Of a DNA stretch of 64,000 nt, positions 1 through 64,000 are shown piece by piece. Made by a program: the position numbers and the translations under genes. The notes beneath the pieces were generated by a model. That model saw nothing but the letters and a program-made list of their open reading frames with translations. It was not told where the DNA came from and did no database searches. Numbering within the stretch: the first letter of the stretch is position 1; the number at the start of each line of letters is the position of its first letter. Source of the DNA: Syntrophotalea acetylenica. Its GTDB lineage: Bacteria; Desulfobacterota; Desulfuromonadia; Desulfuromonadales; Syntrophotaleaceae. The stretch spans positions 1,110,001-1,174,000 of the forward strand of contig NZ_CP015455.1 of assembly GCF_001888165.1 (NCBI RefSeq), read 5' to 3'.

Positions 1-6
1 CTTTGA
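1..6 (+). promoter_or_regulatory. Programmed +1 frameshift site of prfB
   Basis: CTT-TGA sits in the zero frame, and the downstream RF2 reading frame begins at base 5 (GAT). In known RF2 genes the ribosome slips +1 on this CUU-UGA when RF2 is scarce, giving autoregulation. The Shine-Dalgarno-like stimulator normally a few bases upstream is outside the window. Confidence 0.85.
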
Positions 7-1030
7 TGTCGATGCCAAGAAGGAACGCATCGCCGAGCTCGAAGCGGAAATGGCCCGTCCAGGCTTCTGGGACGCGGGGGACCGTGCCCAGGACCTGCTT
101 CGGGAACGCACCGGCCTGGAAAAACAGGTAGCCGGAATCGAAGAGGCACACCGGGAAATCGACGACCTGCGGGTTCTGTCGGAACTCGGTGCCGAGGGGC
201 AGGACCAGGCGGTCCTGGATGAAATCAGCGGGCTGCTGCCCGAGGTGGAACGCCGCATTCAAAAAATGGAACTGACCCGCATGCTCTCCGGCGAGCACGA
301 TGCGTGTAACGCCATTTTCAGCATCACGGCCGGCGCCGGCGGCACCGAGGCGCAGGATTGGGCCGACATACTGCTGCGCATGTATCTGCGGTTTTTCGAA
401 AAAAAGGGATTCAAGGCGGAAATCACCGATTACCAGCCCTGTGAAGACGCGGGCATCAAGGGCGCGACCCTGACGGTGAGCGGCGATCATGCCTATGGCT
501 GGTTGCGGGCGGAAATCGGCATCCATCGCCTGGTGAGGATTTCTCCCTTTGATTCCAATGCACGGCGGCATACCTCCTTTTGCTCGGTGTTCGTTTTTCC
601 GGAGCTGCCGGACGACGTTGAGGTTGAAATCAATGAAAAGGACCTCAAGGTCGACACCTACAGATCGAGCGGCGCTGGCGGCCAGCACGTCAACAAGACC
701 GACTCGGCGATACGCATCACCCATGTTCCCACCGGCATTGTGGCAGCCTGCCAGAACGAGCGCTCGCAGCACAAAAACCGGGCCACGGCCATGAAACAGC
801 TCAAGGCGCGCCTGTACGAACTGGAGCTGCGTAAAAAGGAAGAGGAAGCGTCGGCTATCGCCGGAGAAAAAATGGAGATCGGCTGGGGCAGCCAGATCCG
901 GTCCTACGTGCTGCATCCCTACCGCATGGTGAAGGATCACCGCACCGGGTTCGAAACCGGCAACACCGATGCGGTTCTGGATGGTGATCTTGACGGCTTC
1001 ATCGAGGCTTATCTGCTGTCGGAAAAGTAG
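1..1030 (+). CDS. prfB: Peptide chain release factor 2 (5' end missing)
   Basis: RF2 recognises UGA/UAA stop codons on the ribosome and triggers peptide release. The reading frame is open from base 5; the visible start of the window, CTTTGA, is the classic RF2 programmed +1 frameshift site (CTT followed by an in-frame TGA), and the +1 frame then reads DVDAKKERIAELE, closely matching the segment just after the shift in E. coli RF2. The stop-recognition tripeptide SPF lies at nt 542-550 and the catalytic GGQ loop (GAGGQHVNKTDSA) at nt 677-685, which separates it from RF1. Only the short zero-frame leader of roughly two dozen codons lies outside the window. An ATG at nt 50 is internal, not the true start. 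Identity is very secure. Confidence 0.97.
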   Translation, partial: FDVDAKKERIAELEAEMARPGFWDAGDRAQDLLRERTGLEKQVAGIEEAHREIDDLRVLSELGAEGQDQAVLDEISGLLPEVERRIQKMELTRMLSGEHDACNAIFSITAGAGGTEAQDWADILLRMYLRFFEKKGFKAEITDYQPCEDAGIKGATLTVSGDHAYGWLRAEIGIHRLVRISPFDSNARRHTSFCSVFVFPELPDDVEVEINEKDLKVDTYRSSGAGGQHVNKTDSAIRITHVPTGIVAACQNERSQHKNRATAMKQLKARLYELELRKKEEEASAIAGEKMEIGWGSQIRSYVLHPYRMVKDHRTGFETGNTDAVLDGDLDGFIEAYLLSEK

Positions 1031-1095
1031 TCTCCGGCCGCTGTGAAACGGGCCGCCTGACGGCTCCGAACCGCCAGTAAAAACAGGCTTTCTCC

Positions 1096-1124
1096 TTGAC
1101 TTGCCCGGGGGCATTGTTTAAGGT
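1096..1124 (+). promoter_or_regulatory. Possible sigma70 promoter for lysS
   Basis: TTGACT at 1096-1101 is followed after 17 bases by TAAGGT at 1119-1124. The -35 matches consensus at five positions; the -10 only at three. It would start transcription near 1131, about 33 bases before the lysS start codon. This is a weak call. Confidence 0.35.
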
Positions 1125-1163
1125 GCCTTGTTTGCCAAACCGGAAGGAAAAGGAAAGGGAAAA

Positions 1164-2648
1164 ATGGAAGAACTCAACGATCTGCTGCTGCAGCGCCGGG
1201 CCAAACTGGAGGAGTATCGCAACCAGGGTATCAACCCTTATGCCAATGATTTTACGGTGACGGCCACCTCCGGGGATGTGGTCGATGCCCACGGGGAGCA
1301 GGACGCTGCCGCACTCGAAGGATGCGACGCTCTGTATGCCCTGGCCGGGCGCATGATGGCGCGGCGTGACTTCGGCAAGGCTGCCTTTATACAGATCCAG
1401 GACCGCAGCGGCCGGCTGCAGGTTTTCGTGAGCCGCGACAATGTCGGGGAGGACGCTTTCCAGGCGTTTCGCGGGCTGGATATCGGTGATATTGTCGGCA
1501 TTACCGGCAAGCCGTTTCGCACCAAAACCAACGAATTGTCCCTGCGTGCCGATTCGGTCCGGTTGCTGACCAAATCGCTGCAGCCCCTGCCCGAAAAATG
1601 GCATGGCCTGACCGACGTGGAGACGCGCTACCGGCAGCGTTATCTCGATCTGATCGTCAACCCGGAAGTTCAGGAGGTATTCCGTAAGCGCAGCCGGATC
1701 ATCAGCCTGATCCGCAATTACATGGTGGATAATGACTTTCTGGAAGTCGAGACTCCCATGATGCAGCCGGTTGCCGGCGGCGCCACCGCGCGGCCTTTTG
1801 TGACCCATCACAATACCCTGAAGATGGACCTGTTTCTGCGCATCGCGCCGGAACTCTACCTCAAACGTCTGGTGGTGGGCGGTTTCGATCGGGTATTCGA
1901 AATCAATCGTAATTTCCGCAACGAAGGGATTTCCATTCAGCACAATCCCGAATTCACCATGATGGAATTTTATCAGGCCTACGCCACCTACGAGGATTTG
2001 ATGGATTTCACTGAAAAGCTGGTCTGCCACGTGGCGCAAGAGGTGGTCGGGTCCCTCAGGTTTTCCTATGGCGGCCGCGAGGTGGATCTCAGCGCGCCGT
2101 GGGACCGTCTCACCGTCAAGGAGGCGATTCTCAAATACGGGGACGTGGAGCCGCATGTGCTTGAGGACAAAAGCCGCTGCCTGGCTTATGCCCGCAGTCT
2201 GGGTCTCGATTTCGACGACGGCATCGGCCATGGCAAGCTGCTGACCGAAATTTTCGACGAGGTGGCGGAACCGAAGCTGTGGAATCCGACCTTTGTCACC
2301 CAGTACCCGACGGAAGTGTCGCCCCTGTCACGTAAAAACGACAGCAATCCCGAGGTCGTGGACCGTTTTGAACTGTTCGCGGTTGGGCGCGAGCTGGCCA
2401 ACGCCTTTTCCGAACTCAATGACCCCATCGACCAGAAAGAGCGTTTTGCCAAACAGCTTCTGGAAAAGGAAGCCGGTGACGAAGAGGCGCATGCCATGGA
2501 CGAGGATTATATCCGCGCCCTGGAGTACGGACTTCCGCCCACCGCCGGCGAAGGGATCGGTATCGACCGGCTGGTGATGCTGTTGACCGATGCGCCCTCG
2601 ATCCGGGAAGTCATCCTGTTTCCCCAGTTGCGCCCCGAAGCAAGATAA
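1164..2648 (+). CDS. lysS: Lysyl-tRNA synthetase, class II
   Basis: LysS charges tRNA-Lys with lysine in the cytoplasm. The 494-residue protein has the N-terminal OB-fold anticodon-binding domain (about residues 60-150) and a class II catalytic domain: motif 2 FEINRNFRNEG near residue 250 and motif 3 GEGIGIDRL near residue 463. The ATG at 1164 is chosen because it is preceded by AGGAAAGGG at good spacing; an upstream in-frame TTG at 1128 would add 12 poorly conserved residues. It follows prfB by 133 bases, a common gene order, and is closed by a strong terminator. Length is normal for the family. Confidence 0.97.
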   Translation: MEELNDLLLQRRAKLEEYRNQGINPYANDFTVTATSGDVVDAHGEQDAAALEGCDALYALAGRMMARRDFGKAAFIQIQDRSGRLQVFVSRDNVGEDAFQAFRGLDIGDIVGITGKPFRTKTNELSLRADSVRLLTKSLQPLPEKWHGLTDVETRYRQRYLDLIVNPEVQEVFRKRSRIISLIRNYMVDNDFLEVETPMMQPVAGGATARPFVTHHNTLKMDLFLRIAPELYLKRLVVGGFDRVFEINRNFRNEGISIQHNPEFTMMEFYQAYATYEDLMDFTEKLVCHVAQEVVGSLRFSYGGREVDLSAPWDRLTVKEAILKYGDVEPHVLEDKSRCLAYARSLGLDFDDGIGHGKLLTEIFDEVAEPKLWNPTFVTQYPTEVSPLSRKNDSNPEVVDRFELFAVGRELANAFSELNDPIDQKERFAKQLLEKEAGDEEAHAMDEDYIRALEYGLPPTAGEGIGIDRLVMLLTDAPSIREVILFPQLRPEAR

Positions 2649-2657
2649 TTTTTGTGT

Positions 2658-2692
2658 GGGGCGGTGTTGTTTGCTGGCACCGCCCCCTTTTT
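2658..2692 (+). terminator. Rho-independent terminator after lysS
   Basis: A 9-bp stem (GGGGCGGTG with CACCGCCCC, 11-base loop) is followed by CTTTTT. It begins 9 bases after the lysS stop and ends just before the lolC ribosome-binding site. Confidence 0.85.
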
Positions 2693-2707
2693 ACCTGCGG
2701 GAGATCC

Positions 2708-3961
2708 ATGGGTTACGAATGGTTTGTCAGCCTGCGGTATCTGCGGGCCAAACGCAAGCAGACCTTTATCTCGGTCATTTCCTTCATCTCCATTGCCGGA
2801 GTAACCCTCGGGGTTGCCGCGCTCATCGTGGTGCTGGCGGTCATGACCGGTTTTCATGACGGCGTGCGCCAGCAGATTCTCGGCAACGTGCCTCATGTCC
2901 TGATTCAGCAGCAGGGCGGTGCCATCGACGGCTACCCGCAACTGGTGAAAACCGTCAGGCAACAGGTGCCGGAGGCCGTGGCGGTAAACCCCTTTGTAAG
3001 CAAGGAGGCCATGCTGCTGGCCCGGGGCAATGTGGCCGCGGTGAACGTCAAGGGGATCGAGCGGGGAAACAAGGTTTTTCGGCAGCCGTTTTTTCAGTCT
3101 ACCGACGAGCAGGTTCAGGCCGCGCTGTACAGCGGCAGTGACGGCCCGCCCGGCATCGTGCTGGGTCTCGATACGGCATCGACCCTCGGGGTTGGCCTCG
3201 GCGATACGGTCAATGTCATTCCGCCGAAATTCAATGTTACGCCGTTCGGTCTTATCCCCAAGATGAAACCCTTCCGGGTTGCGGGTATTTTCCAGCACCG
3301 GGGAGGTTTTCTCGATGCCTACTTCGCCTACGTCGATCTGCGTCAGGCCCAACAGTTTCTCGACGCCAACGGGCAGGCCAGCGGCGTGGAAATCGAGCTG
3401 GTGTCCTTCGAGCAATCGCGGCAGGTGACGCAGAGACTGCGTGACAGCCTGCCCTACCCGTATCTGGTCAGCTCCTGGGAGGACCTGTTCGGTTCCTTTC
3501 TGTCCGCCCTCAAACTTGAAAAGCTGGGTCTTTTTATCGTGCTGGGCATCATCGTACTGGTGGCGGCGTTCAATATCGCCACCACCCTGATCATGATTGT
3601 CATGGAAAAGCACAAGGATATCGCCATCCTCCGCTCCATGGGTGCGAACTCCCGCAGCATCCTGCAGATCTTCGTGTTCCAGGGTCTGATCGTCGGTTCC
3701 CTCGGCACCGCGCTGGGTACGCTGCTGGGTGTGACCCTGGCCGGCAATGCCGATCCCATCATCAAGGGGCTGGAAAGATTGCTCAAGGTGCGGATTTTCG
3801 ACCAGGCCGTTTATGGCATGGAGCGGTTTCCTTCGGTTGTCAACGCGGATGATGTGATCGCGGTGGCGCTGACGGCCATGGTTATCTGTCTGCTGGCGAC
3901 CATTTATCCGGCATGGCGGGCTTCACGGATGGATCCGGGCGAAGCTCTGCGCTACGAGTAG
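2708..3961 (+). CDS. lolC: Lipoprotein-releasing ABC transporter permease, LolC/LolE family
   Basis: This inner-membrane permease extracts outer-membrane lipoproteins from the inner membrane for handover to LolA. The 417-residue protein starts with the family's [18 protein letters not shown] segment, has one transmembrane helix at about residues 23-48 (with [20 protein letters not shown]), a large periplasmic domain, then three helices in the C-terminal third (about 280-400) with the FtsX/MacB-like fold, ending in the cytoplasmic tail [11 protein letters not shown]. The ATG at 2708 has GGGAG upstream. It is followed after 8 bases by its ATPase lolD. A single LolC/E-type gene, as here, is typical of bacteria with a homodimeric (LolF-like) permease; I cannot exclude a second copy elsewhere. 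Confidence 0.93.
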
Positions 3962-3969
3962 GGGGAAGG

Positions 3970-4641
3970 GTGATAGAAGTCCAGGGCTTGTGCAAAAGTT
4001 TTGTCAGCGGCAGCCGTCGGGTCGATGTCCTGTCCCATGTCGATCTTGAAATCGCCATGGGGGAACGGGTGGCGGTCGTCGGCGCCTCGGGCGCGGGCAA
4101 AACCTCCCTGATGCATATTCTCGGCGGGCTGGATCAGCCGAGCAGCGGCGATGTGCGGTATGACGGTCAGGATATTTTCCGGCTGCGCGGCGCCGAACTC
4201 GATGCTTTCCGCAACCGCACCCTCGGTTTTGTTTTCCAGTTTCATCAGCTGCTTCCGGAGTTCACGGCGCTGGAAAACGTCATGATGCCGGCCCTGATCG
4301 CCCGCTGGTCCCGCTCCAGGGCCGAAGCCGCCGCCAAAGACCTGCTTTGCGAAGTCGGACTCGAGCCGCGACTGAGCCATAAGCCTGGCGAACTCTCCGG
4401 GGGAGAACAGCAGCGGGTGGCCATTGCCCGGGCGCTGATCATGTCGCCCCGGGTTCTGCTTGCCGACGAACCGACCGGCAACCTCGACAGCGCCACTTCG
4501 GACGGCATCTACAACCTGTTGACACGGCTTCATGACACCCGCGGACTTACCCTGGTTGTGGTGACCCACGATGCGCGGTTGGCCGCGGGGCTCGATCGCA
4601 TTGTCCATATGGCGGACGGCCGGATCGCGGATTGCGCCTGA
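3970..4641 (+). CDS. lolD: Lipoprotein-releasing system ATP-binding protein
   Basis: The cytoplasmic ABC ATPase powers the LolC-type permease encoded immediately upstream. The 223-residue protein has Walker A GASGAGKT (around residue 38-45), the Q-loop, signature [15 protein letters not shown] (around 143) and Walker [14 protein letters not shown] (around 165), the last typical of the LolD/MacB/FtsE group. I use GTG at 3970, where similarity to the family begins ([10 protein letters not shown]) and a GGGGGAAG lies just upstream; a longer in-frame reading upstream overlaps lolC and looks non-homologous. No transmembrane segments are present, as expected. Confidence 0.94.
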
Positions 4642-4721
4642 TGTATGCCGGCACGGCCCGCCACGGTGTTCCGCCATGCGCCAAAACCCCTGGTGCTCGG
4701 AGCCGCCGGCGTTTGAGGGGG

Positions 4722-4750
4722 TTTACACCCTCGCGATCTTTACCTATAAT
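4722..4750 (+). promoter_or_regulatory. Strong sigma70-type promoter for the bamA-lpx operon
   Basis: TTTACA (4722-4727), a 17-base spacer, and a perfect TATAAT (4745-4750) match the housekeeping consensus almost completely. Transcription would begin near 4757, giving a leader of about 30 bases before the bamA ATG. No other promoter this good is visible in the following 6 kb, so it probably drives bamA through gnnA. Confidence 0.75.
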
Positions 4751-4785
4751 GACCCACTTTCTTGCCTGTTCGGAGTAATGGCTGC

Positions 4786-7029
4786 ATGAAGAATCGTTGG
4801 ATAATCTGGCTGATATCGCTATGGTTGATACCGGTCGTCGGGATGGCTTCTCCGGTTCAGGTGGATCAGGTGCTGATCGACGGCAACCGCCGCGTCGAGC
4901 GCGGTTACATCGAAGGGGTGCTGACGGTTGCGCCCGGCACCTCCGTTACAGTCGAGGAGATCGACCGTAACATCGAGGCGATCTTCAAAACCGGCCGCTT
5001 CCAGGATGTTTCCGCCGAGCTGGTTGAACGCGACGGCAAGAAGGCTCTGGTATTCAAGGTAAGCGAACGGCCCCTGCTGCGGAAAATCAACTTTACCGGC
5101 AACTCGGAGATAAAATCCGAGAAGCTCGGAGAAATGGTCAATGCGCAGAAGATAGAATTCTATCGTCCGCAGGTCGTTCGTGACGCCACCGATATTATCA
5201 AACGCGCCTACGTCCAGCAGGGCTACTACGCCACCGAAATCGATGCGAAGGTCGATATCAACGAGCGCCAGGAAGCCACCATCACCTTCAATATCAATGA
5301 GGGCGACAAGGTTTACGTAACCAATATCCGCTTCGAGGGCAATACGGTTTTCAAGGCCAAGCAACTGAAAAAAGCCATGTTGTCCAAGGAGAAATGGTTT
5401 TTGTCCTTTATTACCGGCCGGGGTGGTTATAACGAGGAAATGACCAAGGTCGACCGGGACATTATTGCCGACCAGTACTACAACGAAGGCTACATCCAGG
5501 TACGCGTCAAAGGTCCTGTGGCCAATCTGCTGGCCGATAAAAAGTCGATGGAACTGCTTTACGAAATCGAGGAGGGACCGCAGTTTTTTGCCGGGAAAAT
5601 GGATGTGTCGGGGGATCTGCTCAAGGACAAGCAGGAACTGCTCGGCGTCATGAGCATGAAGGAAGGGGATGTCTTCAGTCGCAAAGTCATGCGCGAGGAC
5701 ATGCTCAAGCTTAATGATCAGTACGCCGATACCGGCTTCGCCTACGTTAACGTCACGCCCGAAACCGAAGTGAATGAAGAGACCCGCAGGGTCGACATTA
5801 CCTTCGATGTCGAGCAGGGCATCCGTGCCCGTATCGGCCGCATCAACGTCGCCGGCAACACCCGTACCCGCGACAAGGTCATCCGGCGGCAGGTCAAGCT
5901 GGCGGAAGGGGATGTCTACAGCGCCTCCCTGATCAAGGACAGTCGTCGCAAGATCAACAATCTCGGATATTTCGACGAAGTCAATCTGACCACCCGCAAG
6001 GGCGACGATCTGTCACTGATGGATGTCGACATCGATGTCAAGGAACGCGCCACGGGCAGTTTCAGCATCGGTGCGGGTTTTTCTTCCGTCGACGGCCTGA
6101 TGCTGCAGGGTTCCGTGTCCCAGGATAACTTTCTCGGCCGTGGTTTGCGTCTCGATCTGTCCGGTTCGCTGGGCGGCAGCCGCACGGTTTACCGCATCGG
6201 CCTGCTCGACCCCTATTTTCTCGACCGCGATCTGGCCCTCGGTTTCGATCTCTACGACACCGAACGGGAATGGACCGATTTTGAGCGCGAAACCACCGGT
6301 GGTGACATCAAGCTCGGCCTGCCGATTACCGACGATATCCGGTCCTTCTTTGTCTATCGCTATGAAAAGAAAAACATTACCGATGTCGATGATGACGCCA
6401 GCTGGATGATCAAGGAACAGGAAGGCAAGCATACGCTGTCGTCCTTCACCGCATCCCTGAGCCGCAACACCACCGATTTCCGCCCTGATCCGAGCCGCGG
6501 CAACATTACGGAAATCGCCGTTGAATATGCCGGTCTGGGAGGTACGGAGCGTTTCATCAAGTACACGGCCGACCATCGGTTCTTTTATCCGCTGCCCTGG
6601 AACATGGTCTTCAGCATTCACGGTCAGCTCGGCTATATCCAGGAAATGGGCGACAAGTCGATTCCTCTCGACGAGCGGTTTTTTCTGGGCGGCATGAACT
6701 CCCTGCGTGGCTTTGAATCCCGGGAAGTCGGCCCGCGGGACCCCGAGACGGGCGATTTTTACGGAGGCGCCAAGGAGGCGGTGTTCAATTTCGAACTGAC
6801 CTTCCCGCTGCTGAAGGAAATGAAGATGAAGGGCCTGCTGTTTTTCGATACCGGCAACGCCTGGGATACCGATGAATCCATGTTCTCCGAAATGCGTTAC
6901 AGCGTTGGCGCCGGCATCAGCTGGAACAGCCCCATGGGGCCGCTGCGGTTTGCCTGGGGTTACAATCTGGACCCGGAGGAATGGGAAGAACCTACCGCCT
7001 TCGATTTTTCGGTTGGCAGAATGTTTTAA
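4786..7029 (+). CDS. bamA: Outer membrane protein assembly factor BamA
   Basis: BamA is the Omp85-family core of the BAM machine that inserts beta-barrel proteins into the outer membrane. The 747-residue protein begins with a signal peptide (MKNRWIIWLISLWLIPVVG, cleavage after MAS), followed by five POTRA domains over about residues 25-425 and a C-terminal 16-strand barrel. The conserved loop-6 motif appears as LRGFESREVGP, and the chain ends FDFSVGRMF with the terminal phenylalanine of outer-membrane proteins. The ATG at 4786 has GGAG at 4772-4775. It leads an envelope operon (skp, lpxD, fabZ, lpxA), a widely conserved arrangement. Length fits the family (about 750-810). Confidence 0.97.
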   Translation: MKNRWIIWLISLWLIPVVGMASPVQVDQVLIDGNRRVERGYIEGVLTVAPGTSVTVEEIDRNIEAIFKTGRFQDVSAELVERDGKKALVFKVSERPLLRKINFTGNSEIKSEKLGEMVNAQKIEFYRPQVVRDATDIIKRAYVQQGYYATEIDAKVDINERQEATITFNINEGDKVYVTNIRFEGNTVFKAKQLKKAMLSKEKWFLSFITGRGGYNEEMTKVDRDIIADQYYNEGYIQVRVKGPVANLLADKKSMELLYEIEEGPQFFAGKMDVSGDLLKDKQELLGVMSMKEGDVFSRKVMREDMLKLNDQYADTGFAYVNVTPETEVNEETRRVDITFDVEQGIRARIGRINVAGNTRTRDKVIRRQVKLAEGDVYSASLIKDSRRKINNLGYFDEVNLTTRKGDDLSLMDVDIDVKERATGSFSIGAGFSSVDGLMLQGSVSQDNFLGRGLRLDLSGSLGGSRTVYRIGLLDPYFLDRDLALGFDLYDTEREWTDFERETTGGDIKLGLPITDDIRSFFVYRYEKKNITDVDDDASWMIKEQEGKHTLSSFTASLSRNTTDFRPDPSRGNITEIAVEYAGLGGTERFIKYTADHRFFYPLPWNMVFSIHGQLGYIQEMGDKSIPLDERFFLGGMNSLRGFESREVGPRDPETGDFYGGAKEAVFNFELTFPLLKEMKMKGLLFFDTGNAWDTDESMFSEMRYSVGAGISWNSPMGPLRFAWGYNLDPEEWEEPTAFDFSVGRMF

Positions 7030-7042
7030 ATGAACGAGATCC

Positions 7043-7067
7043 GGGCAGTCACGGCTGACAACTGCCC
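7043..7067 (+). other. Hairpin between bamA and skp
   Basis: GGGCAGT and ACTGCCC form a 7-bp inverted repeat with an 11-base loop. No T-run follows, so it is not a standard terminator; an mRNA processing or stability element is possible. Confidence 0.35.
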
Positions 7068-7127
7068 TTCACACAGTGTGTGCGATAAGAAAACTGGGCC
7101 GATACACTTACCCTAAAGGAGCCTGAC

Positions 7128-7640
7128 ATGAAGAAGATTTGTGGATTTCTGGCAGCTGTAATGCTTTTTGCCGCGGTACCGGCCGGCGCCGCCGGAAAAG
7201 TCGGCGTTATCGATCTGCAGAAGGTTTTGCGTACCTCGGCCGCTGGCCAGGCGGCGCAGAAGACCATCGCAACCAAGGCCGAGTCCTTCCAGAAGACCAT
7301 GCAGAGCCGGCAGGCTGCTCTGAAAAAAGCCAACGATGAGTTCGAAAAGCAGAAGATGGTGCTGTCCAAGGACGCCGCTGCCCAGAAAGAGCGTGATCTG
7401 CAGAACAAGATCAAGGATTTTCAGCGGTTTGGCAAGGACGCTCAGGAAGAACTGCAGCGGGAGGACCGCCAGGCGACTTCCAAAATTCTCGACGAAGTGG
7501 CCAAAATCGTCAAGGACCTGGGCGCCAAAGGCGGTTACGACGTCATTATTGAAAAAAGCACCACGCTGTACACCAATCCCGCCGTTGACATGACCGATGC
7601 CGTTGTCAAGGCCTACGACAAGAAACACAAGGGAAAATAA
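7128..7640 (+). CDS. skp: Periplasmic OmpH/Skp-family chaperone
   Basis: Skp holds unfolded outer-membrane proteins in the periplasm on the way to BamA. The 170-residue protein has a clear signal peptide (MKKICGFLAAVMLFAAVPAGA), then GKVGVIDLQKVLRTS, the family's N-terminal strand, and a long charged alpha-helical coiled coil (about residues 45-120) forming the tentacles, ending in a strand with DVIIEKS. The start ATG has AAAGGAG at ideal spacing. It sits directly downstream of bamA and upstream of lpxD, the canonical bamA-skp-lpxD order. Confidence 0.93.
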   Translation: MKKICGFLAAVMLFAAVPAGAAGKVGVIDLQKVLRTSAAGQAAQKTIATKAESFQKTMQSRQAALKKANDEFEKQKMVLSKDAAAQKERDLQNKIKDFQRFGKDAQEELQREDRQATSKILDEVAKIVKDLGAKGGYDVIIEKSTTLYTNPAVDMTDAVVKAYDKKHKGK

Positions 7641-7649
7641 GGAGATAGC

Positions 7650-8681
7650 ATGCCGACCCTGAATGAATTGGCGGCCCTGCTCGGCGCCGAGGTGGTTGGC
7701 GACGGTTCTGTCGTCATCCATCGCATGGCACCGATCGACAGCGCCGGACCCGGCGATATCACCTTCGTCGCCAATCCCAGGTATCTGGCCAGGCTCAAGG
7801 ATACCACCGCATCTGCTGTTATCATCAAGCCGGGGTTTGAATGCCCCGGTCTTGCCATGCTGGTGTGCGACAACCCCTACCTGGCTTTCGCCAAGGTTCT
7901 CACGGCGCTGCATGGGCAACGCCCCGCGCCGCGGGGGGTGATGGATGGGGCCTGGGTCGATTCGACCGCCGAGCTTGGTGAGGACATTACCGTTTATCCC
8001 GGCTGCGTTGTCGGCAAAAATGTGCGTATCGGCCGCGGCACCATCCTCTATCCCGGGGTGGTCCTCTATGATGGGGTGGAAGTCGGGGAAGACTGTCTGG
8101 TGCATGCCGGGGTTCTGGTCAGGGAAGGGTGCCGCATCGGGCATCGCGTGATTGTGCAGCCCGGCGCCGTTATCGGTTCCGACGGATTCGGGTTCGCTCC
8201 CGACGGCAGGGGTTACTATAAAATTCCGCAGGTCGGCATCGTGGTGCTCGAAGACGATGTGGAGGTCGGCGCCAATGTCTGCATCGACCGGGCGGCGATG
8301 GGGGTCACGCTGGTGAAACGCGGTACCAAGATCGACAATCTGGTGCAGATCGCGCATAACGTGACCATTGGCGAAGATACCATTCTGGTGGCGCAGGTCG
8401 GCATTGCCGGCAGCAGCAAGGTAGGCAACCACTGCACCATTGGCGGACAGGCCGGCCTGGCCGGGCATATCAAGATTGGCGACAACACCATGGTTGCCGC
8501 GCAAAGCGGGATCATGAGTGATCTGCCGGCCGGTCAGGTTTTTTCCGGTACGCCCGGCATGCCCCACAGGGAATGGCTCAAGGCCTCCGCCGCCGTGAAA
8601 AACCTGCCGTCCATGCGCAAGACCGTCAGCAGTCTGCAGAAACGCATTGAAGAACTGGAAAAACTGGTAAGGGAAAGGTAA
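7650..8681 (+). CDS. lpxD: UDP-3-O-acylglucosamine N-acyltransferase
   Basis: LpxD adds the second hydroxyacyl chain (amide-linked, from acyl-ACP) to the UDP-linked lipid A sugar. The 343-residue protein has the N-terminal uridine-binding domain (about 1-100), a left-handed beta-helix built from hexapeptide repeats (about 105-300) and a C-terminal helix. The catalytic histidine region reads [10 protein letters not shown], with His near residue 235. The start has GGAG upstream and the gene lies 9 bases after skp. In this cluster the substrate may carry a 3-amino group because gnnA/gnnB are present. Confidence 0.96.
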
Positions 8682-8685
8682 CCGC

Positions 8686-9129
8686 ATGACCCTCGAAATT
8701 CTCGATATCATGAAATTGCTGCCGCATCGGTACCCATTTCTGCTCGTCGACCGTATTGTGGATCTGGAGCCGGGGAAGCGGGCCGTTGGCATTAAAAACG
8801 TCACCATCAACGAACCGTTTTTCCAGGGACATTACCCGGGGCATCCCATCATGCCAGGGGTGCTGATCATCGAGGCCATGGCCCAGGTCGGTGGAGCTGT
8901 CGCCGCCCTGACCGCCGGCGACAAGGCCGATCAGGTGCCTTATTTCACCGGCATCGACAAGGCCCGTTTCCGGCGGCCGGTGGGGCCTGGCGATGTGCTG
9001 CACCTGCAACTGGAAATGATCAGCAACCGGCGCGGCCTGCATGTCTTTGATGGCAAAGCCATGGTTGACGGCAACCTGGTGGCGCAGGCGGAATTAAAAG
9101 CAGTCTTTGCACCCCGTTCGCAGGATTGA
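8686..9129 (+). CDS. fabZ: 3-hydroxyacyl-ACP dehydratase FabZ
   Basis: FabZ dehydrates 3-hydroxyacyl-ACP in fatty acid elongation and so competes with LpxA/LpxD for the same hydroxyacyl-ACP pool. The 147-residue hotdog-fold protein has the starter [14 protein letters not shown] and the catalytic [16 protein letters not shown] segment (His near residue 48), with the paired acidic residue in IIEAMAQ (Glu near 62). It starts 4 bases after lpxD and ends 4 bases before lpxA, the usual lpxD-fabZ-lpxA arrangement that balances phospholipid and lipid A synthesis. Confidence 0.97.
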
Positions 9130-9133
9130 TCTC

Positions 9134-9904
9134 ATGATTCATAAAACGGCAATCGTTGAAGACGGCGCGCGCATCCACGACAGCGTGGAAATAGGACCCT
9201 ATGCGGTTATCGGTTCCCATGTAAGCATCGACGCCGGCACCCGCATCGGAGCCCATGCCGTTGTCGAAGGCTGGACCCGGATCGGCAAGGACAACCGCAT
9301 CTTCCAGTTCGCTAGCATCGGCGCCGAGCCGCAGGATCTAAAATTTCACGGGGAGCAGTCCACCCTGCGCATCGGAGATCGCAACACCATCCGGGAATTC
9401 GTCACCATGCATCGCGGCACCCAGGACGGCGGTGGTGAGACGGTGGTCGGCAGCGACAACCTTTTCATGGCCTACGCCCACGTCGCCCACGACTGCGCCA
9501 TCGGCAACCGGGTCATTCTCGCCAATGGCGCCACCCTTGGCGGTCATGTCAAGGTGGACGACTGGGCGATCCTTGGTGGACTGTCAGCGGTACACCAGTT
9601 TACCCGTGTCGGGTGTCATGCCATGATCAGCGGCGGCAGCATGGTGGCGCAGGATATTGCCCCCTATATCATCGCCCAGGGAGATCGCGCCAAAGCGGCC
9701 GGAATCAATCTGGTCGGACTGAAACGCCGCAATTTTTCCGATGCTCTGGTACGTGACATCAAACAAGCCTACAAACTGATGTTTCGCAGCAACCTGCGGC
9801 AGGAAGAAGCGCTTTCGCGCATCACCGCCGAAATTTCCGATGCGCCCGAGATCCGCGCATTTGTCGACTTCATCCGGGCCAGTGAAAGGGGCGTGGCACG
9901 GTGA
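9134..9904 (+). CDS. lpxA: Acyl-ACP:UDP-GlcNAc(3N) O/N-acyltransferase LpxA
   Basis: LpxA transfers the first 3-hydroxyacyl chain onto the UDP-aminosugar. The 256-residue protein opens with MIHKTAIVEDGARIHDSVEIG and is a run of hexapeptide repeats forming a left-handed beta-helix, followed by a helical tail. The catalytic histidine is in AHVAHDC (His near residue 119). The TGA stop overlaps the GTG start of the next gene (GTGA), implying translational coupling. Because gnnA and gnnB follow directly, this LpxA may prefer UDP-GlcNAc3N and form an amide rather than an ester; that preference is inferred from gene order, not proven by any residue I can point to. Confidence 0.95.
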   Translation: MIHKTAIVEDGARIHDSVEIGPYAVIGSHVSIDAGTRIGAHAVVEGWTRIGKDNRIFQFASIGAEPQDLKFHGEQSTLRIGDRNTIREFVTMHRGTQDGGGETVVGSDNLFMAYAHVAHDCAIGNRVILANGATLGGHVKVDDWAILGGLSAVHQFTRVGCHAMISGGSMVAQDIAPYIIAQGDRAKAAGINLVGLKRRNFSDALVRDIKQAYKLMFRSNLRQEEALSRITAEISDAPEIRAFVDFIRASERGVAR

Positions 9905-10851
9905 GCGCTCTGAGGGCCGCGGTCATAGGGGTTGGCTACCTCGGGAGATTTCATGCCCAGAAGTACGCGGCACTGACCGATGTCGAGCTGGTCGGTGTGG
10001 CCGACGTGAACCGGGAAGCCGCCGAGCGCGTCGCCGCCGAAGTCGGCTGTGCCGCTTATGCGGATTATCGTGAACTTCTCGACAGGATCGACGTCGTTTC
10101 CATCGTGGTGCCGACCCGTCTGCATTTTGCCGTGGCCAGGGAGTTTCTGGCCGCTGGGCGGCACGTCCTGGTGGAAAAGCCGATTACCGAGACGGTGGAC
10201 GAGGCGGATGAACTGATTGCCGTGGCGCGGCAGCAAGGCGTCTTGCTGCAGGTTGGACACCTTGAGCGTTTCAATCCGGCGATTGTGGCGTTGAACGGCG
10301 AGTTGCACAAACCCATGTTCATCGAATCCCACCGACTGACGCCGTTTCGAGGGCGAGGGACCGATGTCAATGTGGTGCTGGATCTGATGATCCACGATAT
10401 CGATATCATCCTGAACATGGTGCAATCGGAACTGGTTGCGGTTCACGCCTCCGGTGTCCCGGTGCTGTCCCATGAAGTCGACATTGCCAATGCCAGGCTC
10501 GAGTTTGCCAGCGGCTGCGTTGCCAACGTGACCGCCAGTCGCGTCAGTCGCGATGCAATGCGCAAGGTACGGGTATTTCAGTCCGACGGATATTTCTCGA
10601 TCGACTACCAGAAACGGCGCATCGCCGTGTGCCGCAAGGGCGGTGATGGCATGGCGCTGCCAGGGCTGCCGGGTATTACCATGAAGGAAAAGGGATTTGC
10701 GGAAAGCGATGCGCTGCGGGACGAGATTGCGGCCTTCGTCGCAGCCGTCAGGACGGGGACATCGCCGGTTGTCGCTGGCGAAGATGGCCGTCGCGCGCTT
10801 GCCGTGGCCTTGCAGATCAGCAGCTGTCTGGGGGGTATCCTGCCGGGCTGA
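9901..10851 (+). CDS. gnnA: Gfo/Idh/MocA oxidoreductase, probable UDP-GlcNAc 3-dehydrogenase GnnA
   Basis: The 316-residue protein has an N-terminal Rossmann fold with GVGYLG (residues 10-15) and the family's EKPITETV motif (near 93-100), followed by the mixed alpha/beta substrate domain with HDIDIILN. In Acidithiobacillus ferrooxidans and Leptospira, GnnA oxidises the 3-hydroxyl of UDP-GlcNAc to a ketone that GnnB transaminates, and the two genes lie between lpxA and lpxB. The same order is seen here. The GTG start overlaps the lpxA stop. A strong terminator separates it from gnnB. Oxidoreductases of this family act on many sugars, so the exact substrate is inferred from context. Confidence 0.78.
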   Translation: MSALRAAVIGVGYLGRFHAQKYAALTDVELVGVADVNREAAERVAAEVGCAAYADYRELLDRIDVVSIVVPTRLHFAVAREFLAAGRHVLVEKPITETVDEADELIAVARQQGVLLQVGHLERFNPAIVALNGELHKPMFIESHRLTPFRGRGTDVNVVLDLMIHDIDIILNMVQSELVAVHASGVPVLSHEVDIANARLEFASGCVANVTASRVSRDAMRKVRVFQSDGYFSIDYQKRRIAVCRKGGDGMALPGLPGITMKEKGFAESDALRDEIAAFVAAVRTGTSPVVAGEDGRRALAVALQISSCLGGILPG

Positions 10852-10878
10852 GAGGCGGCTGTCCGACAGATTGCGCGC

Positions 10879-10917
10879 AAGGCGAGGCCCCTTTGCCAGT
10901 CCTCGCCTTTTATTATT
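10879..10917 (+). terminator. Rho-independent terminator between gnnA and gnnB
   Basis: A 9-bp perfect stem (AAGGCGAGG with CCTCGCCTT, 13-base loop) runs into TTTTATTATT. It would reduce or end transcription of bamA-gnnA before gnnB, so gnnB may have its own promoter or be expressed by read-through. Confidence 0.8.
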
Positions 10918-10957
10918 GGCACTGCAGGCACCTTTAACACAAAGGATACTTACATAT

Positions 10958-12052
10958 ATGTCCATTCCCATGGTTGACCTTAAAGGGCAATACGAAAGTC
11001 TCAAGGAGGAAATTAGCCGGGGGTTGTCCGAGGTTCTCGAGTCCACCCGCTTTGTGCTCGGCCCGCAGGGTGAAGCTCTGGAACGGGAAATCGCCGATTA
11101 CTGCGGCGTGCGGCACGCGTTTGGTGTCGCCTCCGGAACCGATGCCCTGCATCTGGCATTGCGCGCTGCCGGCATCGGCGCGGGCGATGAGGTCATCACC
11201 ACGGCGTTTACCTTCATTGCGACCGCCGAGGCCATTGCCTATGTCGGCGCCACGCCGGTGTTTGTCGATATCGACCCCGCTACCTTCAATATCGATCCGG
11301 CCGGGATCGAAAATGCCATCACCGAGAGGACCCGGGCGGTGATTCCCGTGCACCTGTTCGGACTGCCGGCCGATCTGCGGCCGATTGCCGCTTTGTGCGA
11401 AAAGCACGGGCTGCGTATGGTGGAGGACTGTGCCCAGTCCTTCGGCGCTGTCTACCAGGGGCGCATGACCGGTGCCTGGGGCGATTTGGGGTGTTTCTCG
11501 TTTTTCCCGAGCAAAAATCTGGGATGTTATGGCGATGGCGGCATGATTGTCACCGACGATGACGGTCTGGCGCAGGATATCGTCATGCTGCGCAACCATG
11601 GCAGTCGCGAGCGCTATCATCATGCGGTTATCGGGTATAACAGCCGACTGGACGATCTGCAGGCGGTCATTCTGCGTACCAAGCTCAAGCATATCGATCG
11701 TTATAACCGGTTGCGTCGCGAGAATGCCGCCCGCTACAACGAACGCTTGCGTCATGCCGATGTTCTGATTCCTGGTGCGGAGGGCGCCGGTTCCCATGTT
11801 TTTCATCAATATACCGTGCGCCTCAAAAATCGTGCGAAAGTGCAGGCGGCACTGGCCGCCGAGGGTATTGCTTCGGCCATCTACTATCCTGTGCCGTTGC
11901 ATCGGCAGGAGGTCTTTGCCGGGGCCTGCGCCGGCGTTTGCCTGCCGGTTACGGAACGGATTGCCGCCGAGGTGCTGAGCCTGCCCATGTATCCGGAACT
12001 GACCGAGGCGCAGATCGATCTCGTCTGCCGCACTCTGCTCGCAGCCCTGTAG
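10958..12052 (+). CDS. gnnB: DegT/DnrJ/EryC1 aminotransferase, probable GnnB
   Basis: This PLP enzyme is predicted to transaminate the 3-keto sugar made by GnnA, giving UDP-GlcNAc3N for lipid A. The 364-residue protein begins MSIPMVDLKGQYESLKEEI and has the family hallmarks: GTDALHLALRA (cofactor phosphate binding), VEDCAQSFGA (Asp pairing with the pyridine nitrogen), and FFPSKNLGCYGDGG with the Schiff-base lysine at about residue 186. The ATG at 10958 is where homology begins; AAAGGA lies about 11 bases upstream, a longer gap than usual. It is followed after 11 bases by lpxB. Specificity is inferred from the lpxA-gnnA-gnnB-lpxB order. Confidence 0.78.
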   Translation: MSIPMVDLKGQYESLKEEISRGLSEVLESTRFVLGPQGEALEREIADYCGVRHAFGVASGTDALHLALRAAGIGAGDEVITTAFTFIATAEAIAYVGATPVFVDIDPATFNIDPAGIENAITERTRAVIPVHLFGLPADLRPIAALCEKHGLRMVEDCAQSFGAVYQGRMTGAWGDLGCFSFFPSKNLGCYGDGGMIVTDDDGLAQDIVMLRNHGSRERYHHAVIGYNSRLDDLQAVILRTKLKHIDRYNRLRRENAARYNERLRHADVLIPGAEGAGSHVFHQYTVRLKNRAKVQAALAAEGIASAIYYPVPLHRQEVFAGACAGVCLPVTERIAAEVLSLPMYPELTEAQIDLVCRTLLAAL

Positions 12053-12063
12053 GTTCGGAAGAG

Positions 12064-13242
12064 ATGCCCACGTTACCAACAACCGGTCGTGTCATGATCG
12101 TCACCGGCGAAGCCTCCGGTGATCTGCATGGCGCCCATTTGATCGAAGCCGCGGGTCACCTTGATCCCGGCCTGCAGTTTTTCGGCGTTGGCGGCCCTTG
12201 CATGGCCAGGGCGGGGTGCGAAATCCTCATCCCCGGTGAGGAACTGGCGGTTATGGGGCTGGTGGAGGTTCTGGGCCACCTGCCGGCCCTCTGGCGCGCT
12301 TTCCGGCGCCTGAAAAAAATCCTGCATGGACCACAGCGACCCGATGTGCTGGTGCTGATCGATTTCGCCGAATTCAATCTGTTGCTGGCAGCCCAGGCGA
12401 AGAAGGCCGGGGTGCCCGTGGTCTACTATGTGAGTCCGCAGGTCTGGGCGTGGCGGCGGGGCAGGGTGCGCCGTATTGCCGCGGTGGTCGATCGACTGGC
12501 CGCCATTTTCCCGTTTGAGCCCGAGCTTTACAAGGGCCTGGACATCGATGTCGAATATGTCGGACATCCCCTGCTTGACGCGTTTGAAATTTCCAGCGAA
12601 CGTTGCAGCTATCTGCGGGCATTGGGACTTGACCCCGACAGGCCCGTGATCGGGCTTTTCCCCGGCAGCCGCAAAAACGAGTTGAAATATATTGCGACAA
12701 CGATTCTGCAATCCGCGGTTCTTCTGCGCAGATCTTTTCCCGATGCCCAGTTTCTTCTGCCGGTGGCATCGAGTTTCCGCAGGCAGGATATGCAGGATCT
12801 GGTGGCGCCTTTTGGCCTGCCCGTGACCCTGACCGACGGCAGCATCTACGACACCATAAAGGCCTGCGACGCGATAATTACCGTGTCCGGAACCGTTACC
12901 CTGCAGATTGCGCTGGTCGGCACTCCGATGGCCATTGTCTACAAAATGGCGCCGTTGAGCTATGCCATCGGCAAGCGCCTGATCCGCGTGCCGTTTATCG
13001 GACTGGCCAATATCGTGGCCGGTCGTGGTGTGGTCAAGGAGTTCATACAGCAGCAGGCAACCCCGGATCAAATCGCGCGGGAGATTGAAGCGATTCTCAC
13101 GAATCCGGATTACAACGACGCCATGCGTGCCGGCCTCGCCGCCATTCAGCATCGCATGGGTGAGGGCGGCTGCGCCGCACGGGTAGCCCGCATGGTATCG
13201 GAACTGAGCCGCAAAAGCACAGCCAAGGAGCGTTCTGCGTGA
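12064..13242 (+). CDS. lpxB: Lipid-A-disaccharide synthase
   Basis: LpxB (GT19) condenses UDP-diacylglucosamine with lipid X to form the beta-1,6 lipid A disaccharide at the inner membrane face. The 392-residue protein has the conserved MIVTGEASGDLHGAHLI start, FFGVGGPCM, the YVSPQVWAWRRGRV motif (around residues 125-138) and LFPGSRKNE (around 200). The TGA stop overlaps the GTG of msbA (GTGA). Length is typical of the family (about 380-390). Confidence 0.97.
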   Translation: MPTLPTTGRVMIVTGEASGDLHGAHLIEAAGHLDPGLQFFGVGGPCMARAGCEILIPGEELAVMGLVEVLGHLPALWRAFRRLKKILHGPQRPDVLVLIDFAEFNLLLAAQAKKAGVPVVYYVSPQVWAWRRGRVRRIAAVVDRLAAIFPFEPELYKGLDIDVEYVGHPLLDAFEISSERCSYLRALGLDPDRPVIGLFPGSRKNELKYIATTILQSAVLLRRSFPDAQFLLPVASSFRRQDMQDLVAPFGLPVTLTDGSIYDTIKACDAIITVSGTVTLQIALVGTPMAIVYKMAPLSYAIGKRLIRVPFIGLANIVAGRGVVKEFIQQQATPDQIAREIEAILTNPDYNDAMRAGLAAIQHRMGEGGCAARVARMVSELSRKSTAKERSA

Positions 13243-14978
13243 GATACAACCCACGGCTACTCTACAGGCGTCTGTATCGCTATTCGAAGCCCTACCTTTT
13301 CAGGATACTGCTGGCGATGGCGGCATCGCTGCTGGTGTCCGGTTCCGATGTGGCTACCGCCAAGCTCGTCAAGCCTTTTGTCGATGATGTGCTGATCGCC
13401 AGCAAAAGCGGTCTGGTCAATCTGGTGCCGATCATTGTCCTGGGACTGGCTCTGATCAAGGGCGCCGGCCGCTATATCCAGGAATATTTCATCAAAACCG
13501 CCGGCCAGTTGGTGGTGCAGGATATTCGCAACGATCTTTACCGGCACTCCATGAACCTTTCCATGGGCTATTTTTCACGCAGTTCCACTGGCAATGTGAT
13601 GTCCCGCATTCTGAACGATGTCGGGTCGCTGCAGCGCACTGCCGCGGACGTGGTGGTGGAGGGGCTGAGAGAGAGTTTCACCCTTGTCGGTCTCACGGTG
13701 GTGGCTTTCCAGAGCGACTGGCGCCTCGCCAGCATCGCTTTTGTGGTGATGCCGATCTCCATCGTGCCCGCCAGTGTCATCGGCCGGCGCATCAAGGACA
13801 ATACCCGCAGAGGGCAGGGGGCTCTCGGCAACCTGACCCGCGTGCTGCAGGAAAGCCTTGCCGGGATCAAGGTGATCAAGGCCTTTGGTACCGAAACCCG
13901 CGAGAGCGAACGTTTTCGAAAAGAGAATCAGCGATTTTATTATTTTATTCGCAAGGTGCTCAAATACGATTCGGCGGCGACGCCGGTGGTGGAAATCCTT
14001 TCTTCCATCGGAATCGGGGCGGTGCTCTGGTACGGCATTCAACGGGTCAGCCAGGGCGCGATGACCCAGGGTGACCTGTCCTCCTTTCTGGCCGCCATGT
14101 TGATGATGTACGCGCCCCTGAAGCGCCTGACCAAGGTCAGCAACGCCGTGCAGCGCGCCCTCGGTTCGGCCGAGCGTGTGTTTGAGCTGATGGATGAAAA
14201 ACTTGATATCGTGGATCGGGAAGACGCCCTGGTGGCCGCCCGTCCGGCCGGCCACATACGGTTTGATCATGTCGGTTTTTCCTATGGGGAGGAGCCGGTC
14301 CTGCACGATTTCAATCTCGCTATCCAGGCCGGCGAGATCGTCGCGCTGGTAGGCCCGAGTGGCAGCGGCAAATCGACCATTATCGGGCTGCTCAACCGGT
14401 TTTACGACCCTCAGCAGGGCCGCATTCTGATCGACGGCCAGGATATCCGGCAACTCACTCAGCAAAGTCTCAAACAGAGCATCGCCCTGGTCGATCAGGA
14501 AACATTTCTGTTCAACGATACGATCCGCAACAACATCCGCTACGGTCGTCCGGAAGCTACGGACGGCGAGGTGGAAAAGGCGGCCTCTCTTGCCTACGCG
14601 GACGAGTTCCTCAGCGTCATGCCGGAGGGATACGAGACGGTCATCGGCGATCGCGGCGTGCGTTTGTCCGGAGGCCAGCGGCAGCGAATCTGCATCGCCC
14701 GCGCCATCCTGCGCGACGCGCCGATCCTGCTGCTGGACGAAGCTACCAGCGCTCTGGATACGGAGAGCGAAGCCATGGTGCAGAAGGCCCTGGTCAATCT
14801 GATGGAAAATCGCACGACCATCGTTGTCGCCCACCGGCTTTCAACGGTCATGCATGCCGATAAAATCGTCGTGCTCGAAAATGGCCGCATCTGCGAAACC
14901 GGCAGGCACCAGGATCTGTTGTCCGGCGAGGGGCTTTATCGGCGTTTATATGAAATGCAGTTTGCCGACCGTGTCTGA
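13239..14978 (+). CDS. msbA: Lipid A export ATP-binding/permease protein MsbA
   Basis: MsbA flips lipid A-core across the inner membrane. The 579-residue half-transporter carries six transmembrane helices (about residues 15-310) and a C-terminal ABC domain with Walker A GPSGSGKST (about 373), signature LSGGQRQRICIARAI (about 476) and Walker B ILLLDEATSALD. The GTG start overlaps the lpxB stop, indicating coupling, and waaA follows after 23 bases. The substrate is assigned from context between lpxB and waaA; the sequence alone would fit a general lipid flippase of the family. Confidence 0.93.
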   Translation: MRYNPRLLYRRLYRYSKPYLFRILLAMAASLLVSGSDVATAKLVKPFVDDVLIASKSGLVNLVPIIVLGLALIKGAGRYIQEYFIKTAGQLVVQDIRNDLYRHSMNLSMGYFSRSSTGNVMSRILNDVGSLQRTAADVVVEGLRESFTLVGLTVVAFQSDWRLASIAFVVMPISIVPASVIGRRIKDNTRRGQGALGNLTRVLQESLAGIKVIKAFGTETRESERFRKENQRFYYFIRKVLKYDSAATPVVEILSSIGIGAVLWYGIQRVSQGAMTQGDLSSFLAAMLMMYAPLKRLTKVSNAVQRALGSAERVFELMDEKLDIVDREDALVAARPAGHIRFDHVGFSYGEEPVLHDFNLAIQAGEIVALVGPSGSGKSTIIGLLNRFYDPQQGRILIDGQDIRQLTQQSLKQSIALVDQETFLFNDTIRNNIRYGRPEATDGEVEKAASLAYADEFLSVMPEGYETVIGDRGVRLSGGQRQRICIARAILRDAPILLLDEATSALDTESEAMVQKALVNLMENRTTIVVAHRLSTVMHADKIVVLENGRICETGRHQDLLSGEGLYRRLYEMQFADRV

Positions 14979-15001
14979 CCGGCAGGCGAGGGGAGGATGG
15001 C

Positions 15002-16291
15002 GTGTACCTGCTGTATGATCTGATCTGGCTGTTTTGTTGCCTGTTGCTGGTGCCCTGGTATCTGTTGCGCAGACACTGCGGCGGCAAGAACCGGCAGGGG
15101 TTGCGCGAGCGCTTGGGCTGGTATGCCAGAGGGCGCCTGGCACCGCTGGAAAATCGCCCGGTGCTGTGGCTGCATGCCGTGTCGGTGGGAGAAACCAGAG
15201 CCGCCATTTCCCTGATCCGGGCCCTCAAAAAAGCTTTTCCGGAATACGCGCTGGTTCTCAGCAATGTTACCGAAACCGGCCACGCCATCGCCCGGGAAAT
15301 CGCCGAGATCGACCTGTGTCTGTTTTTTCCCTTTGATATTTCCCTGGCGGTGCGGCGGGTTTTGCGCCAGTTGCGCCCCGCCATGGTTGTCATTGTCGAA
15401 ACCGAAATCTGGCCGAATCTGGTGCGGTGCGCCCATCGCGCCTCGATTCCGCTGGTGCTGGTCAATGGGCGCATATCGGACCGGTCCTTCCCCCGGTATC
15501 ATAAAATTCGCTCCCTGCTGCGGCCTGTACTGAACCGGTTCGCATTCCTGTGCATGCAGACCCGCCAGGATAGGGAACGCATCCTGGCGCTCGGCGCGTC
15601 TCCGGAGCGGGTCGAGGTGTCCGGTAATCTCAAATTCGACATGTCCTGTGACGGTATCGGCAACCGTTCCTCTCAGGAGATGCGCGCCGTTTACAAATTG
15701 CCCGCCGATGCCCTGGTCTGGGTGGCCGGGAGCACGCACCCCGGCGAAGAAGAGCAGATACTTGAAACCTTTGAGAAAATACAGCGGCAAAACACCGGCG
15801 TCTGTCTGGTGCTTGCGCCACGTCATCCGGGCCGCTGTCCGGAGGTGGGACAGTTAATGACGAGCCGCGGGCTTGGCTGGACGGCTCGCACCGACCTTGA
15901 CCGCCGCAAGACTCCCTTGCAAACCGGCGAGGTGCTGCTGGTCGATACGGTCGGCGAGTTGCTGAATCTTTATGCGGCCGGCGACGTGGTTTTTGTCGGC
16001 GGCAGTCTGGTGCCTGTGGGCGGGCACAACGTGCTGGAAGCAGCGTTACTCAAAAAACCGGTTTTGTTTGGACCTCACATGGAAAATTTCCGGGAAATCG
16101 CCCACCTTCTGGTCGAGGCCGGCGGCGGCCGGATGGTTCAGGCCGAGGATCTGGGCGATGCCATGAGCGCATTGCTGGCCGATCGCCAGCTCAGGCAGTC
16201 CATGGGCGAGGCCGGATTCCGGTTCTTGCGGCAGCATGCCGGCGCCACGCAGCGCACGGTGGAGGTTATGCGGCGCCTGTTGAGGTCATAG
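15002..16291 (+). CDS. waaA: 3-deoxy-D-manno-octulosonic acid (Kdo) transferase
   Basis: WaaA (KdtA, GT30) transfers Kdo from CMP-Kdo to lipid IVA. The 429-residue protein has an N-terminal membrane anchor (about residues 3-22), LWLHAVSVGETRAA (around 57-70), the ETEIWPNL motif with the proposed catalytic acidic residues, and the C-terminal donor-binding GSTHPGEEE and VGGSLVPVGGHNVLE segments. The GTG at 15002 has GGGGAGG upstream at good spacing; an out-of-frame ATG at 14997 is ignored. It overlaps nothing and is followed by lpxK after 1 base. Whether it adds one or two Kdo residues cannot be read from sequence. Confidence 0.95.
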   Translation: MYLLYDLIWLFCCLLLVPWYLLRRHCGGKNRQGLRERLGWYARGRLAPLENRPVLWLHAVSVGETRAAISLIRALKKAFPEYALVLSNVTETGHAIAREIAEIDLCLFFPFDISLAVRRVLRQLRPAMVVIVETEIWPNLVRCAHRASIPLVLVNGRISDRSFPRYHKIRSLLRPVLNRFAFLCMQTRQDRERILALGASPERVEVSGNLKFDMSCDGIGNRSSQEMRAVYKLPADALVWVAGSTHPGEEEQILETFEKIQRQNTGVCLVLAPRHPGRCPEVGQLMTSRGLGWTARTDLDRRKTPLQTGEVLLVDTVGELLNLYAAGDVVFVGGSLVPVGGHNVLEAALLKKPVLFGPHMENFREIAHLLVEAGGGRMVQAEDLGDAMSALLADRQLRQSMGEAGFRFLRQHAGATQRTVEVMRRLLRS

Positions 16292-16292
16292 C

Positions 16293-17366
16293 ATGTTCAG
16301 ACCGGTTTTGTTTTACCGCCGCCTTGGTGTTGCGGGACCGCACGCTTTTTTGGAATGGCTGGTGTATGTCCTGTTGCTGCCGGTAAGCTTTTTGTACGCG
16401 GCCCTCATGCGTCTGCGGGCTTTTCTGTACCGCATTGGCTGGTTGCATGTCTACCGTGCGCCAGTTCCGGTCATATCCGTCGGCAATCTGAGCGTGGGAG
16501 GCACCGGCAAGACGCCGGTTGTCGACTATCTTATCCGTTGCTGTTTGTCCCGGGGCAGGCGCGTGGCGGTGGTCAGCCGTGGTTATGGAAGTGCGGACGG
16601 ACCGGCACTGCGCGTGGTGTCGGCGGGCAAGGGTCCGGTTCTGGATGTGCGGCAGGCCGGTGACGAGCCCTGGCTGCTGGCTCGCCGCAATCCTTGCGCC
16701 TGCGTGGTGGTCGCGCCGCGCCGCGCCGATGGCGTGCGTTATGCTGTTGACTGCCTGGGAGCCGACCTGGTGCTGCTTGATGACGGGTTTCAGCATCTTG
16801 CGGTTGCAAGGGACTTCGATCTGGTGCTGCTCGATGCATCGCGGCCCTTTGGTAATGGCAGAGTGCTTCCGGCCGGCATCCTGCGGGAACCGATCTCTGC
16901 TTTGAAGCGCGGCAGCCTGTTTTTATTGACCCGTGCCTCCGGTCCCGGCGCGGATCCTCCACTGCTGCCCGGACCCGTGCTGCGCTGCCGGCACGTCATG
17001 GCGGATCATGCCATCGGTCCGAATGGCAATTCCTGGTCCTTTGCCCAATTGGCGAAGCTGCGTGGCCTGGCTTTCGCGGGCATTGCCGAGCCGCAGAATT
17101 TCTTTCACGGTCTTGAACAGCGCGGTCTGAAACTGCATCAGACCCTTTGTTTTTCGGACCACACAAAGTATGATGGACAGGATCTTTCCCGGTTGGTGGC
17201 CGCGTCGGTTCAGGCGGATTATCTGATCACCACCGAAAAAGACGCTGTCAAGCTGATGGCGGCGCGCCTGCCTCTGCCCTGTTATGTCGTAACGATGGAT
17301 GTGGAATTTTTCGAAACGGGAGAATTGGAAAAGCGGCTGTTTGCCGTCATCGATGCGAAAGGGTAA
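16293..17366 (+). CDS. lpxK: Tetraacyldisaccharide 4'-kinase
   Basis: LpxK phosphorylates the 4'-position of the lipid A disaccharide. The 357-residue protein has an N-terminal membrane-associated helix (about residues 20-45), the P-loop GNLSVGGTGKTPVV (around 64-77), SRGYGS, and DDGFQHLAVARD (around 165-176) with the catalytic Asp. It is immediately downstream of waaA and 5 bases upstream of a Trm112-family gene, as in the ycaR-next-to-lpxK order of enterobacteria. Confidence 0.96.
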   Translation: MFRPVLFYRRLGVAGPHAFLEWLVYVLLLPVSFLYAALMRLRAFLYRIGWLHVYRAPVPVISVGNLSVGGTGKTPVVDYLIRCCLSRGRRVAVVSRGYGSADGPALRVVSAGKGPVLDVRQAGDEPWLLARRNPCACVVVAPRRADGVRYAVDCLGADLVLLDDGFQHLAVARDFDLVLLDASRPFGNGRVLPAGILREPISALKRGSLFLLTRASGPGADPPLLPGPVLRCRHVMADHAIGPNGNSWSFAQLAKLRGLAFAGIAEPQNFFHGLEQRGLKLHQTLCFSDHTKYDGQDLSRLVAASVQADYLITTEKDAVKLMAARLPLPCYVVTMDVEFFETGELEKRLFAVIDAKG

Positions 17367-17371
17367 ATACC

Positions 17372-17560
17372 ATGCCTGTTGATCGAGAACTGCTTGAAAT
17401 ACTGGCCTGTCCGCAATGCAAGGGGCCTTTGCGACCGATAGGGCCGCCCGAAGCGCTGGCCTGCGACCATTGCCGGCTGCTTTATCCCGTAGTGGACGGC
17501 ATCCCCGTGATGCTTGTCGACGAAGCGCTGCCGTTTCACGCCGAACACCCCGGCACATGA
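17372..17560 (+). CDS. Trm112/YcaR-family small zinc-ribbon-like protein
   Basis: The 62-residue protein starts MPVDRELLEILACPQCKGPL and carries four cysteines (about residues 13, 16, 31 and 34) in two CxxC pairs, plus the family's LLYPVVDGIPVML tail. Trm112-family proteins act as small partners of methyltransferases in eukaryotes; the bacterial YcaR-type role is unclear. The position directly after lpxK matches other Gram-negative genomes. No catalytic function should be assigned. Confidence 0.85.
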   Translation: MPVDRELLEILACPQCKGPLRPIGPPEALACDHCRLLYPVVDGIPVMLVDEALPFHAEHPGT

Positions 17561-17622
17561 CGGCACTTTTCTCCCATCCGGGCCTCTTGCTCCGAATCGG
17601 GGCATTGACGGAGTGACAGCCA

Positions 17623-18654
17623 TTGAAACCGATTGATCCGAAAACGGTGCACCGCATCATGGTGCGTTCCACCAACTGGGTTGGGGACGCGGTGATGACC
17701 ACGCCGGCCATGGCCGATGTGCGTCGCGCCTTTCCCGAAGCCGAAATAGTGGTCATCGCCAATCCCCTTGTCGCACAGCTTTTCACCTGCCATCCCGATT
17801 GCGACCGGGTGCTGGTCTACGACAAAAAGGGTCCCCATGCCGGAATGGCCGGACTTTGGCGGTTCTCCCGTGCGTTGCGCGAGGAAAACTTCGATCTGGC
17901 GATTCTGCTGCAGAATGCCATCGAAGCCGCCGTCATGGCGTTTCTGGCCGGTGTGCCGAGGCGCGTCGGCTATCGGACCGATGCCCGCGGCTGGCTGCTG
18001 ACCCACGGTGTGGCGGTCGGCCCCGAGCAGAAACGATTGCATCACACGGAGTATTATCGTTTCATGTTGCGGCAATTCATCGCGACGCAGGGCGATGGTC
18101 GCCTGCGTCTGACCTGCAATGCCGAAGAAACCGCGTGGGCGCTTCATACCCTCGGTGACGGCGGCTGGGTCGCCATCAATCCCGGCGCCGCCTACGGTTC
18201 GGCGAAGCGTTGGCTGCCCGAGCGGTTTGCCGAGGTCGCCGACAGTCTGCACCGGGAATTCGGCCTGCGCGTGGTGTTGACCGGCGGCCCCGCGGAGCAG
18301 GAAATCGGCAGGGATATCGAACAGGCCATACAGGCGCCGGTTCTGAACCTCATTGGCAAAACTTCGATACGGCAGATGATGGCCGTGCTGGCATCCTGCC
18401 GGCTGGTGGTGACCAACGATTCGGGGCCGATGCACGTGGCCGCGGCTTTTGATATCCCGATCGTGGCGGTGTTCGGTCCGACCGATCACAGCACCACTTC
18501 GCCCTGGTCAAAAAACAGCCGTATCGTGCGCAAGGCAACGGCCTGCGCGCCCTGCCTGCTGCGCCAGTGCCCCACCGATCACCGTTGCATGCGTGCCATT
18601 ACCGCCGAAGACGTCATGCAAGCGGCCCGTGCCTTGCTCGGAGGGACCGCATGA
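17623..18654 (+). CDS. waaF: ADP-heptose:LPS heptosyltransferase II
   Basis: WaaF (GT9) adds the second L-glycero-D-manno-heptose to the inner core from ADP-heptose. The 343-residue protein contains RSTNWVGDAVMTTPAM (the WaaF version of the N-terminal motif), AINPGAAYGSAKRW (around 185-198) and VTNDSGPMHVAAA with FGPTDHSTTSPW near the C-terminus. The start is taken as TTG at 17623, with GGAG 9 bases upstream; an in-frame ATG at 17659 sits immediately before the conserved motif and is an alternative. The gene overlaps waaC by ATGA. ADP-heptose is made by products of gmhA, hldE and gmhB in this window. Confidence 0.92.
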   Translation: MKPIDPKTVHRIMVRSTNWVGDAVMTTPAMADVRRAFPEAEIVVIANPLVAQLFTCHPDCDRVLVYDKKGPHAGMAGLWRFSRALREENFDLAILLQNAIEAAVMAFLAGVPRRVGYRTDARGWLLTHGVAVGPEQKRLHHTEYYRFMLRQFIATQGDGRLRLTCNAEETAWALHTLGDGGWVAINPGAAYGSAKRWLPERFAEVADSLHREFGLRVVLTGGPAEQEIGRDIEQAIQAPVLNLIGKTSIRQMMAVLASCRLVVTNDSGPMHVAAAFDIPIVAVFGPTDHSTTSPWSKNSRIVRKATACAPCLLRQCPTDHRCMRAITAEDVMQAARALLGGTA

Positions 18655-19700
18655 GGGTTCTGATCGTCAAAATAAGCGCCCTTGGCGATGTGGTGCATGC
18701 CCTGCCGGTATTGACGCATATCAAAAGCGCCTATCCCGAAACCAGCATCGACTGGCTGGTGGAAGAGGCCTTTGCGCCGTTGCTCGATGGCCATCCGGCT
18801 CTGCGCCGGATCCATCGCCTTGGCCTCAAGCGCTGGCGCCGGCAAGGTCCTGGCGCGGTCTGGGCCGGGGTCATGGATACCCTGAAAGAATTGCGCAGCG
18901 AACGTTACGACCTGGTGCTTGATTTGCAAGGTAACTGCAAAAGCGGTCTGTTCACCTTGCTTTGTGGAGCTCCCCGGCGTTATGGATTCTCCTCCAGCGG
19001 CGTGCGGGAATGGCCCAACCTGTTGGCGACCAATCACAAGGTGCAGCTTACCGCGGCGGATCACCACGTCAGCGACCGATCCCTTGCCTTGGCTCGTGCC
19101 GCCTTTCCTCTTGGTACGGTTCGCTCCCTCGCCGGCCCCATGTCCGTTTCCCCCGCAGCCCGTACCGCTGTGGAGAAACAGCTTTGCGCGTTGGGTCTGA
19201 ACGGCCAAAGCCTGGTGGTTCTGCAATACGGCACCACCTGGCAAACCAAGCTGTGGCCCCTCGATTCGTGGCAGGATCTGGCCCTGCGGATGTGTCGGGA
19301 GGACCAGCTGCGGCCGGTTCTGATCTGGGGCAACGATGAGGAGCACCGGGCCGCCGAAGCGATATCGCGCGTCACCGACGGTCGCGCCCTGGTCTGGCCG
19401 CGAGGCAGCCTGCAGGAACTGGCTGCCCTGCTGGAGCGGGCGGATCTGGTTGTGGGCGGGGACACCGGGCCGATTCACATTGCCGCCGCCCTTGAAACCC
19501 CCACGGTTTCGATTTTTCGGGTCACGGACGCCAGCCGAAACGGACCCCGCGGCCCGTTGCACATCCGCTTGCAGAGTCCCCTGGAGTGCTCGCCCTGTCT
19601 GCGAAAAGACTGCCCGCGGGATTCAGAATGCGGTCACAGCATCGGCGTCGACCAGGTGCTTGAAGCGAGTCGCGCACTGTTGTCCCGGCGCAGCATGTGA
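18651..19700 (+). CDS. waaC: ADP-heptose:LPS heptosyltransferase I
   Basis: WaaC (GT9) attaches the first heptose to Kdo. The 349-residue protein begins MRVLIVKISALGDVVHALPV, the diagnostic WaaC N-terminus, continues with IDWLVEEAFAPLL, and ends with VGGDTGPIHIAAAL (around 270) and a cysteine-containing tail (CSPCLRKDCPRD) that also occurs in related heptosyltransferases. Its ATG overlaps the waaF stop by four bases, so the two are coupled. It closes the conserved part of the LPS cluster; a repeat-rich non-coding stretch follows. Confidence 0.93.
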   Translation: MRVLIVKISALGDVVHALPVLTHIKSAYPETSIDWLVEEAFAPLLDGHPALRRIHRLGLKRWRRQGPGAVWAGVMDTLKELRSERYDLVLDLQGNCKSGLFTLLCGAPRRYGFSSSGVREWPNLLATNHKVQLTAADHHVSDRSLALARAAFPLGTVRSLAGPMSVSPAARTAVEKQLCALGLNGQSLVVLQYGTTWQTKLWPLDSWQDLALRMCREDQLRPVLIWGNDEEHRAAEAISRVTDGRALVWPRGSLQELAALLERADLVVGGDTGPIHIAAALETPTVSIFRVTDASRNGPRGPLHIRLQSPLECSPCLRKDCPRDSECGHSIGVDQVLEASRALLSRRSM

Positions 19701-19727
19701 TCTCGGCGGCGGGCGCGACAAAATGTT

Positions 19728-19950
19728 ATCTGGTGTCCATCCGGAAATGTCCGGTGAAAATCAGCTTGTCTCCATCCGGAAACTGCGGATGGAGACAGCG
19801 TAGTTTTCATATGGGAAACGAGCAATTTTTCGTTGTGGCAAGGAAATCAAGGGGTTGCGCGGAGGCGTACATCGGTACGCCGCACAGGAAAGCCTGCGGA
19901 TTGACGCCGCCACGGCGCAAAAGGGCCGTTTCCGGATGAAAACCAGCTTA
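19728..19950. repeat. Structured intergenic repeat region after waaC
   Basis: This non-coding stretch holds a perfect 11-bp stem-loop (GTCTCCATCCG, loop GAAACTG, CGGATGGAGAC; 19768-19796), a second hairpin GGCGTAC-ATCG-GTACGCC (19864-19881), and near-identical ends: CCGGTGAAAATCAGCTT at 19751 and CCGGATGAAAACCAGCTT at 19932. CATCCGGAAA occurs twice. The organisation resembles an interspersed palindromic repeat or a small non-autonomous element. A related CGTTTCCGGATG core with CAGC after it occurs again near 36688. Its end overlaps the possible start of the following glycosyltransferase. Confidence 0.55.
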
Positions 19951-19971
19951 TATAAGAAAGGGTCTGCTTGC

Positions 19972-20943
19972 TTGAAGACCGCTCCCGTAACCGTCATAAC
20001 AGCCGTCTATAATGCCGAGCGTTTTCTTCGGGAAACCGTGGAATCGGTTTCGAAACAGCAGCTGTTGCCGGTTCAGCATCTGCTTGTCGATGATTGTTCC
20101 ACGGACGGGTCTCTGGACCTGGCGCGCGAGCTTGAGAAGGAATTCCCTTTGGTTCGCGTTGTATCCCTTGAAACAAACGGCGGTTATCCCGCTGCGTTGA
20201 ATGCAGGCCTGCGTGAAGCCGCCTCGGAGTATGTGGGGATCCTGGACAGTGACGACATTGCCATGCCGCACTGGCTGGCATCGGTGGTTCCGGTTCTCGA
20301 TGGCAATCCGGATATTGGTTCGGCAGGCGGGGGCGGTGTTATCATGACCCATGACGGGCTGGTAACGGGACATGCCAAATACTGTTCGCAGGCAGGTGAT
20401 GTCACAGCTGAGGTTATGGCTGGAAAGTATGCCATATTGCATCCAGGATCCGTTCATCGCCGCGATTTTCTATTAAAGACAGGTGGCTATAACCCGCGGC
20501 TCCGAAGTGCCGAGGATTGCGACATGTTCCTGAATATGGCCTCTGTGGCACGTCTGGTAAACGTGGGAGAACCCTTGATTTATTATCGACGCCTGCCGGG
20601 ATCTGAAAGCCGCAAAACGCCTGAATTTGCGGCTTTGGCGGAGGCCTATCTCGCGCAAAAAGCGCAAATGCTGTCCGCGGGCAAATCCTTGCCGGCAACC
20701 AATGCCGAGCTGGCGTCGCTTGTGAACGCCCTGGCGGCTCTGCCGCGACTGGCTCCGCTTGTGAAGGGAGCCTATGAATATGAAATGGCCGAAGCGCTGC
20801 GCCGTGGAGACCGGCGCCTTTGCGCCTCCCGTTTTTATTTTGCATCGGCAATCTCCGGTCATAAGCGTTTTTTATGCTGTCGACGCGCTCTGCGCTGTCT
20901 TATGCCGCGGCTGAAATCGACCTCCGAGCCGAAAAAGGCCTGA
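19972..20943 (+). CDS. Glycosyltransferase family 2
   Basis: This predicted cytoplasmic glycosyltransferase probably extends the LPS core or O-chain; the sugar is unknown. The 323-residue GT-A protein has VTVITAVYNAERFLRETVES, the nucleotide-binding LVDDCSTDGS, and GILDSDDIAMP holding the metal-binding DSD. I prefer TTG 19972 (GAAAGG 10 bases upstream), where homology begins; an in-frame ATG at 19936 would add 12 residues from inside the repeat region. The C-terminal CRRALRCLMPRLK is basic and may touch the membrane. It is the first of three consecutive GT2 genes. Confidence 0.85.
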   Translation: MKTAPVTVITAVYNAERFLRETVESVSKQQLLPVQHLLVDDCSTDGSLDLARELEKEFPLVRVVSLETNGGYPAALNAGLREAASEYVGILDSDDIAMPHWLASVVPVLDGNPDIGSAGGGGVIMTHDGLVTGHAKYCSQAGDVTAEVMAGKYAILHPGSVHRRDFLLKTGGYNPRLRSAEDCDMFLNMASVARLVNVGEPLIYYRRLPGSESRKTPEFAALAEAYLAQKAQMLSAGKSLPATNAELASLVNALAALPRLAPLVKGAYEYEMAEALRRGDRRLCASRFYFASAISGHKRFLCCRRALRCLMPRLKSTSEPKKA

Positions 20944-20947
20944 AAAA

Positions 20948-21961
20948 ATGCAAACCGATGCCCACGTTCCCCCGGTGTCCGTGATCCTGCCTGTTTTCAA
21001 CGCTCAGGCCACTGTCGCCGCCACATTACAATGCCTGTTGAACCAGACCTTGAAAGACCTGGAAATTATCGTGGTCAATGATGCCTCCGCAGATGATTCC
21101 CTGACGGTTGTCGAAAGCATAGCGCGAAAAGAGCAGCGGGTCCGTTTGCTGTCTCTGGAAAAGAATGCGGGTGTGTATCGAGCCCGAGCGGAAGGCATTA
21201 AAATTTCAAGGGGTGAGTATGTCGGATTTTTTGATGCTGACGACTTTGCCAAGCCCGATATGTTCGAAATTTTGTTTTCCAACTGCAAGCAACACAACGC
21301 CGACATTGCTGTTTGCGGGGTGGACTGTGTTTCCGATTCCGGAAAATTTATCCACCATAAAGTCAAATTTAAAAAAGACAAAAACGTTACAAGCCAGATC
21401 TTCTCAGGTTTTTGCCGAAAACATTTCGGGACGGGAGCTCTGTGGAACAAGCTTTACCGCAGGGAACTGATTGAAACCTACGCTACCAGGCCATTTCGAT
21501 GGCGCCAGGATATTGGCGAAGATACCATCGTAAACATTGGCTGTTTTCTTGACGCCAGACGTATCCGATTGATTGATAAGTCTCTTTACGAATATGTCAT
21601 GCATCCCCGAAGTACCACCCAGATATTGGATAAATCCAGTGCTTTTTGTCGGATGATGCAGGCTTATGCCATCGCTGTTGATATGTACAAAGACAAGGGC
21701 GTTGAAGTGCTTGAGGGAATAACCGAGCTTTATGCACGGCAACTGAATTTTTCAGCCTATCGGATTTCATCGGCCGAACAGTTGAGGGATTGCGAAGAAC
21801 TGCTTGCCGACGCCCTCGGATTGCTGGCCGAGCAATACCCCGCGGGCCTGGCGTGTCTTGTGAATCGGGGGTTTTGCCGGGGAGGGAAATCGCGGAAATC
21901 GCGTGGGCTTTTATCTGCTGCCCAAAAAAAACTGAAACAGTTTCTTCAGTTAAGGACGTAA
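20948..21961 (+). CDS. Glycosyltransferase family 2
   Basis: The 337-residue protein has the GT-A N-terminus VSVILPVFNAQATVAATLQ, IIVVNDASADDS and GFFDADDFAKPD with the DAD-type metal site (about residues 93-96), then FGTGALWNKLYRRELIE and the RWRQDIGEDT segment common in this group. It starts 4 bases after the previous GT2 gene and is probably co-transcribed. The C-terminus is strongly basic. Base composition becomes AT-richer through this gene. Donor and acceptor cannot be deduced. Confidence 0.85.
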   Translation: MQTDAHVPPVSVILPVFNAQATVAATLQCLLNQTLKDLEIIVVNDASADDSLTVVESIARKEQRVRLLSLEKNAGVYRARAEGIKISRGEYVGFFDADDFAKPDMFEILFSNCKQHNADIAVCGVDCVSDSGKFIHHKVKFKKDKNVTSQIFSGFCRKHFGTGALWNKLYRRELIETYATRPFRWRQDIGEDTIVNIGCFLDARRIRLIDKSLYEYVMHPRSTTQILDKSSAFCRMMQAYAIAVDMYKDKGVEVLEGITELYARQLNFSAYRISSAEQLRDCEELLADALGLLAEQYPAGLACLVNRGFCRGGKSRKSRGLLSAAQKKLKQFLQLRT

Positions 21962-22053
21962 TACCCTTTTGATGAAAATATCGATTTTTGAAAGGCTTGT
22001 TTGGTTTAAAAAACCAGTCCGAAACACCAACGATAGGCAGATGTATCAAGATT

Positions 22054-22890
22054 ATGATGTCTTCAGAAAAAAACAATCCGTTTGTTTCAATCATAATTCC
22101 TACGCGGAATCGATCCGATCTTTTACCATATGCTATAAAATCCGTGCTTGACCAGACGTATAAAAACCTTGAAGTGGTCGTTGTTGATGACGGTTCGGTG
22201 GATGACACTGAAGTCATTGTCATGAACATGATGAAAAACGATAATCGTATTCAGTATATTCGAAACGATATATCAAAGGGAGCCTGTGCCGCCAGAAACC
22301 TTGGGATAATGTCAGCAAAAGGTGACTTGATTTCTTTTGTTGATGATGATGATCAAATATCTATAAACAGATTGGAAATTCTTGTTGCGCACTATGACGA
22401 CCAATATTCACTGATCTGTTCAAAATACAGTAGTGCACCGCTGGGTGGCGCTGTTTCGAAACATAGGATTACAACAAAAAAAATTTCTCTTTCAAATCTT
22501 CTGAATAAAAATTACATTGGCTGTTCCGCTCTTGTATCCAAACAAAAAATAATGGCAGTAGGCGGATTTGATATCAAATTGCGGGCCCGGCAGGATTATG
22601 ATTTATGGGTTAGAATCCTTGATGAATTCGGAAAAGCCCTGCAGATATCCGCCAAGACCTACTATTGTGACAAGTCTTCGGAACGAGAAAGGATTTCCAA
22701 CTCAAAAGCCCGAAGAATAGGAGTGATACAGTTTTACAAAAAGCATTCCCGCCTGATGACGTGCCATCAGCGTAAAAATGCAATTGTTGCATGTTTGGAG
22801 GCCAATAATTTTAATCCCGGGTTTTTAAAACTTCTGGTCCTTTTGACCTGGCGTAACCGGAAGAAAGTCTTTGGTCTTCTCAAGGTTTAG
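22054..22890 (+). CDS. Glycosyltransferase family 2
   Basis: The 278-residue protein opens with MMSSEKNNPFVSIIIPTRNRSD, followed by LEVVVVDDGSVDDTE and ISFVDDDDQIS holding the metal-binding acidic cluster. The ATG at 22054 is chosen because homology starts just after it; an upstream in-frame TTG at 21988 gives a poorly supported 22-residue extension. No clear ribosome-binding site precedes it. The gene is distinctly AT-rich compared with the waa genes, suggesting a different origin. It may act on the LPS core or O-antigen; specificity is unknown. Confidence 0.82.
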   Translation: MMSSEKNNPFVSIIIPTRNRSDLLPYAIKSVLDQTYKNLEVVVVDDGSVDDTEVIVMNMMKNDNRIQYIRNDISKGACAARNLGIMSAKGDLISFVDDDDQISINRLEILVAHYDDQYSLICSKYSSAPLGGAVSKHRITTKKISLSNLLNKNYIGCSALVSKQKIMAVGGFDIKLRARQDYDLWVRILDEFGKALQISAKTYYCDKSSERERISNSKARRIGVIQFYKKHSRLMTCHQRKNAIVACLEANNFNPGFLKLLVLLTWRNRKKVFGLLKV

Positions 22891-22994
22891 TTTATTTTCA
22901 ATAATATGAATGTTTAAACAAACTCACTGTTTTTCATAGTGCGATCCTGCATTCACACACATTTTGACTGGAGTTTGACAACACTGGGGAAACC

Positions 22995-24159
22995 ATGAGG
23001 GTTCTGCATTACGTCAAGCAGTTTTCTCCCCTTTCGGAGACTTTTGTTTACAATCAGATCATTGATCTTCAATCCGGGGGATTGAGAATTTTGTAGTAAC
23101 ACATAAAAGGGTTAATGCCGAAGGGCGGCCTTTTGCTCCCGTATTCGAATTATCCGAAAAGAAATCCTTTTTTTATCGTGAGATGCAGCGGTTTCTTCGA
23201 AAGCACGGCTACTACAAATATGCCCTTTCCACAAAGGTCTGGAAGGAAATCCTTCAAAAGTTCGCCCCTGATGTGATTCATTGCCATTTTGGAAAAAGTG
23301 GCTTTTATGTATCCTCGATTCTCGATAAATTAAAAATCGACCTTCCGCTGCTCATTGCCTTTCACGGGACCGATGTTTTAAAAACACCTTTTGAGGACAC
23401 GTCGTATAAGTCTCAAATACAAAGAACTTCCCTGAAGAAAAAAGTCGCATTCACTACGCCTACTTTATTTCTTAAAAACCTTGCAGTCTCGAATTTCGGC
23501 ATTCAACCCGATAAAATCGTTGTCAATCCCAATGGTTTTCGGTGCGATTTCAACGGATTTTACCGTGTCAGAAAAAATGACGGGCATTCTTCCTTCAAGA
23601 TCATAAATATCGCCCGTTTTACCGCATGGAAAGGGCAGGATTACCTGATAAAAGCCTTCAGGGAATTTTCGGGCCGGGTTGACTGTGATGTTGCGCTGAC
23701 CCTTGTCGGATACGGGGAAAGAAAACCGGCCCTCCTTCAACTGATAAACGACCTGGGCCTGCAGGACAAGGTTACCGTCCTGGAGAGTGTGCCGCATGAA
23801 TCGATACCGGCGATATTGAAGGAACATGACCTTTATGTGCAACCGTCCATAACGGATCATAAAACGAAGCAGGCGGAATCGTTCGGCGTTTCCATTCTTG
23901 AGGCCGTGGCTGTCGGTCTGCCGGTTATTGTGACCGATTCAGGGGGTATGCAGGAGGTTGTTCTGGGGGGGATCAAGCAACGGCCATTGTTGTCGAGGAA
24001 AAAAATTGCCGAGCTTTGTGCGAAGCCATGACCAGGGTTTATGCATGCGGGAGAAACATCGACCTCGTTCTGAGATCCAGGATTCTGGAGCGTTACAATC
24101 AGCCAAACAATACCGCCGCTGTGGTCCGGATGTACGAATCCCTCCTTCAAGACGGGTGA
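22995..24159 (+). pseudogene. Glycosyltransferase family 4, broken by two frameshifts
   Basis: Three adjacent frames make one coherent GT4 protein. Frame one (22995-23096) reads MRVLHYVKQFSPLSETFVYN and hits a TAG at 23094. Adding one G to the G5 run at 23076-23080 joins it to the middle frame (IENFVVTHKRVN, CHFGKSGFYVSS, RFTAWKGQDYL, SFGVSILEAVAVGLPVIVTD). A second one-G addition in the G7 run at 23965-23971 restores a natural end (GGDQATAIVVEEKNC ... YESLLQDG, stop 24157-24159). The restored protein would be about 388 residues, normal for GT4. Either the gene is inactive, it varies in phase at G tracts, or the sequence has two homopolymer errors. The middle segment alone is open from 23084 to 24031. 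Confidence 0.85.
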
Positions 24160-24205
24160 TTTTTTTCGGAAACCCAGCGCGGGTTTTGCGTTTGTGAATT
24201 TATCT

Positions 24206-24231
24206 GCCATGCCCTGCCAGGCAGCCATGGC
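24206..24231 (+). other. Imperfect hairpin upstream of an LPS-kinase gene
   Basis: GCCATG (24206-24211) pairs with CATGGC (24226-24231), with further CTG/CAG pairing inside. A smaller AAACCC/GGGTTT hairpin lies at 24070-24086 plus 100, that is 24170-24186, right after the broken glycosyltransferase. Neither is followed by a T-run. Together they occupy most of the 132-base gap before the next gene. Confidence 0.3.
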
Positions 24232-24291
24232 GGTACAAGACCAGTGTCGGGGGCGTTTAAGTCGCGCCCGGTACTTTTAAAGGACAGGACA

Positions 24292-25128
24292 ATGACGCCG
24301 CCAGCAACAGAACGGGTGACGATCATCCCGGACGCCCGCCCCGTGCTCGAACAAGCCGGACTGCGCAGCTTCAGGGACTTCATGGATTATGCCGGAGGCC
24401 GGCGTGTCTGCCATAAAAGGGGACGGTCCACGGTGCGCATTGCCATTGGAGAGCGGGCTTTCTATCTTAAGCGCAACCGTTTTCATTGGGTTGAATTTCT
24501 CAAAGGGCTGGTGCGATTGCGGTTCCCGGTTCGCGGCGCGCTTCGGGAGTGGCGCAATATTGCGCGGGTGAGGGAATCCGGCGTGTCGACCCTGGTGCCC
24601 ATCGCTTTCGGGGAACGGCCCTTCTGGGGATTTGAAACCAGCTCTTTCAGCGTGACGGAGGAGTTGTACCGGTGCCAGCCGCTGGACCAGGTGCTGGGCA
24701 AGGAATTGCCTGATTTGCCGTCGCCTGCCGCGCGGTTTCGCAAACGCGGCATTTTTCGCCAGTTGGGGGCCTTTGCGGGGCGGCTGCATGGCCATGGGCT
24801 GTATCATCAGGATTTTTATCTGAGCCACGTTTTCCTTGGTCCCGGCGATGTTTTGCACCTGATCGACCTGCAGCGTGTTCTGCATCGTCCCTGGCGTGCC
24901 CGGCATTTTTGTATCAAGGACCTGGCGCAGCTCAATTACGCCGCCAGCCGTGTCCCGGGTGTCAGCCGCACCGACAGAATGCGTTTTTTGCATGCCTATT
25001 TCGGGTGTTCTACCCTGGGCTTCGAGGAAAAACAACTGGTGCGGGCGGTGTTGGCCAAAACTTCACGCATCGCCCGTCACGATGTCAAACTTCTGGCCCG
25101 GCGGCGCCGTCGCGGAGAGATAGCCTGA
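24292..25128 (+). CDS. LPS-kinase-like protein (WaaP/InaA superfamily)
   Basis: The 278-residue protein has the layout of a bacterial lipopolysaccharide kinase: a lysine-bearing strand (RAFYLKRN), the catalytic-loop region GLYHQDFYLSHVF (HxD, around residue 180) and the metal-binding IDLQRVLHRP (around 200), closely parallel to WaaP's HRDLYICHF and IDLHRVQ. KDLAQLNYAA follows. The ATG has AGGACAGGA upstream. It probably phosphorylates a core sugar; the target is unknown. It differs clearly from the waaP gene at 32147. It stands between the broken GT4 gene and a pyruvyltransferase-like gene. Confidence 0.8.
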   Translation: MTPPATERVTIIPDARPVLEQAGLRSFRDFMDYAGGRRVCHKRGRSTVRIAIGERAFYLKRNRFHWVEFLKGLVRLRFPVRGALREWRNIARVRESGVSTLVPIAFGERPFWGFETSSFSVTEELYRCQPLDQVLGKELPDLPSPAARFRKRGIFRQLGAFAGRLHGHGLYHQDFYLSHVFLGPGDVLHLIDLQRVLHRPWRARHFCIKDLAQLNYAASRVPGVSRTDRMRFLHAYFGCSTLGFEEKQLVRAVLAKTSRIARHDVKLLARRRRRGEIA

Positions 25129-25158
25129 TCCCGGAGGCGTCGGCAAAGGAAACGGACC

Positions 25159-26421
25159 ATGCCAAAAATCAGTGTCATCTGCGCACCGGCTCCCCGGCCC
25201 AATCCCGGCATGGCGAGCGTCGATTTTGCTTTTCATGCTCTGAGCCGCCGCCATGGATTTGCCGACCGGGTGGCTTATTATCAGCTCTACACCGCCGACG
25301 AATTGCACGCCCGTGCCGATCGCGCGCTGCAGGCCGAAATCCATGCCCGCCAGAGCCTGCCCTTTGCCTACAGGGGGTTGCGTCAACATCTGCAGGAAAT
25401 CTTCCACAGTGACAAAATCGTCTTCTGGGGGGATTTTCTGCACAGTGCCGATTATCATCAGTCCGCCGCGCGGCGACTGGTCAAAATCGGTGTAACCACC
25501 AATGCCGGCGCAGCGCTGGATTGGGTAAGGGATCACTATTTCCTGCGGCACGCTCCGGCGGAGATCTGGCCCAAAGTCATGGCTTTTGGCGGCAATCTGC
25601 TTTTCAACCGTCCCGAGCATTATCTGGATGCCGGTTATGGCGCCGAAGTCCGGAGGTTTTTCCGGCAGGCGGCGGCGGTGCGCATGCGCGATGTATATTC
25701 GGCGGCGAAAATATCCGAATTGCGTGATGATTATTCCACGAATTATTTGGGGTGCGACTGTTCCCTGCTGCTGCTGCCCGAAGATCTGGAAGCGCTGCCG
25801 TGCAGCGACTGGCACGCGGACATTGCAAGCGGCGCTGGCCGGGCCGGCATTTTTTTCGGACGCAACAAATGCCGCCCGGCGCTTATGGCCCGTTTTGCCC
25901 GGGAGCTGTGCTACCGGCTGGGAGTGCGCGGCCAATGGCTGCCCTGGGGGTTGACTAAAGGGTTTGGCCGCATGCGTGAAAAAATCCGGTTCTGGTTTCC
26001 CGGCATGGAGGTTCTGTCCCACACCGCGCCGCCGACCCCTGGCGATCTGTACCGGATGCTGGGACGCTACCAGCTGGTCATTTCCGATACCTATCATGTC
26101 TGCGTGAACGCCTGGCGGCTGGGGGTGCCGGCCGTCTGCATCGGTCAGGCCCTGGTCGCGGATGCAGATAACATCAACAGTGGCAGCAGGTTTGCCTGGC
26201 GTGATAAACGTCAGGTGTTCTACGGCATGAATGACGCGTTGGAATATTATGTGTACGCCGAAGAACTCGAAGATCGGCGTCTGCGCCGCCAGCGTCTTGA
26301 ACAGTTGACATCCCTGCTGCAAAACGCTCAATATCGGCAGAGCGTGCATCAACGCATCCTGTCGGGCGCTCGCGCCATGGAGAAGGCGGTGGTTGGCGCG
26401 CTGCTGCCGGCGACGCGATGA
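25159..26421 (+). CDS. Probable polysaccharide pyruvyl transferase family protein
   Basis: The 420-residue protein has no obvious signal peptide or membrane helix. Its C-terminal part has LGRYQLVISDTYHVCVNAWRLGVPAVCIG (written here in family terms: a V-I-S-D-x-Y-H-x-x-x-N-A motif around residues 310-330), which resembles the conserved S-x-R-x-H-x-x-x-x-A-x-x-x-G-x-P block of PS_pyruv_trans proteins. The N-terminal half (VFWGDFLHSADYH, GVTTNAGAALDWV) fits the two-domain fold. Members add pyruvate ketals to polysaccharide or act as unusual glycosyltransferases. Family assignment is moderate and the substrate is unknown. Confidence 0.55.
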   Translation: MPKISVICAPAPRPNPGMASVDFAFHALSRRHGFADRVAYYQLYTADELHARADRALQAEIHARQSLPFAYRGLRQHLQEIFHSDKIVFWGDFLHSADYHQSAARRLVKIGVTTNAGAALDWVRDHYFLRHAPAEIWPKVMAFGGNLLFNRPEHYLDAGYGAEVRRFFRQAAAVRMRDVYSAAKISELRDDYSTNYLGCDCSLLLLPEDLEALPCSDWHADIASGAGRAGIFFGRNKCRPALMARFARELCYRLGVRGQWLPWGLTKGFGRMREKIRFWFPGMEVLSHTAPPTPGDLYRMLGRYQLVISDTYHVCVNAWRLGVPAVCIGQALVADADNINSGSRFAWRDKRQVFYGMNDALEYYVYAEELEDRRLRRQRLEQLTSLLQNAQYRQSVHQRILSGARAMEKAVVGALLPATR

Positions 26422-26463
26422 CGCGTCCTTGATCGAACCGAACACTTGCCACGGACAGCTGCC

Positions 26464-27417
26464 ATGCAATGGTCTATTGTCATACCTACCTATAATTACG
26501 GTCGGTTCATCGAAAGATGCCTGGCTTCCATTGTGGATCAGCCGGGAGACGATTACGAGATTGTGGTTGTGGATGACGGATCCACGGACGACACCCGGGC
26601 CGTGGTCGAGGCATTCGTACGCTATCGGCAGTTGCCCACCGGGCGACTGCGCTACCTCTGCCAGCACAACCAGGGGCCGGCCGCGGCCCGCAATCATGGT
26701 ATCGCCGACAGCCGTGGGGATTTTGTCTGGTTTCTCGATTCCGACGACAGGCTGGCGGCCGGGGCTTTAGAGCAGATGCGGCAGACGGTGCGGCAACATC
26801 CGCGGGGAGAGCTGTTTTTCGGCGGCTACCGTTCAATGGCCGAGGATGGCCGCGGTTCGGATAAGCTGCCCGGCAAGGTGGCTGTCTGCCGGACAGAAAA
26901 TTTCAGGCGGTTTCTGCGCAAGGAACTCAGGAGCCTTACCACCGGCGCGGTGGTGGTGCGCAAATCTTCGCTGGGGGATATAAGGTTTCCGGAGGGCATT
27001 CATATCAACGAGGATGTGGCCTTTTTCGGCCACCTCGTTGCAAGCTGCAAGGTGGTACCCGTGGCGCGGATCCTGGTCGAAAAAATCCGTCATCCCGCCA
27101 GCCTGCGCGGCAACCTCGGGCGCATCGAGGAAACCGGCTTGCGCAGCGTCGATGCCCTGTTTGATGCGGCGCGTTTGACATCCGCCCAGATGAAGTTGCG
27201 CAGCCGGTATCGGGCCGATCGCTGCCTGCGGTTGTTTCGCGCCCATTATCTGCATGGCAATTACGCCCTGGCCCGATCTTATTATGGACAGATGCTGAAA
27301 ACTGCGCCGTGCTATCTGTTCAAAGCGGGATACCTTCTCAGGTTTTTACGTTGTTTCGGGAAATCAGAAGGGGGGGCGTCCGATCCGCCGGACGCTGCCG
27401 AAACCCATGATGTCTGA
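26464..27417 (+). CDS. Glycosyltransferase family 2
   Basis: The 317-residue protein begins MQWSIVIPTYNYGRFIERC and contains IVVVDDGSTDDTR and FVWFLDSDDRLAAG (DSD metal site around residue 95), followed by EGIHINEDVAFFGHLV in the acceptor-binding half. The ATG at 26464 fits the homology; an in-frame TTG at 26446 would add six residues. Its last bases overlap the next kinase-like gene, so the two are likely translated together. A role in core or O-chain assembly is inferred from neighbours. Confidence 0.85.
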   Translation: MQWSIVIPTYNYGRFIERCLASIVDQPGDDYEIVVVDDGSTDDTRAVVEAFVRYRQLPTGRLRYLCQHNQGPAAARNHGIADSRGDFVWFLDSDDRLAAGALEQMRQTVRQHPRGELFFGGYRSMAEDGRGSDKLPGKVAVCRTENFRRFLRKELRSLTTGAVVVRKSSLGDIRFPEGIHINEDVAFFGHLVASCKVVPVARILVEKIRHPASLRGNLGRIEETGLRSVDALFDAARLTSAQMKLRSRYRADRCLRLFRAHYLHGNYALARSYYGQMLKTAPCYLFKAGYLLRFLRCFGKSEGGASDPPDAAETHDV

Positions 27418-28141
27418 GCGGCACGGGACGTATCGTTGCTATTTTCCCGATGCCCCCAGCCAGAAGGATTTAAGGGCAGCGCTGTTGCCGGATCCCGACC
27501 GTCTGCTTGAGAGGGGAGAGTGCATTTCTTCGGGACGCGAGGGCAATCCCCGCCACCTTGCCAAAGTGGCGATAAATGGCCGGGCCTATTTGCTCAAACG
27601 TTACGATTGCCAGGGGGCTTTTTACCGGATCAAGAATGTTTTCCGAGCTTCCCGGGCTCTGCGTTCGCTGCGGGCAGGCCAATGGCTGCATTCGGTCGGC
27701 GTGTCGACACCGGAACCGCTGGCCTGCCTGGAGGAAAGGCAAGCCGGTCTGCTTGGTCGCAGTTACCTGCTGTGCCCCTTTCTGGAGGGCGTTCGCCCGC
27801 TGCTGGCCGTATGGCCCGAACTCGATGCCGAGGGACGTTGGCTTTATCTGCGACGCCTGGGCGGGATCATGGGACGCTTGCACCGGGCGCATATCGTGCA
27901 CGGCGACAGCAACTGGCGAAATATCCTTGTCGGTGAAAACCGTCCGGGAGAACTCCGCTTCTGGCTGGTGGACCTGGATTGCACCCGGCGCTACCCGCGC
28001 CTTGCGCCGGCCCGGGCGGAACGGGATATCGGCCATTTTCTTCGCGACCTTTCACGCAGCGGGGCAGGCGCGGAATGCATGCAACTGTTTCGCCACCATT
28101 GGCGGGTTGCATTGACCAACAACCAAGGAGACATTCGGTAA
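27407..28141 (+). CDS. LPS-kinase-like protein (WaaP/InaA superfamily)
   Basis: The 244-residue protein shows RAYLLKRYDCQGAFYRIKN (lysine-bearing strand, around residues 57-75), RSYLLCPFLEGVRPL (hinge), HRAHIVHGDSNWRNILV with the catalytic HGD (around residue 165) and LVDLDCTRRYPR (VDLD metal-binding motif). The motifs match the C-terminal kinase domains of the 33797 and 34984 genes better than WaaP, so these three form a subfamily. Start ATG 27407 (or 27410) overlaps the preceding glycosyltransferase, and the stop overlaps the gmhA ATG (TAATG). The target is probably a core heptose or hexose; this is inference. Confidence 0.78.
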   Translation: MMSERHGTYRCYFPDAPSQKDLRAALLPDPDRLLERGECISSGREGNPRHLAKVAINGRAYLLKRYDCQGAFYRIKNVFRASRALRSLRAGQWLHSVGVSTPEPLACLEERQAGLLGRSYLLCPFLEGVRPLLAVWPELDAEGRWLYLRRLGGIMGRLHRAHIVHGDSNWRNILVGENRPGELRFWLVDLDCTRRYPRLAPARAERDIGHFLRDLSRSGAGAECMQLFRHHWRVALTNNQGDIR

Positions 28142-28749
28142 TGATAACCGCGATGCAGGAGTACTTTCAACAATTGCGGGATGTGATCGATCGGGTCGGA
28201 CGCGATAAATCCGAGGAAATCTGGCTAAGCATCGAGGCGCTGTGCGAAGCCCTGCGCGATGGCGGCAAGATCCTGATCATGGGCAACGGCGGGTCGGCGG
28301 CGGATGCCCAGCATTTTGCGGCGGAACTGGTGGGGCGGTTTCTGATGGAACGCAAGGCTTTGCCTTGCATCGCCCTGACCACGGACACTTCCATTCTGAC
28401 CGCGGTGGGCAATGATTACGGTTTCGACGAGATTTTCAAGCGGCAGGTCGAGGCCCTCGCGGAGCCCCGGGATGTTGTGATCGGCATCAGCACCAGCGGC
28501 CGATCCAACAATGTTTTTCATGCCCTGACCGCCGCCAACCGGATCGGGTGCAAAACCATCGGCCTTCTGGGGCGCGACGGCGGCAGTATCGCCTCCATCG
28601 TGGATCTCAACCTGACCATTGAGGAACACCACACGCCCTATATCCAGACAGCCCATGGCGCTGTGCTGCACCTGATTTGCGATCTGCTGGAAAAGGCCTT
28701 GTTCGCTCCTTTCGATCCCTCCTGCCCCGCATCGCCGGGCAAGGGATGA
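28141..28749 (+). CDS. gmhA: Phosphoheptose isomerase
   Basis: GmhA converts sedoheptulose 7-phosphate to D-glycero-D-manno-heptose 7-phosphate, the first step of ADP-heptose synthesis. The 202-residue SIS-domain protein has KILIMGNGGSAADAQHFAAELVGRF split over residues about 42-66, the TTDTSILTAVGNDYGF segment, ISTSGRSNNV, and EEHHTPYIQTAHG with the catalytic His/Gln region. The start ATG has AAGGAG upstream and overlaps the previous stop. Later steps are encoded by hldE and gmhB at 36.8-38.9 kb. Confidence 0.95.
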   Translation: MITAMQEYFQQLRDVIDRVGRDKSEEIWLSIEALCEALRDGGKILIMGNGGSAADAQHFAAELVGRFLMERKALPCIALTTDTSILTAVGNDYGFDEIFKRQVEALAEPRDVVIGISTSGRSNNVFHALTAANRIGCKTIGLLGRDGGSIASIVDLNLTIEEHHTPYIQTAHGAVLHLICDLLEKALFAPFDPSCPASPGKG

Positions 28750-28756
28750 TGGCAAC

Positions 28757-29893
28757 ATGAACATTGCGGTAGTGCGCAAGGAATGCAGTTTGAGAAAAGG
28801 CGGAGCGGAGCGCTACTGCGCCAACCTGTGCCGCTGTCTGGCTGAAATGGGGCACCGGGTGTGGGTGCTGGCGCATGAATGCGATCGTGATATCCATCCC
28901 GACCTGATCCATGTGCCGATTCCGGTGAGCAACCGGACCTCGGCTGCCCGCAATCTGTCTTTTCATCACAACAGCCAGCGGGCCCTGGAGCGGCTGAAGG
29001 TCGATCGTGTCTACGCTTTGAGCCGCACCTATCCCGCCGATGCCTTCCGGGTCAGCGATCCTTTGCACAACAGCTGGCTGGATGTGCGCTACACGGGACG
29101 GTTTCGCAACCGACTGGAAAGGCTCAATCCCCGCCACCGTACCATATTGGCGCTGGAAAACGCCATCCGAGATGCCCGGCAGACCGGCGTGATCATCACC
29201 AATTCGCAATGGGTGCGCAATGAATTGCTGGCCTGCGGCGATTATCCGGCCGAGCGTATTCAGGTCGTGTACAACGGTGTCGATACCAGCCTGTTCCGCC
29301 CGCTGCCGTCGCACGGATCGTTCGATGCGCCGCTGAAGCTGCTGTTCGTCTCCCACGACTTTACCCGCAAGGGACTTGGGTTTGTGATCGAGGCTCTCGC
29401 CGAGCTGAAAACACTGGGAATTAGCTGCCACCTGAGCGTGGTGGGTAAGGACGATCCGCGTCCCTTTCGAAAAAAGGCCGAAAGACTTGGCGTGTCGCGT
29501 GATGTGGAGTTTTGCGGGGCGCTCAGTGATCCCCGGGCCTGCTACACCGATGCCGATCTGCTGGTGCTGCCTACCCTGAGCGACCCTTTTGCGAATGTCT
29601 GCCTGGAAGCGCTGGCCTGCGGGCTGCCGGTCATGACAACCACCAACAACGGCGCCTCGGAAATTCTCACCGAGGGAGAAACCGGCTATATCCTGGATTC
29701 GCTCCGTCCGCTGATGCCCCAGATCGTGGCCGGCATCGCCCGGTTCGGCCGTCTGGCACCGGAACGGCGCCTCGACATGGCAAGCCGGGCCAGGTTGTGC
29801 GCCGAGCGGTTTACCATTGAACTCAATGCCTGCCGGACGTTGGAGGTTCTTGCCGCCATGACGCCAATCGAGAGACCGTGGCATCGCCGGTGA
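28757..29893 (+). CDS. Glycosyltransferase family 4
   Basis: The 378-residue GT-B protein starts MNIAVVRKECSLRKGGAERYC, with the GGAE acceptor-side loop typical of GT4. The C-terminal half has VVYNGVDTSLFRPL, LLFVSHDFTRKGLGFVIEAL and the donor-binding LPTLSDPFANVCLEALACGLPV with the E-x7-E type motif (around residues 280-300). Seven bases separate it from gmhA. It resembles inner-core WaaG-like transferases but lacks WaaG's FNKMPGLDVYF, so it is a distinct enzyme. The added sugar is unknown. Confidence 0.85.
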   Translation: MNIAVVRKECSLRKGGAERYCANLCRCLAEMGHRVWVLAHECDRDIHPDLIHVPIPVSNRTSAARNLSFHHNSQRALERLKVDRVYALSRTYPADAFRVSDPLHNSWLDVRYTGRFRNRLERLNPRHRTILALENAIRDARQTGVIITNSQWVRNELLACGDYPAERIQVVYNGVDTSLFRPLPSHGSFDAPLKLLFVSHDFTRKGLGFVIEALAELKTLGISCHLSVVGKDDPRPFRKKAERLGVSRDVEFCGALSDPRACYTDADLLVLPTLSDPFANVCLEALACGLPVMTTTNNGASEILTEGETGYILDSLRPLMPQIVAGIARFGRLAPERRLDMASRARLCAERFTIELNACRTLEVLAAMTPIERPWHRR

Positions 29894-30068
29894 AACACAG
29901 GTTGCCTGACGGAAGGGGCAGGAGCCAAGAAACACTATGCGCCAATGGATTTTTCCGGGGTCAAGCGGTACTCTGTGGCCACCCGGGACATTTAAAAAAA
30001 CGCGCCGGATCACTGAAGGAGTCGCGCACCGAAATTCAATTTCCGCGTAAGGCTGCAAGGCATAGCAT

Positions 30069-30926
30069 GTGGGGGATGACGTGAGAAGCATTAACAGGTT
30101 AAAAAGAGAACTGTCGTGGTATATAAAGGCGCAACTTGCCAAAAACTCCTCGGGAAGAGGTCTTTTTATTTTAGGCACCGGCCGGTCGGGGACCCATTTT
30201 CTAACCCAATGCCTGATCAGCCATCCGGAATTTACCGACCTTATGGGCGGCAAGGAAAACCCCTATGTTTTCAGAGATGTTGTTGACCTGGCATTGAACA
30301 ATTGCAGGGATGCGGAGAAGATACAGCGTGTTCTGAAAAAGTATAAGCAACTCATGAAGGTTGCCTCGCCGAAGATCTTTGTTGACCAAAGCCATCCCAA
30401 CCTGTGGTTGGCCGACAAGATCGCAGAAAACATTCCCGGGTCAATGTTTGTCGGGATCATAAGAGATCCTTTTTCCGTGGCCTATTCCACCACGCAGCAT
30501 GCGGGGGTGAGCGGATGGTTTGACAAGTGGGAGTCTTTTCCTCTGCCCAATCCGTTTCTGGGGATAGGTGTCGCGGACAGGGAACGTTATGTAACAATGA
30601 GCATTGCAGAAAAAAGTGCCCTGCGCTGGATTTCTCATGTAAAACGTCTCGGCGAATTGAAGCCGATTCTGGGAGATCGACTTGTAATCGTTAATTATGA
30701 AGATTTATGTAATGCCGGGGAAGACCAAATGCGAAGAATCTCAGAATTTTTAAATGTTAAAAACAAGTTTGTTATGCCTTTTGTGACCAAGGAATCTTTA
30801 TACAAGAAAAATAAACTTTCAAATGAAGATATTGAACTTATGAAATCGACAATAATTAATTATCAGAATAATAATAATATAGAAAAAGATATGTATAAAT
30901 CTGTTTGTGGATACTTGGATATTTAA
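30069..30926 (+). CDS. Sulfotransferase family protein
   Basis: The 285-residue protein has LFILGTGRSGTHFLTQCLI near the N-terminus (residues about 32-50), the 5'-phosphosulfate-binding loop of PAPS-dependent sulfotransferases, and FVGIIRDPFSVAYSTTQHAG (around 132-150), the 3'-phosphate-binding motif R-D-P-x-x-x-x-x-S. Start is GTG 30069 or GTG 30081; the latter has GGGGG at good spacing. The 3' third is very AT-rich (an AATAATAATAAT tract encodes four asparagines), unlike its neighbours, suggesting recent acquisition. It may sulfate a core sugar or an exported glycolipid. No PAPS-making genes are in this window. Confidence 0.8.
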   Translation: MGDDVRSINRLKRELSWYIKAQLAKNSSGRGLFILGTGRSGTHFLTQCLISHPEFTDLMGGKENPYVFRDVVDLALNNCRDAEKIQRVLKKYKQLMKVASPKIFVDQSHPNLWLADKIAENIPGSMFVGIIRDPFSVAYSTTQHAGVSGWFDKWESFPLPNPFLGIGVADRERYVTMSIAEKSALRWISHVKRLGELKPILGDRLVIVNYEDLCNAGEDQMRRISEFLNVKNKFVMPFVTKESLYKKNKLSNEDIELMKSTIINYQNNNNIEKDMYKSVCGYLDI

Positions 30927-31016
30927 GTTTATATTTTTATATTACGAAAAGTGTTTATGTTCTGCGACAGCAGATAGAAGCAGAATGCAGAAGGATTGCG
31001 GGCAGGAGTTGCGCGG

Positions 31017-32150
31017 GTGAAATTGGGTTTTTGTCTGTTCCGGTATTTTCCTTACGGAGGATTGCAGCGTGATTTTCTCAAGGTCGCCATGGAATGCCGG
31101 CGTCGAGGACACCGCATCCTCGCGTATGTCATGGATTGGCAGGGAGAGGTTCCGGAAGGTCTCGAGCTTGAGGTGGTTTGCGCGCGGGGGATAACAAATG
31201 CCGCCCGCTGCCGGGACTTTGCCGCTCAGGTCGCCCGTAAGCTTGGAAAAGAAGACTTTGCCTGTGTTACCGGTTTCAACAAAATGCCTGGGCTCGACGT
31301 CTATTTTGCGGCAGACCCCTGTTTTGCGGCCCGCCTGCATGAGGACAAACCTTTTTTGTGCCGCTTCAGCCGGCGTAACCGGATCTATCGCGAGCTTGAA
31401 CGTTCCGTGTTTTCTCCGCAGGCCAATGTGCGCATCCTCATGCTGACCAGGCTTGAACAGGAACGCTATGTCAAGTATTATCGGACACCCGCCGAGCGCT
31501 TCACGCTGTTGCCTCCGGGAATTTCCCGCGATCGAATCATCTCTGCCGGCGCTTCTGAACGAGGACTCCGGATGCGCCAGGAGTTCGGGATCGGCGCTGA
31601 CGAAAAACTGGTGCTGATGGTCGGCTCCGGCTTTCGCACCAAGGGGCTGGACCGGAGTTTGCGGGCCCTGGCATCCTTGCCGGAAAAGGTTCGGAGCCAG
31701 GTGCGCCTGGTGGTGATTGGCGCGGGTGACACCAGGCCCTTCCTGAAACTCGCCGAAAGGTTGGGGGTGGGCGATCGGGTGCGTCTGCTCGGGCCCCGTG
31801 ATGATGTCCCCGATTTTCTGCTTGCGGCGGATATGCTGTTGCATCCGTCCTACACCGAAGCGGCAGGCATGGTTTTGCTGGAGGCCATGGCTGCCGGGTT
31901 GCCGGTGCTGGCTACGGATATTTGCGGTTATGCGTTTCATATCCAGCAGGCCAGCGCCGGGCTGCTGATTCCATCTCCCTTCCGGCAGGAAAGAATGAAC
32001 CAGTTGTTTGCCCACATGTTGTTTTCCGATCAGCTGTCTCAGTGGCGTCGCAATGGCCTGGATTACGTCGCCCGAAACGATATCTCCAGCCTGCCGGAAC
32101 GTGCCGCTGATGTTATCGAAGAGGTCGCACGACGAAGGGGCCACCTATGA
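31017..32150 (+). CDS. waaG: LPS core glucosyltransferase I
   Basis: WaaG (GT4) adds the first outer-core glucose to heptose II. The 377-residue protein is a close match to E. coli WaaG as I recall it: FCLFRYFPYGGLQRDF at the start, FNKMPGLDVYFAADPC around residues 95-110, MLTRLEQERYVKYY, ERFTLLPPGI, and LLHPSYTEAAGMVLLEAMAAG with the donor-binding Glu pair. The GTG at 31017 is preceded by AGGAG at 8 bases and lies right before the homology; a longer reading from 30996 is not supported. It overlaps waaP by four bases. Confidence 0.93.
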   Translation: MKLGFCLFRYFPYGGLQRDFLKVAMECRRRGHRILAYVMDWQGEVPEGLELEVVCARGITNAARCRDFAAQVARKLGKEDFACVTGFNKMPGLDVYFAADPCFAARLHEDKPFLCRFSRRNRIYRELERSVFSPQANVRILMLTRLEQERYVKYYRTPAERFTLLPPGISRDRIISAGASERGLRMRQEFGIGADEKLVLMVGSGFRTKGLDRSLRALASLPEKVRSQVRLVVIGAGDTRPFLKLAERLGVGDRVRLLGPRDDVPDFLLAADMLLHPSYTEAAGMVLLEAMAAGLPVLATDICGYAFHIQQASAGLLIPSPFRQERMNQLFAHMLFSDQLSQWRRNGLDYVARNDISSLPERAADVIEEVARRRGHL

Positions 32151-32968
32151 TGGAATTGTATGGCCCCTGTCGGGAGGCCTTTTCCGGTCCGGACGGCTTT
32201 GACCGGGTTCTGGCATTGCAGGGACAGGTCTATCGCGAAATGGACGGTCGTCGAACCTTGCGTTTCACCCTTGACGGGCGCGGCTTTTTCGCCAAGCTGC
32301 ACTTCGGGATCGGCTGGAAGGAGATTTTCAAGAACCTGCTGCAGGGCAAACGCCCGGTTCTGGGCGCGGACAACGAACGCGAGGCGATCCGTCGCCTGGA
32401 ACAACTCGGTGTCGCGACCATGAAGGTTGCGGGGTTCGGGTACCGTGGGCGCAACCCTGCCAGGCGGCAGTCCTTTCTGATCACCGAGGAGCTGGACAAC
32501 ACCATCAGCCTCGAAGATGTCTGCTTGCCTTGGAAACGAAAGCCGCCGTCAGTTGCGTTCAAGCGGGCGCTGCTGGCGAAGGTTGCCACCATCACCCGCA
32601 CCCTGCACGATCACGGCATCAACCATCGGGATTTGTATATCTGTCATTTTCTGTTGGATAAATCCTCGGTTCGCCCCGATCCGGACTGGCCGCGGCTTTA
32701 CCTCATCGATCTGCATCGGGTGCAGATCCGTGACAAAATCCCCCGCCGATGGGCGGTAAAAGACGTGGCCGGCCTGTATTTCTCCAGCCTTGATATCGGT
32801 CTGACGCAGCGTGACCTTTTTCGGTTCATGAAAATATACCGCGGAAGTTCGTTGCGTGAGGTCCTGCGGACCGAGTCGCGCTTCTGGGAGGATGTTGTCC
32901 GCCGCGCGATCAGACTTTACGTGAAAACCTTTGGCCACAGGCCTTCGAATTCCGGCGAAAACGCATGA
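32147..32968 (+). CDS. waaP: LPS heptose I kinase
   Basis: WaaP phosphorylates heptose I of the inner core, important for outer-membrane barrier function. The 273-residue protein matches E. coli WaaP along its length: MMELYGPCREAFSG at the start, LQGQVYREMDGRRTLRF, KNLLQGKRPVLGADNE, the catalytic INHRDLYICHFLL (HRD, around residue 161) and LIDLHRVQIRDKIPRRW, ending with GLYFSSLDIGLTQRDLFRFMK. The ATG overlaps the waaG stop (ATGA), giving the usual waaG-waaP pair. Start 32147 or 32150 are equally possible. Confidence 0.93.
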   Translation: MMELYGPCREAFSGPDGFDRVLALQGQVYREMDGRRTLRFTLDGRGFFAKLHFGIGWKEIFKNLLQGKRPVLGADNEREAIRRLEQLGVATMKVAGFGYRGRNPARRQSFLITEELDNTISLEDVCLPWKRKPPSVAFKRALLAKVATITRTLHDHGINHRDLYICHFLLDKSSVRPDPDWPRLYLIDLHRVQIRDKIPRRWAVKDVAGLYFSSLDIGLTQRDLFRFMKIYRGSSLREVLRTESRFWEDVVRRAIRLYVKTFGHRPSNSGENA

Positions 32969-33008
32969 TGCCCTCGCATCAAACCGGCTTCTCTGCCGTT
33001 ATGGGAAT

Positions 33009-33800
33009 ATGGATATTTTAAAGCTTTACTGGTCGACGAGCCTGCAGAACGGCCACCGGAATTTCGGCGATTGGCTTTCGCCGCGGCTCTGCGAGGCCCT
33101 GTCCGGCATGAAGGTCGTGCATGCAAGGCCCAATCGATGCGACCTCATGGCGCTTGGCAGTATCCTCGGCAAGGCCAAAAATCATTTCTGGAACCGCCGC
33201 ATCGACATCTGGGGATCGGGTCTTATTGCCCGTTGCAAGCCATTCAAAAGCCCTCACCGCATTCATGCCGTCAGGGGTTGGCATACTGCCCGTGCGATTT
33301 CCAATCAACAGATTGCCGTGGTGGGCGACCCCGGTTTGCTGTGTGACATCCTGGTGCCGGGGAACATTGCGGTCCGAAAAGATTACAGCGTCGGCCTGAT
33401 TCCCCACTACGTCGACCGGGAAAATACACTGATCAGAAGCATCGTTGAGCAAATCCCGCGGGCCAGATGTATCGATATCTTTTCCGAAACCCTGGATTTC
33501 ATCCGTCAGGTGGCCGCCTGCGAATATGTGCTGTCCTCCAGCATGCACGGTCTTATAACAGCCGACGCACTCGGCGTGCCCAATGCCTGGATTCGCCTGT
33601 CCGACAAGGTCTGGGGCGAGGACTTCAAATTTCATGATTATTTTAGTGTTTTCGGGCTGGAAAACGTACAGCCGTTTCCCCTTGAACGGCACACCTCGCT
33701 GCGGGATATCGAACAGGGTCTGGCCGGTTACGGCCGGCCCGGGTTGCAAGATATCAAAACGCGACTCTATCAAGCTTTCCCTTACAAGAAATCATCGTGA
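33009..33800 (+). CDS. Polysaccharide pyruvyl transferase family protein
   Basis: The 263-residue protein has the N-terminal NFGDWLSPRLCEAL block (around residues 14-27), IWGSGLI, the central VVGDPGLLCDIL, LIPHYVDREN, and the hallmark VLSSSMHGLITADALGVPNAW (S-S-x-x-H-G, around residues 178-197) of PS_pyruv_trans enzymes. These add ketal-linked pyruvate to sugars from phosphoenolpyruvate, or in some cases act as glycosyltransferases. ATG 33009 is taken because homology begins there; the ribosome-binding site is weak. Its TGA overlaps the GTG of the next gene. The acceptor is unknown. Confidence 0.8.
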   Translation: MDILKLYWSTSLQNGHRNFGDWLSPRLCEALSGMKVVHARPNRCDLMALGSILGKAKNHFWNRRIDIWGSGLIARCKPFKSPHRIHAVRGWHTARAISNQQIAVVGDPGLLCDILVPGNIAVRKDYSVGLIPHYVDRENTLIRSIVEQIPRARCIDIFSETLDFIRQVAACEYVLSSSMHGLITADALGVPNAWIRLSDKVWGEDFKFHDYFSVFGLENVQPFPLERHTSLRDIEQGLAGYGRPGLQDIKTRLYQAFPYKKSS

Positions 33801-35002
33801 AACCCGATAACAGCATAAGGTCGTTGACGGATGGCGGGGGCACTTGGCAGATGCCGCAAGATGGACAGCCCCTGGCCGATTTTATGCCTCGCTTTTATGC
33901 CCGACTGTCCCCCGGGGAAAAGCGAAGAATGGCTGTGAAACTGGGCCAGGCAGTTCGCCGATGGCACGATGCCGGGACGCAGGTGTGTAAAGCAGACGAT
34001 ATTGTGGTGACGCATCGGATGCCCGCAAACACAGATTTTTTGCCAAGAGGCCGCCATTTGCCGGGCAGCCATCGGCCGTTGTCCAAGCGCCGCCGGATTA
34101 AGGCCCTCGGCGGTCTGCTGTCGGATTGCTGGGATTTCACCAGCCGCTCCGAGCGGCAGCGTTTTTTACGGGCTTATGTTCGATCCGGCCCGGAGATCGG
34201 CCAGTTGCACCGGGGACTTATAGAAAAATGTGCCTATGAAAAAAGCTACGCTGCCTGGCATCGGCAGGGGAGGTATTGTTTCGGTAACAATGCAGCGTTT
34301 TGTGCCGGGCACCGCGATGGATTTCGCTATCACGGCGACAAGCAGCGGGCCGGCACTGCCCTGCGGGAACTGCTGCCCGATCCGGACAAAATTCTTGAAC
34401 AGGGGCAGATATTCAAGCCGGGCAGCCGTACTCATGCAGGCAGAATCTATTTAAGCTGCGGCGAAGGTTTTTTGAAAAGGTTCAATGACCGGGGCTGGTG
34501 GTACAGGGTGAGGCACCTTTTCCGTCGGTCCCGTGCCGTGCATAACTGGAAGGTTATGTGGGCGTTTCGCTACCGGCGGATTCCCGTCGCCGATCCGGTG
34601 CTGTGCCTGGAAGAACGCTTTTTCCGGATATTGAAGAGGTCCTATGTATTGACCGATTTTGCGGAAGGCGGGCAGCGGCTGAAGATCGTCTGGCAGGGCC
34701 TTTCCGACGCGCAGCGGTGTTGCCTTCTTATTGTCCTGGCTCAACTGCTGGGACGCATGCACCGCTTTGGTTGTCTTCACGGCGACCTTAAATGGGACAA
34801 TATTCTGGTTTGCGCAACCGGAAAAGGTTGGCGGATTACCCTGGTCGATCTCGACGGCAGCCGTGTTCTGCGAAGACCGGCGGCGAACAGGGCCATCCGG
34901 GATGTCGGGCGGTTTCTCCGGGATCTGGAGCAGGTAGACACGACCGGACAGTGGGGTCGCATGTTTCGCCGCAGTTGGAAAAAATGGATAACAAATATCT
35001 GA
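33797..35002 (+). CDS. Tandem LPS-kinase-like protein, N-terminal domain truncated
   Basis: The 401-residue protein has two parts. Residues about 205-401 form a kinase-like domain: FLKRFNDRGWWYRVRHLF, RSYVLTDFAEGGQRL, FGCLHGDLKWDNILV (HGD catalytic loop) and LVDLDGSRVLRRP. Residues 1-200 resemble the latter part of a second such domain (KRRMAVKLGQAVRRWHDAG, GRYCFGNNAAF) but lack an N-lobe and the HGD loop. The same two-part plan is seen in the next gene, so the pair looks like a duplication. The GTG start overlaps the previous stop; the 3' end overlaps the next gene by 19 bases. A core-sugar kinase role is inferred. Confidence 0.72.
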   Translation: MKPDNSIRSLTDGGGTWQMPQDGQPLADFMPRFYARLSPGEKRRMAVKLGQAVRRWHDAGTQVCKADDIVVTHRMPANTDFLPRGRHLPGSHRPLSKRRRIKALGGLLSDCWDFTSRSERQRFLRAYVRSGPEIGQLHRGLIEKCAYEKSYAAWHRQGRYCFGNNAAFCAGHRDGFRYHGDKQRAGTALRELLPDPDKILEQGQIFKPGSRTHAGRIYLSCGEGFLKRFNDRGWWYRVRHLFRRSRAVHNWKVMWAFRYRRIPVADPVLCLEERFFRILKRSYVLTDFAEGGQRLKIVWQGLSDAQRCCLLIVLAQLLGRMHRFGCLHGDLKWDNILVCATGKGWRITLVDLDGSRVLRRPAANRAIRDVGRFLRDLEQVDTTGQWGRMFRRSWKKWITNI

Positions 35003-36561
35003 TCAGCCCAGTTGCAGCAACCACAGACGCCCTCAAAAGGCTGTTGGTGAATGTGCAATGGACCGCTGGCGGTGAGCATCTGGCCAGCTTGCTGCGAACA
35101 TTGCCGGCGACGGCAGGGGATGCACACGCCATCGATCAAACCGGCCTGTGGCTCTGGCGCCGGCCGATGGACGCCTTGTCTTTTTTGCATTGGCTTCCTG
35201 TGGCCGGTGCCGGGAAAAAAGGCTTTCGGCAACTGTCCGTTCGTGGCCTGCCGGGCCCAGAGATTCTGGCGCGGGGCATGGAAAGGGTTGTCGGCCATAA
35301 ACCGCAGCAGGTACTTGTAGTGCGGGGCTGGCTACCGGGCAAATATCTGGATGATTTTTTCGCCGAGGACTTTCCGTCTCTGCCGGCGACACACCGTCAG
35401 GCGATCGTGCGTGATTTCGGACATTTTGTCCGCGACATGTTCGAGCGGGGCGCTCAGCCGACCCGTCTGACCCTGACCCGTTTCTGGGTCGATGCGGGGC
35501 AGGATCCTGTCGGGTTTCGCCTTGCCGGGATCGATGGTTTCCGTTGGCACAACAAGCCACTGACCGACCGGCAAAGATTTGTCTGTCTGCAGCATCTGCT
35601 TGGCACCTTGCCGGTGCATGTCAGCCGCAGCCAGCGGTTTCGTTTTTTCCGGGCTGTGTGCGGCGATCAGGGCCGGTTGCGCGAGTTTCGTAACCTCCTT
35701 GTGGATCTGGAAGCCGCCGCGCTTTGTTCGGCCCGGCGCTACTGGCGTCGCAAGGCACGTTTGAGTCTTGGCAACAATGCTTGGTTTGCCGTCCTGCGCC
35801 ACGAAAACTGGCGCATCTGGAGACGGCGGTGCGACGAGGCATTGCGCCTTCAGCAAAGCATGCTTGCGGAACCCGCCGCCACTTTCCGGGCTGGCCTGGC
35901 CATGGCGGGCAGGGGTTCCGGATGCTCGGCCGCCAGAATCGAAGTCGGCGGGCACCAGTATTTTGTCAAACGTTATCGCCTTCCGGGGTTGAGGTACCAG
36001 GTCAAATATCTGTTTTTGCGCTCCAAGGCGTTGGCTGCCTGGCTTGCCGGATGGCAGTGCGCAGCACGCAGCCTGCCGACCGCCCAGCCCCTGATGGTGA
36101 TGGAAAAACGCACTTTCCGGATTTTAAAGGAATCCTACCTGGTGTCTGAATTCTGCAGCGACGGGCGGCCGCTGATGACGGTATGGCCGGAGTTGAAGCC
36201 GCACGAGAGACGCCGTATCATTATTCGCAGTGCGCAATTGCTGGCCCGGGTGCACAGATCCCGATGTCTCCACGGGGACACCAACTGGAACAATATCCTG
36301 GTGCGCCCCAATGGCGCATTGCTGCTGGTGGATCTGGACTGTTTCAGGCAGAGACGATCCTTTGACTACACGCGCGCCTATCGCGATCTCGAGCATTTCA
36401 TACGGGATCTGCGGCGTAAACGTAACGACGGGGTGGGGTATCTGGACCTGCTCATCTCCACCTGGCGGAACTGGCTCGATGCAGGCAGCCGGGTGAGCTG
36501 TGAGGAGCATGCCCGCATTGTCCGCGCCAATCCCGGTCGCCGGGTGGACGATTGCATCTGA
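34984..36561 (+). CDS. Tandem double-domain LPS-kinase-like protein
   Basis: The 525-residue protein carries a degenerate kinase-like half and an intact one. The N-terminal half (about 1-290) has an N-lobe-like segment (LWLWRRPMDALSFLHWLPV), VVRGWLPGKYLDDFF, and HFVRDMFERGAQPTRLT where the HGD loop should be, so it is probably inactive. The C-terminal half (about 315-525) has YFVKRYRLPGLRYQVKYLF, ESYLVSEFCSDGRPL, SRCLHGDTNWNNILV and LLLVDLDCFRQRRSF. The linker CSARRYWRRKARLSLGNNA matches AAWHRQGRYCFGNNA in the previous protein. ATG 34984 lies within the end of the upstream gene. I know of no named family with this arrangement. Confidence 0.72.
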   Translation: MDNKYLISPVAATTDALKRLLVNVQWTAGGEHLASLLRTLPATAGDAHAIDQTGLWLWRRPMDALSFLHWLPVAGAGKKGFRQLSVRGLPGPEILARGMERVVGHKPQQVLVVRGWLPGKYLDDFFAEDFPSLPATHRQAIVRDFGHFVRDMFERGAQPTRLTLTRFWVDAGQDPVGFRLAGIDGFRWHNKPLTDRQRFVCLQHLLGTLPVHVSRSQRFRFFRAVCGDQGRLREFRNLLVDLEAAALCSARRYWRRKARLSLGNNAWFAVLRHENWRIWRRRCDEALRLQQSMLAEPAATFRAGLAMAGRGSGCSAARIEVGGHQYFVKRYRLPGLRYQVKYLFLRSKALAAWLAGWQCAARSLPTAQPLMVMEKRTFRILKESYLVSEFCSDGRPLMTVWPELKPHERRRIIIRSAQLLARVHRSRCLHGDTNWNNILVRPNGALLLVDLDCFRQRRSFDYTRAYRDLEHFIRDLRRKRNDGVGYLDLLISTWRNWLDAGSRVSCEEHARIVRANPGRRVDDCI

Positions 36562-36661
36562 GGGTCTGGCCAGGGTTTTTCACAACGGAACGCAGACCAG
36601 GCGATGTTTTTCAGCCGCATATTGCCCGCGAAAGAAATCTGGGATATGATGCGCGACACGT

Positions 36662-36716
36662 GTTTGTTGCGGAAGCGGAAAACAAACGTTTCCGGATGCA
36701 ATCAGCCGTTGCATCC
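36662..36716. repeat. Two adjacent hairpins related to the post-waaC repeat
   Basis: GTTTGTT/AACAAAC (36662-36687, 12-base loop) is followed at once by GGATGCAA-TCAGCCG-TTGCATCC (36694-36716). Between them, CGTTTCCGGATG matches 12 bases of the repeat end at about 19928-19938, again followed by a CAGC-containing sequence. It lies in the 257-base gap before hldE. Confidence 0.45.
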
Positions 36717-36742
36717 TGGTGGCGGATATTGGCAGACACGAT

Positions 36743-36771
36743 ACCGGCCCCGTTGGCCGGTTTCATTTTTT
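36743..36771 (+). terminator. Rho-independent terminator upstream of hldE
   Basis: ACCGGCC and GGCCGGT form a 7-bp stem with a 5-base loop, followed by TTCATTTTTT. It ends the LPS-core decoration cluster and separates it from hldE. Confidence 0.8.
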
Positions 36772-36818
36772 CTGAATTGAGAACTGCCTTACAGATACAG
36801 GGGACATTGGATAATTTT

Positions 36819-38291
36819 ATGAATAGATCGGCCATGGAAACTCTGCTTGGCAGATTGAGCGGCATCCGCGCGCTGGTGATCGGCGATCTGATGCTGGATG
36901 AGTACCTGTGGGGACGCACCGAGCGGATTTCTCCCGAGGCGCCGGTGCAGGTGGTGGACATCCTGCGAGAAGACCTGCGCCTCGGCGGGGCCGGCAACGT
37001 CATCAACAACCTTGTCACCCTGGGATGCCAGGTACATGTCGCGAGCGTGCTGGGGGAAGGGCATGACGGGCTGCTTTTGCGCCGCCGTCTGGAAGAAAAA
37101 CGGGTCGGCACCGAGGGGCTGCTTTTCGACGGCAAGCGCACCACCAGCCGCAAGACCCGAATTCTTGCCTCGGGGCAGCAGATGATGCGTTTCGACCGGG
37201 AGAGCCGCGCGCCCATCGACGCGCAGCAGGAAGCGTCTCTGGCGGCCTTCGTGCGCGACAACGCCGATCGCTTCGACGTCATCCTGGTGTCCGATTACCT
37301 CAAGGGGGTTCTGACCGAGGGTCTGCTGCAGGCGGTCATCGCCGTCGGCAAGCAAAAAGGCATCCCGGTGGTCATCGATCCCAAGGGCAACGACTACGGC
37401 AAATATCGCGGTGCCACCCTGCTGACCCCCAATCGCAAGGAAACCGAGGTCGCGTCAGGTGTCGCCATCGTCGATGAAGATAGCCTGCGGCTTGCCGCCC
37501 GCACCCTGATGGAACGCATCGATCTGCAGACGTTGATGGTCACCCGCAGCGAGGAGGGGATCTCCATCTTTTTCCGCAATCAGGAGGAAGTGCACCTGCC
37601 GACGCAGGCGCGGGAAGTGTATGATGTGACCGGGGCCGGCGATACGGTGCTGTCCCTGGTCGGTCTTGGCCTGGCCGGGGGATTGCCGGTCAGCGAAGCG
37701 GCGGTGCTGGCCAATATCGGCGCGGGGATCGTGGTGGGCAAGGTTGGCACCTCCACCGTCAACGTCGAGGAAATCCGCGAAGCGCTGGCGCACAATGCCC
37801 TGGAATACGATACCAAAATCCGGCTGCGGGAATCGTTGCGCGATGTCCTCGCGGCTGAACGCCGGCGCGGCAAGACCATCGTCTTTACCAATGGCTGTTT
37901 CGACCTGCTGCATGTTGGCCACGTCAAATATCTGCAGCAGGCGCGTCGTCTCGGTGACCTGCTGGTGCTGGGCCTGAACTCCGATGCTTCCATCCGGCGA
38001 CTGAAAGGCCCCAACCGCCCCCTTATCAGCGAACAGGAGCGCGCACACATCCTGGCGGCGTTGAGCTGCATCGATTATGTGGTGGTATTCGACGAGGACA
38101 CGCCCCTGGCACTGATCGGCATGCTGCGCCCCGATATTCTGGTCAAGGGGGGAGATTACACGCCGGAAACCGTGGTCGGCCGGGATCTTGTGGAGAGTTA
38201 CGGCGGGCGGGTGGAACTCATCGATCTGGTCGACGGGCGTTCCACCACCAACATCATCGAACGGATCCTGGACCGCTATGAGCAGGGCTGA
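36819..38291 (+). CDS. hldE: Bifunctional heptose 7-phosphate kinase / heptose 1-phosphate adenylyltransferase
   Basis: HldE (RfaE) phosphorylates D-glycero-D-manno-heptose 7-phosphate at O1 and later adenylylates the 1-phosphate. The 490-residue protein has an N-terminal PfkB-type ribokinase domain (VIGDLMLDEYLWG near residue 20, AGNVINNL, and DVTGAGDTVLSLVGLGLAGG with the catalytic Asp around 272-280) and a C-terminal nucleotidyltransferase domain starting at VFTNGCFDLLHVGHVKYL (HxGH around residue 366). ATG 36819 is taken; ATG 36834 is an alternative. The 3' end overlaps gmhB by 14 bases. Length matches E. coli HldE (477). Confidence 0.96.
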   Translation: MNRSAMETLLGRLSGIRALVIGDLMLDEYLWGRTERISPEAPVQVVDILREDLRLGGAGNVINNLVTLGCQVHVASVLGEGHDGLLLRRRLEEKRVGTEGLLFDGKRTTSRKTRILASGQQMMRFDRESRAPIDAQQEASLAAFVRDNADRFDVILVSDYLKGVLTEGLLQAVIAVGKQKGIPVVIDPKGNDYGKYRGATLLTPNRKETEVASGVAIVDEDSLRLAARTLMERIDLQTLMVTRSEEGISIFFRNQEEVHLPTQAREVYDVTGAGDTVLSLVGLGLAGGLPVSEAAVLANIGAGIVVGKVGTSTVNVEEIREALAHNALEYDTKIRLRESLRDVLAAERRRGKTIVFTNGCFDLLHVGHVKYLQQARRLGDLLVLGLNSDASIRRLKGPNRPLISEQERAHILAALSCIDYVVVFDEDTPLALIGMLRPDILVKGGDYTPETVVGRDLVESYGGRVELIDLVDGRSTTNIIERILDRYEQG

Positions 38292-38880
38292 GAGTCAACG
38301 GGTCCTGCGCAGGGCGGTATTCCTCGATCGCGACGGCACCATCAATGAAGAGCGGCACTACCTGTACCGGCCGGAAGACTTCGCCTTCATCGCCGGTGTG
38401 CCGCAGGCCATCGCACGCCTGAACCAGGTCGGCTATCTGGTGGTGGTGGTGACCAACCAGTCGGGGGTGGCGCGGGGCTATTTCGATTTATCCGATGTCG
38501 AGGCCCTGCATGCTTATGTGCAGCGGCAACTGGCGGATGTCCGGGCCCATATCGACGGGTTTTATGTCTGCCCCCACCATCCGGAACACGGGCAGGGCGC
38601 GCTGCCTCGGGACTGCGATTGCCGCAAGGGGCAGCCCGGCCTGCTGTTTAAGGCCGCGGCGCAGTTGCACATCGATCTTGAGGGGTCGTTCATGGTTGGC
38701 GACAAACCCGCCGATATGGAGGCCGGAACGCGCGCCGGTTGCGTTCCATTGCTGGTGATGACCGGTTACGGTGCCGAAACGGACAAACTTGTGGCTCCTT
38801 CCATCCAGCGATTCCCGAGTCTGGTGGAAGCGGTCGATTTCATTTTACGGCAGGATGGTGAGCGCAGGGTCACCGCCTGA
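38278..38880 (+). CDS. gmhB: D-glycero-beta-D-manno-heptose 1,7-bisphosphate 7-phosphatase
   Basis: GmhB removes the 7-phosphate between the two HldE reactions. The 200-residue HAD-superfamily protein has AVFLDRDGTINEE (DxDGT motif I, around residues 15-23), VVTNQSGVARGYF (motif II), four zinc-ligand positions in CPHHPEHGQGALPRDCDCRKG, and MVGDKPADMEAG (motif IV). It overlaps hldE, confirming a shared pathway operon. Confidence 0.95.
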   Translation: MSRAESQRVLRRAVFLDRDGTINEERHYLYRPEDFAFIAGVPQAIARLNQVGYLVVVVTNQSGVARGYFDLSDVEALHAYVQRQLADVRAHIDGFYVCPHHPEHGQGALPRDCDCRKGQPGLLFKAAAQLHIDLEGSFMVGDKPADMEAGTRAGCVPLLVMTGYGAETDKLVAPSIQRFPSLVEAVDFILRQDGERRVTA

Positions 38881-38904
38881 TTCGATCTTTGGAAAGGACT
38901 GTTC

Positions 38905-39783
38905 ATGATAAAAAGCATGACAGGGTACGGCAAAGGGCAGGCGACCGCTGACGGTATCGCGCTGACGGTGGAGATCAAATCCGTCAACCATCGTTACGCC
39001 GATATTTCCGTGAAGGCGCCACGTTTTCTTCTCGGTTGTGAGTCGGAGATAAAAAAGCAGGTTGGCGAGCGTCTCAAACGGGGGAAAATCGATGTCTTCA
39101 TCAATGTCGATAACAATGCCTGTGCGGCCCGCATGCCCGTGCTCAACAAGGAACTGGCGGCGGCTTATATGGTATTGTTCCGGCAGATGCGGGCGGAATT
39201 CGATCTCGAAGGGGATATCACCGTCGATCTGCTGGCCGGACAAAAGGACGTCATTACCATCGCCGAAGCTGACCCCGGAGAAGAGGCGGTTATCGGCTGT
39301 GTAGGCGAAGCCCTGGCAAAAGCCCTGTCGGCCATGGAACAGATGCGGCAGACCGAGGGCACCGCAACCCGCCACGATATGGAAGAGCATCTTGCGCATA
39401 TCGAGGCGCTGCTCGCGACAGCTCGCGAGCGGGCGCCCCAGGTGCCGCTGGAATGGCGGGAAAAGCTTATGGAACGTCTGGCGCGACTGGAGAACGGTTT
39501 TGACGTCGATCCCCAGCGGGTTGCCCAGGAGGTCGCGGTATTTGCCGATCGTTGCGATATCAGCGAGGAACTGGCCCGTTTTTCAAGCCATATCGAGCAG
39601 TTTCGGGGGTTGTTCAGTGTCGAGGAGGCCGTGGGGCGGCAGATGGATTTCATTCTCCAGGAAATGAACCGGGAAACCAACACCATGGGATCCAAATCCA
39701 ATGATCTGCAGCTTACGCGGGTCGTTGTGGCCATGAAGGCCGACCTGGAAAAAATCCGTGAGCAGGTTCAGAATATCGAATAA
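38905..39783 (+). CDS. yicC: YicC-family endoribonuclease
   Basis: The 292-residue protein begins MIKSMTGYGKGQ and has VEIKSVNHRYADISVK, the two conserved YicC_N features, and the DUF1732 C-terminal block with GRQMDFILQEMNRETNTMGSK. YicC proteins have been reported as RNA-degrading enzymes involved in small-RNA turnover. The start has GGAAAGGA upstream. It precedes gmk, a widespread gene pair. Confidence 0.92.
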   Translation: MIKSMTGYGKGQATADGIALTVEIKSVNHRYADISVKAPRFLLGCESEIKKQVGERLKRGKIDVFINVDNNACAARMPVLNKELAAAYMVLFRQMRAEFDLEGDITVDLLAGQKDVITIAEADPGEEAVIGCVGEALAKALSAMEQMRQTEGTATRHDMEEHLAHIEALLATARERAPQVPLEWREKLMERLARLENGFDVDPQRVAQEVAVFADRCDISEELARFSSHIEQFRGLFSVEEAVGRQMDFILQEMNRETNTMGSKSNDLQLTRVVVAMKADLEKIREQVQNIE

Positions 39784-39826
39784 CCTTCCCGGGCATGCCC
39801 TGCTTGCCCGGTTGTGGAGTCGTTCC

Positions 39827-40450
39827 ATGAAACGTAGTGGCATTCTGTTTGTCATATCCGCGCCGTCCGGTGCCGGCAAAACCTCTTTATGCCGGCGGAT
39901 TGTTGACATTTTTCCTGATATGCGGCACTCTGTGTCCTTCACCACCCGTCCGAAACGAGACGGTGAAACGGACGGTATCGATTACCATTTCGTCAGCCAG
40001 GATTGCTTCGATACCATGGTGGCCGACGGGGCTTTCGCCGAATGGGCCAGGGTCCACGGCAACTGCTACGGAACGGCGCTGGCCACCTTGCAGGAAGCGC
40101 GAGACCAGGGGCGGGACGTTCTTCTGGATATTGACTGTCAGGGGGCCGCTCAGTTGAAACGCAGCTGCCCGGACGGCGTTTTTATTTTTATCCTGCCGCC
40201 GACCTTCGAGGAGCTGGAGCGACGCTTGCGCGGCCGCAATACCGATACCCCCGAAGTGATAGGAAGGCGTCTTGCCAATGCCCGTCGTGAAATGCGGGAA
40301 CTGGTCTGGTATGATTATCTTGTCGTCAACGACGATTTGTCGCGTGCCTCGGAAGAGCTGAAAGGCATCATTCTGGCCGAGGGCTGCCGCACCGGGCGAA
40401 CCAGGGATAGTGTGGTTCAGCAGTTCGGGATCGACAAGCAGGAATTCTGA
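39827..40450 (+). CDS. gmk: Guanylate kinase
   Basis: Gmk phosphorylates GMP to GDP. The 207-residue protein has the P-loop [11 protein letters not shown] (around residues 11-21), SFTTRPKRDGETDGIDYHFV binding GMP, and VLLDIDCQGAAQLK. ATG 39827 has GGAG 7 bases upstream. It lies between yicC and rpoZ, next to the rel gene, so guanine nucleotide supply and (p)ppGpp synthesis are encoded together. Confidence 0.96.
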   Translation: MKRSGILFVISAPSGAGKTSLCRRIVDIFPDMRHSVSFTTRPKRDGETDGIDYHFVSQDCFDTMVADGAFAEWARVHGNCYGTALATLQEARDQGRDVLLDIDCQGAAQLKRSCPDGVFIFILPPTFEELERRLRGRNTDTPEVIGRRLANARREMRELVWYDYLVVNDDLSRASEELKGIILAEGCRTGRTRDSVVQQFGIDKQEF

Positions 40451-40455
40451 CGGAT

Positions 40456-40476
40456 CGCCGCCGGGCGGCGTTTTTT
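40456..40476 (+). terminator. Rho-independent terminator after gmk
   Basis: CGCCG-CCGGG-CGGCG followed by six T's lies 6 bases after the gmk stop and before rpoZ, so rpoZ may depend on read-through or its own promoter. Confidence 0.75.
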
Positions 40477-40510
40477 CACGAAATATTACCATGGAAGGAT
40501 AAACAGTTTT

Positions 40511-40717
40511 ATGGCGAGAATAACTGTCGAAGATTGCCTCCAGCAGATCCCCAATCGTTTTCTGCTGGTTATGGTTGCCTCCAAGCGCACCAAGCAGCTA
40601 TACAAAGGGGGGCAACCGCTTATCGAAAACAAGTCCAATAACAAAAAAATCGTTCTTTGCCTGCGCGAAATCGCCGCCGGCAAGGTCGATTACGAAATTC
40701 CTACCCGGAAGGGCTGA
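40511..40717 (+). CDS. rpoZ: RNA polymerase omega subunit
   Basis: Omega assists assembly of the beta' subunit and forms part of a ppGpp-binding site in many bacteria. The 68-residue protein has the typical [21 protein letters not shown] start, [14 protein letters not shown], and [13 protein letters not shown] precedes the start. Position between gmk and rel is conserved in many proteobacteria. Confidence 0.95.
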
Positions 40718-40855
40718 CATCCCGCAGAATTGCCACGACTGCGGAACCGACCCTTTGGGGGCCGTGGTCGGTTATGTTCCGGATCTTCTGGCCTGGCAGG
40801 GATAAAACCCGCAGGCTGCGATTGTGAGATGCCGGCCCCACGGCATGCAAGACAC

Positions 40856-40889
40856 AAGGCCGGGCGCACAGTGCCCGGCCTTGTTTTTT
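40856..40889 (+). terminator. Rho-independent terminator after rpoZ
   Basis: A perfect 10-bp stem (AAGGCCGGGC with GCCCGGCCTT, 7-base loop) followed by GTTTTTT. It lies 139 bases past rpoZ and 74 bases before the rel start. Confidence 0.88.
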
Positions 40890-40936
40890 ACTCGCGCATA
40901 CTCTTCAAGCTTCCTCGCGCCTTCTTTACCAGGGTG

Positions 40937-40952
40937 CCGGCGCCTTCGCCGG
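40937..40952 (+). promoter_or_regulatory. GC-rich hairpin just before the rel ribosome-binding site
   Basis: CCGGCG-CCTT-CGCCGG ends one base before TGGAA and 10 bases before the rel ATG. It could limit ribosome access to the rel start, but there is no further support. Confidence 0.35.
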
Positions 40953-40962
40953 TGGAATCGCC

Positions 40963-43119
40963 ATGCTTCGTCTTGACCAGATCATCGAAAACGTTCTGAC
41001 GTACAATCCCCGCGCCGATGTCGATGCATTGCGCAAGGCCTATGTGTACAGCGCCAAGGTGCATCGGGGTAAATCCCGCGTTTCGGGTGAACCCTATCTG
41101 GGCCACAGCCTCGAAATTGCCTTTATCCTGACCCGTCTCAAGATGGACGTCGCCACCATTATCACCGGTCTGCTGCACGATATTCTGCAGCAGGAGCTGG
41201 CGGATATCAATGAGCTGCAAGCTGTTTTTGGTGCGGATGTCGTAGAACTGGTGCAGAGCCTCACCAAACTCGGGCGTATCTCTTTTATTACCAGCGAAGA
41301 GCAGCAGGCGGAGAATTTTCGCAAGATGCTGCTGGCGATGGCCAGCGACATCCGCGTGATACTGGTCAAGCTTGCCGAGCGTCTGCACGACATGCGCACA
41401 CTTGAGGGCAGGAGTGCCGAGGAGCAGCGGCGTATCGCCCAGGAGACCCTCGATATCTATGCGCCGCTGGCCAATCGCCTCGGTATCAGCTGGATGAAGT
41501 GCGAACTCGAGGACCTGTCTCTGCGCTACGTTCTGCCGGAGGTGTATTGCGATCTGCACTCCAAAGTGACGCAGCGGCGCAAGGATCGCGCCGGCTACGT
41601 CGAGGAAGTGCGCAAGCAGTTGTGTGACAAGATGCGCGAGAATGGCATCGAAGGGGAATGTTACGGCCGCCAGAAGCACCTGTATTCCATCTGGCGCAAG
41701 ATGCAGCGCCAGGGGATCGAGTTCGAGCAGGTTTATGACCTTATCGCCTTTCGCGTTATCGTCGGGGATGTGCGGGATTGCTATGCCATGCTCGGCGTGA
41801 TCCATGCTGCCTGGAAACCGATCGCCAGCCGCTTCAAGGACTATATCGCCATGCCCAAGGCGAATTTGTACCAGTCCCTGCACACTACGGTCATCGGTCC
41901 CTACGGAGAGCGCATGGAGGTGCAGATTCGCACCGAGGACATGCACCGGGTCGCCGAGGAAGGTATCGCCGCCCACTGGAAATACAAGGAAGGCCGCGGC
42001 GGCCAAAGTATCGTGACCAAGGACGAGAGACAGTTCGGCTGGCTGCGGCAGATGCTGGATTCCCAGCAGGAATTCGCCGATTCCCATGAATTTGTCGGCT
42101 CCGTCAAGGTCGATCTGTTCTCCGAGGAGGTCTATGTTTTTACCCCCAGGGGGGAGGTCAAGGCGTTTCCCCGGGGGGCGACGCCCATCGATTTTGCCTA
42201 CAGCGTGCACACCGAAGTCGGCAACCGTTGCGTGGGCGCCAGGGTCAACGGCAAGCTGGTGCCGCTGAAGACGCCGCTGAGCAACGGCGATGTGGTGGAG
42301 GTGGTTACCTCGCCGAACCAGACGCCGAGCAAGGATTGGCTTAAGTTTGTCGTCACCTCGCGGGCGGCCAGCAAGATCCGGCACTGGGTCAAGACCCAGC
42401 AGCGGGAGAAGAGCATCGAGCTCGGCAAGGAGCTTCTGGAAAAACGACTGCGCAAATTCGGCTGCAGTCTCAAGAAAATCCTGGCCTCCAGGGAGTTCGC
42501 GCAGTGCTTGCAGGATCTTGGCTATCATACGTCCAGTGATCTGCTTGCGGGCATAGGCTACGGCAAGGTTCCCTTGGGGCAGATTGTCAGTCGGGTCGTT
42601 CCCGTTGGAAAGCTGCATCCCGAAACGGAAGAAAAGGCAAGGGCGGCCACGGAGACCGGGGCGCCGGCCAAAAAGCCATCGAGCGCCATCAAGATCCAGG
42701 GCATTGGCGATATCATGGTGCGTTTCGCGAAGTGCTGCAACCCGCTTCCCGGCGATCCGGTGGTCGGTTTCATTACCCGTGGTCGCGGAATTACCGTGCA
42801 TACGGTCGATTGCCCCAGCGTCCTGGAAAGCGATGCGGAACGGCGGGTCGAGGTTGAATGGGATATCAAGAAAAAAGCGCCACACACGGCCCGCATTCGT
42901 CTTGCAACCGAAGACCGCAAGGGGGTCCTGGCCAGCGTCAGCAATGCCATCAGCGCTTGCGAAGCGAATATTGCCAGCGCCACCGTGCAGCGCACCAGGA
43001 CCCACAAAAGTATGATCGTTTTTGCGGTTGAAGTCGTCGACGTCGAACATCTCAACCGTGTGATCAATGCTCTGCATCAGGTCAAGGGGGTTTATCAGGT
43101 AGAGCGATTGCGGCACTGA
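40963..43119 (+). CDS. RelA/SpoT-family (p)ppGpp synthetase with atypical hydrolase site
   Basis: The 718-residue protein has the long Rel layout: HD domain (about 20-180), synthetase domain (about 235-345, with RFKDYIAMPKANLYQSLHTT and MEVQIRT), TGS domain (about 385-450), and a C-terminal ACT domain (about 640-715). The synthetase residues look intact. The HD domain keeps GH and HD (H72, D73) but reads LLHDILQQ where bifunctional Rel proteins have HDxxED, and KLAERLHDMRTL where they have KLADRLHNMRTL (E139, D143). Four hydrolase-site residues are thus changed, so it may mainly synthesise alarmone. I leave the symbol blank (relA or rel would both be arguable). ATG 40963 follows a small hairpin. 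Confidence 0.9.
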   Translation: MLRLDQIIENVLTYNPRADVDALRKAYVYSAKVHRGKSRVSGEPYLGHSLEIAFILTRLKMDVATIITGLLHDILQQELADINELQAVFGADVVELVQSLTKLGRISFITSEEQQAENFRKMLLAMASDIRVILVKLAERLHDMRTLEGRSAEEQRRIAQETLDIYAPLANRLGISWMKCELEDLSLRYVLPEVYCDLHSKVTQRRKDRAGYVEEVRKQLCDKMRENGIEGECYGRQKHLYSIWRKMQRQGIEFEQVYDLIAFRVIVGDVRDCYAMLGVIHAAWKPIASRFKDYIAMPKANLYQSLHTTVIGPYGERMEVQIRTEDMHRVAEEGIAAHWKYKEGRGGQSIVTKDERQFGWLRQMLDSQQEFADSHEFVGSVKVDLFSEEVYVFTPRGEVKAFPRGATPIDFAYSVHTEVGNRCVGARVNGKLVPLKTPLSNGDVVEVVTSPNQTPSKDWLKFVVTSRAASKIRHWVKTQQREKSIELGKELLEKRLRKFGCSLKKILASREFAQCLQDLGYHTSSDLLAGIGYGKVPLGQIVSRVVPVGKLHPETEEKARAATETGAPAKKPSSAIKIQGIGDIMVRFAKCCNPLPGDPVVGFITRGRGITVHTVDCPSVLESDAERRVEVEWDIKKKAPHTARIRLATEDRKGVLASVSNAISACEANIASATVQRTRTHKSMIVFAVEVVDVEHLNRVINALHQVKGVYQVERLRH

Positions 43120-43142
43120 CCTTTCAGCGAGGAGATATGACC

Positions 43143-43529
43143 ATGAGCATCCAGGCCATCGCGACATCCCAGGCACCGGCCGCCGCAGGACCCTATTCCC
43201 AGGCGGTGCGCGCCGGTGATTACCTGTTTTTTTCAGGCCAGATCCCCCTCGACCCCGCCTCCGGACGGGTGGTCGGGCAGGATGCGGAAGCGCAGGCCCG
43301 TCAGGTTCTGCAAAATATCGGTGCGGTATTGTCCGCGGCGGGACTTGGTTTTGACAAAGTTGTCAAGACCACCGTGTTTTTGGCTGACATGGCGGATTTC
43401 GAAGTCATAAATCGGGTTTATGCGGGATATTTCGGTGATCTGGCGCCGGCTCGGTCCACGGTGCAGGTGGCGGCTCTGCCGAAAAAGGTGCGGATTGAAA
43501 TCGAGGGGATCGCCTACGCGGGGCTGTAA
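43143..43529 (+). CDS. ridA: RidA/YjgF-family reactive imine deaminase
   Basis: RidA hydrolyses reactive enamine/imine intermediates from PLP enzymes such as threonine dehydratase. The 128-residue protein contains AAGPYSQAVRAGDYLFFSGQ (start of the family motif) and ends with ARSTVQVAALPKKVRIEIEG, which includes the conserved Arg of the active site and the C-terminal signature. ATG 43143 is preferred over 43137 because GGAG at 43131 is spaced correctly for it. It follows rel by 23 bases, a common neighbour. Confidence 0.93.
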   Translation: MSIQAIATSQAPAAAGPYSQAVRAGDYLFFSGQIPLDPASGRVVGQDAEAQARQVLQNIGAVLSAAGLGFDKVVKTTVFLADMADFEVINRVYAGYFGDLAPARSTVQVAALPKKVRIEIEGIAYAGL

Positions 43530-43567
43530 GCCACCGGGGAGGCCAATGTTGATTTGAGCATGAATGC

Positions 43568-43597
43568 GAAAGGGGAAGCCGGACGGCTTCCCCTTTC
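43568..43597. terminator. Bidirectional terminator between ridA and rpmB
   Basis: A perfect 13-bp stem (GAAAGGGGAAGCC with GGCTTCCCCTTTC, loop GGAC) lies between the convergent ends of ridA (+) and rpmB (-). Each arm begins or ends with a short A/T stretch, allowing function in both directions. Confidence 0.85.
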
Positions 43598-43623
43598 AAG
43601 ATCCGATTATCGCAAGGTCCGGA

Positions 43624-43815
43624 TTAAACGGCCTTGGTCACCGCACCGGAACGCAAACAGCGCGTGCAGACCTTGATGGACTGCACTTTGCCTTTGTGCA
43701 GGGCCCGGATTTTCTGGAGATTCGGATACCAAACCTTGCGGGTCTTGTTCTGCGCATGGCTGACATTATTGCCAGTGGTCGGTTTTTTACCACAGATATC
43801 GCATACTCTGGACAT
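43624..43815 (-). CDS. rpmB: 50S ribosomal protein L28
   Basis: The 63-residue protein reads [20 protein letters not shown], typical of L28 with a CxxC pair at the start (C5, C8), and a second pair near CTRCLRSG, so it is the zinc-binding form. The start at 43815 has GGAGG upstream on the minus strand; a longer in-frame reading is not supported. It stands alone, convergent with ridA and downstream of a DUF523 gene. Confidence 0.95.
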
Positions 43816-43846
43816 GTTCTTACCTCCTGGAAATTTAGAGCGGCTA

Positions 43847-43875
43847 TATGTACCATGTAGGGCCGCGTATTGCAA
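43847..43875 (-). promoter_or_regulatory. Candidate promoter of rpmB
   Basis: On the minus strand TTGCAA (43875-43870), a 17-base spacer and TACATA (43852-43847) give a loose sigma70 match, ending about 30 bases before the rpmB start. Weak evidence. Confidence 0.3.
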
Positions 43876-43944
43876 CCTCTTTTTATGCTGTCGTCGGCCG
43901 TAGCAAGGCGCGGTCAGAGCAGGGCAGCGTCTGCATGCGTAATC

Positions 43945-43963
43945 CGGCTCGCGGTTCGAGCCG
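43945..43963 (-). terminator. Hairpin after the DUF523 gene
   Basis: CGGCTCG/CGAGCCG (7-bp stem, 5-base loop) begins 8 bases past the DUF523 stop on the minus strand. No U-tract follows, so termination here is uncertain. Confidence 0.4.
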
Positions 43964-43970
43964 CTTCATC

Positions 43971-44423
43971 TCAAAGGTCTTCCTCGCTGAAAACACGCAG
44001 GCCGCTGCGTTGCAGCAGTGCGCTCGTCACCCCTTTGCCGGCGACCCGAGCGCCGTTCCGGCAGATACGGTGAACGCCGCAGGAAGGGCTACCGTCCTTG
44101 AATAGCGCCTGCTGGCAGCCCGCCAGACGGGCGATTTCCAGAGTCCGGGTCGCTCCCTGGATAAACAACCGGCTCATTTCAATCCGGTTTTCGTTTATCA
44201 GGTTTCCCGAACCGTCGAGCACATCCGTGCCGTCGCCGCAGGCAAAAAACGTCATGGGCCGCGGGGTTGCCAGTCCGGCCAGTTGCTCCGGGCACACCGG
44301 CACGGGAATCATGCCGCACTGTCTCAGGTAATCCAGCGCCTTTTGGTTATGCTTGGCTCTGCCGTCATAGCGGGTCGGAAGGCCGAGCAGGCAGGCGCTG
44401 ACCAGAATGGCTTGTGGCTTCAT
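43971..44423 (-). CDS. DUF523 family protein (TudS-like)
   Basis: The 150-residue protein has ILVSACLLGLPTRYDGRAKHN at its start, VPVCPEQLAGLATPRP in the middle and DGSPSCGVHRI near the end: the three cysteine-bearing motifs of DUF523. Some members are iron-sulfur 2-thiouracil desulfurases (TudS), using three cysteines for a 4Fe-4S cluster, which would match the Cys positions here (about 10, 45 and 110). Start at 44423 is where homology begins. It lies 37 bases after purN on the minus strand and may be in the same transcript. Confidence 0.82.
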   Translation of the reverse strand: MKPQAILVSACLLGLPTRYDGRAKHNQKALDYLRQCGMIPVPVCPEQLAGLATPRPMTFFACGDGTDVLDGSGNLINENRIEMSRLFIQGATRTLEIARLAGCQQALFKDGSPSCGVHRICRNGARVAGKGVTSALLQRSGLRVFSEEDL

Positions 44424-44460
44424 GGTTTCTCGCAGACCGGATAGAAAGGCGACGCGGAAC

Positions 44461-45117
44461 TTACGGGATGGCTGGACTGGCCAGCGCCGTTTTATCAGCA
44501 ACCTTCTGGTCGATGCGCACGCGGCGTCCTTCGATGCGCAACCGCCCTTCGGCATACAGCTGAATGGCGCGGGGGTAGATGCGATGTTCCTGCTCGAGAA
44601 TGCGTCGGGCCAGGCTCGATTCATCGTCATCGTCGAGTACGGGAACGGCGGCCTGAATGATGATCGGACCGGTATCGACGCCCGGATCGACGAAATGTAC
44701 GGTGCATCCGGCGAGTTTGACGCCGTATTCAAGCGCCTGCCGCTGCGCGTCGATGCCGGGGAAAGCGGGCAGCAGGCCAGGGTGGATATTCATGATGCGT
44801 TGGGGGAACGCGCTCAGAAACACCGGGGTCAGGATGCGCATGAAGCCAGCCAGGATCACCAGGTCGACCTCGGCCTGGCGCAGGGCATCCACCATCCGCC
44901 GGTCAAATGCTTCGCGGTCAGGGCAGTGTCGGTGGTCGACAACCACCGCCGGAATGCCGCAGCTACGTGCACGCTGCAGAGCGCCGGCCTGCGGTTTGTT
45001 GCTCAGAACCAGGACGACTTCAGCCGCCAGCTTGCCCTCCCGGCAACGGTCGATAATGGCCTGAAGGTTGGTGCCGCCGCCGGATGCGAGCACCCCGAGG
45101 CGCAGCTTTTTATTCAT
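44461..45117 (-). CDS. purN: Phosphoribosylglycinamide formyltransferase
   Basis: PurN transfers a formyl group from 10-formyl-tetrahydrofolate to GAR in de novo purine synthesis. The 218-residue protein has LGVLASGGGTNLQAI at the N-terminus, ILAGFMRIL, and NIHPGLLPAFPGIDA with the catalytic His/Asn region, then VDPGVDTGPII with the catalytic Asp. The start at 45117 has AGGAAAA upstream; the gene lies directly downstream of purM. Confidence 0.96.
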   Translation of the reverse strand: MNKKLRLGVLASGGGTNLQAIIDRCREGKLAAEVVLVLSNKPQAGALQRARSCGIPAVVVDHRHCPDREAFDRRMVDALRQAEVDLVILAGFMRILTPVFLSAFPQRIMNIHPGLLPAFPGIDAQRQALEYGVKLAGCTVHFVDPGVDTGPIIIQAAVPVLDDDDESSLARRILEQEHRIYPRAIQLYAEGRLRIEGRRVRIDQKVADKTALASPAIP

Positions 45118-45155
45118 GCTGTTTTCCTGTCCCGCATCGACACCGGCGCCGCATG

Positions 45156-46208
45156 TCAAACCAGTACAACGGTCGGTTCGCCGTCTTCGGCACTCTTGGC
45201 GATCTCGCCGATCACAAAAGCGTTTTCCTTCAGACCGGTGAGGCGCACCATGATTTCCTCGACTTCCGCTTCGGGCACGACCAGCACCATGCCGATGCCG
45301 TAGTTGAGGGTGCGGTACATCTCCTCTTCGTCGATATTGCCGGCTTTGCGCAGCAATTCGAAGATGGGCTGCTTGGGCCAGCTGTCCTTGCGGATAATTG
45401 CCTGGCAGTTTTTCGGCATCATGCGGGGCACGTTTTCCACCAGGCCGCCGCCGGTGATGTGAGCCATGCCCTTGATCTGGAAGTCGCGCAGCAGATTGAG
45501 GATGGTTTTGACGTAGATGCGGGTCGGTGTAAGCAGTTCCTCGCCGAGCGGTCGTTCAAGTTCTTCCACCCTGGAGTCAACGCTCAGCCCGAGATGTTCG
45601 AACAGCACCTTGCGCGCCAGGGAATAGCCGTTGGAATGCAGGCCGCTGGAGGCCAGGCCGATGAGACGGTCGCCGACGGTAATGGTAGAGCCGTCGATAA
45701 TGCTGCTATTGTCCACGATGCCGACGGTGAATCCGGCCAGATCGTATTCGCCTTCACTGTAAAAACCCGGCATTTCAGCCGTTTCGCCGCCTATCAGGGC
45801 ACAGCCTGCCTGAATGCAGCCCTCGGCGATGCCCTTTACGATATCCTGGGCTTTTTCCGGAGAGAGTTTGCCGGTCGCCAGGTAGTCGAGGAAAAACAGC
45901 GGCTCGGCGCCCTGAACCACGATATCGTTGACGCACATGGCCACCAGGTCGATGCCGACGGTATCATGCTTGTCCATCATGAACGCCAGCTTGAGCTTGG
46001 TACCGACGCCGTCGGTGGAGGCGACCAGTGTCGGTTTCTGATATTTGTCGGCATGCAGGGAAAACAGGCCGCCAAAACCGCCGATATCGGTCAGCACCTC
46101 GGGACGCGAGGTAGCTTTCACCAGGGGTTTGATCAGCTGGACGAAACGGTTGCCGGCATCGATATCGACGCCGGCGTCTTTATAGGTCATTTTCTTGGGG
46201 TCGCTCAA
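45156..46208 (-). CDS. purM: Phosphoribosylformylglycinamidine cyclo-ligase
   Basis: PurM closes the imidazole ring to make AIR. The 350-residue protein has [41 protein letters not shown] and [13 protein letters not shown], all PurM signatures. The start is taken as TTG 46208, which has AGAGAGG at good spacing on the minus strand; an ATG six codons further in (46190) has none. A good sigma70-type promoter with a palindrome in its spacer lies just upstream. It forms an operon with purN. Confidence 0.95.
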
Positions 46209-46250
46209 AGGAACCTCTCTTCTTCTCTATGGCAAAAAGTGTGACGCCCA

Positions 46251-46279
46251 TTTGTAAAACAACCTTTTTAGGTTGTCAA
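46251..46279 (-). promoter_or_regulatory. purM promoter with embedded palindromic operator
   Basis: On the minus strand TTGACA (46279-46274, perfect -35), a 17-base spacer and TACAAA (46256-46251) form a promoter starting near 46244. The spacer holds a perfect palindrome, ACAACCT-TTTT-AGGTTGT on the + strand (46259-46276), that overlaps the -35 box. A repressor bound there would block polymerase. It is not the E. coli PurR box. Confidence 0.65.
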
Positions 46280-46469
46280 CGCCAAAGTCCCATGTGGCGG
46301 GAAGGCTTGACTCTTTACAGACCCGCGCCGGTGCTTTATCATCTGCGAAATGTGTACGCTTTTGCCATCGGCGGACCCTGTGCGGCCGAACAGGCCGTTT
46401 TTCCCGACCGGGTGGCTTCCGTTCGGTCTGTTTTTGACGAAACCGCGTGAAAGTCTGAAAGGATGTCGT

Positions 46470-46934
46470 GTGCCGGGCCCAGCATCGGAGACCTATTCCA
46501 TCCGTTCCATGGCGGTGGACGATCTTGCGGCGGTGGTCGAGCTTGAACGGCGCTGCCATGTCAATCCGTGGTCCGCGCGGCTTTTCGAAGAAGAACTTTG
46601 CAGGCCCCACGCTTTTATCGACCTGTTGTGCATGGCCGGGCGGATCGTCGGTTATGCCTGCTGCTGGCATGTTTGCGATGAACTGCATATTCTCAACATT
46701 GCCGTAGATCCCGCATGCCGCCGCCGCGGCCTGGGTGGAATGCTGCTTGAATACACGGTTCGCCGCGCTTGCCAGAAGGGGTGCGAGCGCGCCTTTCTCG
46801 AAGTGCGGGCCGGCAATCACGGGGCCATTCACATGTATCGGACCCGCGGTTTCGAAACTATCGGGCGGCGGGCGAATTATTACGCCGATGGCGAAGACGC
46901 CATACTCATGGAACGGAAGATGCGCGGCGATTGA
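46470..46934 (+). CDS. rimI: Ribosomal protein S18-alanine N-acetyltransferase
   Basis: RimI acetylates the N-terminus of S18. The 154-residue GNAT protein has YSIRSMAVDDLAAVVELE, CHVNPWSARLFEEEL, IVGYACCWHVCDELHILNIAVDP, the acetyl-CoA loop CRRRGLGGMLLE (R/Q-x-x-G-x-G/A, around 95-103), and ANYYADGEDAILMERKM, the RimI C-terminal signature with the catalytic Tyr. GTG 46470 has AAGGA upstream and begins the homology; upstream reading has no family resemblance. Confidence 0.88.
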   Translation: MPGPASETYSIRSMAVDDLAAVVELERRCHVNPWSARLFEEELCRPHAFIDLLCMAGRIVGYACCWHVCDELHILNIAVDPACRRRGLGGMLLEYTVRRACQKGCERAFLEVRAGNHGAIHMYRTRGFETIGRRANYYADGEDAILMERKMRGD

Positions 46935-47014
46935 GAGGTTGGAGGCGAGGGCTTCCGCGCAGGCCGCACAATAAAGACAAATATAGCCAATTTTTCCAAC
47001 GACGGAACGGTTTT

Positions 47015-47875
47015 ATGCAAAATTTTCATACATCCATCATTTCCAACCTGGAGTTGTCGCCGGGTTATTTTCGCATGCGGATTCTGGCTCCCGGTTTTGT
47101 GGCGACCGCCAAACCGGGCCAGTTCGTCATGGTTCGTATCGGTAACGGTCTGGAGCCGCTGTTGCGGCGGCCTTTCGGCATTTTCCGCACCGGTTTTTTG
47201 CCGGCTGATTGCCAGGGCCTGCCGGACAAGGAATATGTGGAGATCCTCTACAAGGTGGTCGGCAGCGGTACGGCACTGCTTCGGGACCTGCATCGGGGCG
47301 ACAGGGTCGAACTGCTGGGGCCGCTGGGCAACGGTTTTGATATGCAGCCAGCCGCCGAACAGATCCTGGTCGGCGGCGGCATCGGCCTGGTGCCCCTGTA
47401 CATGCTGGCGCGGCAACTGGTCAAAACCGGCCGGGTGCGGCTGCTCATGGGGGGGCGTTGCCGGGACGACATTCTCGCCGTGACCGAATTTGAACGGCTG
47501 GGCGTGGCGACCTATGTATCGACAGATGACGGTTCGCTGGGCGAGGAAGGCCTGGTGACCGACGTGCTGCGGCGCAAACTCGAAAAATTTCCCGGCGCCG
47601 CGATTTATGCCTGCGGTCCGATGCCGATGCTGCGCGCCGTGCACGATCTGTGCAGCGCGCATCGAGCTCCGCTGCAGGTTTCGCTGGAGGCGTTCATGGC
47701 CTGCGGCGTCGGAGCCTGCCTCGGGTGCGTGGTCAAGGGGGCCGGACATAGCGAGGCCGATCCCCATTATCTGTGTACCTGCAAGGAAGGTCCGGTATTC
47801 CGTTCCGAGCAACTTGAATGGGACAAGCTCGAAGCGGGGCATGAGGATTGCGGCTGCGAGGAGGAACGGGCATGA
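47015..47875 (+). CDS. pyrK: Dihydroorotate dehydrogenase electron transfer subunit
   Basis: PyrK passes electrons from dihydroorotate dehydrogenase to NAD+. The 286-residue protein has the FAD-binding RRPFGIFR segment, the NAD-binding [17 protein letters not shown] (around 118-134), [10 protein letters not shown], and a C-terminal 2Fe-2S site with [12 protein letters not shown] and a later [12 protein letters not shown] 47015 starts the homology. It overlaps pyrD by four bases (ATGA), giving the class 1B pyrK-pyrD pair. Confidence 0.93.
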
Positions 47876-48891
47876 ACGAAAACGCTCCCGTATGCGGCAG
47901 GAAGCCCGGTCTGGCAGTGGAAATTGCCGGCCTGCGGCTTAAAAACCCCGTCATGCCCGCTTCCGGAACCTTCGGCTATGGTCAGGAATACGCGCCGTTT
48001 TTCGACCTTGATGAACTTGGCGCTATCGTGACCAAGGGGCTTTCCCTGCATCCCAAGGCCGGCAATCCCACGCCGCGCATCGCTGAAACGACCAGCGGCA
48101 TGCTGAACGCCATCGGCTTGCAGAATGTCGGCGTTGATGTTTTCATTAGGGAAAAAATGCCGTTTCTGCGGCAGTTTCGCACACCGGTGATCGTCAATTT
48201 CTTTGGTAACAGCCTGGAAGAATACGGGGAAATGGCCCGGCGCCTGTCGGACTTGCCCGAAGTCGCCGCGGCGGAACTCAACATCTCCTGCCCCAATGTC
48301 AAAAAAGGCGGTATCGTGTTCGGTACCGATCCGCTGGCTGCCGCGGAGGTCGTGTCGCTGGTCCGCCGCCATATGGACAAGCCCCTGATCGTCAAGTTGA
48401 CGCCGAATGTCACCGATATCACGATCATGGCGCGGGCGGTCGAAGAGGCCGGTGCGGATGCCATCTGCTGCATCAATACCCTGACCGGCATGGCGGTCGA
48501 TGTCCGCCGTCGATCACCGCGGCTGGCCAACCTGACCGGTGGGCTGTCCGGGCCGGCCATTCGTCCGGTGGCGGTGCGCATGGTTTATCAGGTGGTACAG
48601 TCGGTGAAGGTGCCGGTCATTGGCGTCGGCGGCATCACCTGCGCCGAGGATGCGCTCGAGTTCCTGATTGTCGGAGCTCGCGCCGTTCAGGTAGGGACAG
48701 CCAATTTTGTCGATCCCCGGGCAATGCCCGGAATTGTCGCGGGACTGGAGGACTATTGCCGCACCCAGGGGTGGACGATATCAACGAGGTTATCGGTTCT
48801 CTGCGCGTATCCTGACAATGGCGCGCACAGGTGCCGGTTGTTTGCGGTTGTCCAAAGGGCCCGCGGGTCTGTCCCGATCGTTTTTTCATAG
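47872..48891 (+). CDS. pyrD: Dihydroorotate dehydrogenase (class 1B), frameshifted at the 3' end
   Basis: PyrD oxidises dihydroorotate to orotate with FMN. Residues 1-301 are normal: [27 protein letters not shown] with the catalytic cysteine region, [22 protein letters not shown], and [19 protein letters not shown]. After [11 protein letters not shown] the expected [10 protein letters not shown] tail is in another frame: the bases after 48776 read [12 protein letters not shown] with a TGA at 48813-48815. One base is missing near 48775 (TGGACGAT for an expected TGGAACGAT). The open frame instead runs to 48891 with about 38 unrelated residues. The enzyme core may still fold; the altered tail is probably a recent loss or a sequence error. 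Confidence 0.9.
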
Positions 48892-48907
48892 CAACCGGTG
48901 ATCCTGT

Positions 48908-51547
48908 ATGGACGTCATAACCACGCATATCAACGCTGATTTCGATTGCCTGGGCGGCATGATTGCCGCCCGGCGCCTCTATCCCGATGCTGCGATGGTG
49001 TTCGCCGGAGCGCAGGAGCGCGGTCTGCGCGAGTTTTTCATGCAGAGCGCCTTTTATGCCTACGAGTTCAAGCGCATCCGGGATATCGATCTGGATGCCA
49101 TCACGCGGCTGATTCTGGTCGATGTCTGTCAGGCCGAGCGCATCGGGCCTTTTGGCGAAGTGGCCACCCGTCCAGGTGTCGAAGTTCATATTTACGATCA
49201 TCATCCCAACAAACCTCACGCCCTGCATGGCAGTGTCGAAGTGATTCGTCCGGTCGGTTCGACGGTGACGGTTCTGACCCATCTGTTCATGGAGCGCGGC
49301 ATCCATCCCACCCCCGATGAAGCCACCATGATGCTGCTCGGCCTGTACGAGGATACCAGCAAGCTGCTTTCTCACGCCACCTCCGCCGCCGATTACCAGG
49401 CCGCCGCCTATCTGGTCGAACACGGCGGCAACCTCAACACGGTGTCCGATTTTCTGGTTCAGGAGTTGACGTCGGACCAGGTGTCCCTGCTGCACGAATT
49501 GCTGCAATCTCTGACCGCCATCAACGTCAACAGTGTGGATATCCATATCGCCCACGCTTCCATCGATAATTTTGTCGGCGACCTGGCGATACTGGCGCAC
49601 AAAATCAAGGATATGAAGACCCTGGATGCGCTGTTCGTGGCGGTGCGCATGGGGGACCGCATCTTCATGGTTGGCCGTTCGCGTATTCCCGAAGTGCCGG
49701 CCGGGGATATTCTCGAGGAGTTTGGCGGCGGCGGACACGGATTTGCCGCTTCGGCCACGGTCCGGGACATGACGCTGGTGCAGGTCCTGGAAAAACTGCC
49801 GGCCGTGCTGAGGCGCCATGTCAATCCGCACTGGGAAGCGCGTCATATCATGTTTTCGCCGGTGAAAACCGTGCAGGTCGCGGATACCATCGCCCAGGTG
49901 CGGGAGATTCTGACCCGCTACAACATCAATGCCCTGCCGGTTCTCGACGGAGAACGGGTTGTCGGCATCATTACCCGACAGGTCGCCGAAAAGGCTGCGC
50001 ACCACCTGCTGGAGAGTGTGCCGGTCGCCGAGTACATGAACAGCGATTTTGCTTCGGTCAGGCCGGAAATCTCTCTGCGGGAGCTGCAGGACCTGATCGT
50101 CGGGCGGCATCAGCGTTTTGTGCCGGTGGTGGAAAACGGCCAGCTGATCGGCGCCCTGACGCGTACCGACCTGTTGCACCATATGGTTTCGGGAGCGGTG
50201 GCGCGCCGGCGCCAGGGGATCGGCGAGCCTGGCAACGGTCTGACGCTGAAAAGACGCGTGGTGGCGCATCTGCTGCGCAACCAATTGCGCGAACCGCTGC
50301 AGAAACTCCTGTTCCATATCGGCGAGGTTGGTGATTTTCTGGGACAAAACGTGTTCGTTGTCGGCGGCTTTGTGCGGGACCTTCTGCTGCGCCAGGAGAA
50401 TTTCGATATCGATGTGGTCGTCGAAGGGGACGGCATCGGCTTTGCCGAAGAGTTTGGGCGACGGCATGGCTGCCGGGTGCGGGCACACCGGAAATTCGCC
50501 ACCGCCGTGCTGGTTTTTCCCGACGGGTTCAAGATCGATGTCGCTTCGGCTCGCACCGAATACTACCTGGAGCCGGGCGCCTTGCCGACGGTGGAAACCG
50601 CCTCCATCAAACTCGACCTTTACCGGCGGGATTTTACCATCAATACCCTTGCCATCGCCATGAATCGCGCCCATTTCGGGGAACTGCTCGATTATTTCGG
50701 CGGTCAGAGCGATCTGCGGGAAAAAGCCATCCGGGTACTGCACAACCTCAGCTTTGTCGAAGATCCGACACGCATGTTCCGCGCCATCCGTTTCGAACAG
50801 CGGCTGGCGTTTCAGCTCGGCAGGCATACCGAGCATCTGCTCAAAAGTGCGGTGCGCATGGGATTCCTGGAAAAAGTCAGCGGCCCGCGGGTGTTCAATG
50901 AGATGCTGCTCATCCTTCGAGAGCCGGATCCTCTGCCGGCCATCGCCCGCCTTGACGAGTTGGGGCTGCTGGCCTATATCCATCCCCGCATGTCCTGCCG
51001 GTCGGAGATCAACAGGCTGCTGGCTGCCGCGAAACGGACCGTGGACTGGTATGAGCTGCTCTATACCGGTGAGGGTTGCCAGCGCTGGCAGGTTTTTTTC
51101 CTGTGCCTGTTTTCCGGGCTTGACGAGTCGGAAGTGAATCAGGTGCTGCGGCATCTCGGCATGCCGCCACGCTACGCGGAGTTTTTCGGTCCCGAACGGG
51201 AGACGGTGCACCGGATTGTGCATCAGCTTGAATGGCGCTGCTCCCAACGTCGGAACTTGTCCAATAGCGAAGTTTACCGGATGCTGCGGGAGCTTCCTAT
51301 CGAAGCCCTGCTCTACGGCATGGCGCGGACCGAACATGAAGAAGCACGACGCCTGATGTCACACTTTGTCACCCATCTGCGCTCGGTGGTCAGCCTGATA
51401 GGGGGGCGGGATCTTCAATCCATGGGACTGAAGCCCGGTCCGTGCTACGGGGAGATTCTCAACAAGCTGGTTGCGGCCCGTCTGGATGGCCTGGTGTCCA
51501 CGCGCGAGGACGAATTGCGGTTGGTGCGGAGGCTGCTTGCCGGCTAA
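48908..51547 (+). CDS. DHH phosphoesterase - CBS - tRNA nucleotidyltransferase fusion
   Basis: The 879-residue protein has three modules. Residues about 1-310 are a DHH/DHHA1 phosphoesterase domain (ITTHINADFDCLGGM, DHHPNKPH around 96, FGGGGHGFAAS). Residues about 315-435 are two CBS domains (MFSPVKTVQVADT, VPVAEYMNSD). Residues about 475-879 are a class II CCA-adding/poly(A) polymerase head and neck (VFVVGGFVRDLLL, NFDIDVVVEGD, YRRDFTINTLAI, EDPTRMFRAIRFEQRL). Similar proteins in Aquifex and Geobacter are tRNA A-adding enzymes working with a separate CC-adding enzyme. That role is likely but not proven here. The DHH part may degrade small RNAs or dinucleotides. Confidence 0.85.
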   Translation: MDVITTHINADFDCLGGMIAARRLYPDAAMVFAGAQERGLREFFMQSAFYAYEFKRIRDIDLDAITRLILVDVCQAERIGPFGEVATRPGVEVHIYDHHPNKPHALHGSVEVIRPVGSTVTVLTHLFMERGIHPTPDEATMMLLGLYEDTSKLLSHATSAADYQAAAYLVEHGGNLNTVSDFLVQELTSDQVSLLHELLQSLTAINVNSVDIHIAHASIDNFVGDLAILAHKIKDMKTLDALFVAVRMGDRIFMVGRSRIPEVPAGDILEEFGGGGHGFAASATVRDMTLVQVLEKLPAVLRRHVNPHWEARHIMFSPVKTVQVADTIAQVREILTRYNINALPVLDGERVVGIITRQVAEKAAHHLLESVPVAEYMNSDFASVRPEISLRELQDLIVGRHQRFVPVVENGQLIGALTRTDLLHHMVSGAVARRRQGIGEPGNGLTLKRRVVAHLLRNQLREPLQKLLFHIGEVGDFLGQNVFVVGGFVRDLLLRQENFDIDVVVEGDGIGFAEEFGRRHGCRVRAHRKFATAVLVFPDGFKIDVASARTEYYLEPGALPTVETASIKLDLYRRDFTINTLAIAMNRAHFGELLDYFGGQSDLREKAIRVLHNLSFVEDPTRMFRAIRFEQRLAFQLGRHTEHLLKSAVRMGFLEKVSGPRVFNEMLLILREPDPLPAIARLDELGLLAYIHPRMSCRSEINRLLAAAKRTVDWYELLYTGEGCQRWQVFFLCLFSGLDESEVNQVLRHLGMPPRYAEFFGPERETVHRIVHQLEWRCSQRRNLSNSEVYRMLRELPIEALLYGMARTEHEEARRLMSHFVTHLRSVVSLIGGRDLQSMGLKPGPCYGEILNKLVAARLDGLVSTREDELRLVRRLLAG

Positions 51548-51616
51548 TTTGTTGACCCATCCCGGGCCTTTTGCTAAAAGACACCGAAGCGGGTTATTGT
51601 TCGGTGCGGAGAATTG

Positions 51617-52300
51617 ATGGAGATAATTTTTCAGAAATTGTCAATCATACTGGTGCCTGGCCTGCTGGCTATTACGCTGCACGAGGTCGCCCATGGCTGG
51701 GTGGCCGACCGGTTGGGCGATCCGACCGCCCGCCTGCTTGGCCGGTTGACCCTCAACCCCTTCAAACATCTTGATCCTGTCGGCACCTTGCTGCTGTTTT
51801 TCATTGGCTTCGGATGGGCACGCCCGGTGCCGGTCAATCCGGGCAATCTGCCAAATCCTCGACGCAACATGCTTTGGGTTGCGCTAGGCGGTCCGACCGC
51901 CAATCTGGGGTTGGCCCTGTTTTCCGCACTGTTGCTCAGGGGGCTGGGACGCATGCCGACAAACGGGACCGGCATGTCGGCGCTGGCCATGCTGCTGGAG
52001 CCGCTCACCCTGATGGTGGCTTTCAGCGTGTATATCAATCTGGTGCTGATGATCATCAACCTCGTTCCGGTGCCACCGCTGGATGGCGGGCGCGTTCTGG
52101 CCGGGCTGTTGCCCGAACGGGCTGCCGCGGCCATGGCACGGCTCGAACCGTTCGGTTTTTTCGTGGTGATCATTCTGTTCTTTTTTTCACCTTTGGCGGA
52201 ACGCGTGCTGTGGCCGTCGGTCGGTTTTCTGACGGCGCTGCTGACCGGGCCTCAACTGGTGCTGGTGCAGAAGGTTTTTGCCATTTTGTTCAGGTCCTAG
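51617..52300 (+). CDS. M50-type membrane metalloprotease (site-2 protease family)
   Basis: The 227-residue integral membrane protein has LAITLHEVAHGWVADRLGD with the zinc-binding HExxH (around residues 20-24), several hydrophobic helices, and INLVPVPPLDGGRVL (NxxPxxxLDG, around 145-160), the third zinc ligand. It lacks PDZ domains, so it belongs to the short peptidase M50 group seen next to scpA-scpB in many bacteria. ATG 51617 has CGGAG upstream. Substrate unknown. Confidence 0.85.
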   Translation: MEIIFQKLSIILVPGLLAITLHEVAHGWVADRLGDPTARLLGRLTLNPFKHLDPVGTLLLFFIGFGWARPVPVNPGNLPNPRRNMLWVALGGPTANLGLALFSALLLRGLGRMPTNGTGMSALAMLLEPLTLMVAFSVYINLVLMIINLVPVPPLDGGRVLAGLLPERAAAAMARLEPFGFFVVIILFFFSPLAERVLWPSVGFLTALLTGPQLVLVQKVFAILFRS

Positions 52301-52303
52301 CCT

Positions 52304-53068
52304 ATGCCGTATGAAATCGAACTCGAGATGTTCAAGGGGCCGCTTGATCTTTTGCTGCATCTGATCAAGAAGCACGAAATGGATATTTACGATATCCCCA
52401 TTGCCGAAATAACCTCCCAGTATCTGCAGGCGCTTGACGCCATGCGGGCTCTCAATCTTGATGTGGCGGGCGAGTTTCTGGTCATGGCGTCGACGCTGGT
52501 GCATATCAAGTCCCGCATGTTGCTGCCTCTGGCGCCTGATCCGGAGCCCGACGAAGAGGACATCGATCCCCGTGCCGAACTTGTCAGCAGGCTTCTGGAA
52601 TATCAGCGCTACAAGGATGCCGCTGCCGTTCTCGATGCCAGTCCGATGCTGGGCAGGGATGTGTTCGGCCGCGCCTGCGTCGTGCCGTCCGAACTGCAGG
52701 CCGGCGATGCGGAACTGCAACCCGTCGGCGTCTTTGAACTGGCGGAGGCTTTACAACGGCTGCTGCAGGATGTTTCGCCGGAACCGGTTCATCAAGTGGT
52801 GCGGGAACGATTGTCGGTCGCCGAGCGGGTTGCCATGGTGCTTGAGGCTTTGAAGGATTGTCAAAGTCTGGCGTTTGAAACCCTGTTGCCCGGTCCACTC
52901 ACCCGGGAAGAACTGGTGGTAACCTTTCTGGCCGTGCTCGAATTGGTGAAACTGCGCCTGGTGCGCATTATGCAGAACTGCCGTTGCGGCGCCATCTGGC
53001 TGTTTCCCGGTGTGGTTGACGGTCAAAGGGAGTTGCCGTTGCAGGACGAATCCTTTGGATACTGCTGA
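52304..53068 (+). CDS. scpA: Segregation and condensation protein A
   Basis: ScpA is the kleisin of the bacterial SMC condensin. The 254-residue protein begins MPYEIELEMFKGPLDLLLHLI, continues MDIYDIPIAEITSQYL, and has LVMASTLVHIKSRMLLP, the N-terminal kleisin signature, with a winged-helix C-terminus. It overlaps scpB and sits 3 bases after the M50 protease. Confidence 0.94.
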   Translation: MPYEIELEMFKGPLDLLLHLIKKHEMDIYDIPIAEITSQYLQALDAMRALNLDVAGEFLVMASTLVHIKSRMLLPLAPDPEPDEEDIDPRAELVSRLLEYQRYKDAAAVLDASPMLGRDVFGRACVVPSELQAGDAELQPVGVFELAEALQRLLQDVSPEPVHQVVRERLSVAERVAMVLEALKDCQSLAFETLLPGPLTREELVVTFLAVLELVKLRLVRIMQNCRCGAIWLFPGVVDGQRELPLQDESFGYC

Positions 53069-53639
53069 CCTCAGAGCTGTTCTGGAAGCCTTGCTTTTCA
53101 CGGCGCCGGGCCCGGTTCGCATCGAGCAGCTCGCGCTGGCGATCGAGGTCGAGCCCCGCATGGTAGCCAAAGCGCTGGATGAACTGCGGGAAGAATACCG
53201 CCGCGCCCGAAGAGGGTTTGTGCTGGCGGAGCTGGCCGATGGGTATCAACTGCGCAGCCGTCCCGAGCATGCCGAATATATCCGCCGCCTGCAGGTCAGC
53301 CGCCCGGCGCGTATTTCCCGCGCCGCGCTGGAGACGCTTGCCATCATTGCCTACCGGCAACCCGCGACCCGGGCCGATATCGAGTACCTGCGCGGTGTCG
53401 ACTCCGGAGGCGTGATCAAGAGCCTGCTGGACAAACGCCTGGTACGAATCGCGGGCAAAAAGGATATGCCCGGGCGTCCCCTGCTGTATGGCACCAGCCG
53501 GGAATTTCTGGAGTTTTTCGGTTTGCGCTCGCTGGAGGATCTGCCCAGCCTGAAGGAGTTCACCGAGCTGACCGCTGAAAGCGAAACCCTGCTGCTCGAC
53601 TTCGAGGCCGAGTCATCGGAACCCCAGACAGAACCGTGA
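53055..53639 (+). CDS. scpB: Segregation and condensation protein B
   Basis: ScpB dimerises and binds ScpA in the SMC complex. The 194-residue protein has two winged-helix domains: LRAVLEALLFTAPGPV at the start and ARISRAALETLAIIAYRQPATRADIE with GVDSGGVIKSLLDKRL in the second. The start is taken as TTG 53055, with AGGA 8 bases upstream and overlapping the scpA 3' end by 14 bases; a longer reading from GTG 53010 is less likely. The acidic C-terminus is normal. Confidence 0.93.
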   Translation: MDTADLRAVLEALLFTAPGPVRIEQLALAIEVEPRMVAKALDELREEYRRARRGFVLAELADGYQLRSRPEHAEYIRRLQVSRPARISRAALETLAIIAYRQPATRADIEYLRGVDSGGVIKSLLDKRLVRIAGKKDMPGRPLLYGTSREFLEFFGLRSLEDLPSLKEFTELTAESETLLLDFEAESSEPQTEP

Positions 53640-53680
53640 CGTAAAACGTCGGGTTGGCGGAGAACGGATAAAAAACATTC

Positions 53681-54394
53681 ATGATGAAACAGCGATTGCA
53701 AAAACTGATTGCCGTTGCCGGTCTGGCCTCGCGCCGCAAGGCCGAAGAATGGATTGCCGCGGGGCGCGTAACCGTCAACGGCACGGTTGCCAAAATCGGT
53801 GAGCAGGCCGATCCGGACAGGGACCGCATCCTGGTTGACGGGCGCCCGCTGCCACGGCCCGAGGCGCCGGTCTGCCTGTTGTTGTATAAGCCGATCGGGT
53901 ACGTTACGAGCCGGCGTGATCCCAAGGGGCGCCCGGTGGTCACCGACCTGCTGGGAAAAATCAACGCTCGCCTGTACCCTGTAGGCCGCCTGGACCTCAA
54001 TACCGAAGGTTTGTTGCTGCTGACCAATGACGGAGACCTGGCCTGGCGGCTCAGCCATCCGCGCCACGAGGTGGGTAAAACCTATCTGGTGCGAATGCAG
54101 GGGAGTCTGTCCGACGAATCGCGCCGAAAACTGGAGGCGGGGGTCTTGCTTGAAGATGGCCCGACCGCTCCCGCGCAGGTGTCGAATGTTCGCAAGGCGG
54201 GCAGTCACACCTGGCTGGAGTTGACGATTCACGAGGGGCGCAACCGTCAGGTCCGGCGCATGTGCGAGGCTGTCGGCTGCCCGGTGAGCCGGCTGAAGCG
54301 CATCCGCTATGCGTTTCTCGACCTTGGGACGTTGCGTCCCGGACAGTGCCGGCAATTGAGCCCTGCCGAGGTGGCGCGTCTGAAGGCCTTGTAA
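53681..54394 (+). CDS. rluB: 23S rRNA pseudouridine synthase, RluB family
   Basis: The enzyme isomerises a uridine in the 23S rRNA (position 2605 in E. coli). The 237-residue protein has an N-terminal S4 RNA-binding domain (about 1-60, RLQKLIAVAGLASRRKAEEWI), then LYKPIGYVTSRRDP, the catalytic GRLDLNTEGLLLLTNDG with the active-site Asp (around residue 103), and EGRNRQVRRMCEAVG. The position next to scpB is common. RluB and RluE/F are hard to separate by sequence, so the symbol is likely but not certain. Confidence 0.88.
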   Translation: MMKQRLQKLIAVAGLASRRKAEEWIAAGRVTVNGTVAKIGEQADPDRDRILVDGRPLPRPEAPVCLLLYKPIGYVTSRRDPKGRPVVTDLLGKINARLYPVGRLDLNTEGLLLLTNDGDLAWRLSHPRHEVGKTYLVRMQGSLSDESRRKLEAGVLLEDGPTAPAQVSNVRKAGSHTWLELTIHEGRNRQVRRMCEAVGCPVSRLKRIRYAFLDLGTLRPGQCRQLSPAEVARLKAL

Positions 54395-54430
54395 AAGGGC
54401 TCATGCCGCAACCGGTGCATGACCTCGACG

Positions 54431-54480
54431 CTTGTTTTGCCGGCCACTTTGCCGGCCACTGTTTAATCTTGAAAAACAAG
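54431..54480 (+). repeat. 12-bp tandem repeat inside a larger hairpin after rluB
   Basis: TTGCCGGCCACT is repeated head to tail (54437-54448 and 54449-54460). The unit contains the self-complementary GCCGGC, so the two copies can pair. They are enclosed by CTTGTTTT (54431-54438) and AAAACAAG (54473-54480), followed by CATTTTT. It could work as an unusual terminator for rluB. Confidence 0.5.
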
Positions 54481-54514
54481 CATTTTTCCATAGTTTTCCG
54501 ATTTCCTGTGGTGC

Positions 54515-54559
54515 TTGACAGGTCGGATGAAACTGGTTTAAATTGACCCTCTGTCAATT
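54515..54559 (+). promoter_or_regulatory. Promoter with start-site palindrome for the large TPR gene
   Basis: A perfect TTGACA (54515-54520), 17-base spacer and TTAAAT (54538-54543) predict a start near 54550. Centred there is a 7-bp inverted repeat, AATTGAC-CCTCT-GTCAATT (54541-54559), which would suit a regulator site at the transcription start. Confidence 0.55.
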
Positions 54560-54579
54560 AACCTTCATACAACGGGTGG

Positions 54580-57012
54580 ATGGCTTTGTCCAAAAAGGAT
54601 AAGCTGCTTCAGGCAGCGCAAAAAAACATTCAAAAAGGGCAGTGGCTCAAGGCTGCCAGGGATTTCCAGAAGGTGTTGGAAACCGATCCCAAGGATGTCC
54701 GCACCCGCCAGCGGCTCGCTGAATTGCTCGGTCGCGCAGGCTGCCGGGATGAATCCCTGGAGGCCTACGAAACCGTCGCCAAATCCTATGCGGATAATGG
54801 CTTTTATCTCAAGGCCATTGCCGTTTACAAGCAGATGCAGAAGATCGATCCCTCCCTGGCGAAGGTCTATCGTCGGCTTGGCGAGTTGAATGAAAAACAG
54901 GGCCTGATCGGAAATGCCCTGGGGGAGTATCGGCAGCTGGCCGAACTGTTCGAATCCTCCGACAAGGGCGAAGAGCTGATCGAAGTTCTGGAAAAGATGA
55001 AGGAGCTCGATCCGGAAAACAGTGCCTTGCGGTTGCGGATCTGTCAGGCTTGCTTCCAGTACGGTTCTCAGGACAAGGCCCGGGGCGAACTGCAGGAAGC
55101 ACTGGCTTTGCTTGATAAGCTCGGGAATGCCGCGGCAGCTCTCCGGTTCAAGGATCTGGTGCGGTCCTGTCTGCCCGATGATATGCCGCTGGCCATCGAG
55201 ATGGGTCAGGTGCTTCTGACCTGTGGCCAGCCGGAAGAAACGCTGGCGTTGCTGGACCGAAACACCGAGGGGCACCCGCAGCACAAAGCGGTATTGGCGT
55301 TGCGGGCCCGGGCTTATCGCGCGCTGGAGGATTATGCCGCTGAACGCCAGATTTACGAGGGGTTGCTGACAGAGGAGGAGGCGAATCTCGATTACCGCGA
55401 AGGATTTGTCAGGGCCTGTCTGGCCACAGGCGACGACCGTCAGGCTCTCGATCGACTGGAGGAGTGGAAAGCGGGGTTTCTTGAAGGGGAACGCCTGGCC
55501 ACCCTGAAGGCGTTCTACGAGCAATTGCAGGGCACCTGCGGCGAAGACGACCGGGTGCGACAGACCCTGCACGATATCTATGAAAATACCGGAGAGGGGT
55601 CCAAGCTGTTCGATCTGCTTTCCGGTGATCAGCTTCAGTCCGAGCCGTCAGACGCTGACGGCGCTGAGTCGGATGCCCCTGGCGAGTGGTTTGGCAGCGA
55701 TCTGCTCGATTCCGGGGAAAGCCACGATTTTTTGGCCGACGGGGCAGTCGTGCCGGAGTCGGCGCAGCAGAATTCTTCCACGGACCAGGCTCCCGGGCAG
55801 GACACCTGGCCCACCGGGGACATGACCTCGTTGCCGGCGGATGCCGATGATAGCCTCGATCTTGACCTTGACGGGATGGCCGACAATGTTTCCGGAGCGG
55901 CTTCGCCCGATGGGGAGGAGGAAACCGGGATCGAACTCGCATTTGATCTCGAACTTGAACTGGACCTGCCGGCGGATGACGCTTCCGAAGAGGATTTGCC
56001 GGAGGCCAGTCTGGTAGAGGAGCTGCTTCCGGCATCCGGGCAAGAGCAAGACCTCCAGGATGGCCCGGAGCGCGACGGTTCGGAGTTTGATGTGGTGGGG
56101 GCCGAGGATAGTGGCCCCATCGAAGCTGCTGATGCCGATGCCAACCTGTTTGATGACAGCCAGGTCGAAACAGCCTCTTCCGGCGATGACGGGGAACTGG
56201 CCGATTTTCAGCGCGAACTGGGTGCCGTATTTGAAATGGATTCCTTCGATCTGGAGGATGATGACGAGCCGGACCTGACCAGCGATCTGGAGGAGGCCGA
56301 GTTTTATCTGCAGCAGGATTTTCTGGAGGATGCCCGGCAAAAATGCCAGGCCTTGCTTGAAACGCACCCGCACTGCAAGGAAGCGGACGAAATGTTGCGG
56401 CAAGTCGAGCAGCGGTTGGCCGAAAAGCCGTCCATGCCCGTTGCTGGCTCCGGCAGCTCGCAGGCAGGCGGCACATCCTCGGCTTCGCGAACGGTTCAGG
56501 AAAACAGGGAACACAGCAGACTGCAAGGGAACATCTCTGCTTTCAGAAAAGGGATCGAGGATGCTGTGGCGCAGGACGATTGCGAAACCCATTTCGATCT
56601 TGGCATCGCTTACAAGGAAATGGGGCTGTTCGACGAGGCCATGGAAGAATTCAAAAAGGCCATGGGGCATCCGCGCCGTTTCATCGATGCGCTGACACTC
56701 ACAGGGGTCTGTCTGATCAGCAAGGAAGAGTTCGAGGCGGCTGCCGAACTATTCAAACAAGGCTTGCACCAGGAAGGGCTTGCCGAAAGCGATCGATTAA
56801 ATCTCTATTTTGAACTCGGACAGCTTTATCTTGCCTGGGGCCGTCCGCTGGATGCTCTGGACAGTTTCCAGCAAGTGGCCGACACCGATATATCTTATCG
56901 CGAAGTCGGGGACCACATCTGCAGGCTGCGTGATGAGCTTGGGCTGGATGATGGCGGCGGGTCTGGCGGAGCTTCCGGCGGGTCCGGCAGCAGCAGGGTT
57001 TCCTATTTGTAG
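54580..57012 (+). CDS. Large TPR protein with acidic disordered centre
   Basis: The 810-residue protein has TPR arrays at residues about 8-345 (for example AARDFQKVLETDPKDVRTRQ and AVYKQMQKIDPSLAKVYRRL), a long Asp/Glu/Ser-rich low-complexity region (about 350-560), a short helical repeat (AEFYLQQDFLEDARQKCQALL), a Gly/Ser linker, and a second TPR block (about 660-790). The end is GGGSGGASGGSGSS. It has no signal peptide, so it is a cytoplasmic scaffold. The next gene is an ExeA-like ATPase. Similar proteins occur in deltaproteobacteria with type IV pili or gliding, but I cannot assign a function. Confidence 0.8.
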   Translation: MALSKKDKLLQAAQKNIQKGQWLKAARDFQKVLETDPKDVRTRQRLAELLGRAGCRDESLEAYETVAKSYADNGFYLKAIAVYKQMQKIDPSLAKVYRRLGELNEKQGLIGNALGEYRQLAELFESSDKGEELIEVLEKMKELDPENSALRLRICQACFQYGSQDKARGELQEALALLDKLGNAAAALRFKDLVRSCLPDDMPLAIEMGQVLLTCGQPEETLALLDRNTEGHPQHKAVLALRARAYRALEDYAAERQIYEGLLTEEEANLDYREGFVRACLATGDDRQALDRLEEWKAGFLEGERLATLKAFYEQLQGTCGEDDRVRQTLHDIYENTGEGSKLFDLLSGDQLQSEPSDADGAESDAPGEWFGSDLLDSGESHDFLADGAVVPESAQQNSSTDQAPGQDTWPTGDMTSLPADADDSLDLDLDGMADNVSGAASPDGEEETGIELAFDLELELDLPADDASEEDLPEASLVEELLPASGQEQDLQDGPERDGSEFDVVGAEDSGPIEAADADANLFDDSQVETASSGDDGELADFQRELGAVFEMDSFDLEDDDEPDLTSDLEEAEFYLQQDFLEDARQKCQALLETHPHCKEADEMLRQVEQRLAEKPSMPVAGSGSSQAGGTSSASRTVQENREHSRLQGNISAFRKGIEDAVAQDDCETHFDLGIAYKEMGLFDEAMEEFKKAMGHPRRFIDALTLTGVCLISKEEFEAAAELFKQGLHQEGLAESDRLNLYFELGQLYLAWGRPLDALDSFQQVADTDISYREVGDHICRLRDELGLDDGGGSGGASGGSGSSRVSYL

Positions 57013-57130
57013 TTGTTCTCCGGGTCCGGCCGCGTTTGCGGGTTGCTTGCATTTTTGCCGGCAGCCGGGTGTTTTTGTCCGGAAATCCGGATAAACAGTG
57101 TCGACAGGCGGGACGATTGAGGGTGGGTGG

Positions 57131-58051
57131 ATGAGTTATCTTGAGCATTTCGGGCTGGATCGGGAACCTTTTTCCAACGCGCCGGATGCACGGTTTTACT
57201 ACAACAGCGAGCAGCATCGTCAGGCGATGTTGCGCTTGATGCATGTTGTGGATTCAAACAAGGGCCTGGCGGTGGTTATCGGGGGTGTGGGTACGGGGAA
57301 AACGACCCTGGCGCGACGCATGCTCGATTTTCTTGATGAAGAAAACTACGTGGCGTCACTGCTGGTCATGGTACATTCCGGAGTGACTCCCGAATGGATT
57401 CTGACCCGCATCGCCTTGCAGTTGGGGGTTGACGCACCGGCCCCGGATCGCATGGCCCTGCTCAAACAGCTGTATGACCGACTTATTGAAATCGAGGCTT
57501 CCGGACGTAAGGCGGTAGTGCTGATCGACGAGGCACAAATGCTGCAGACACGGGAGCTTATGGAAGAATTTCGCGGCTTGCTCAATCTGGAGATTCCTGC
57601 AAAGAAACTGCTCAACATCCTGTTTTTCGGTCTTCCGGAGGTGGAGGACTGTCTGCGCCTGGATGAACCCCTTGCCCAGCGGGTTTCCGTCAAATACCGA
57701 TTGCAGTCCTACACCCATGCCACCGCCGAGGCGTATATCAGCCATCGTCTGCAGGTTGCCGGAGCCATCGATGACATCATGGCACCCGAGACCATCCCTC
57801 TTATTCACAGCTATGCGGGGGGAGTGCCGCGGCTGATCAACACCATCTGTGACAATTGTCTGTTTGAGGCTTTTTTGCAGAAACACGACCGGGTTACGCT
57901 GCCGATCGTCGAAACCGTTGCCGGCGATCTCGGCTTGTCGCGGCAGAGGTCCGAATCCTTTTCGACCACCCTCCAGGCGGAACCTTCCGAGGATATCGAC
58001 GACATCGGGGATATTGACGAGATGCTCGATTCCCTTGAACGGAAATTCTGA
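57131..58051 (+). CDS. ExeA/GspA-like AAA ATPase
   Basis: The 306-residue protein starts MSYLEHFGLDREPFSNAPDA, the ExeA family N-terminus, with Walker A GGVGTGKTTLARR (around residues 52-64), Walker B VVLIDEAQMLQ (around 131-141), and an arginine-finger region (EDCLRLDEPLAQRVSVKY), then an acidic tail (EDIDDIGDIDEML). ExeA-type ATPases assist secretin assembly in type II secretion; similar proteins work with pili or as stand-alone scaffolding ATPases. No peptidoglycan-binding domain or transmembrane helix is present. The ATG at 57131 has GGGTGG upstream. Confidence 0.85.
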   Translation: MSYLEHFGLDREPFSNAPDARFYYNSEQHRQAMLRLMHVVDSNKGLAVVIGGVGTGKTTLARRMLDFLDEENYVASLLVMVHSGVTPEWILTRIALQLGVDAPAPDRMALLKQLYDRLIEIEASGRKAVVLIDEAQMLQTRELMEEFRGLLNLEIPAKKLLNILFFGLPEVEDCLRLDEPLAQRVSVKYRLQSYTHATAEAYISHRLQVAGAIDDIMAPETIPLIHSYAGGVPRLINTICDNCLFEAFLQKHDRVTLPIVETVAGDLGLSRQRSESFSTTLQAEPSEDIDDIGDIDEMLDSLERKF

Positions 58052-58140
58052 ATCCTGCCTTTTTATCCGTTTCAATCCGGAGGCTGGCCCTCCGTGGAAG
58101 AATCGGTGATCCGTACTGCTTCCCGAAATAGCGAGGACAG

Positions 58141-60048
58141 GTGTCCCAGAAGATTCACATACTGCCAGAATCCCTGTGCAACCAGATTGCCGCCGGAGAG
58201 GTCGTTGAAAGGCCGGCTTCGGTGGTCAAGGAATTGGTGGAAAATTCACTTGATGCCGGCGCCGACCGCATCCAGGTGGAAGTGGAAAATGGCGGGAAGC
58301 GTCTGATCCGGGTAACGGATAATGGCAGTGGCATGTCGCGCGAAGACGCTTTTTTGTGTCTGGAAAGACATGCGACCAGCAAGCTGCGCATGGAACAGGA
58401 CCTGTTCCGCTTGACGACGCTCGGTTTCCGTGGCGAAGCGCTGCCTTCCATCGCGGCGGTATCAAGGCTGGTTCTGCGCACCCGGCTTGCCGAGGCCATG
58501 GAGGGCTGGGAGATTCTGGCAGAGGCCGGGATGATTAAACACTCGGCCGCCGCAGGCGGGGCTCCGGGAACCAGTATCGAGATTCGCAACCTGTTTTTCA
58601 ATACGCCGGCACGGCGCAAATTTCTCCGACGCGATGAAACGGAACTGGGACACATCGGCGAAACACTGACCCGGTTGGCCCTTTCCTGCCCGGAGGTGTG
58701 TCTGCGTTTCGTGCATAACGGGCGCGTGCTTTGGGACGTCAATCGGCAGAAAACCCTTGTTGAAAGGGTCGCCGAACTACTGGGTAGAGAAGCTGTGCGC
58801 AGCATGATCCATATGGATCAACAGACTCCCGAAGGCCTGCGGTTACACGGGCTTATCTCGCAGCCCGGCCTGAACCGGGCGGGGCTCGGCGGCGTCTACA
58901 CTTTCATCAACGGCCGATATATACGCGACCGGGTGGTTCAGCATGCCCTCGGTGACGCATACCGCAACCTGTTGCCCCGGGGCCGGCATCCGGTGGTCGT
59001 GCTGTTTCTTGATATCGAGCCATCGCAGGTTGATGTCAATGTGCATCCGACCAAGCATGAAGTCCGCTTTCGGGAACAGAGCGCGGTGCATGACTTTATC
59101 GTGCAGGCACTGCGAAGCCGTCTGCGCGGACCGGCGCCACCCGCAGCAGTGTTGCCTGTCGAGGGCGTCCTGTCCCGCGGGTCTGCTGGTCAAGGGGACG
59201 AGCCTCAGCCAGCCCCGGTTCTGACTGGGTTTGCCGATGCCAGCCGGCCTCCCGCACCCGTTGCGACAGGCAGGACCGCCGGGACAAACAGGGAGCGCGC
59301 GGACCTTCCCGCCCAGGACAAGCCCCGCGTGCAGGAGATCCCTCCCCGCTACACCGTGGCAGCAGAGCAACGTGTGTCTCCGGCAAAGGATCCTCCCCGT
59401 AACGCCGCCGGTTTGTTTGACGGGCCGGAAGGGCAGATGCGCGTAGATGGCCCTGGATCCGAAGGTTTTTTTTCCAGCCTCAGGATCCTCGGGCAGTACC
59501 ACAACAGTTATCTGGTATGCCAGACCGGCATGGATCTGGTGCTTGTCGATCAGCATGCCGCCCATGAGCGCATCGGCTTCGAGCAACTGAAGCAGCAGTA
59601 CCTTTGCGGCAGGGTCGAACGGCAAATGCTGCTGTTTCCCAAGGTGCTCGAATTCGATTTTCGTCTCTCCCAGGCCGTCAAGGAGCATCAGGACACTTTT
59701 GCCCGTCTCGGTTTCTGTCTCGACCATTTCGGTGGCAACGCCTACGCGCTCAAGGAAATTCCGCAACTGTTGAGAGAGTCCGACATCGAGCAGCTGGTGC
59801 GCGATCTGGCCGAGGATCTGGCTGTTATGGGCCGAAGCCGGCTGGTGGAAATCGAAATGGAGACGGTTTTGATCAGAATGGCCTGTCACGGCATGGTCCG
59901 GGCGAATCAGAAACTGGCTCAGGAAGAAATGCGGGCATTGTTGGAACTTCTGGATCAAACCCCGTTCAACAGTCACTGTCCTCATGGCCGCCCAACCTGT
60001 ATAAGCTGGTCCCTGAGTGATGTGGAGCGGCTTTTCAAGAGGGCCTGA
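58141..60048 (+). CDS. mutL: DNA mismatch repair protein MutL
   Basis: MutL couples MutS mismatch recognition to repair. The 635-residue protein has the GHKL ATPase motifs: NQIAAGEVVERPASVVKELV, ENSLDAGADRI, DNGSGM and TLGFRGEAL in the first 110 residues; a proline-rich linker (about 325-450); and a C-terminal endonuclease site DQHAAHERIGFE (DQHAxxExxxxE, around 470-481), ACHG and CPHGRP. It is thus the endonuclease type found in bacteria lacking MutH. The GTG start has GAGG upstream; the TGA overlaps the miaA ATG. Confidence 0.95.
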   Translation: MSQKIHILPESLCNQIAAGEVVERPASVVKELVENSLDAGADRIQVEVENGGKRLIRVTDNGSGMSREDAFLCLERHATSKLRMEQDLFRLTTLGFRGEALPSIAAVSRLVLRTRLAEAMEGWEILAEAGMIKHSAAAGGAPGTSIEIRNLFFNTPARRKFLRRDETELGHIGETLTRLALSCPEVCLRFVHNGRVLWDVNRQKTLVERVAELLGREAVRSMIHMDQQTPEGLRLHGLISQPGLNRAGLGGVYTFINGRYIRDRVVQHALGDAYRNLLPRGRHPVVVLFLDIEPSQVDVNVHPTKHEVRFREQSAVHDFIVQALRSRLRGPAPPAAVLPVEGVLSRGSAGQGDEPQPAPVLTGFADASRPPAPVATGRTAGTNRERADLPAQDKPRVQEIPPRYTVAAEQRVSPAKDPPRNAAGLFDGPEGQMRVDGPGSEGFFSSLRILGQYHNSYLVCQTGMDLVLVDQHAAHERIGFEQLKQQYLCGRVERQMLLFPKVLEFDFRLSQAVKEHQDTFARLGFCLDHFGGNAYALKEIPQLLRESDIEQLVRDLAEDLAVMGRSRLVEIEMETVLIRMACHGMVRANQKLAQEEMRALLELLDQTPFNSHCPHGRPTCISWSLSDVERLFKRA

Positions 60049-60992
60049 TGAAGACGGATACACAGGATACCCGTCCGCCGGTTGTCGTTGTGTGCGGACC
60101 GACGGCGGCGGGTAAAACGGCTCTGGGCGTGCGACTGGCCGATCATCTGCCGGTGGAAATCATATCCGCCGATTCGCGGCAGGTTTACCGCCGGATGGAT
60201 GTTGGAACGGCCAAGCCATCCGCTGCCGAACGTTCCGCCGTTTGCCATCATCTGATAGATGTCGTGGATCCGGATGAGAGTTTTACCGCTGCCGATTTCG
60301 TTTGTCAGGGACGCCGGGCGCTGAACGATATTCTGCAAAGAGGCCGGCTGCCGTTGGTCGTTGGCGGCACCGGATTGTACATACAGGCTTTGCTGCACGG
60401 CCTGGTCGATGTCCCCGGCGGAAATTCCGCCCTGCGGGAGTCCTATCTGCAGTTGGAGGAGCAGGGTGGCAAGGGGACATTGCATGCGCGGCTGCAGAAC
60501 ATCGATCCGGTTCTGGCCCAGCGTCTCGACCCCCATGATCTGGTGCGCATTGTGCGGGGTCTGGAGGTTCACGCACTGTGCGGCCGCCGGCTTTCAGAGG
60601 TACAGGCCGAGCAGGACGGTCAGGTATCGCCATTTCGCGTGTTGACACTGGCCGTGACGCTGCCTCGCGAGGATCTGTACGCGCGCATCGACCAGCGGGT
60701 TATACAGATGCTGGATGCTGGCCTGGAACAGGAAGTCGCGCTGCTGCTCGCATCGGGGCTGCCGGAGGATTCCAGGGCCATGCAGACTATCGGGTATCGG
60801 GAAATGGTTCAGTATCTCAAAGGGGTTTTGCCTCTGGATGAAGCGCTTCGGCTTATGCAACGCGATACGCGACGATACGCCAAGCGCCAGCTGACGTGGT
60901 TTCGAAAGGTTAAATCGATAATTTGTCTTGATTCCTCTGCAGAGTTTGCTAAGGTATTGAAGTTAATTGACAGTTTTTTTTATGCTGCATAA
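60048..60992 (+). CDS. miaA: tRNA dimethylallyltransferase
   Basis: MiaA adds the dimethylallyl group to A37 of tRNAs reading UNN codons. The 314-residue protein has the P-loop VVCGPTAAGKTALGV (around residues 13-27), ISADSRQVYRRMDVGTAK and VGGTGLYIQALLHG, all family motifs, and RDTRRYAKRQLTWFR near the end. It overlaps mutL and is followed 11 bases later by hfq, the widespread mutL-miaA-hfq order. Confidence 0.96.
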   Translation: MKTDTQDTRPPVVVVCGPTAAGKTALGVRLADHLPVEIISADSRQVYRRMDVGTAKPSAAERSAVCHHLIDVVDPDESFTAADFVCQGRRALNDILQRGRLPLVVGGTGLYIQALLHGLVDVPGGNSALRESYLQLEEQGGKGTLHARLQNIDPVLAQRLDPHDLVRIVRGLEVHALCGRRLSEVQAEQDGQVSPFRVLTLAVTLPREDLYARIDQRVIQMLDAGLEQEVALLLASGLPEDSRAMQTIGYREMVQYLKGVLPLDEALRLMQRDTRRYAKRQLTWFRKVKSIICLDSSAEFAKVLKLIDSFFYAA

Positions 60993-61003
60993 AAGGAGTG
61001 GCT

Positions 61004-61237
61004 ATGTCCAAGACGCCGTTTAACATTCAAGATCAGTATCTGAACCAGGCCCGCAAGGAGCGTGTGCGGGTAAACATTATCATGATGTCCGGTGACAAAC
61101 TGGACGGCTTTATCAAGTCCTTTGACAGTTTTTGTGTGCTGATCGAAAGCAAGGGGGATCTGCTGCTGTACAAGCATGCGATTTCCTCGATTACTTCGGC
61201 GGATGGATCGTTCCGATTGCACGGTGGTCGCGATTAA
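61004..61237 (+). CDS. hfq: RNA-binding protein Hfq
   Basis: Hfq is the hexameric RNA chaperone pairing small RNAs with mRNAs. The 77-residue protein has FNIQDQYLNQARKERVRVNIIM (Sm1 motif) and KGDLLLYKHAISSI (Sm2 motif with YKHA). The ATG at 61004 has AAAAGGAG at ideal spacing; an in-frame GTG two codons upstream is inside that ribosome-binding site. Unlike the E. coli protein it has almost no C-terminal tail. Confidence 0.97.
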   Translation: MSKTPFNIQDQYLNQARKERVRVNIIMMSGDKLDGFIKSFDSFCVLIESKGDLLLYKHAISSITSADGSFRLHGGRD

Positions 61238-61246
61238 TCGTAATTG

Positions 61247-61314
61247 AAAAGGCGCCGATCCGCTCCAGGGGCTCCTGCTGAATATCGTGATTTTTTTCAG
61301 TCGGGGCCTTTTTT
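61247..61314 (+). terminator. Possible terminator after hfq
   Basis: AAAAGGC (61247-61253) pairs with GCCTTTT (61306-61312) next to near-complementary GCCGA/TCGGG, and six T's follow. The enclosed loop is long (about 45 bases) and could form inner structure. Confidence 0.5.
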
Positions 61315-61425
61315 GTCCCGTCTGCCCAGGGTATGATTACGCCCTGTCTGCCGCGATCAGGTGCTGATGGCTGGACGGTGGCGGCTGTCTTTGACGGCAT
61401 GGGCCTTCCGGGCACAACGGCACCG

Positions 61426-61450
61426 CCGATATCGGGCCAAACGATATCGG
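61426..61450 (+). other. Perfect 9-bp inverted repeat before the small TPR gene
   Basis: CCGATATCG-GGCCAAA-CGATATCGG is followed after seven bases by a run of seven T's (61458-61464) and lies 28 bases upstream of the TPR start codon. It could be an attenuator-like terminator or a regulator-binding site. Confidence 0.5.
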
Positions 61451-61478
61451 TTCAGGGTTTTTTTGTGGACCATTCTTC

Positions 61479-62312
61479 ATGACATACGATAAGGACTGGA
61501 AGCTCATCGACATGCAGGCTGCGGCGATGCTCGACTGCGGAAAATGGCAGGAAGCCGTCCGCTTGTACCGGCAAGCCCTTGCTGCCGCCGGACCCGTTGC
61601 CGATCTGTATGCCGGACTTGGCGAAGCCTATGCCGAAGGAGGCCGGATCGAAGACGCGATGGCAGCTTACCAGGAGGCGCTTGCACTGGATCCTGAGAAT
61701 GCAGATGGTCTTTTTGCACTCGGAGACCTGTATTTTGAGCTGGGGCAGGAACAACAGGCGCTTGCGTGGTATGAAAAACTGCTGTCCCGTTCGGATGAAT
61801 CCGCCGAGGCATTGACGAGGATCGGCTTGGTTTACGCTGCTCGGCAGGACTTTGAGCGGGCACTTCAATATATGAAACAGGCGCGGCAGGCCGATCCGGC
61901 CTCTGCCTTTGCCGCAGCCGGATTGGGGGAACTGTACGTTTCTCTCGGGCAACCGGACAAAGCATTGCCTTTGTTCGAGGAAGCTTTGCGTCTAGATCCG
62001 GACGATCCGCACATTTTGTTGAACCTGGCGGATCTGCGATACGATCTGGGGGATAGCGGCGGTGCCGAAAAACTGTATCGCCGCGCTCTGGAAATAGAGG
62101 AAGACATTCCGGAGCTGCATCTTGCCCTGGGCAACCTGATGCTCGATCAGGATCAAACGCGGCAGGCCCTTGGCCATTATCGCCGTTTTCTTGAGTTGGA
62201 AAAAGCCCCGCAGTCCGGGAATCTGCGCAAGGAAGTCGCTGCATTGGCAGAAGGACTGGAGGAGGAACTGGCGCAAACTTCCCAAAAATCCGGCAAAAAA
62301 CCTCGAAAATAA
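61479..62312 (+). CDS. TPR-repeat protein
   Basis: The 277-residue protein is almost wholly TPR helices, about seven repeats over residues 10-245, for example ADLYAGLGEAYAEGGRIEDAMAA and ALPLFEEALRLDPDDPHIL, with a basic tail (KSGKKPRK). No signal peptide or membrane segment is present, so it is a cytoplasmic adaptor. The ATG at 61479 is weakly supported by an upstream ribosome-binding site; the 241-base leader holds two hairpins. Partners are unknown. Confidence 0.8.
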   Translation: MTYDKDWKLIDMQAAAMLDCGKWQEAVRLYRQALAAAGPVADLYAGLGEAYAEGGRIEDAMAAYQEALALDPENADGLFALGDLYFELGQEQQALAWYEKLLSRSDESAEALTRIGLVYAARQDFERALQYMKQARQADPASAFAAAGLGELYVSLGQPDKALPLFEEALRLDPDDPHILLNLADLRYDLGDSGGAEKLYRRALEIEEDIPELHLALGNLMLDQDQTRQALGHYRRFLELEKAPQSGNLRKEVAALAEGLEEELAQTSQKSGKKPRK

Positions 62313-62340
62313 AAAGGGCAGCCCGATCGGGCTGCCCTTT
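62313..62340. terminator. Bidirectional terminator after the TPR gene
   Basis: A perfect 12-bp stem (AAAGGGCAGCCC with GGGCTGCCCTTT, loop GATC) begins right after the TPR stop codon and ends 24 bases before the stop of the minus-strand gene. It can serve both. Confidence 0.9.
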
Positions 62341-62364
62341 GGCTTCATATTCAACAACCGCAGC

Positions 62365-62655
62365 TTATTTCTTTTTGCCGCCGGAAGCCTTTTTGGAAGC
62401 TTTGAGGGGGTTGATCTTCTGGTTGGCGGTGACAATTTCCACTTTTTTATGGGTGGCGATGTTGCACAAACCCTGTGCCCACTTCCGCGCGGGGGAAGGG
62501 CAGGCCGAACAGACCTGGCCAATGGAGCTGTCGACGATGCGTTCGCAACCCTGACATTCCTCAACGATGGGCTGGCAGGAATTGCCTTCGAAGATGCAGC
62601 CGTTTTTGGTCCAGAAGGTACACTCGGTACCGGGTTGGATAGTTTCACATTTCAT
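62365..62655 (-). CDS. PxxKW-family cysteine-rich protein
   Basis: The 96-residue protein starts MKCETIQPGTECTFWTKNGC and has about ten cysteines, ending with the signature CPSPARKWAQGLCNIATHKK (P-x-x-K-W) and a lysine-rich tail. This small family is known from sulfur- and metal-reducing deltaproteobacteria; its function is unknown, but the Cys spacing suggests metal or iron-sulfur binding. The start at 62655 has AGGAGG upstream at a longer than usual distance. Confidence 0.78.
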   Translation of the reverse strand: MKCETIQPGTECTFWTKNGCIFEGNSCQPIVEECQGCERIVDSSIGQVCSACPSPARKWAQGLCNIATHKKVEIVTANQKINPLKASKKASGGKKK

Positions 62656-62827
62656 GGGATCCAGATGCCTCCTTTATGTCGTTTTCCGAAGGAAAATTTC
62701 GGTCTTAAAGACGCCCATTATTTAACAGCTTGGTAAAATTTGTCAACGATTAATTCCTCGGGGCATGCCTGTGTGTGCATTGATGCACATGGCTTGTCTG
62801 CCGCGGGGCGGAAGGAAAGTTTTGTAT

Positions 62828-63106
62828 ATGGACCGTGACTGGGAAAAAATCTGCCAGCGCTGTGGGCGCTGCTGCTACGAAAAAATCGAGTTCGAAGGTG
62901 AAATATATTATACGGACGAGCCTTGCCAGTACCTGGATCTCAAGACGCACCTCTGCCGTGTCTACCCCCAGCGTTGCATGGTCCGTCCGGGGTGTGTTGC
63001 CCTGACTCCGGAACTGGTCCGGCAAGGTTTACTGCCCGCCGATTGCCCGTATATCGCTCATGTTTTGCGTTCAGCGGGAACAAAGCTTGATAAACCGCGC
63101 GATTGA
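62828..63106 (+). CDS. YkgJ-family cysteine cluster protein
   Basis: The 92-residue protein has WEKICQRCGRCCYEKIEF (CxxCxxCC near residue 9-16), then CQYLDLKTHLCRVYPQRC and CPYIAHV, the cysteine layout of the YkgJ/CxxCxxCC zinc or iron-sulfur domain family. The ATG at 62828 has AAGGAAAG upstream. Function unknown. It is divergent from the PxxKW gene. Confidence 0.78.
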   Translation: MDRDWEKICQRCGRCCYEKIEFEGEIYYTDEPCQYLDLKTHLCRVYPQRCMVRPGCVALTPELVRQGLLPADCPYIAHVLRSAGTKLDKPRD

Positions 63107-63200
63107 CCACCCCCACCTGCGCGAAACCTGCTGTGTTTTTGTGTTCTGGCCGGATAGGCGGGCTTTGCGTTGGGCCGCGCCGGGCATTGGTGGCCTGATG

Positions 63201-63229
63201 GTGTCACCTGCGAGGATTCAGGTTACAAT
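63201..63229 (+). promoter_or_regulatory. Possible promoter of the phosphohexomutase gene
   Basis: GTGTCA (63201-63206), a 17-base spacer and TACAAT (63224-63229) form a moderate sigma70 match about 80 bases before the gene. The -10 is good, the -35 weak. Confidence 0.4.
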
Positions 63230-63309
63230 AAAGTGAGAAGAGCGATGCCAGGGATTATCTGCCGGGTACGGTTCCGGAGTCGGCTGCGCCCGCAACCAGG
63301 AGGGATATC

Positions 63310-64000
63310 ATGCACAAGATAAGGTTCGGTACGTCCGGGTGGCGAGGAGTTTTTTGTGAGGATTTTACCCTCGATAATGTCCGGGTGGTCACCCAGGCCA
63401 TTGCCGACTATCTGCGTTCCCGGGGGTTGCAGACACGAGGTCTGGTCGTCGGTCACGACAGCCGCTTTCTTGGGGAGAAATTCGCTCGTGAAACGGCGTG
63501 CGTGCTGGCAGGCGACGGCATTCCCTCCTGTTTGTGCAACCGCGATACGCCAACGCCCGCCATTGCTTTTGAAATCATACGCCGCCGGGCGGCAGGAGGG
63601 ATCAACTTTACCGCAAGCCATAACCCCGCGGATTACAACGGCATGAAGTTTTCTCCCGCGTCGGGCGGGCCGGCTCTGCCCGAAGTTACAGAGGAGATCG
63701 AGCGTCGCGCCAATGCCATGCTGGGGGAAATCTGTTATCGGGCCATGCCGATCGAGGATGCTTTTCGCGAGGGGCTGATCGAGGAAATCGATGCCCGGCC
63801 GGCTTACCAGCAGGCGGTTGCCAAACTGGCGGATCTGCAGGCTATAGGCCGCTCCGGAATGGGGTTTGCCGTCAACCCTCTGTATGGCACATCCCGAGGG
63901 TACCTCGACCGGATGCTGCGGGAGGCCGGCGCGCGGGTAGTGTGCATCAATGCCTGTCGCGATCCTTACTTCGGAGGTTTTCCTCCGGAACCGGCGCGTA
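63310..64000 (+). CDS. Phosphoglucomutase/phosphomannomutase family (3' end missing)
   Basis: Members interconvert hexose 1- and 6-phosphates. The visible 230 residues begin MHKIRFGTSGWRGVFCEDFT, the family start, followed by LVVGHDSRFLGEKF and GGINFTASHNPADYNGMKFS with the phosphoserine in TASHNP (around residue 101). FAVNPLYGTSRGYLDRML begins the second domain. The ATG at 63310 has AGGAGGG upstream. The gene runs past the window end. The particular sugar (glucose, mannose or glucosamine) cannot be told from this half. Confidence 0.88.
   Translation, partial: MHKIRFGTSGWRGVFCEDFTLDNVRVVTQAIADYLRSRGLQTRGLVVGHDSRFLGEKFARETACVLAGDGIPSCLCNRDTPTPAIAFEIIRRRAAGGINFTASHNPADYNGMKFSPASGGPALPEVTEEIERRANAMLGEICYRAMPIEDAFREGLIEEIDARPAYQQAVAKLADLQAIGRSGMGFAVNPLYGTSRGYLDRMLREAGARVVCINACRDPYFGGFPPEPAR

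Follow-up and report, generated by a model that had tools for sequence, protein, structure and literature searches.

By their sequences, two consecutive genes in the window, the whole 64,000-nucleotide stretch of Syntrophotalea acetylenica DNA analysed here, each encode a KdkA/WaaP-like kinase half placed behind a front half of WaaP-type descent that lacks catalytic residues. The two proteins, A and B, are probably LPS-core kinases, enzymes that phosphorylate the core of the lipopolysaccharide on the cell surface. Why keep a dead kinase in front of a live one? The reading tentatively preferred here is that the dead WaaP-type front has been retained to serve the live back kinase as a module for docking or stabilisation.

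Gene A (33,797 to 35,002, plus strand; 401 amino acids) has a GTG start and combines a dead WaaP-type front, reduced to its C-lobe, with an intact-motif back kinase of the A-type HGDLKW. Met19 (33,851) is a possible alternative start, and residues 1-18 have pLDDT below 50 in the structure model of whole A. The front half (33,851 to 34,312, plus strand) is a WaaP-type C-lobe remnant that retains SRSERQRFLRAY; the alignment bears out the earlier note's view that this first copy has lost its N-lobe. In the back kinase half (34,350 to 34,999, plus strand) K, HGD and DLD are intact. Gene B (34,984 to 36,561, plus strand; 525 amino acids) lies within an open frame at 34,792 to 36,561; its likely start is the ATG at 34,984, and it overlaps the 3' end of A. 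B likewise joins a dead WaaP-type front to an intact-motif back kinase, of the B-type HGDTNW. Its front half (34,984 to 35,796, plus strand) is a degenerate WaaP-type kinase in which K, E, H, D, N and the DFG aspartate are all replaced, and which retains SRSQRFRFFRA and the tail up to GNNA. Its back kinase half (35,797 to 36,480, plus strand) is of PF06293 type, with a model that aligns with WaaP 6dfl and PRPK.

The back halves have the hallmarks of live kinases. Both exceed the 21.3-bit cut-off of PF06293 (Kdo/WaaP), A with 50.1 bits (E 3e-13) and B with 45.3 bits (E 9e-12), and in both the catalytic K, HGD, N and DxD (DLD) are present; the back motifs are intact in 14/14 clade proteins. A fold search with the B model returned WaaP 6dfl (Z 18.4) and PRPK (Z 19.9), matching the back half only (model range 273-525). 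The best NCBIfam model for the back halves is KdkA (NF002475; PF06293), 3-deoxy-D-manno-octulosonic acid kinase, with 40.3 bits for A, 27.2 for B and 61 for the back half of the intact homologue L008, all far below the equivalog cut-off of 142 bits. Unlike KdkA, the A and B back halves stand behind a WaaP-type domain, and the B type has Asn for Lys.

Could the resemblance of the fronts to kinases be chance or misalignment? The A front alone found no match to PF06293 in a profile search, the B front alone falls just below the curated cut-off (20.4 bits against 21.3, E 3.9e-4; the L008 front scores 53.6 bits), and the whole-B fold matches belong to the back half. Neither front hits NF011703, the RfaP equivalog with a cut-off of 170 bits, below which the intact fronts also score (L008 46.9 bits, L011 57.1 bits). 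Against chance stand profile comparisons with reversed controls. Pooled, the six dead fronts match the RfaP profile with an hhalign E of 1.5e-13 (reversed control 0.24) and the intact fronts with 5e-36 (0.56), and the single PDB sequence found by a dead-fronts-only profile at E ≤ 0.001 is WaaP 6dfl (1.9e-4). In these comparisons WaaP-type homology spans the C-lobe including sub-domain II. The fronts of A and B also resemble each other, as the earlier note had assumed (blastp 26% over 163 amino acids, E 1.8e-9). In the model of whole B, the front reaches pLDDT 79-95 (residues 121-300) but does less well in its N-lobe (35-88, residues 1-130); because the input alignment included intact kinases, this fold is not independent evidence. 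Descent of the front halves from a WaaP-family kinase is supported by the profiles, and a non-kinase origin is negligible in probability. Intact fronts align with WaaP/RfaP (NF011703; 6dfl) from N-lobe to C-terminal tail; for dead fronts the alignment covers the C-lobe and tail, with the acyl-ACP-docking helix included. The RxxxxGNNA stretch, earlier taken for a linker, is no spacer: in the alignment it falls on the C-terminus of RfaP, and it is therefore the end of the front domain. WaaP itself is a single active kinase; in A and B its counterpart forms the front of a two-kinase protein and no longer has the catalytic residues.

The loss is thorough. Equivalents of L008 K53, E75, H157, D159, N164 and D180 are kept in 0/6 dead fronts, and the front halves lack the WaaP activity residues K51, E78, HRD and DFG. 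The proposed common plan, a front without HGD before an intact back, thus stands for both proteins. In an alternative alignment including WaaP, A, alone among the dead fronts, has a D aligned with D163 of WaaP, so that its catalytic-loop alignment is not certain; despite that D, the A front has no N-lobe, no H preceding the D, and an R in place of the DFG aspartate. It is very unlikely that the fronts are still catalytic through non-canonical residues. There is precedent: kinase-like families that lack the usual lysine are described in PMC1821047, and possible or weak activity of predicted pseudokinases, SelO and ErbB3 among them, is discussed in PMC3281104. However, the whole catalytic set is replaced in B, A has no N-lobe, and the dead fronts differ among themselves at the D159 position (R, K, H, H, L and P, with H common to G004 and G002), though the D180 position is G in 4/6.

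The fusion is old and widespread across the homologues compared, and the plan is not confined to the A/B pair. The front catalytic loop and DxD are kept in 64/72 double kinases with motifs read (14 clade, 26 group 2, 5 distant and 27 further), where intact means that catalytic D, N and DxD are present; in L131, as in WaaP, H stands in place of N. The front lysine is found in 25/26 group-2 proteins, L106 being cut off before its position. The further 27 come from 29 loci read among matches in 46 genomes, with L109 (an open frame of 1278 amino acids with motifs as in L039) and L133 (back half only) excluded; matches below 100 bits, three partial A/B copies and L034, a double kinase of G030 with an internal stop codon, were left out of the clade, group-2 and distant set, in which identical open frames were counted once. 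Both halves are intact in six order relatives and two Syntrophobacteraceae MAGs of the same clade. The latter carry L038, a single open frame for GT4-kinase-kinase-heptosyltransferase II (the last domain above its model cut-off), and L039, organised likewise but with a GT9 domain; L012 is kinase-kinase-GT2 in one frame. Such frames hint that sugar transfer and core phosphorylation are coupled steps in some bacteria. These tandem LPS kinases (for example L008-L013, L038 and L039), from the order, the Syntrophobacteraceae and other bacteria, share the two-domain plan and mostly a similar gene neighbourhood with A and B, but both their halves are catalytically intact and three are fused to glycosyltransferases. 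Given the predominance of intact fronts and the Syntrophobacteraceae fusions, an active tandem kinase of the LPS core is the probable ancestor. The earlier note knew of no named family with this plan; no family name turned up for it here either, common as the plan is among the homologues. Neither tandem WaaP-family kinases nor dead LPS kinases were recognised among the open-access literature matches listed, and no relative of B was found in plasmid records and viral contigs.

The earlier note also proposed fusion followed by duplication and decay. All three fit the relatives, but a recent duplication that gave rise to A and B does not. HGDLKW occurs in 9/9 A-type and HGD[T/S/L]NW in 10/10 B-type back halves, and Asn replaces Lys in the catalytic loop of 10/10 B-type, 0/9 A-type and 0/8 intact proteins. 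The back-domain tree has A-type and B-type groups, the two joined with support of only 50/86; the AU test of A and B as sisters gives p = 0.03, which is moderate evidence because the end branch of B is long (1.38). A and B look like members of two old paralogue groups, not a recent duplicate pair. A could be taken for the positional counterpart of the intact G007 gene, as GT4c, RfaP and pyruvyl transferase neighbour both, but a sister relation between the two is disfavoured (p-AU 0.04 on the back-domain tree, for a pair picked after seeing the tree); shuffling of the cluster, or transfer, could account for the shared neighbours as well as the tree mismatch.

Relatives can be arranged in a graded series, from intact fronts through catalytically dead fronts whose N-lobe is shortened or diverged (B, G004, G002) and fronts without an N-lobe (A, G059, G032) to a stub or nothing (G017, G126, K244). 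The presence of live-looking and dead versions in related genomes makes pseudokinase retention testable by direct comparison. The series suits a passive relic, made redundant by duplication and lost piecemeal, whose present role is simply not to harm the fold. We regard this as a serious but doubtful possibility, as the loss is uneven. Conserved residues in the six dead fronts number 54/68 at the C-lobe end and 20/88 from catalytic loop to DFG (Fisher p 1e-12, uncorrected for relatedness), whereas in the 26 intact group-2 fronts the bias is reversed and weaker (114/310 and 197/390); the five distant intact fronts have 30/56 and 55/75. The best-conserved part of the dead front is the C-terminal helical region and not the active-site cleft. 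There, an SRSxRxRFLRxY helix is by alignment the counterpart of the helix with which Pseudomonas WaaP docks acyl-ACP; PMC6147952 gives seven acyl-ACP contacts of WaaP, basic residues of sub-domain II. Equivalents of WaaP K140, R221 and R226 are basic in 6/6 dead fronts; other contacts are poorly kept (R141 3/6, R229 3/6, R237 4/6, R222 0/6), R222 being missing in intact fronts too (0/8). Conserved tail and linker residues number 7/9 in B and between 3/9 and 5/9 in the remaining five dead fronts. The only close dead-front pair compared, G004/G002, speaks on both sides. Identity is 47-49% in all four front segments, and dN/dS, a rough guide only, given the high or saturated dS of every pair, is 0.36 at the C-lobe end, 0.35 in the N-lobe, 0.20 in the middle helices and 0.10 in the back, with dS saturated in the catalytic segment. 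The C-lobe end is thus no more constrained than the remaining front, and the front as a whole evolves at two to nearly four times the dN/dS of the back, as a relic would; yet every computable front segment stays below 1. For the A-B pair, dS is saturated and dN/dS uninformative.

The pattern across the six dead fronts suggests that the phosphotransfer and the acyl-ACP-docking region of WaaP can be separately lost and kept in evolution, and the preferred reading, a docking or stabilising front, can be laid out as follows. A WaaP-type front kinase would have been fused to a KdkA-like back kinase, both presumably active, so that a single protein could have phosphorylated the core at two positions. 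In the lineage of A and B the gene would then have been duplicated, giving rise to an A line and a B line, with front catalysis lost about that time, once or repeatedly. The B-line Asn for Lys probably shifts the phosphorylated site and may replace the lost front activity, and phosphate transfer would fall to the back halves of A and B only. What is kept of the front would mainly be its C-terminal helical region, whose WaaP counterpart binds acyl-ACP and keeps WaaP soluble; the front may dock acyl-ACP or the lipid A-core substrate and stabilise or position the back kinase, the C-terminal region of which appears shorter than that of WaaP. For some back kinases the front module is dispensable, since single B-type kinases without it exist, such as K244 (27,407 to 28,141, plus strand), between a GT2 gene and gmhA.

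JAKs also place a dead front kinase and a live back kinase in one chain, and a JAK chain is among the Foldseek matches listed for the whole B model. Could the front be a pseudokinase that acts as an allosteric on/off switch for the back kinase? The shared order and the well-modelled part of the B front fit such a role by analogy, but A and two relatives have no N-lobe and hence no nucleotide cleft, and we consider a JAK-type switch improbable. A and B, probable sugar kinases of an LPS-core cluster, are of separate origin from JAKs.

The surrounding genes fit core synthesis. Directly upstream of A lies a polysaccharide pyruvyl transferase-like gene (32,982 to 33,800, plus strand), the TGA of which overlaps the GTG of A, and nearby is an RfaP/WaaP heptose(I) kinase gene (32,147 to 32,968, plus strand; NF011703, 375 bits), a stand-alone counterpart of the front half. 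A waaC, gmhA or RfaP-like neighbour occurs at 17/20 context loci. The labels GmhB (for a putative gmhB product), GT2a-d and GT4a-c were assigned in the present analysis.

Copy number bears on the docking reading and on a fuller version of it, in which the dead heptose kinase would be a built-in adaptor for acyl-ACP or the nascent lipid A-core, an altered-loop sister would carry out the lost reaction, and each genome would keep at least two working sites. Taken whole, this fuller version seems unlikely. In favour of the docking reading, back kinases above 100 bits number one each in 6/6 intact-front order genomes and two or three each in 5/5 dead-front order genomes; against it, four lost-front genomes (G005, G012, G063 and G098; 67-91% complete) have only one full back kinase, that of G012 being accompanied by a fragment. 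Replacement of the lost front by a stand-alone RfaP was considered and rejected, as NF011703 matches at E ≤ 1e-5 occur in 17/17 genomes searched. These matches are above the cut-off in 8/17, with the intact-front genomes G007 and G075 over it and G003, G011, G023 and G064 under it; in G012 and G098 the sole match is another kinase of the same superfamily.

The overlapping genes A (33797-35002) and B (34984-36561) each encode a front half joined to a KdkA/WaaP-like back kinase half, and the comparisons show two back kinases with intact motifs preceded by two WaaP-derived fronts that lack catalytic residues ("dead" fronts). Both back halves score well above the PF06293 cut-off; taken alone, the front of B falls slightly below it (E 3.9e-4) and the front of A gives no PF06293 match. 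The kinase origin and mutual likeness of the front halves, both suspected in an earlier note, are borne out: the two fronts are similar to each other at E 1.8e-9, and a profile of six dead fronts matches the RfaP profile at E 1.5e-13 and the intact fronts at 5e-36, with reversed-sequence controls at E 0.24 and 0.56, respectively. Against all PDB sequences, the dead-front profile has a single match at E <= 0.001, WaaP (6dfl, E 1.9e-4), followed by an aminoglycoside phosphotransferase at E 0.007; 6dfl is also the best match of the intact-front profile (E 5.9e-14). The stretch with RxxxxGNNA, which the same note had read as a linker between the halves, aligns instead with the C-terminal part of RfaP, namely its final helix and the tail. 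Predicted models have a mean pLDDT of 86 for A and 80 for B, and the back half of the B model superposes on WaaP with Z 18.4 (rmsd 3.2 over 209 residues) and on PRPK with Z 19.9.

A search for homologues found the same two-kinase architecture, with both halves intact in relatives. Matches, some of them single kinases, occur in 62 of 136 genomes of the order (E <= 1e-12) and in 46 of 395 genomes of a phylum sample that includes the source genome (E <= 1e-40). Within the clade of A and B, motifs read in the alignment identify eight double kinases with both halves intact, six from the order and two from Syntrophobacteraceae MAGs, and six whose front is dead, namely A, B and single proteins of G002, G004, G032 and G059. 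Farther out, all 26 of the more distant group-2 double kinases and all five distant ones (from Planctomycetota, one anammox MAG, one Myxococcales MAG and one further bacterium) retain the catalytic D, N and DxD of the front, and so do 25 of the 27 additional double kinases in the phylum sample. The two exceptions, L129 of G411 (N for D) and L130 of G169 (E for D, H for N, and G for the DFG aspartate), possibly represent separate losses. In the back half, K, the catalytic D and DxD are kept in every row read that has one, alongside some variation in the HGD motif and a single change of N to H (L045). The component domains of A and B belong to a known family; the literature searched for tandem LPS kinases and for a dead LPS kinase yielded none that we recognised.

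Fusions and gene neighbours point to the role of these proteins. One Syntrophobacteraceae MAG protein, L038, is a 1229-aa single open frame (L038:2855-6541) that reads glycosyltransferase GT4, kinase, kinase, heptosyltransferase, the last exceeding the heptosyltransferase II cut-off; its counterpart L039 from another such MAG (1278 aa, L039:2855-6688) has the same Pfam plan, so that several core-assembly steps lie within one chain. In G075, a double LPS kinase is fused in frame to a C-terminal GT2 (845-aa open frame, L012:517-3051). At least one waaC, gmhA or RfaP-like gene lies beside the kinase in 17 of 20 context loci, among which L037 and L040 duplicate L083 and L084; L038, L039 and L092 have no such neighbour. 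On the strength of the fusions and the 17 neighbourhoods, the double-kinase family is assigned to building of the LPS inner core, and we infer the exact sugars on which it would act. Elsewhere in the source genome, a 758-aa open frame (L107:1337-3610, about 2475336-2477609 of contig C1) carries a PF06293 kinase near its C-terminal end (567-713) and no Pfam match at E 1e-5 outside it; its relatives are open frames of 741-800 aa with a similar PF06293 match.

Could a front half without catalytic residues still serve a purpose? Retention was scored on residues conserved in at least seven of the eight intact fronts, gaps excluded, in regions picked after inspection. At the level of sequence, the six dead fronts show uneven retention of one region: the C-lobe end keeps 54 of 68 residues versus 20 of 88 from the catalytic loop to DFG (Fisher p 1e-12, uncorrected for relatedness and with regions chosen post hoc), while the N-lobe retains 44/107, the middle helices 19/47 and the tail 29/54. 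The bias is reversed and weaker in the 26 intact group-2 fronts (C-lobe end 114/310, catalytic loop 197/390, p 3e-4), and likewise in the five distant ones (30/56 and 55/75). The retained stretch, SRSxRxRFLRxY, corresponds in the alignment to R221-Y231 of WaaP, which in the crystal belong to the acyl-ACP-binding sub-domain; WaaP made in vitro stays in solution only when acyl-ACP is present, and a variant with five arginines of the sub-domain replaced no longer supports growth (PMC6147952, Table 1). Among seven acyl-ACP contacts compared, the equivalents of K140, R221 and R226 are basic in all six dead fronts, R237 in four, R141 and R229 in three each, and R222 in none, nor is R222 basic in any of the eight intact fronts. 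The back halves extend 30 to 40 residues past the conserved aspartate in eight of nine proteins measured, and 57 in B; in the models, A has one helix, and B one helix plus a poorly modelled one, beyond the corresponding long helix, whereas WaaP has three. On the likeliest reading, the dead front would dock acyl-ACP or the lipid A-core and stabilise the back kinase, and the B line would have assumed the reaction once done by the front.

Passive decay, with the front a mere leftover, is a serious rival, since the closest dead-front pair (G004/G002) shows no extra constraint at the C-lobe end and since K244, a B-type single kinase at 27407-28141, and its kin manage without a front half. In that pair, identity is 49% in the C-lobe end, and the remaining segments of the front give 49%, 47% and 49%; dN/dS is 0.36 in the C-lobe end, 0.35 in the N-lobe and 0.20 in the middle helices (one front segment being saturated), with 0.26 in the tail and 0.10 in the back. 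For the intact control pair L009/L010, dN/dS is 0.11, 0.37, 0.05 and 0.09 across the segments of the front, and the back half gives 0.11.

A back-domain tree (33 rows, 218 columns) separates an A-type group of nine rows (support 91/93) from a B-type group of ten (97/95). Their joint grouping has support of just 50/86, so front activity may have been lost in a single event or repeatedly. A tree constrained to pair A with B is disfavoured (p-AU 0.03), although B sits on a long branch. The catalytic aspartate is replaced by R, K, H, H, L and P in the six dead fronts, and the DFG aspartate is G in four of them. The back catalytic loop reads HGDLKW in all nine A-type and all eight intact proteins and HGD[T/S/L]NW in all ten B-type ones, which suggests an altered substrate site in the latter. 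Counting back kinases above 100 bits per genome, in genomes that are related and hence not independent events, each of six clade genomes with an intact front (G003, G007, G011, G023, G064, G075) has one and each of the five dead-front genomes (G000, the source genome, with G002, G004, G032 and G059) has two or three. G017 and G126, which no longer have a front, carry two each; G005, G063 and G098 have one, and G012 one plus a fragment, in genomes 67-91% complete.

The source genome (3.2 Mb, two contigs) is 99.99% complete. An LPS inner-core cluster surrounds A and B, with waaC, several GT2/GT4 genes, gmhA, hldE, an RfaP that scores 375 bits against NF011703, another RfaP-like kinase that falls below the cut-off of that model at 131 bits, and a gene that we take to be gmhB. 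On the forward strand, A starts with a GTG at 33797 overlapping the TGA of the preceding gene, and B with an ATG at 34984 inside the 3' end of A, overlaps that look much as in a coupled operon. B-type single kinases immediately precede gmhA in the source genome (kinase at 27407-28141) and in L080, L081 and L093, loci of three genomes of the same genus (G004, G002 and G005). In two stretches, 20000-24000 and 30000-32000, the G+C content drops to 42-52%, compared with about 59% in the flanks; these stretches cover glycosyltransferase and sulfotransferase genes of the cluster and, by composition, look as if they had been separately acquired.
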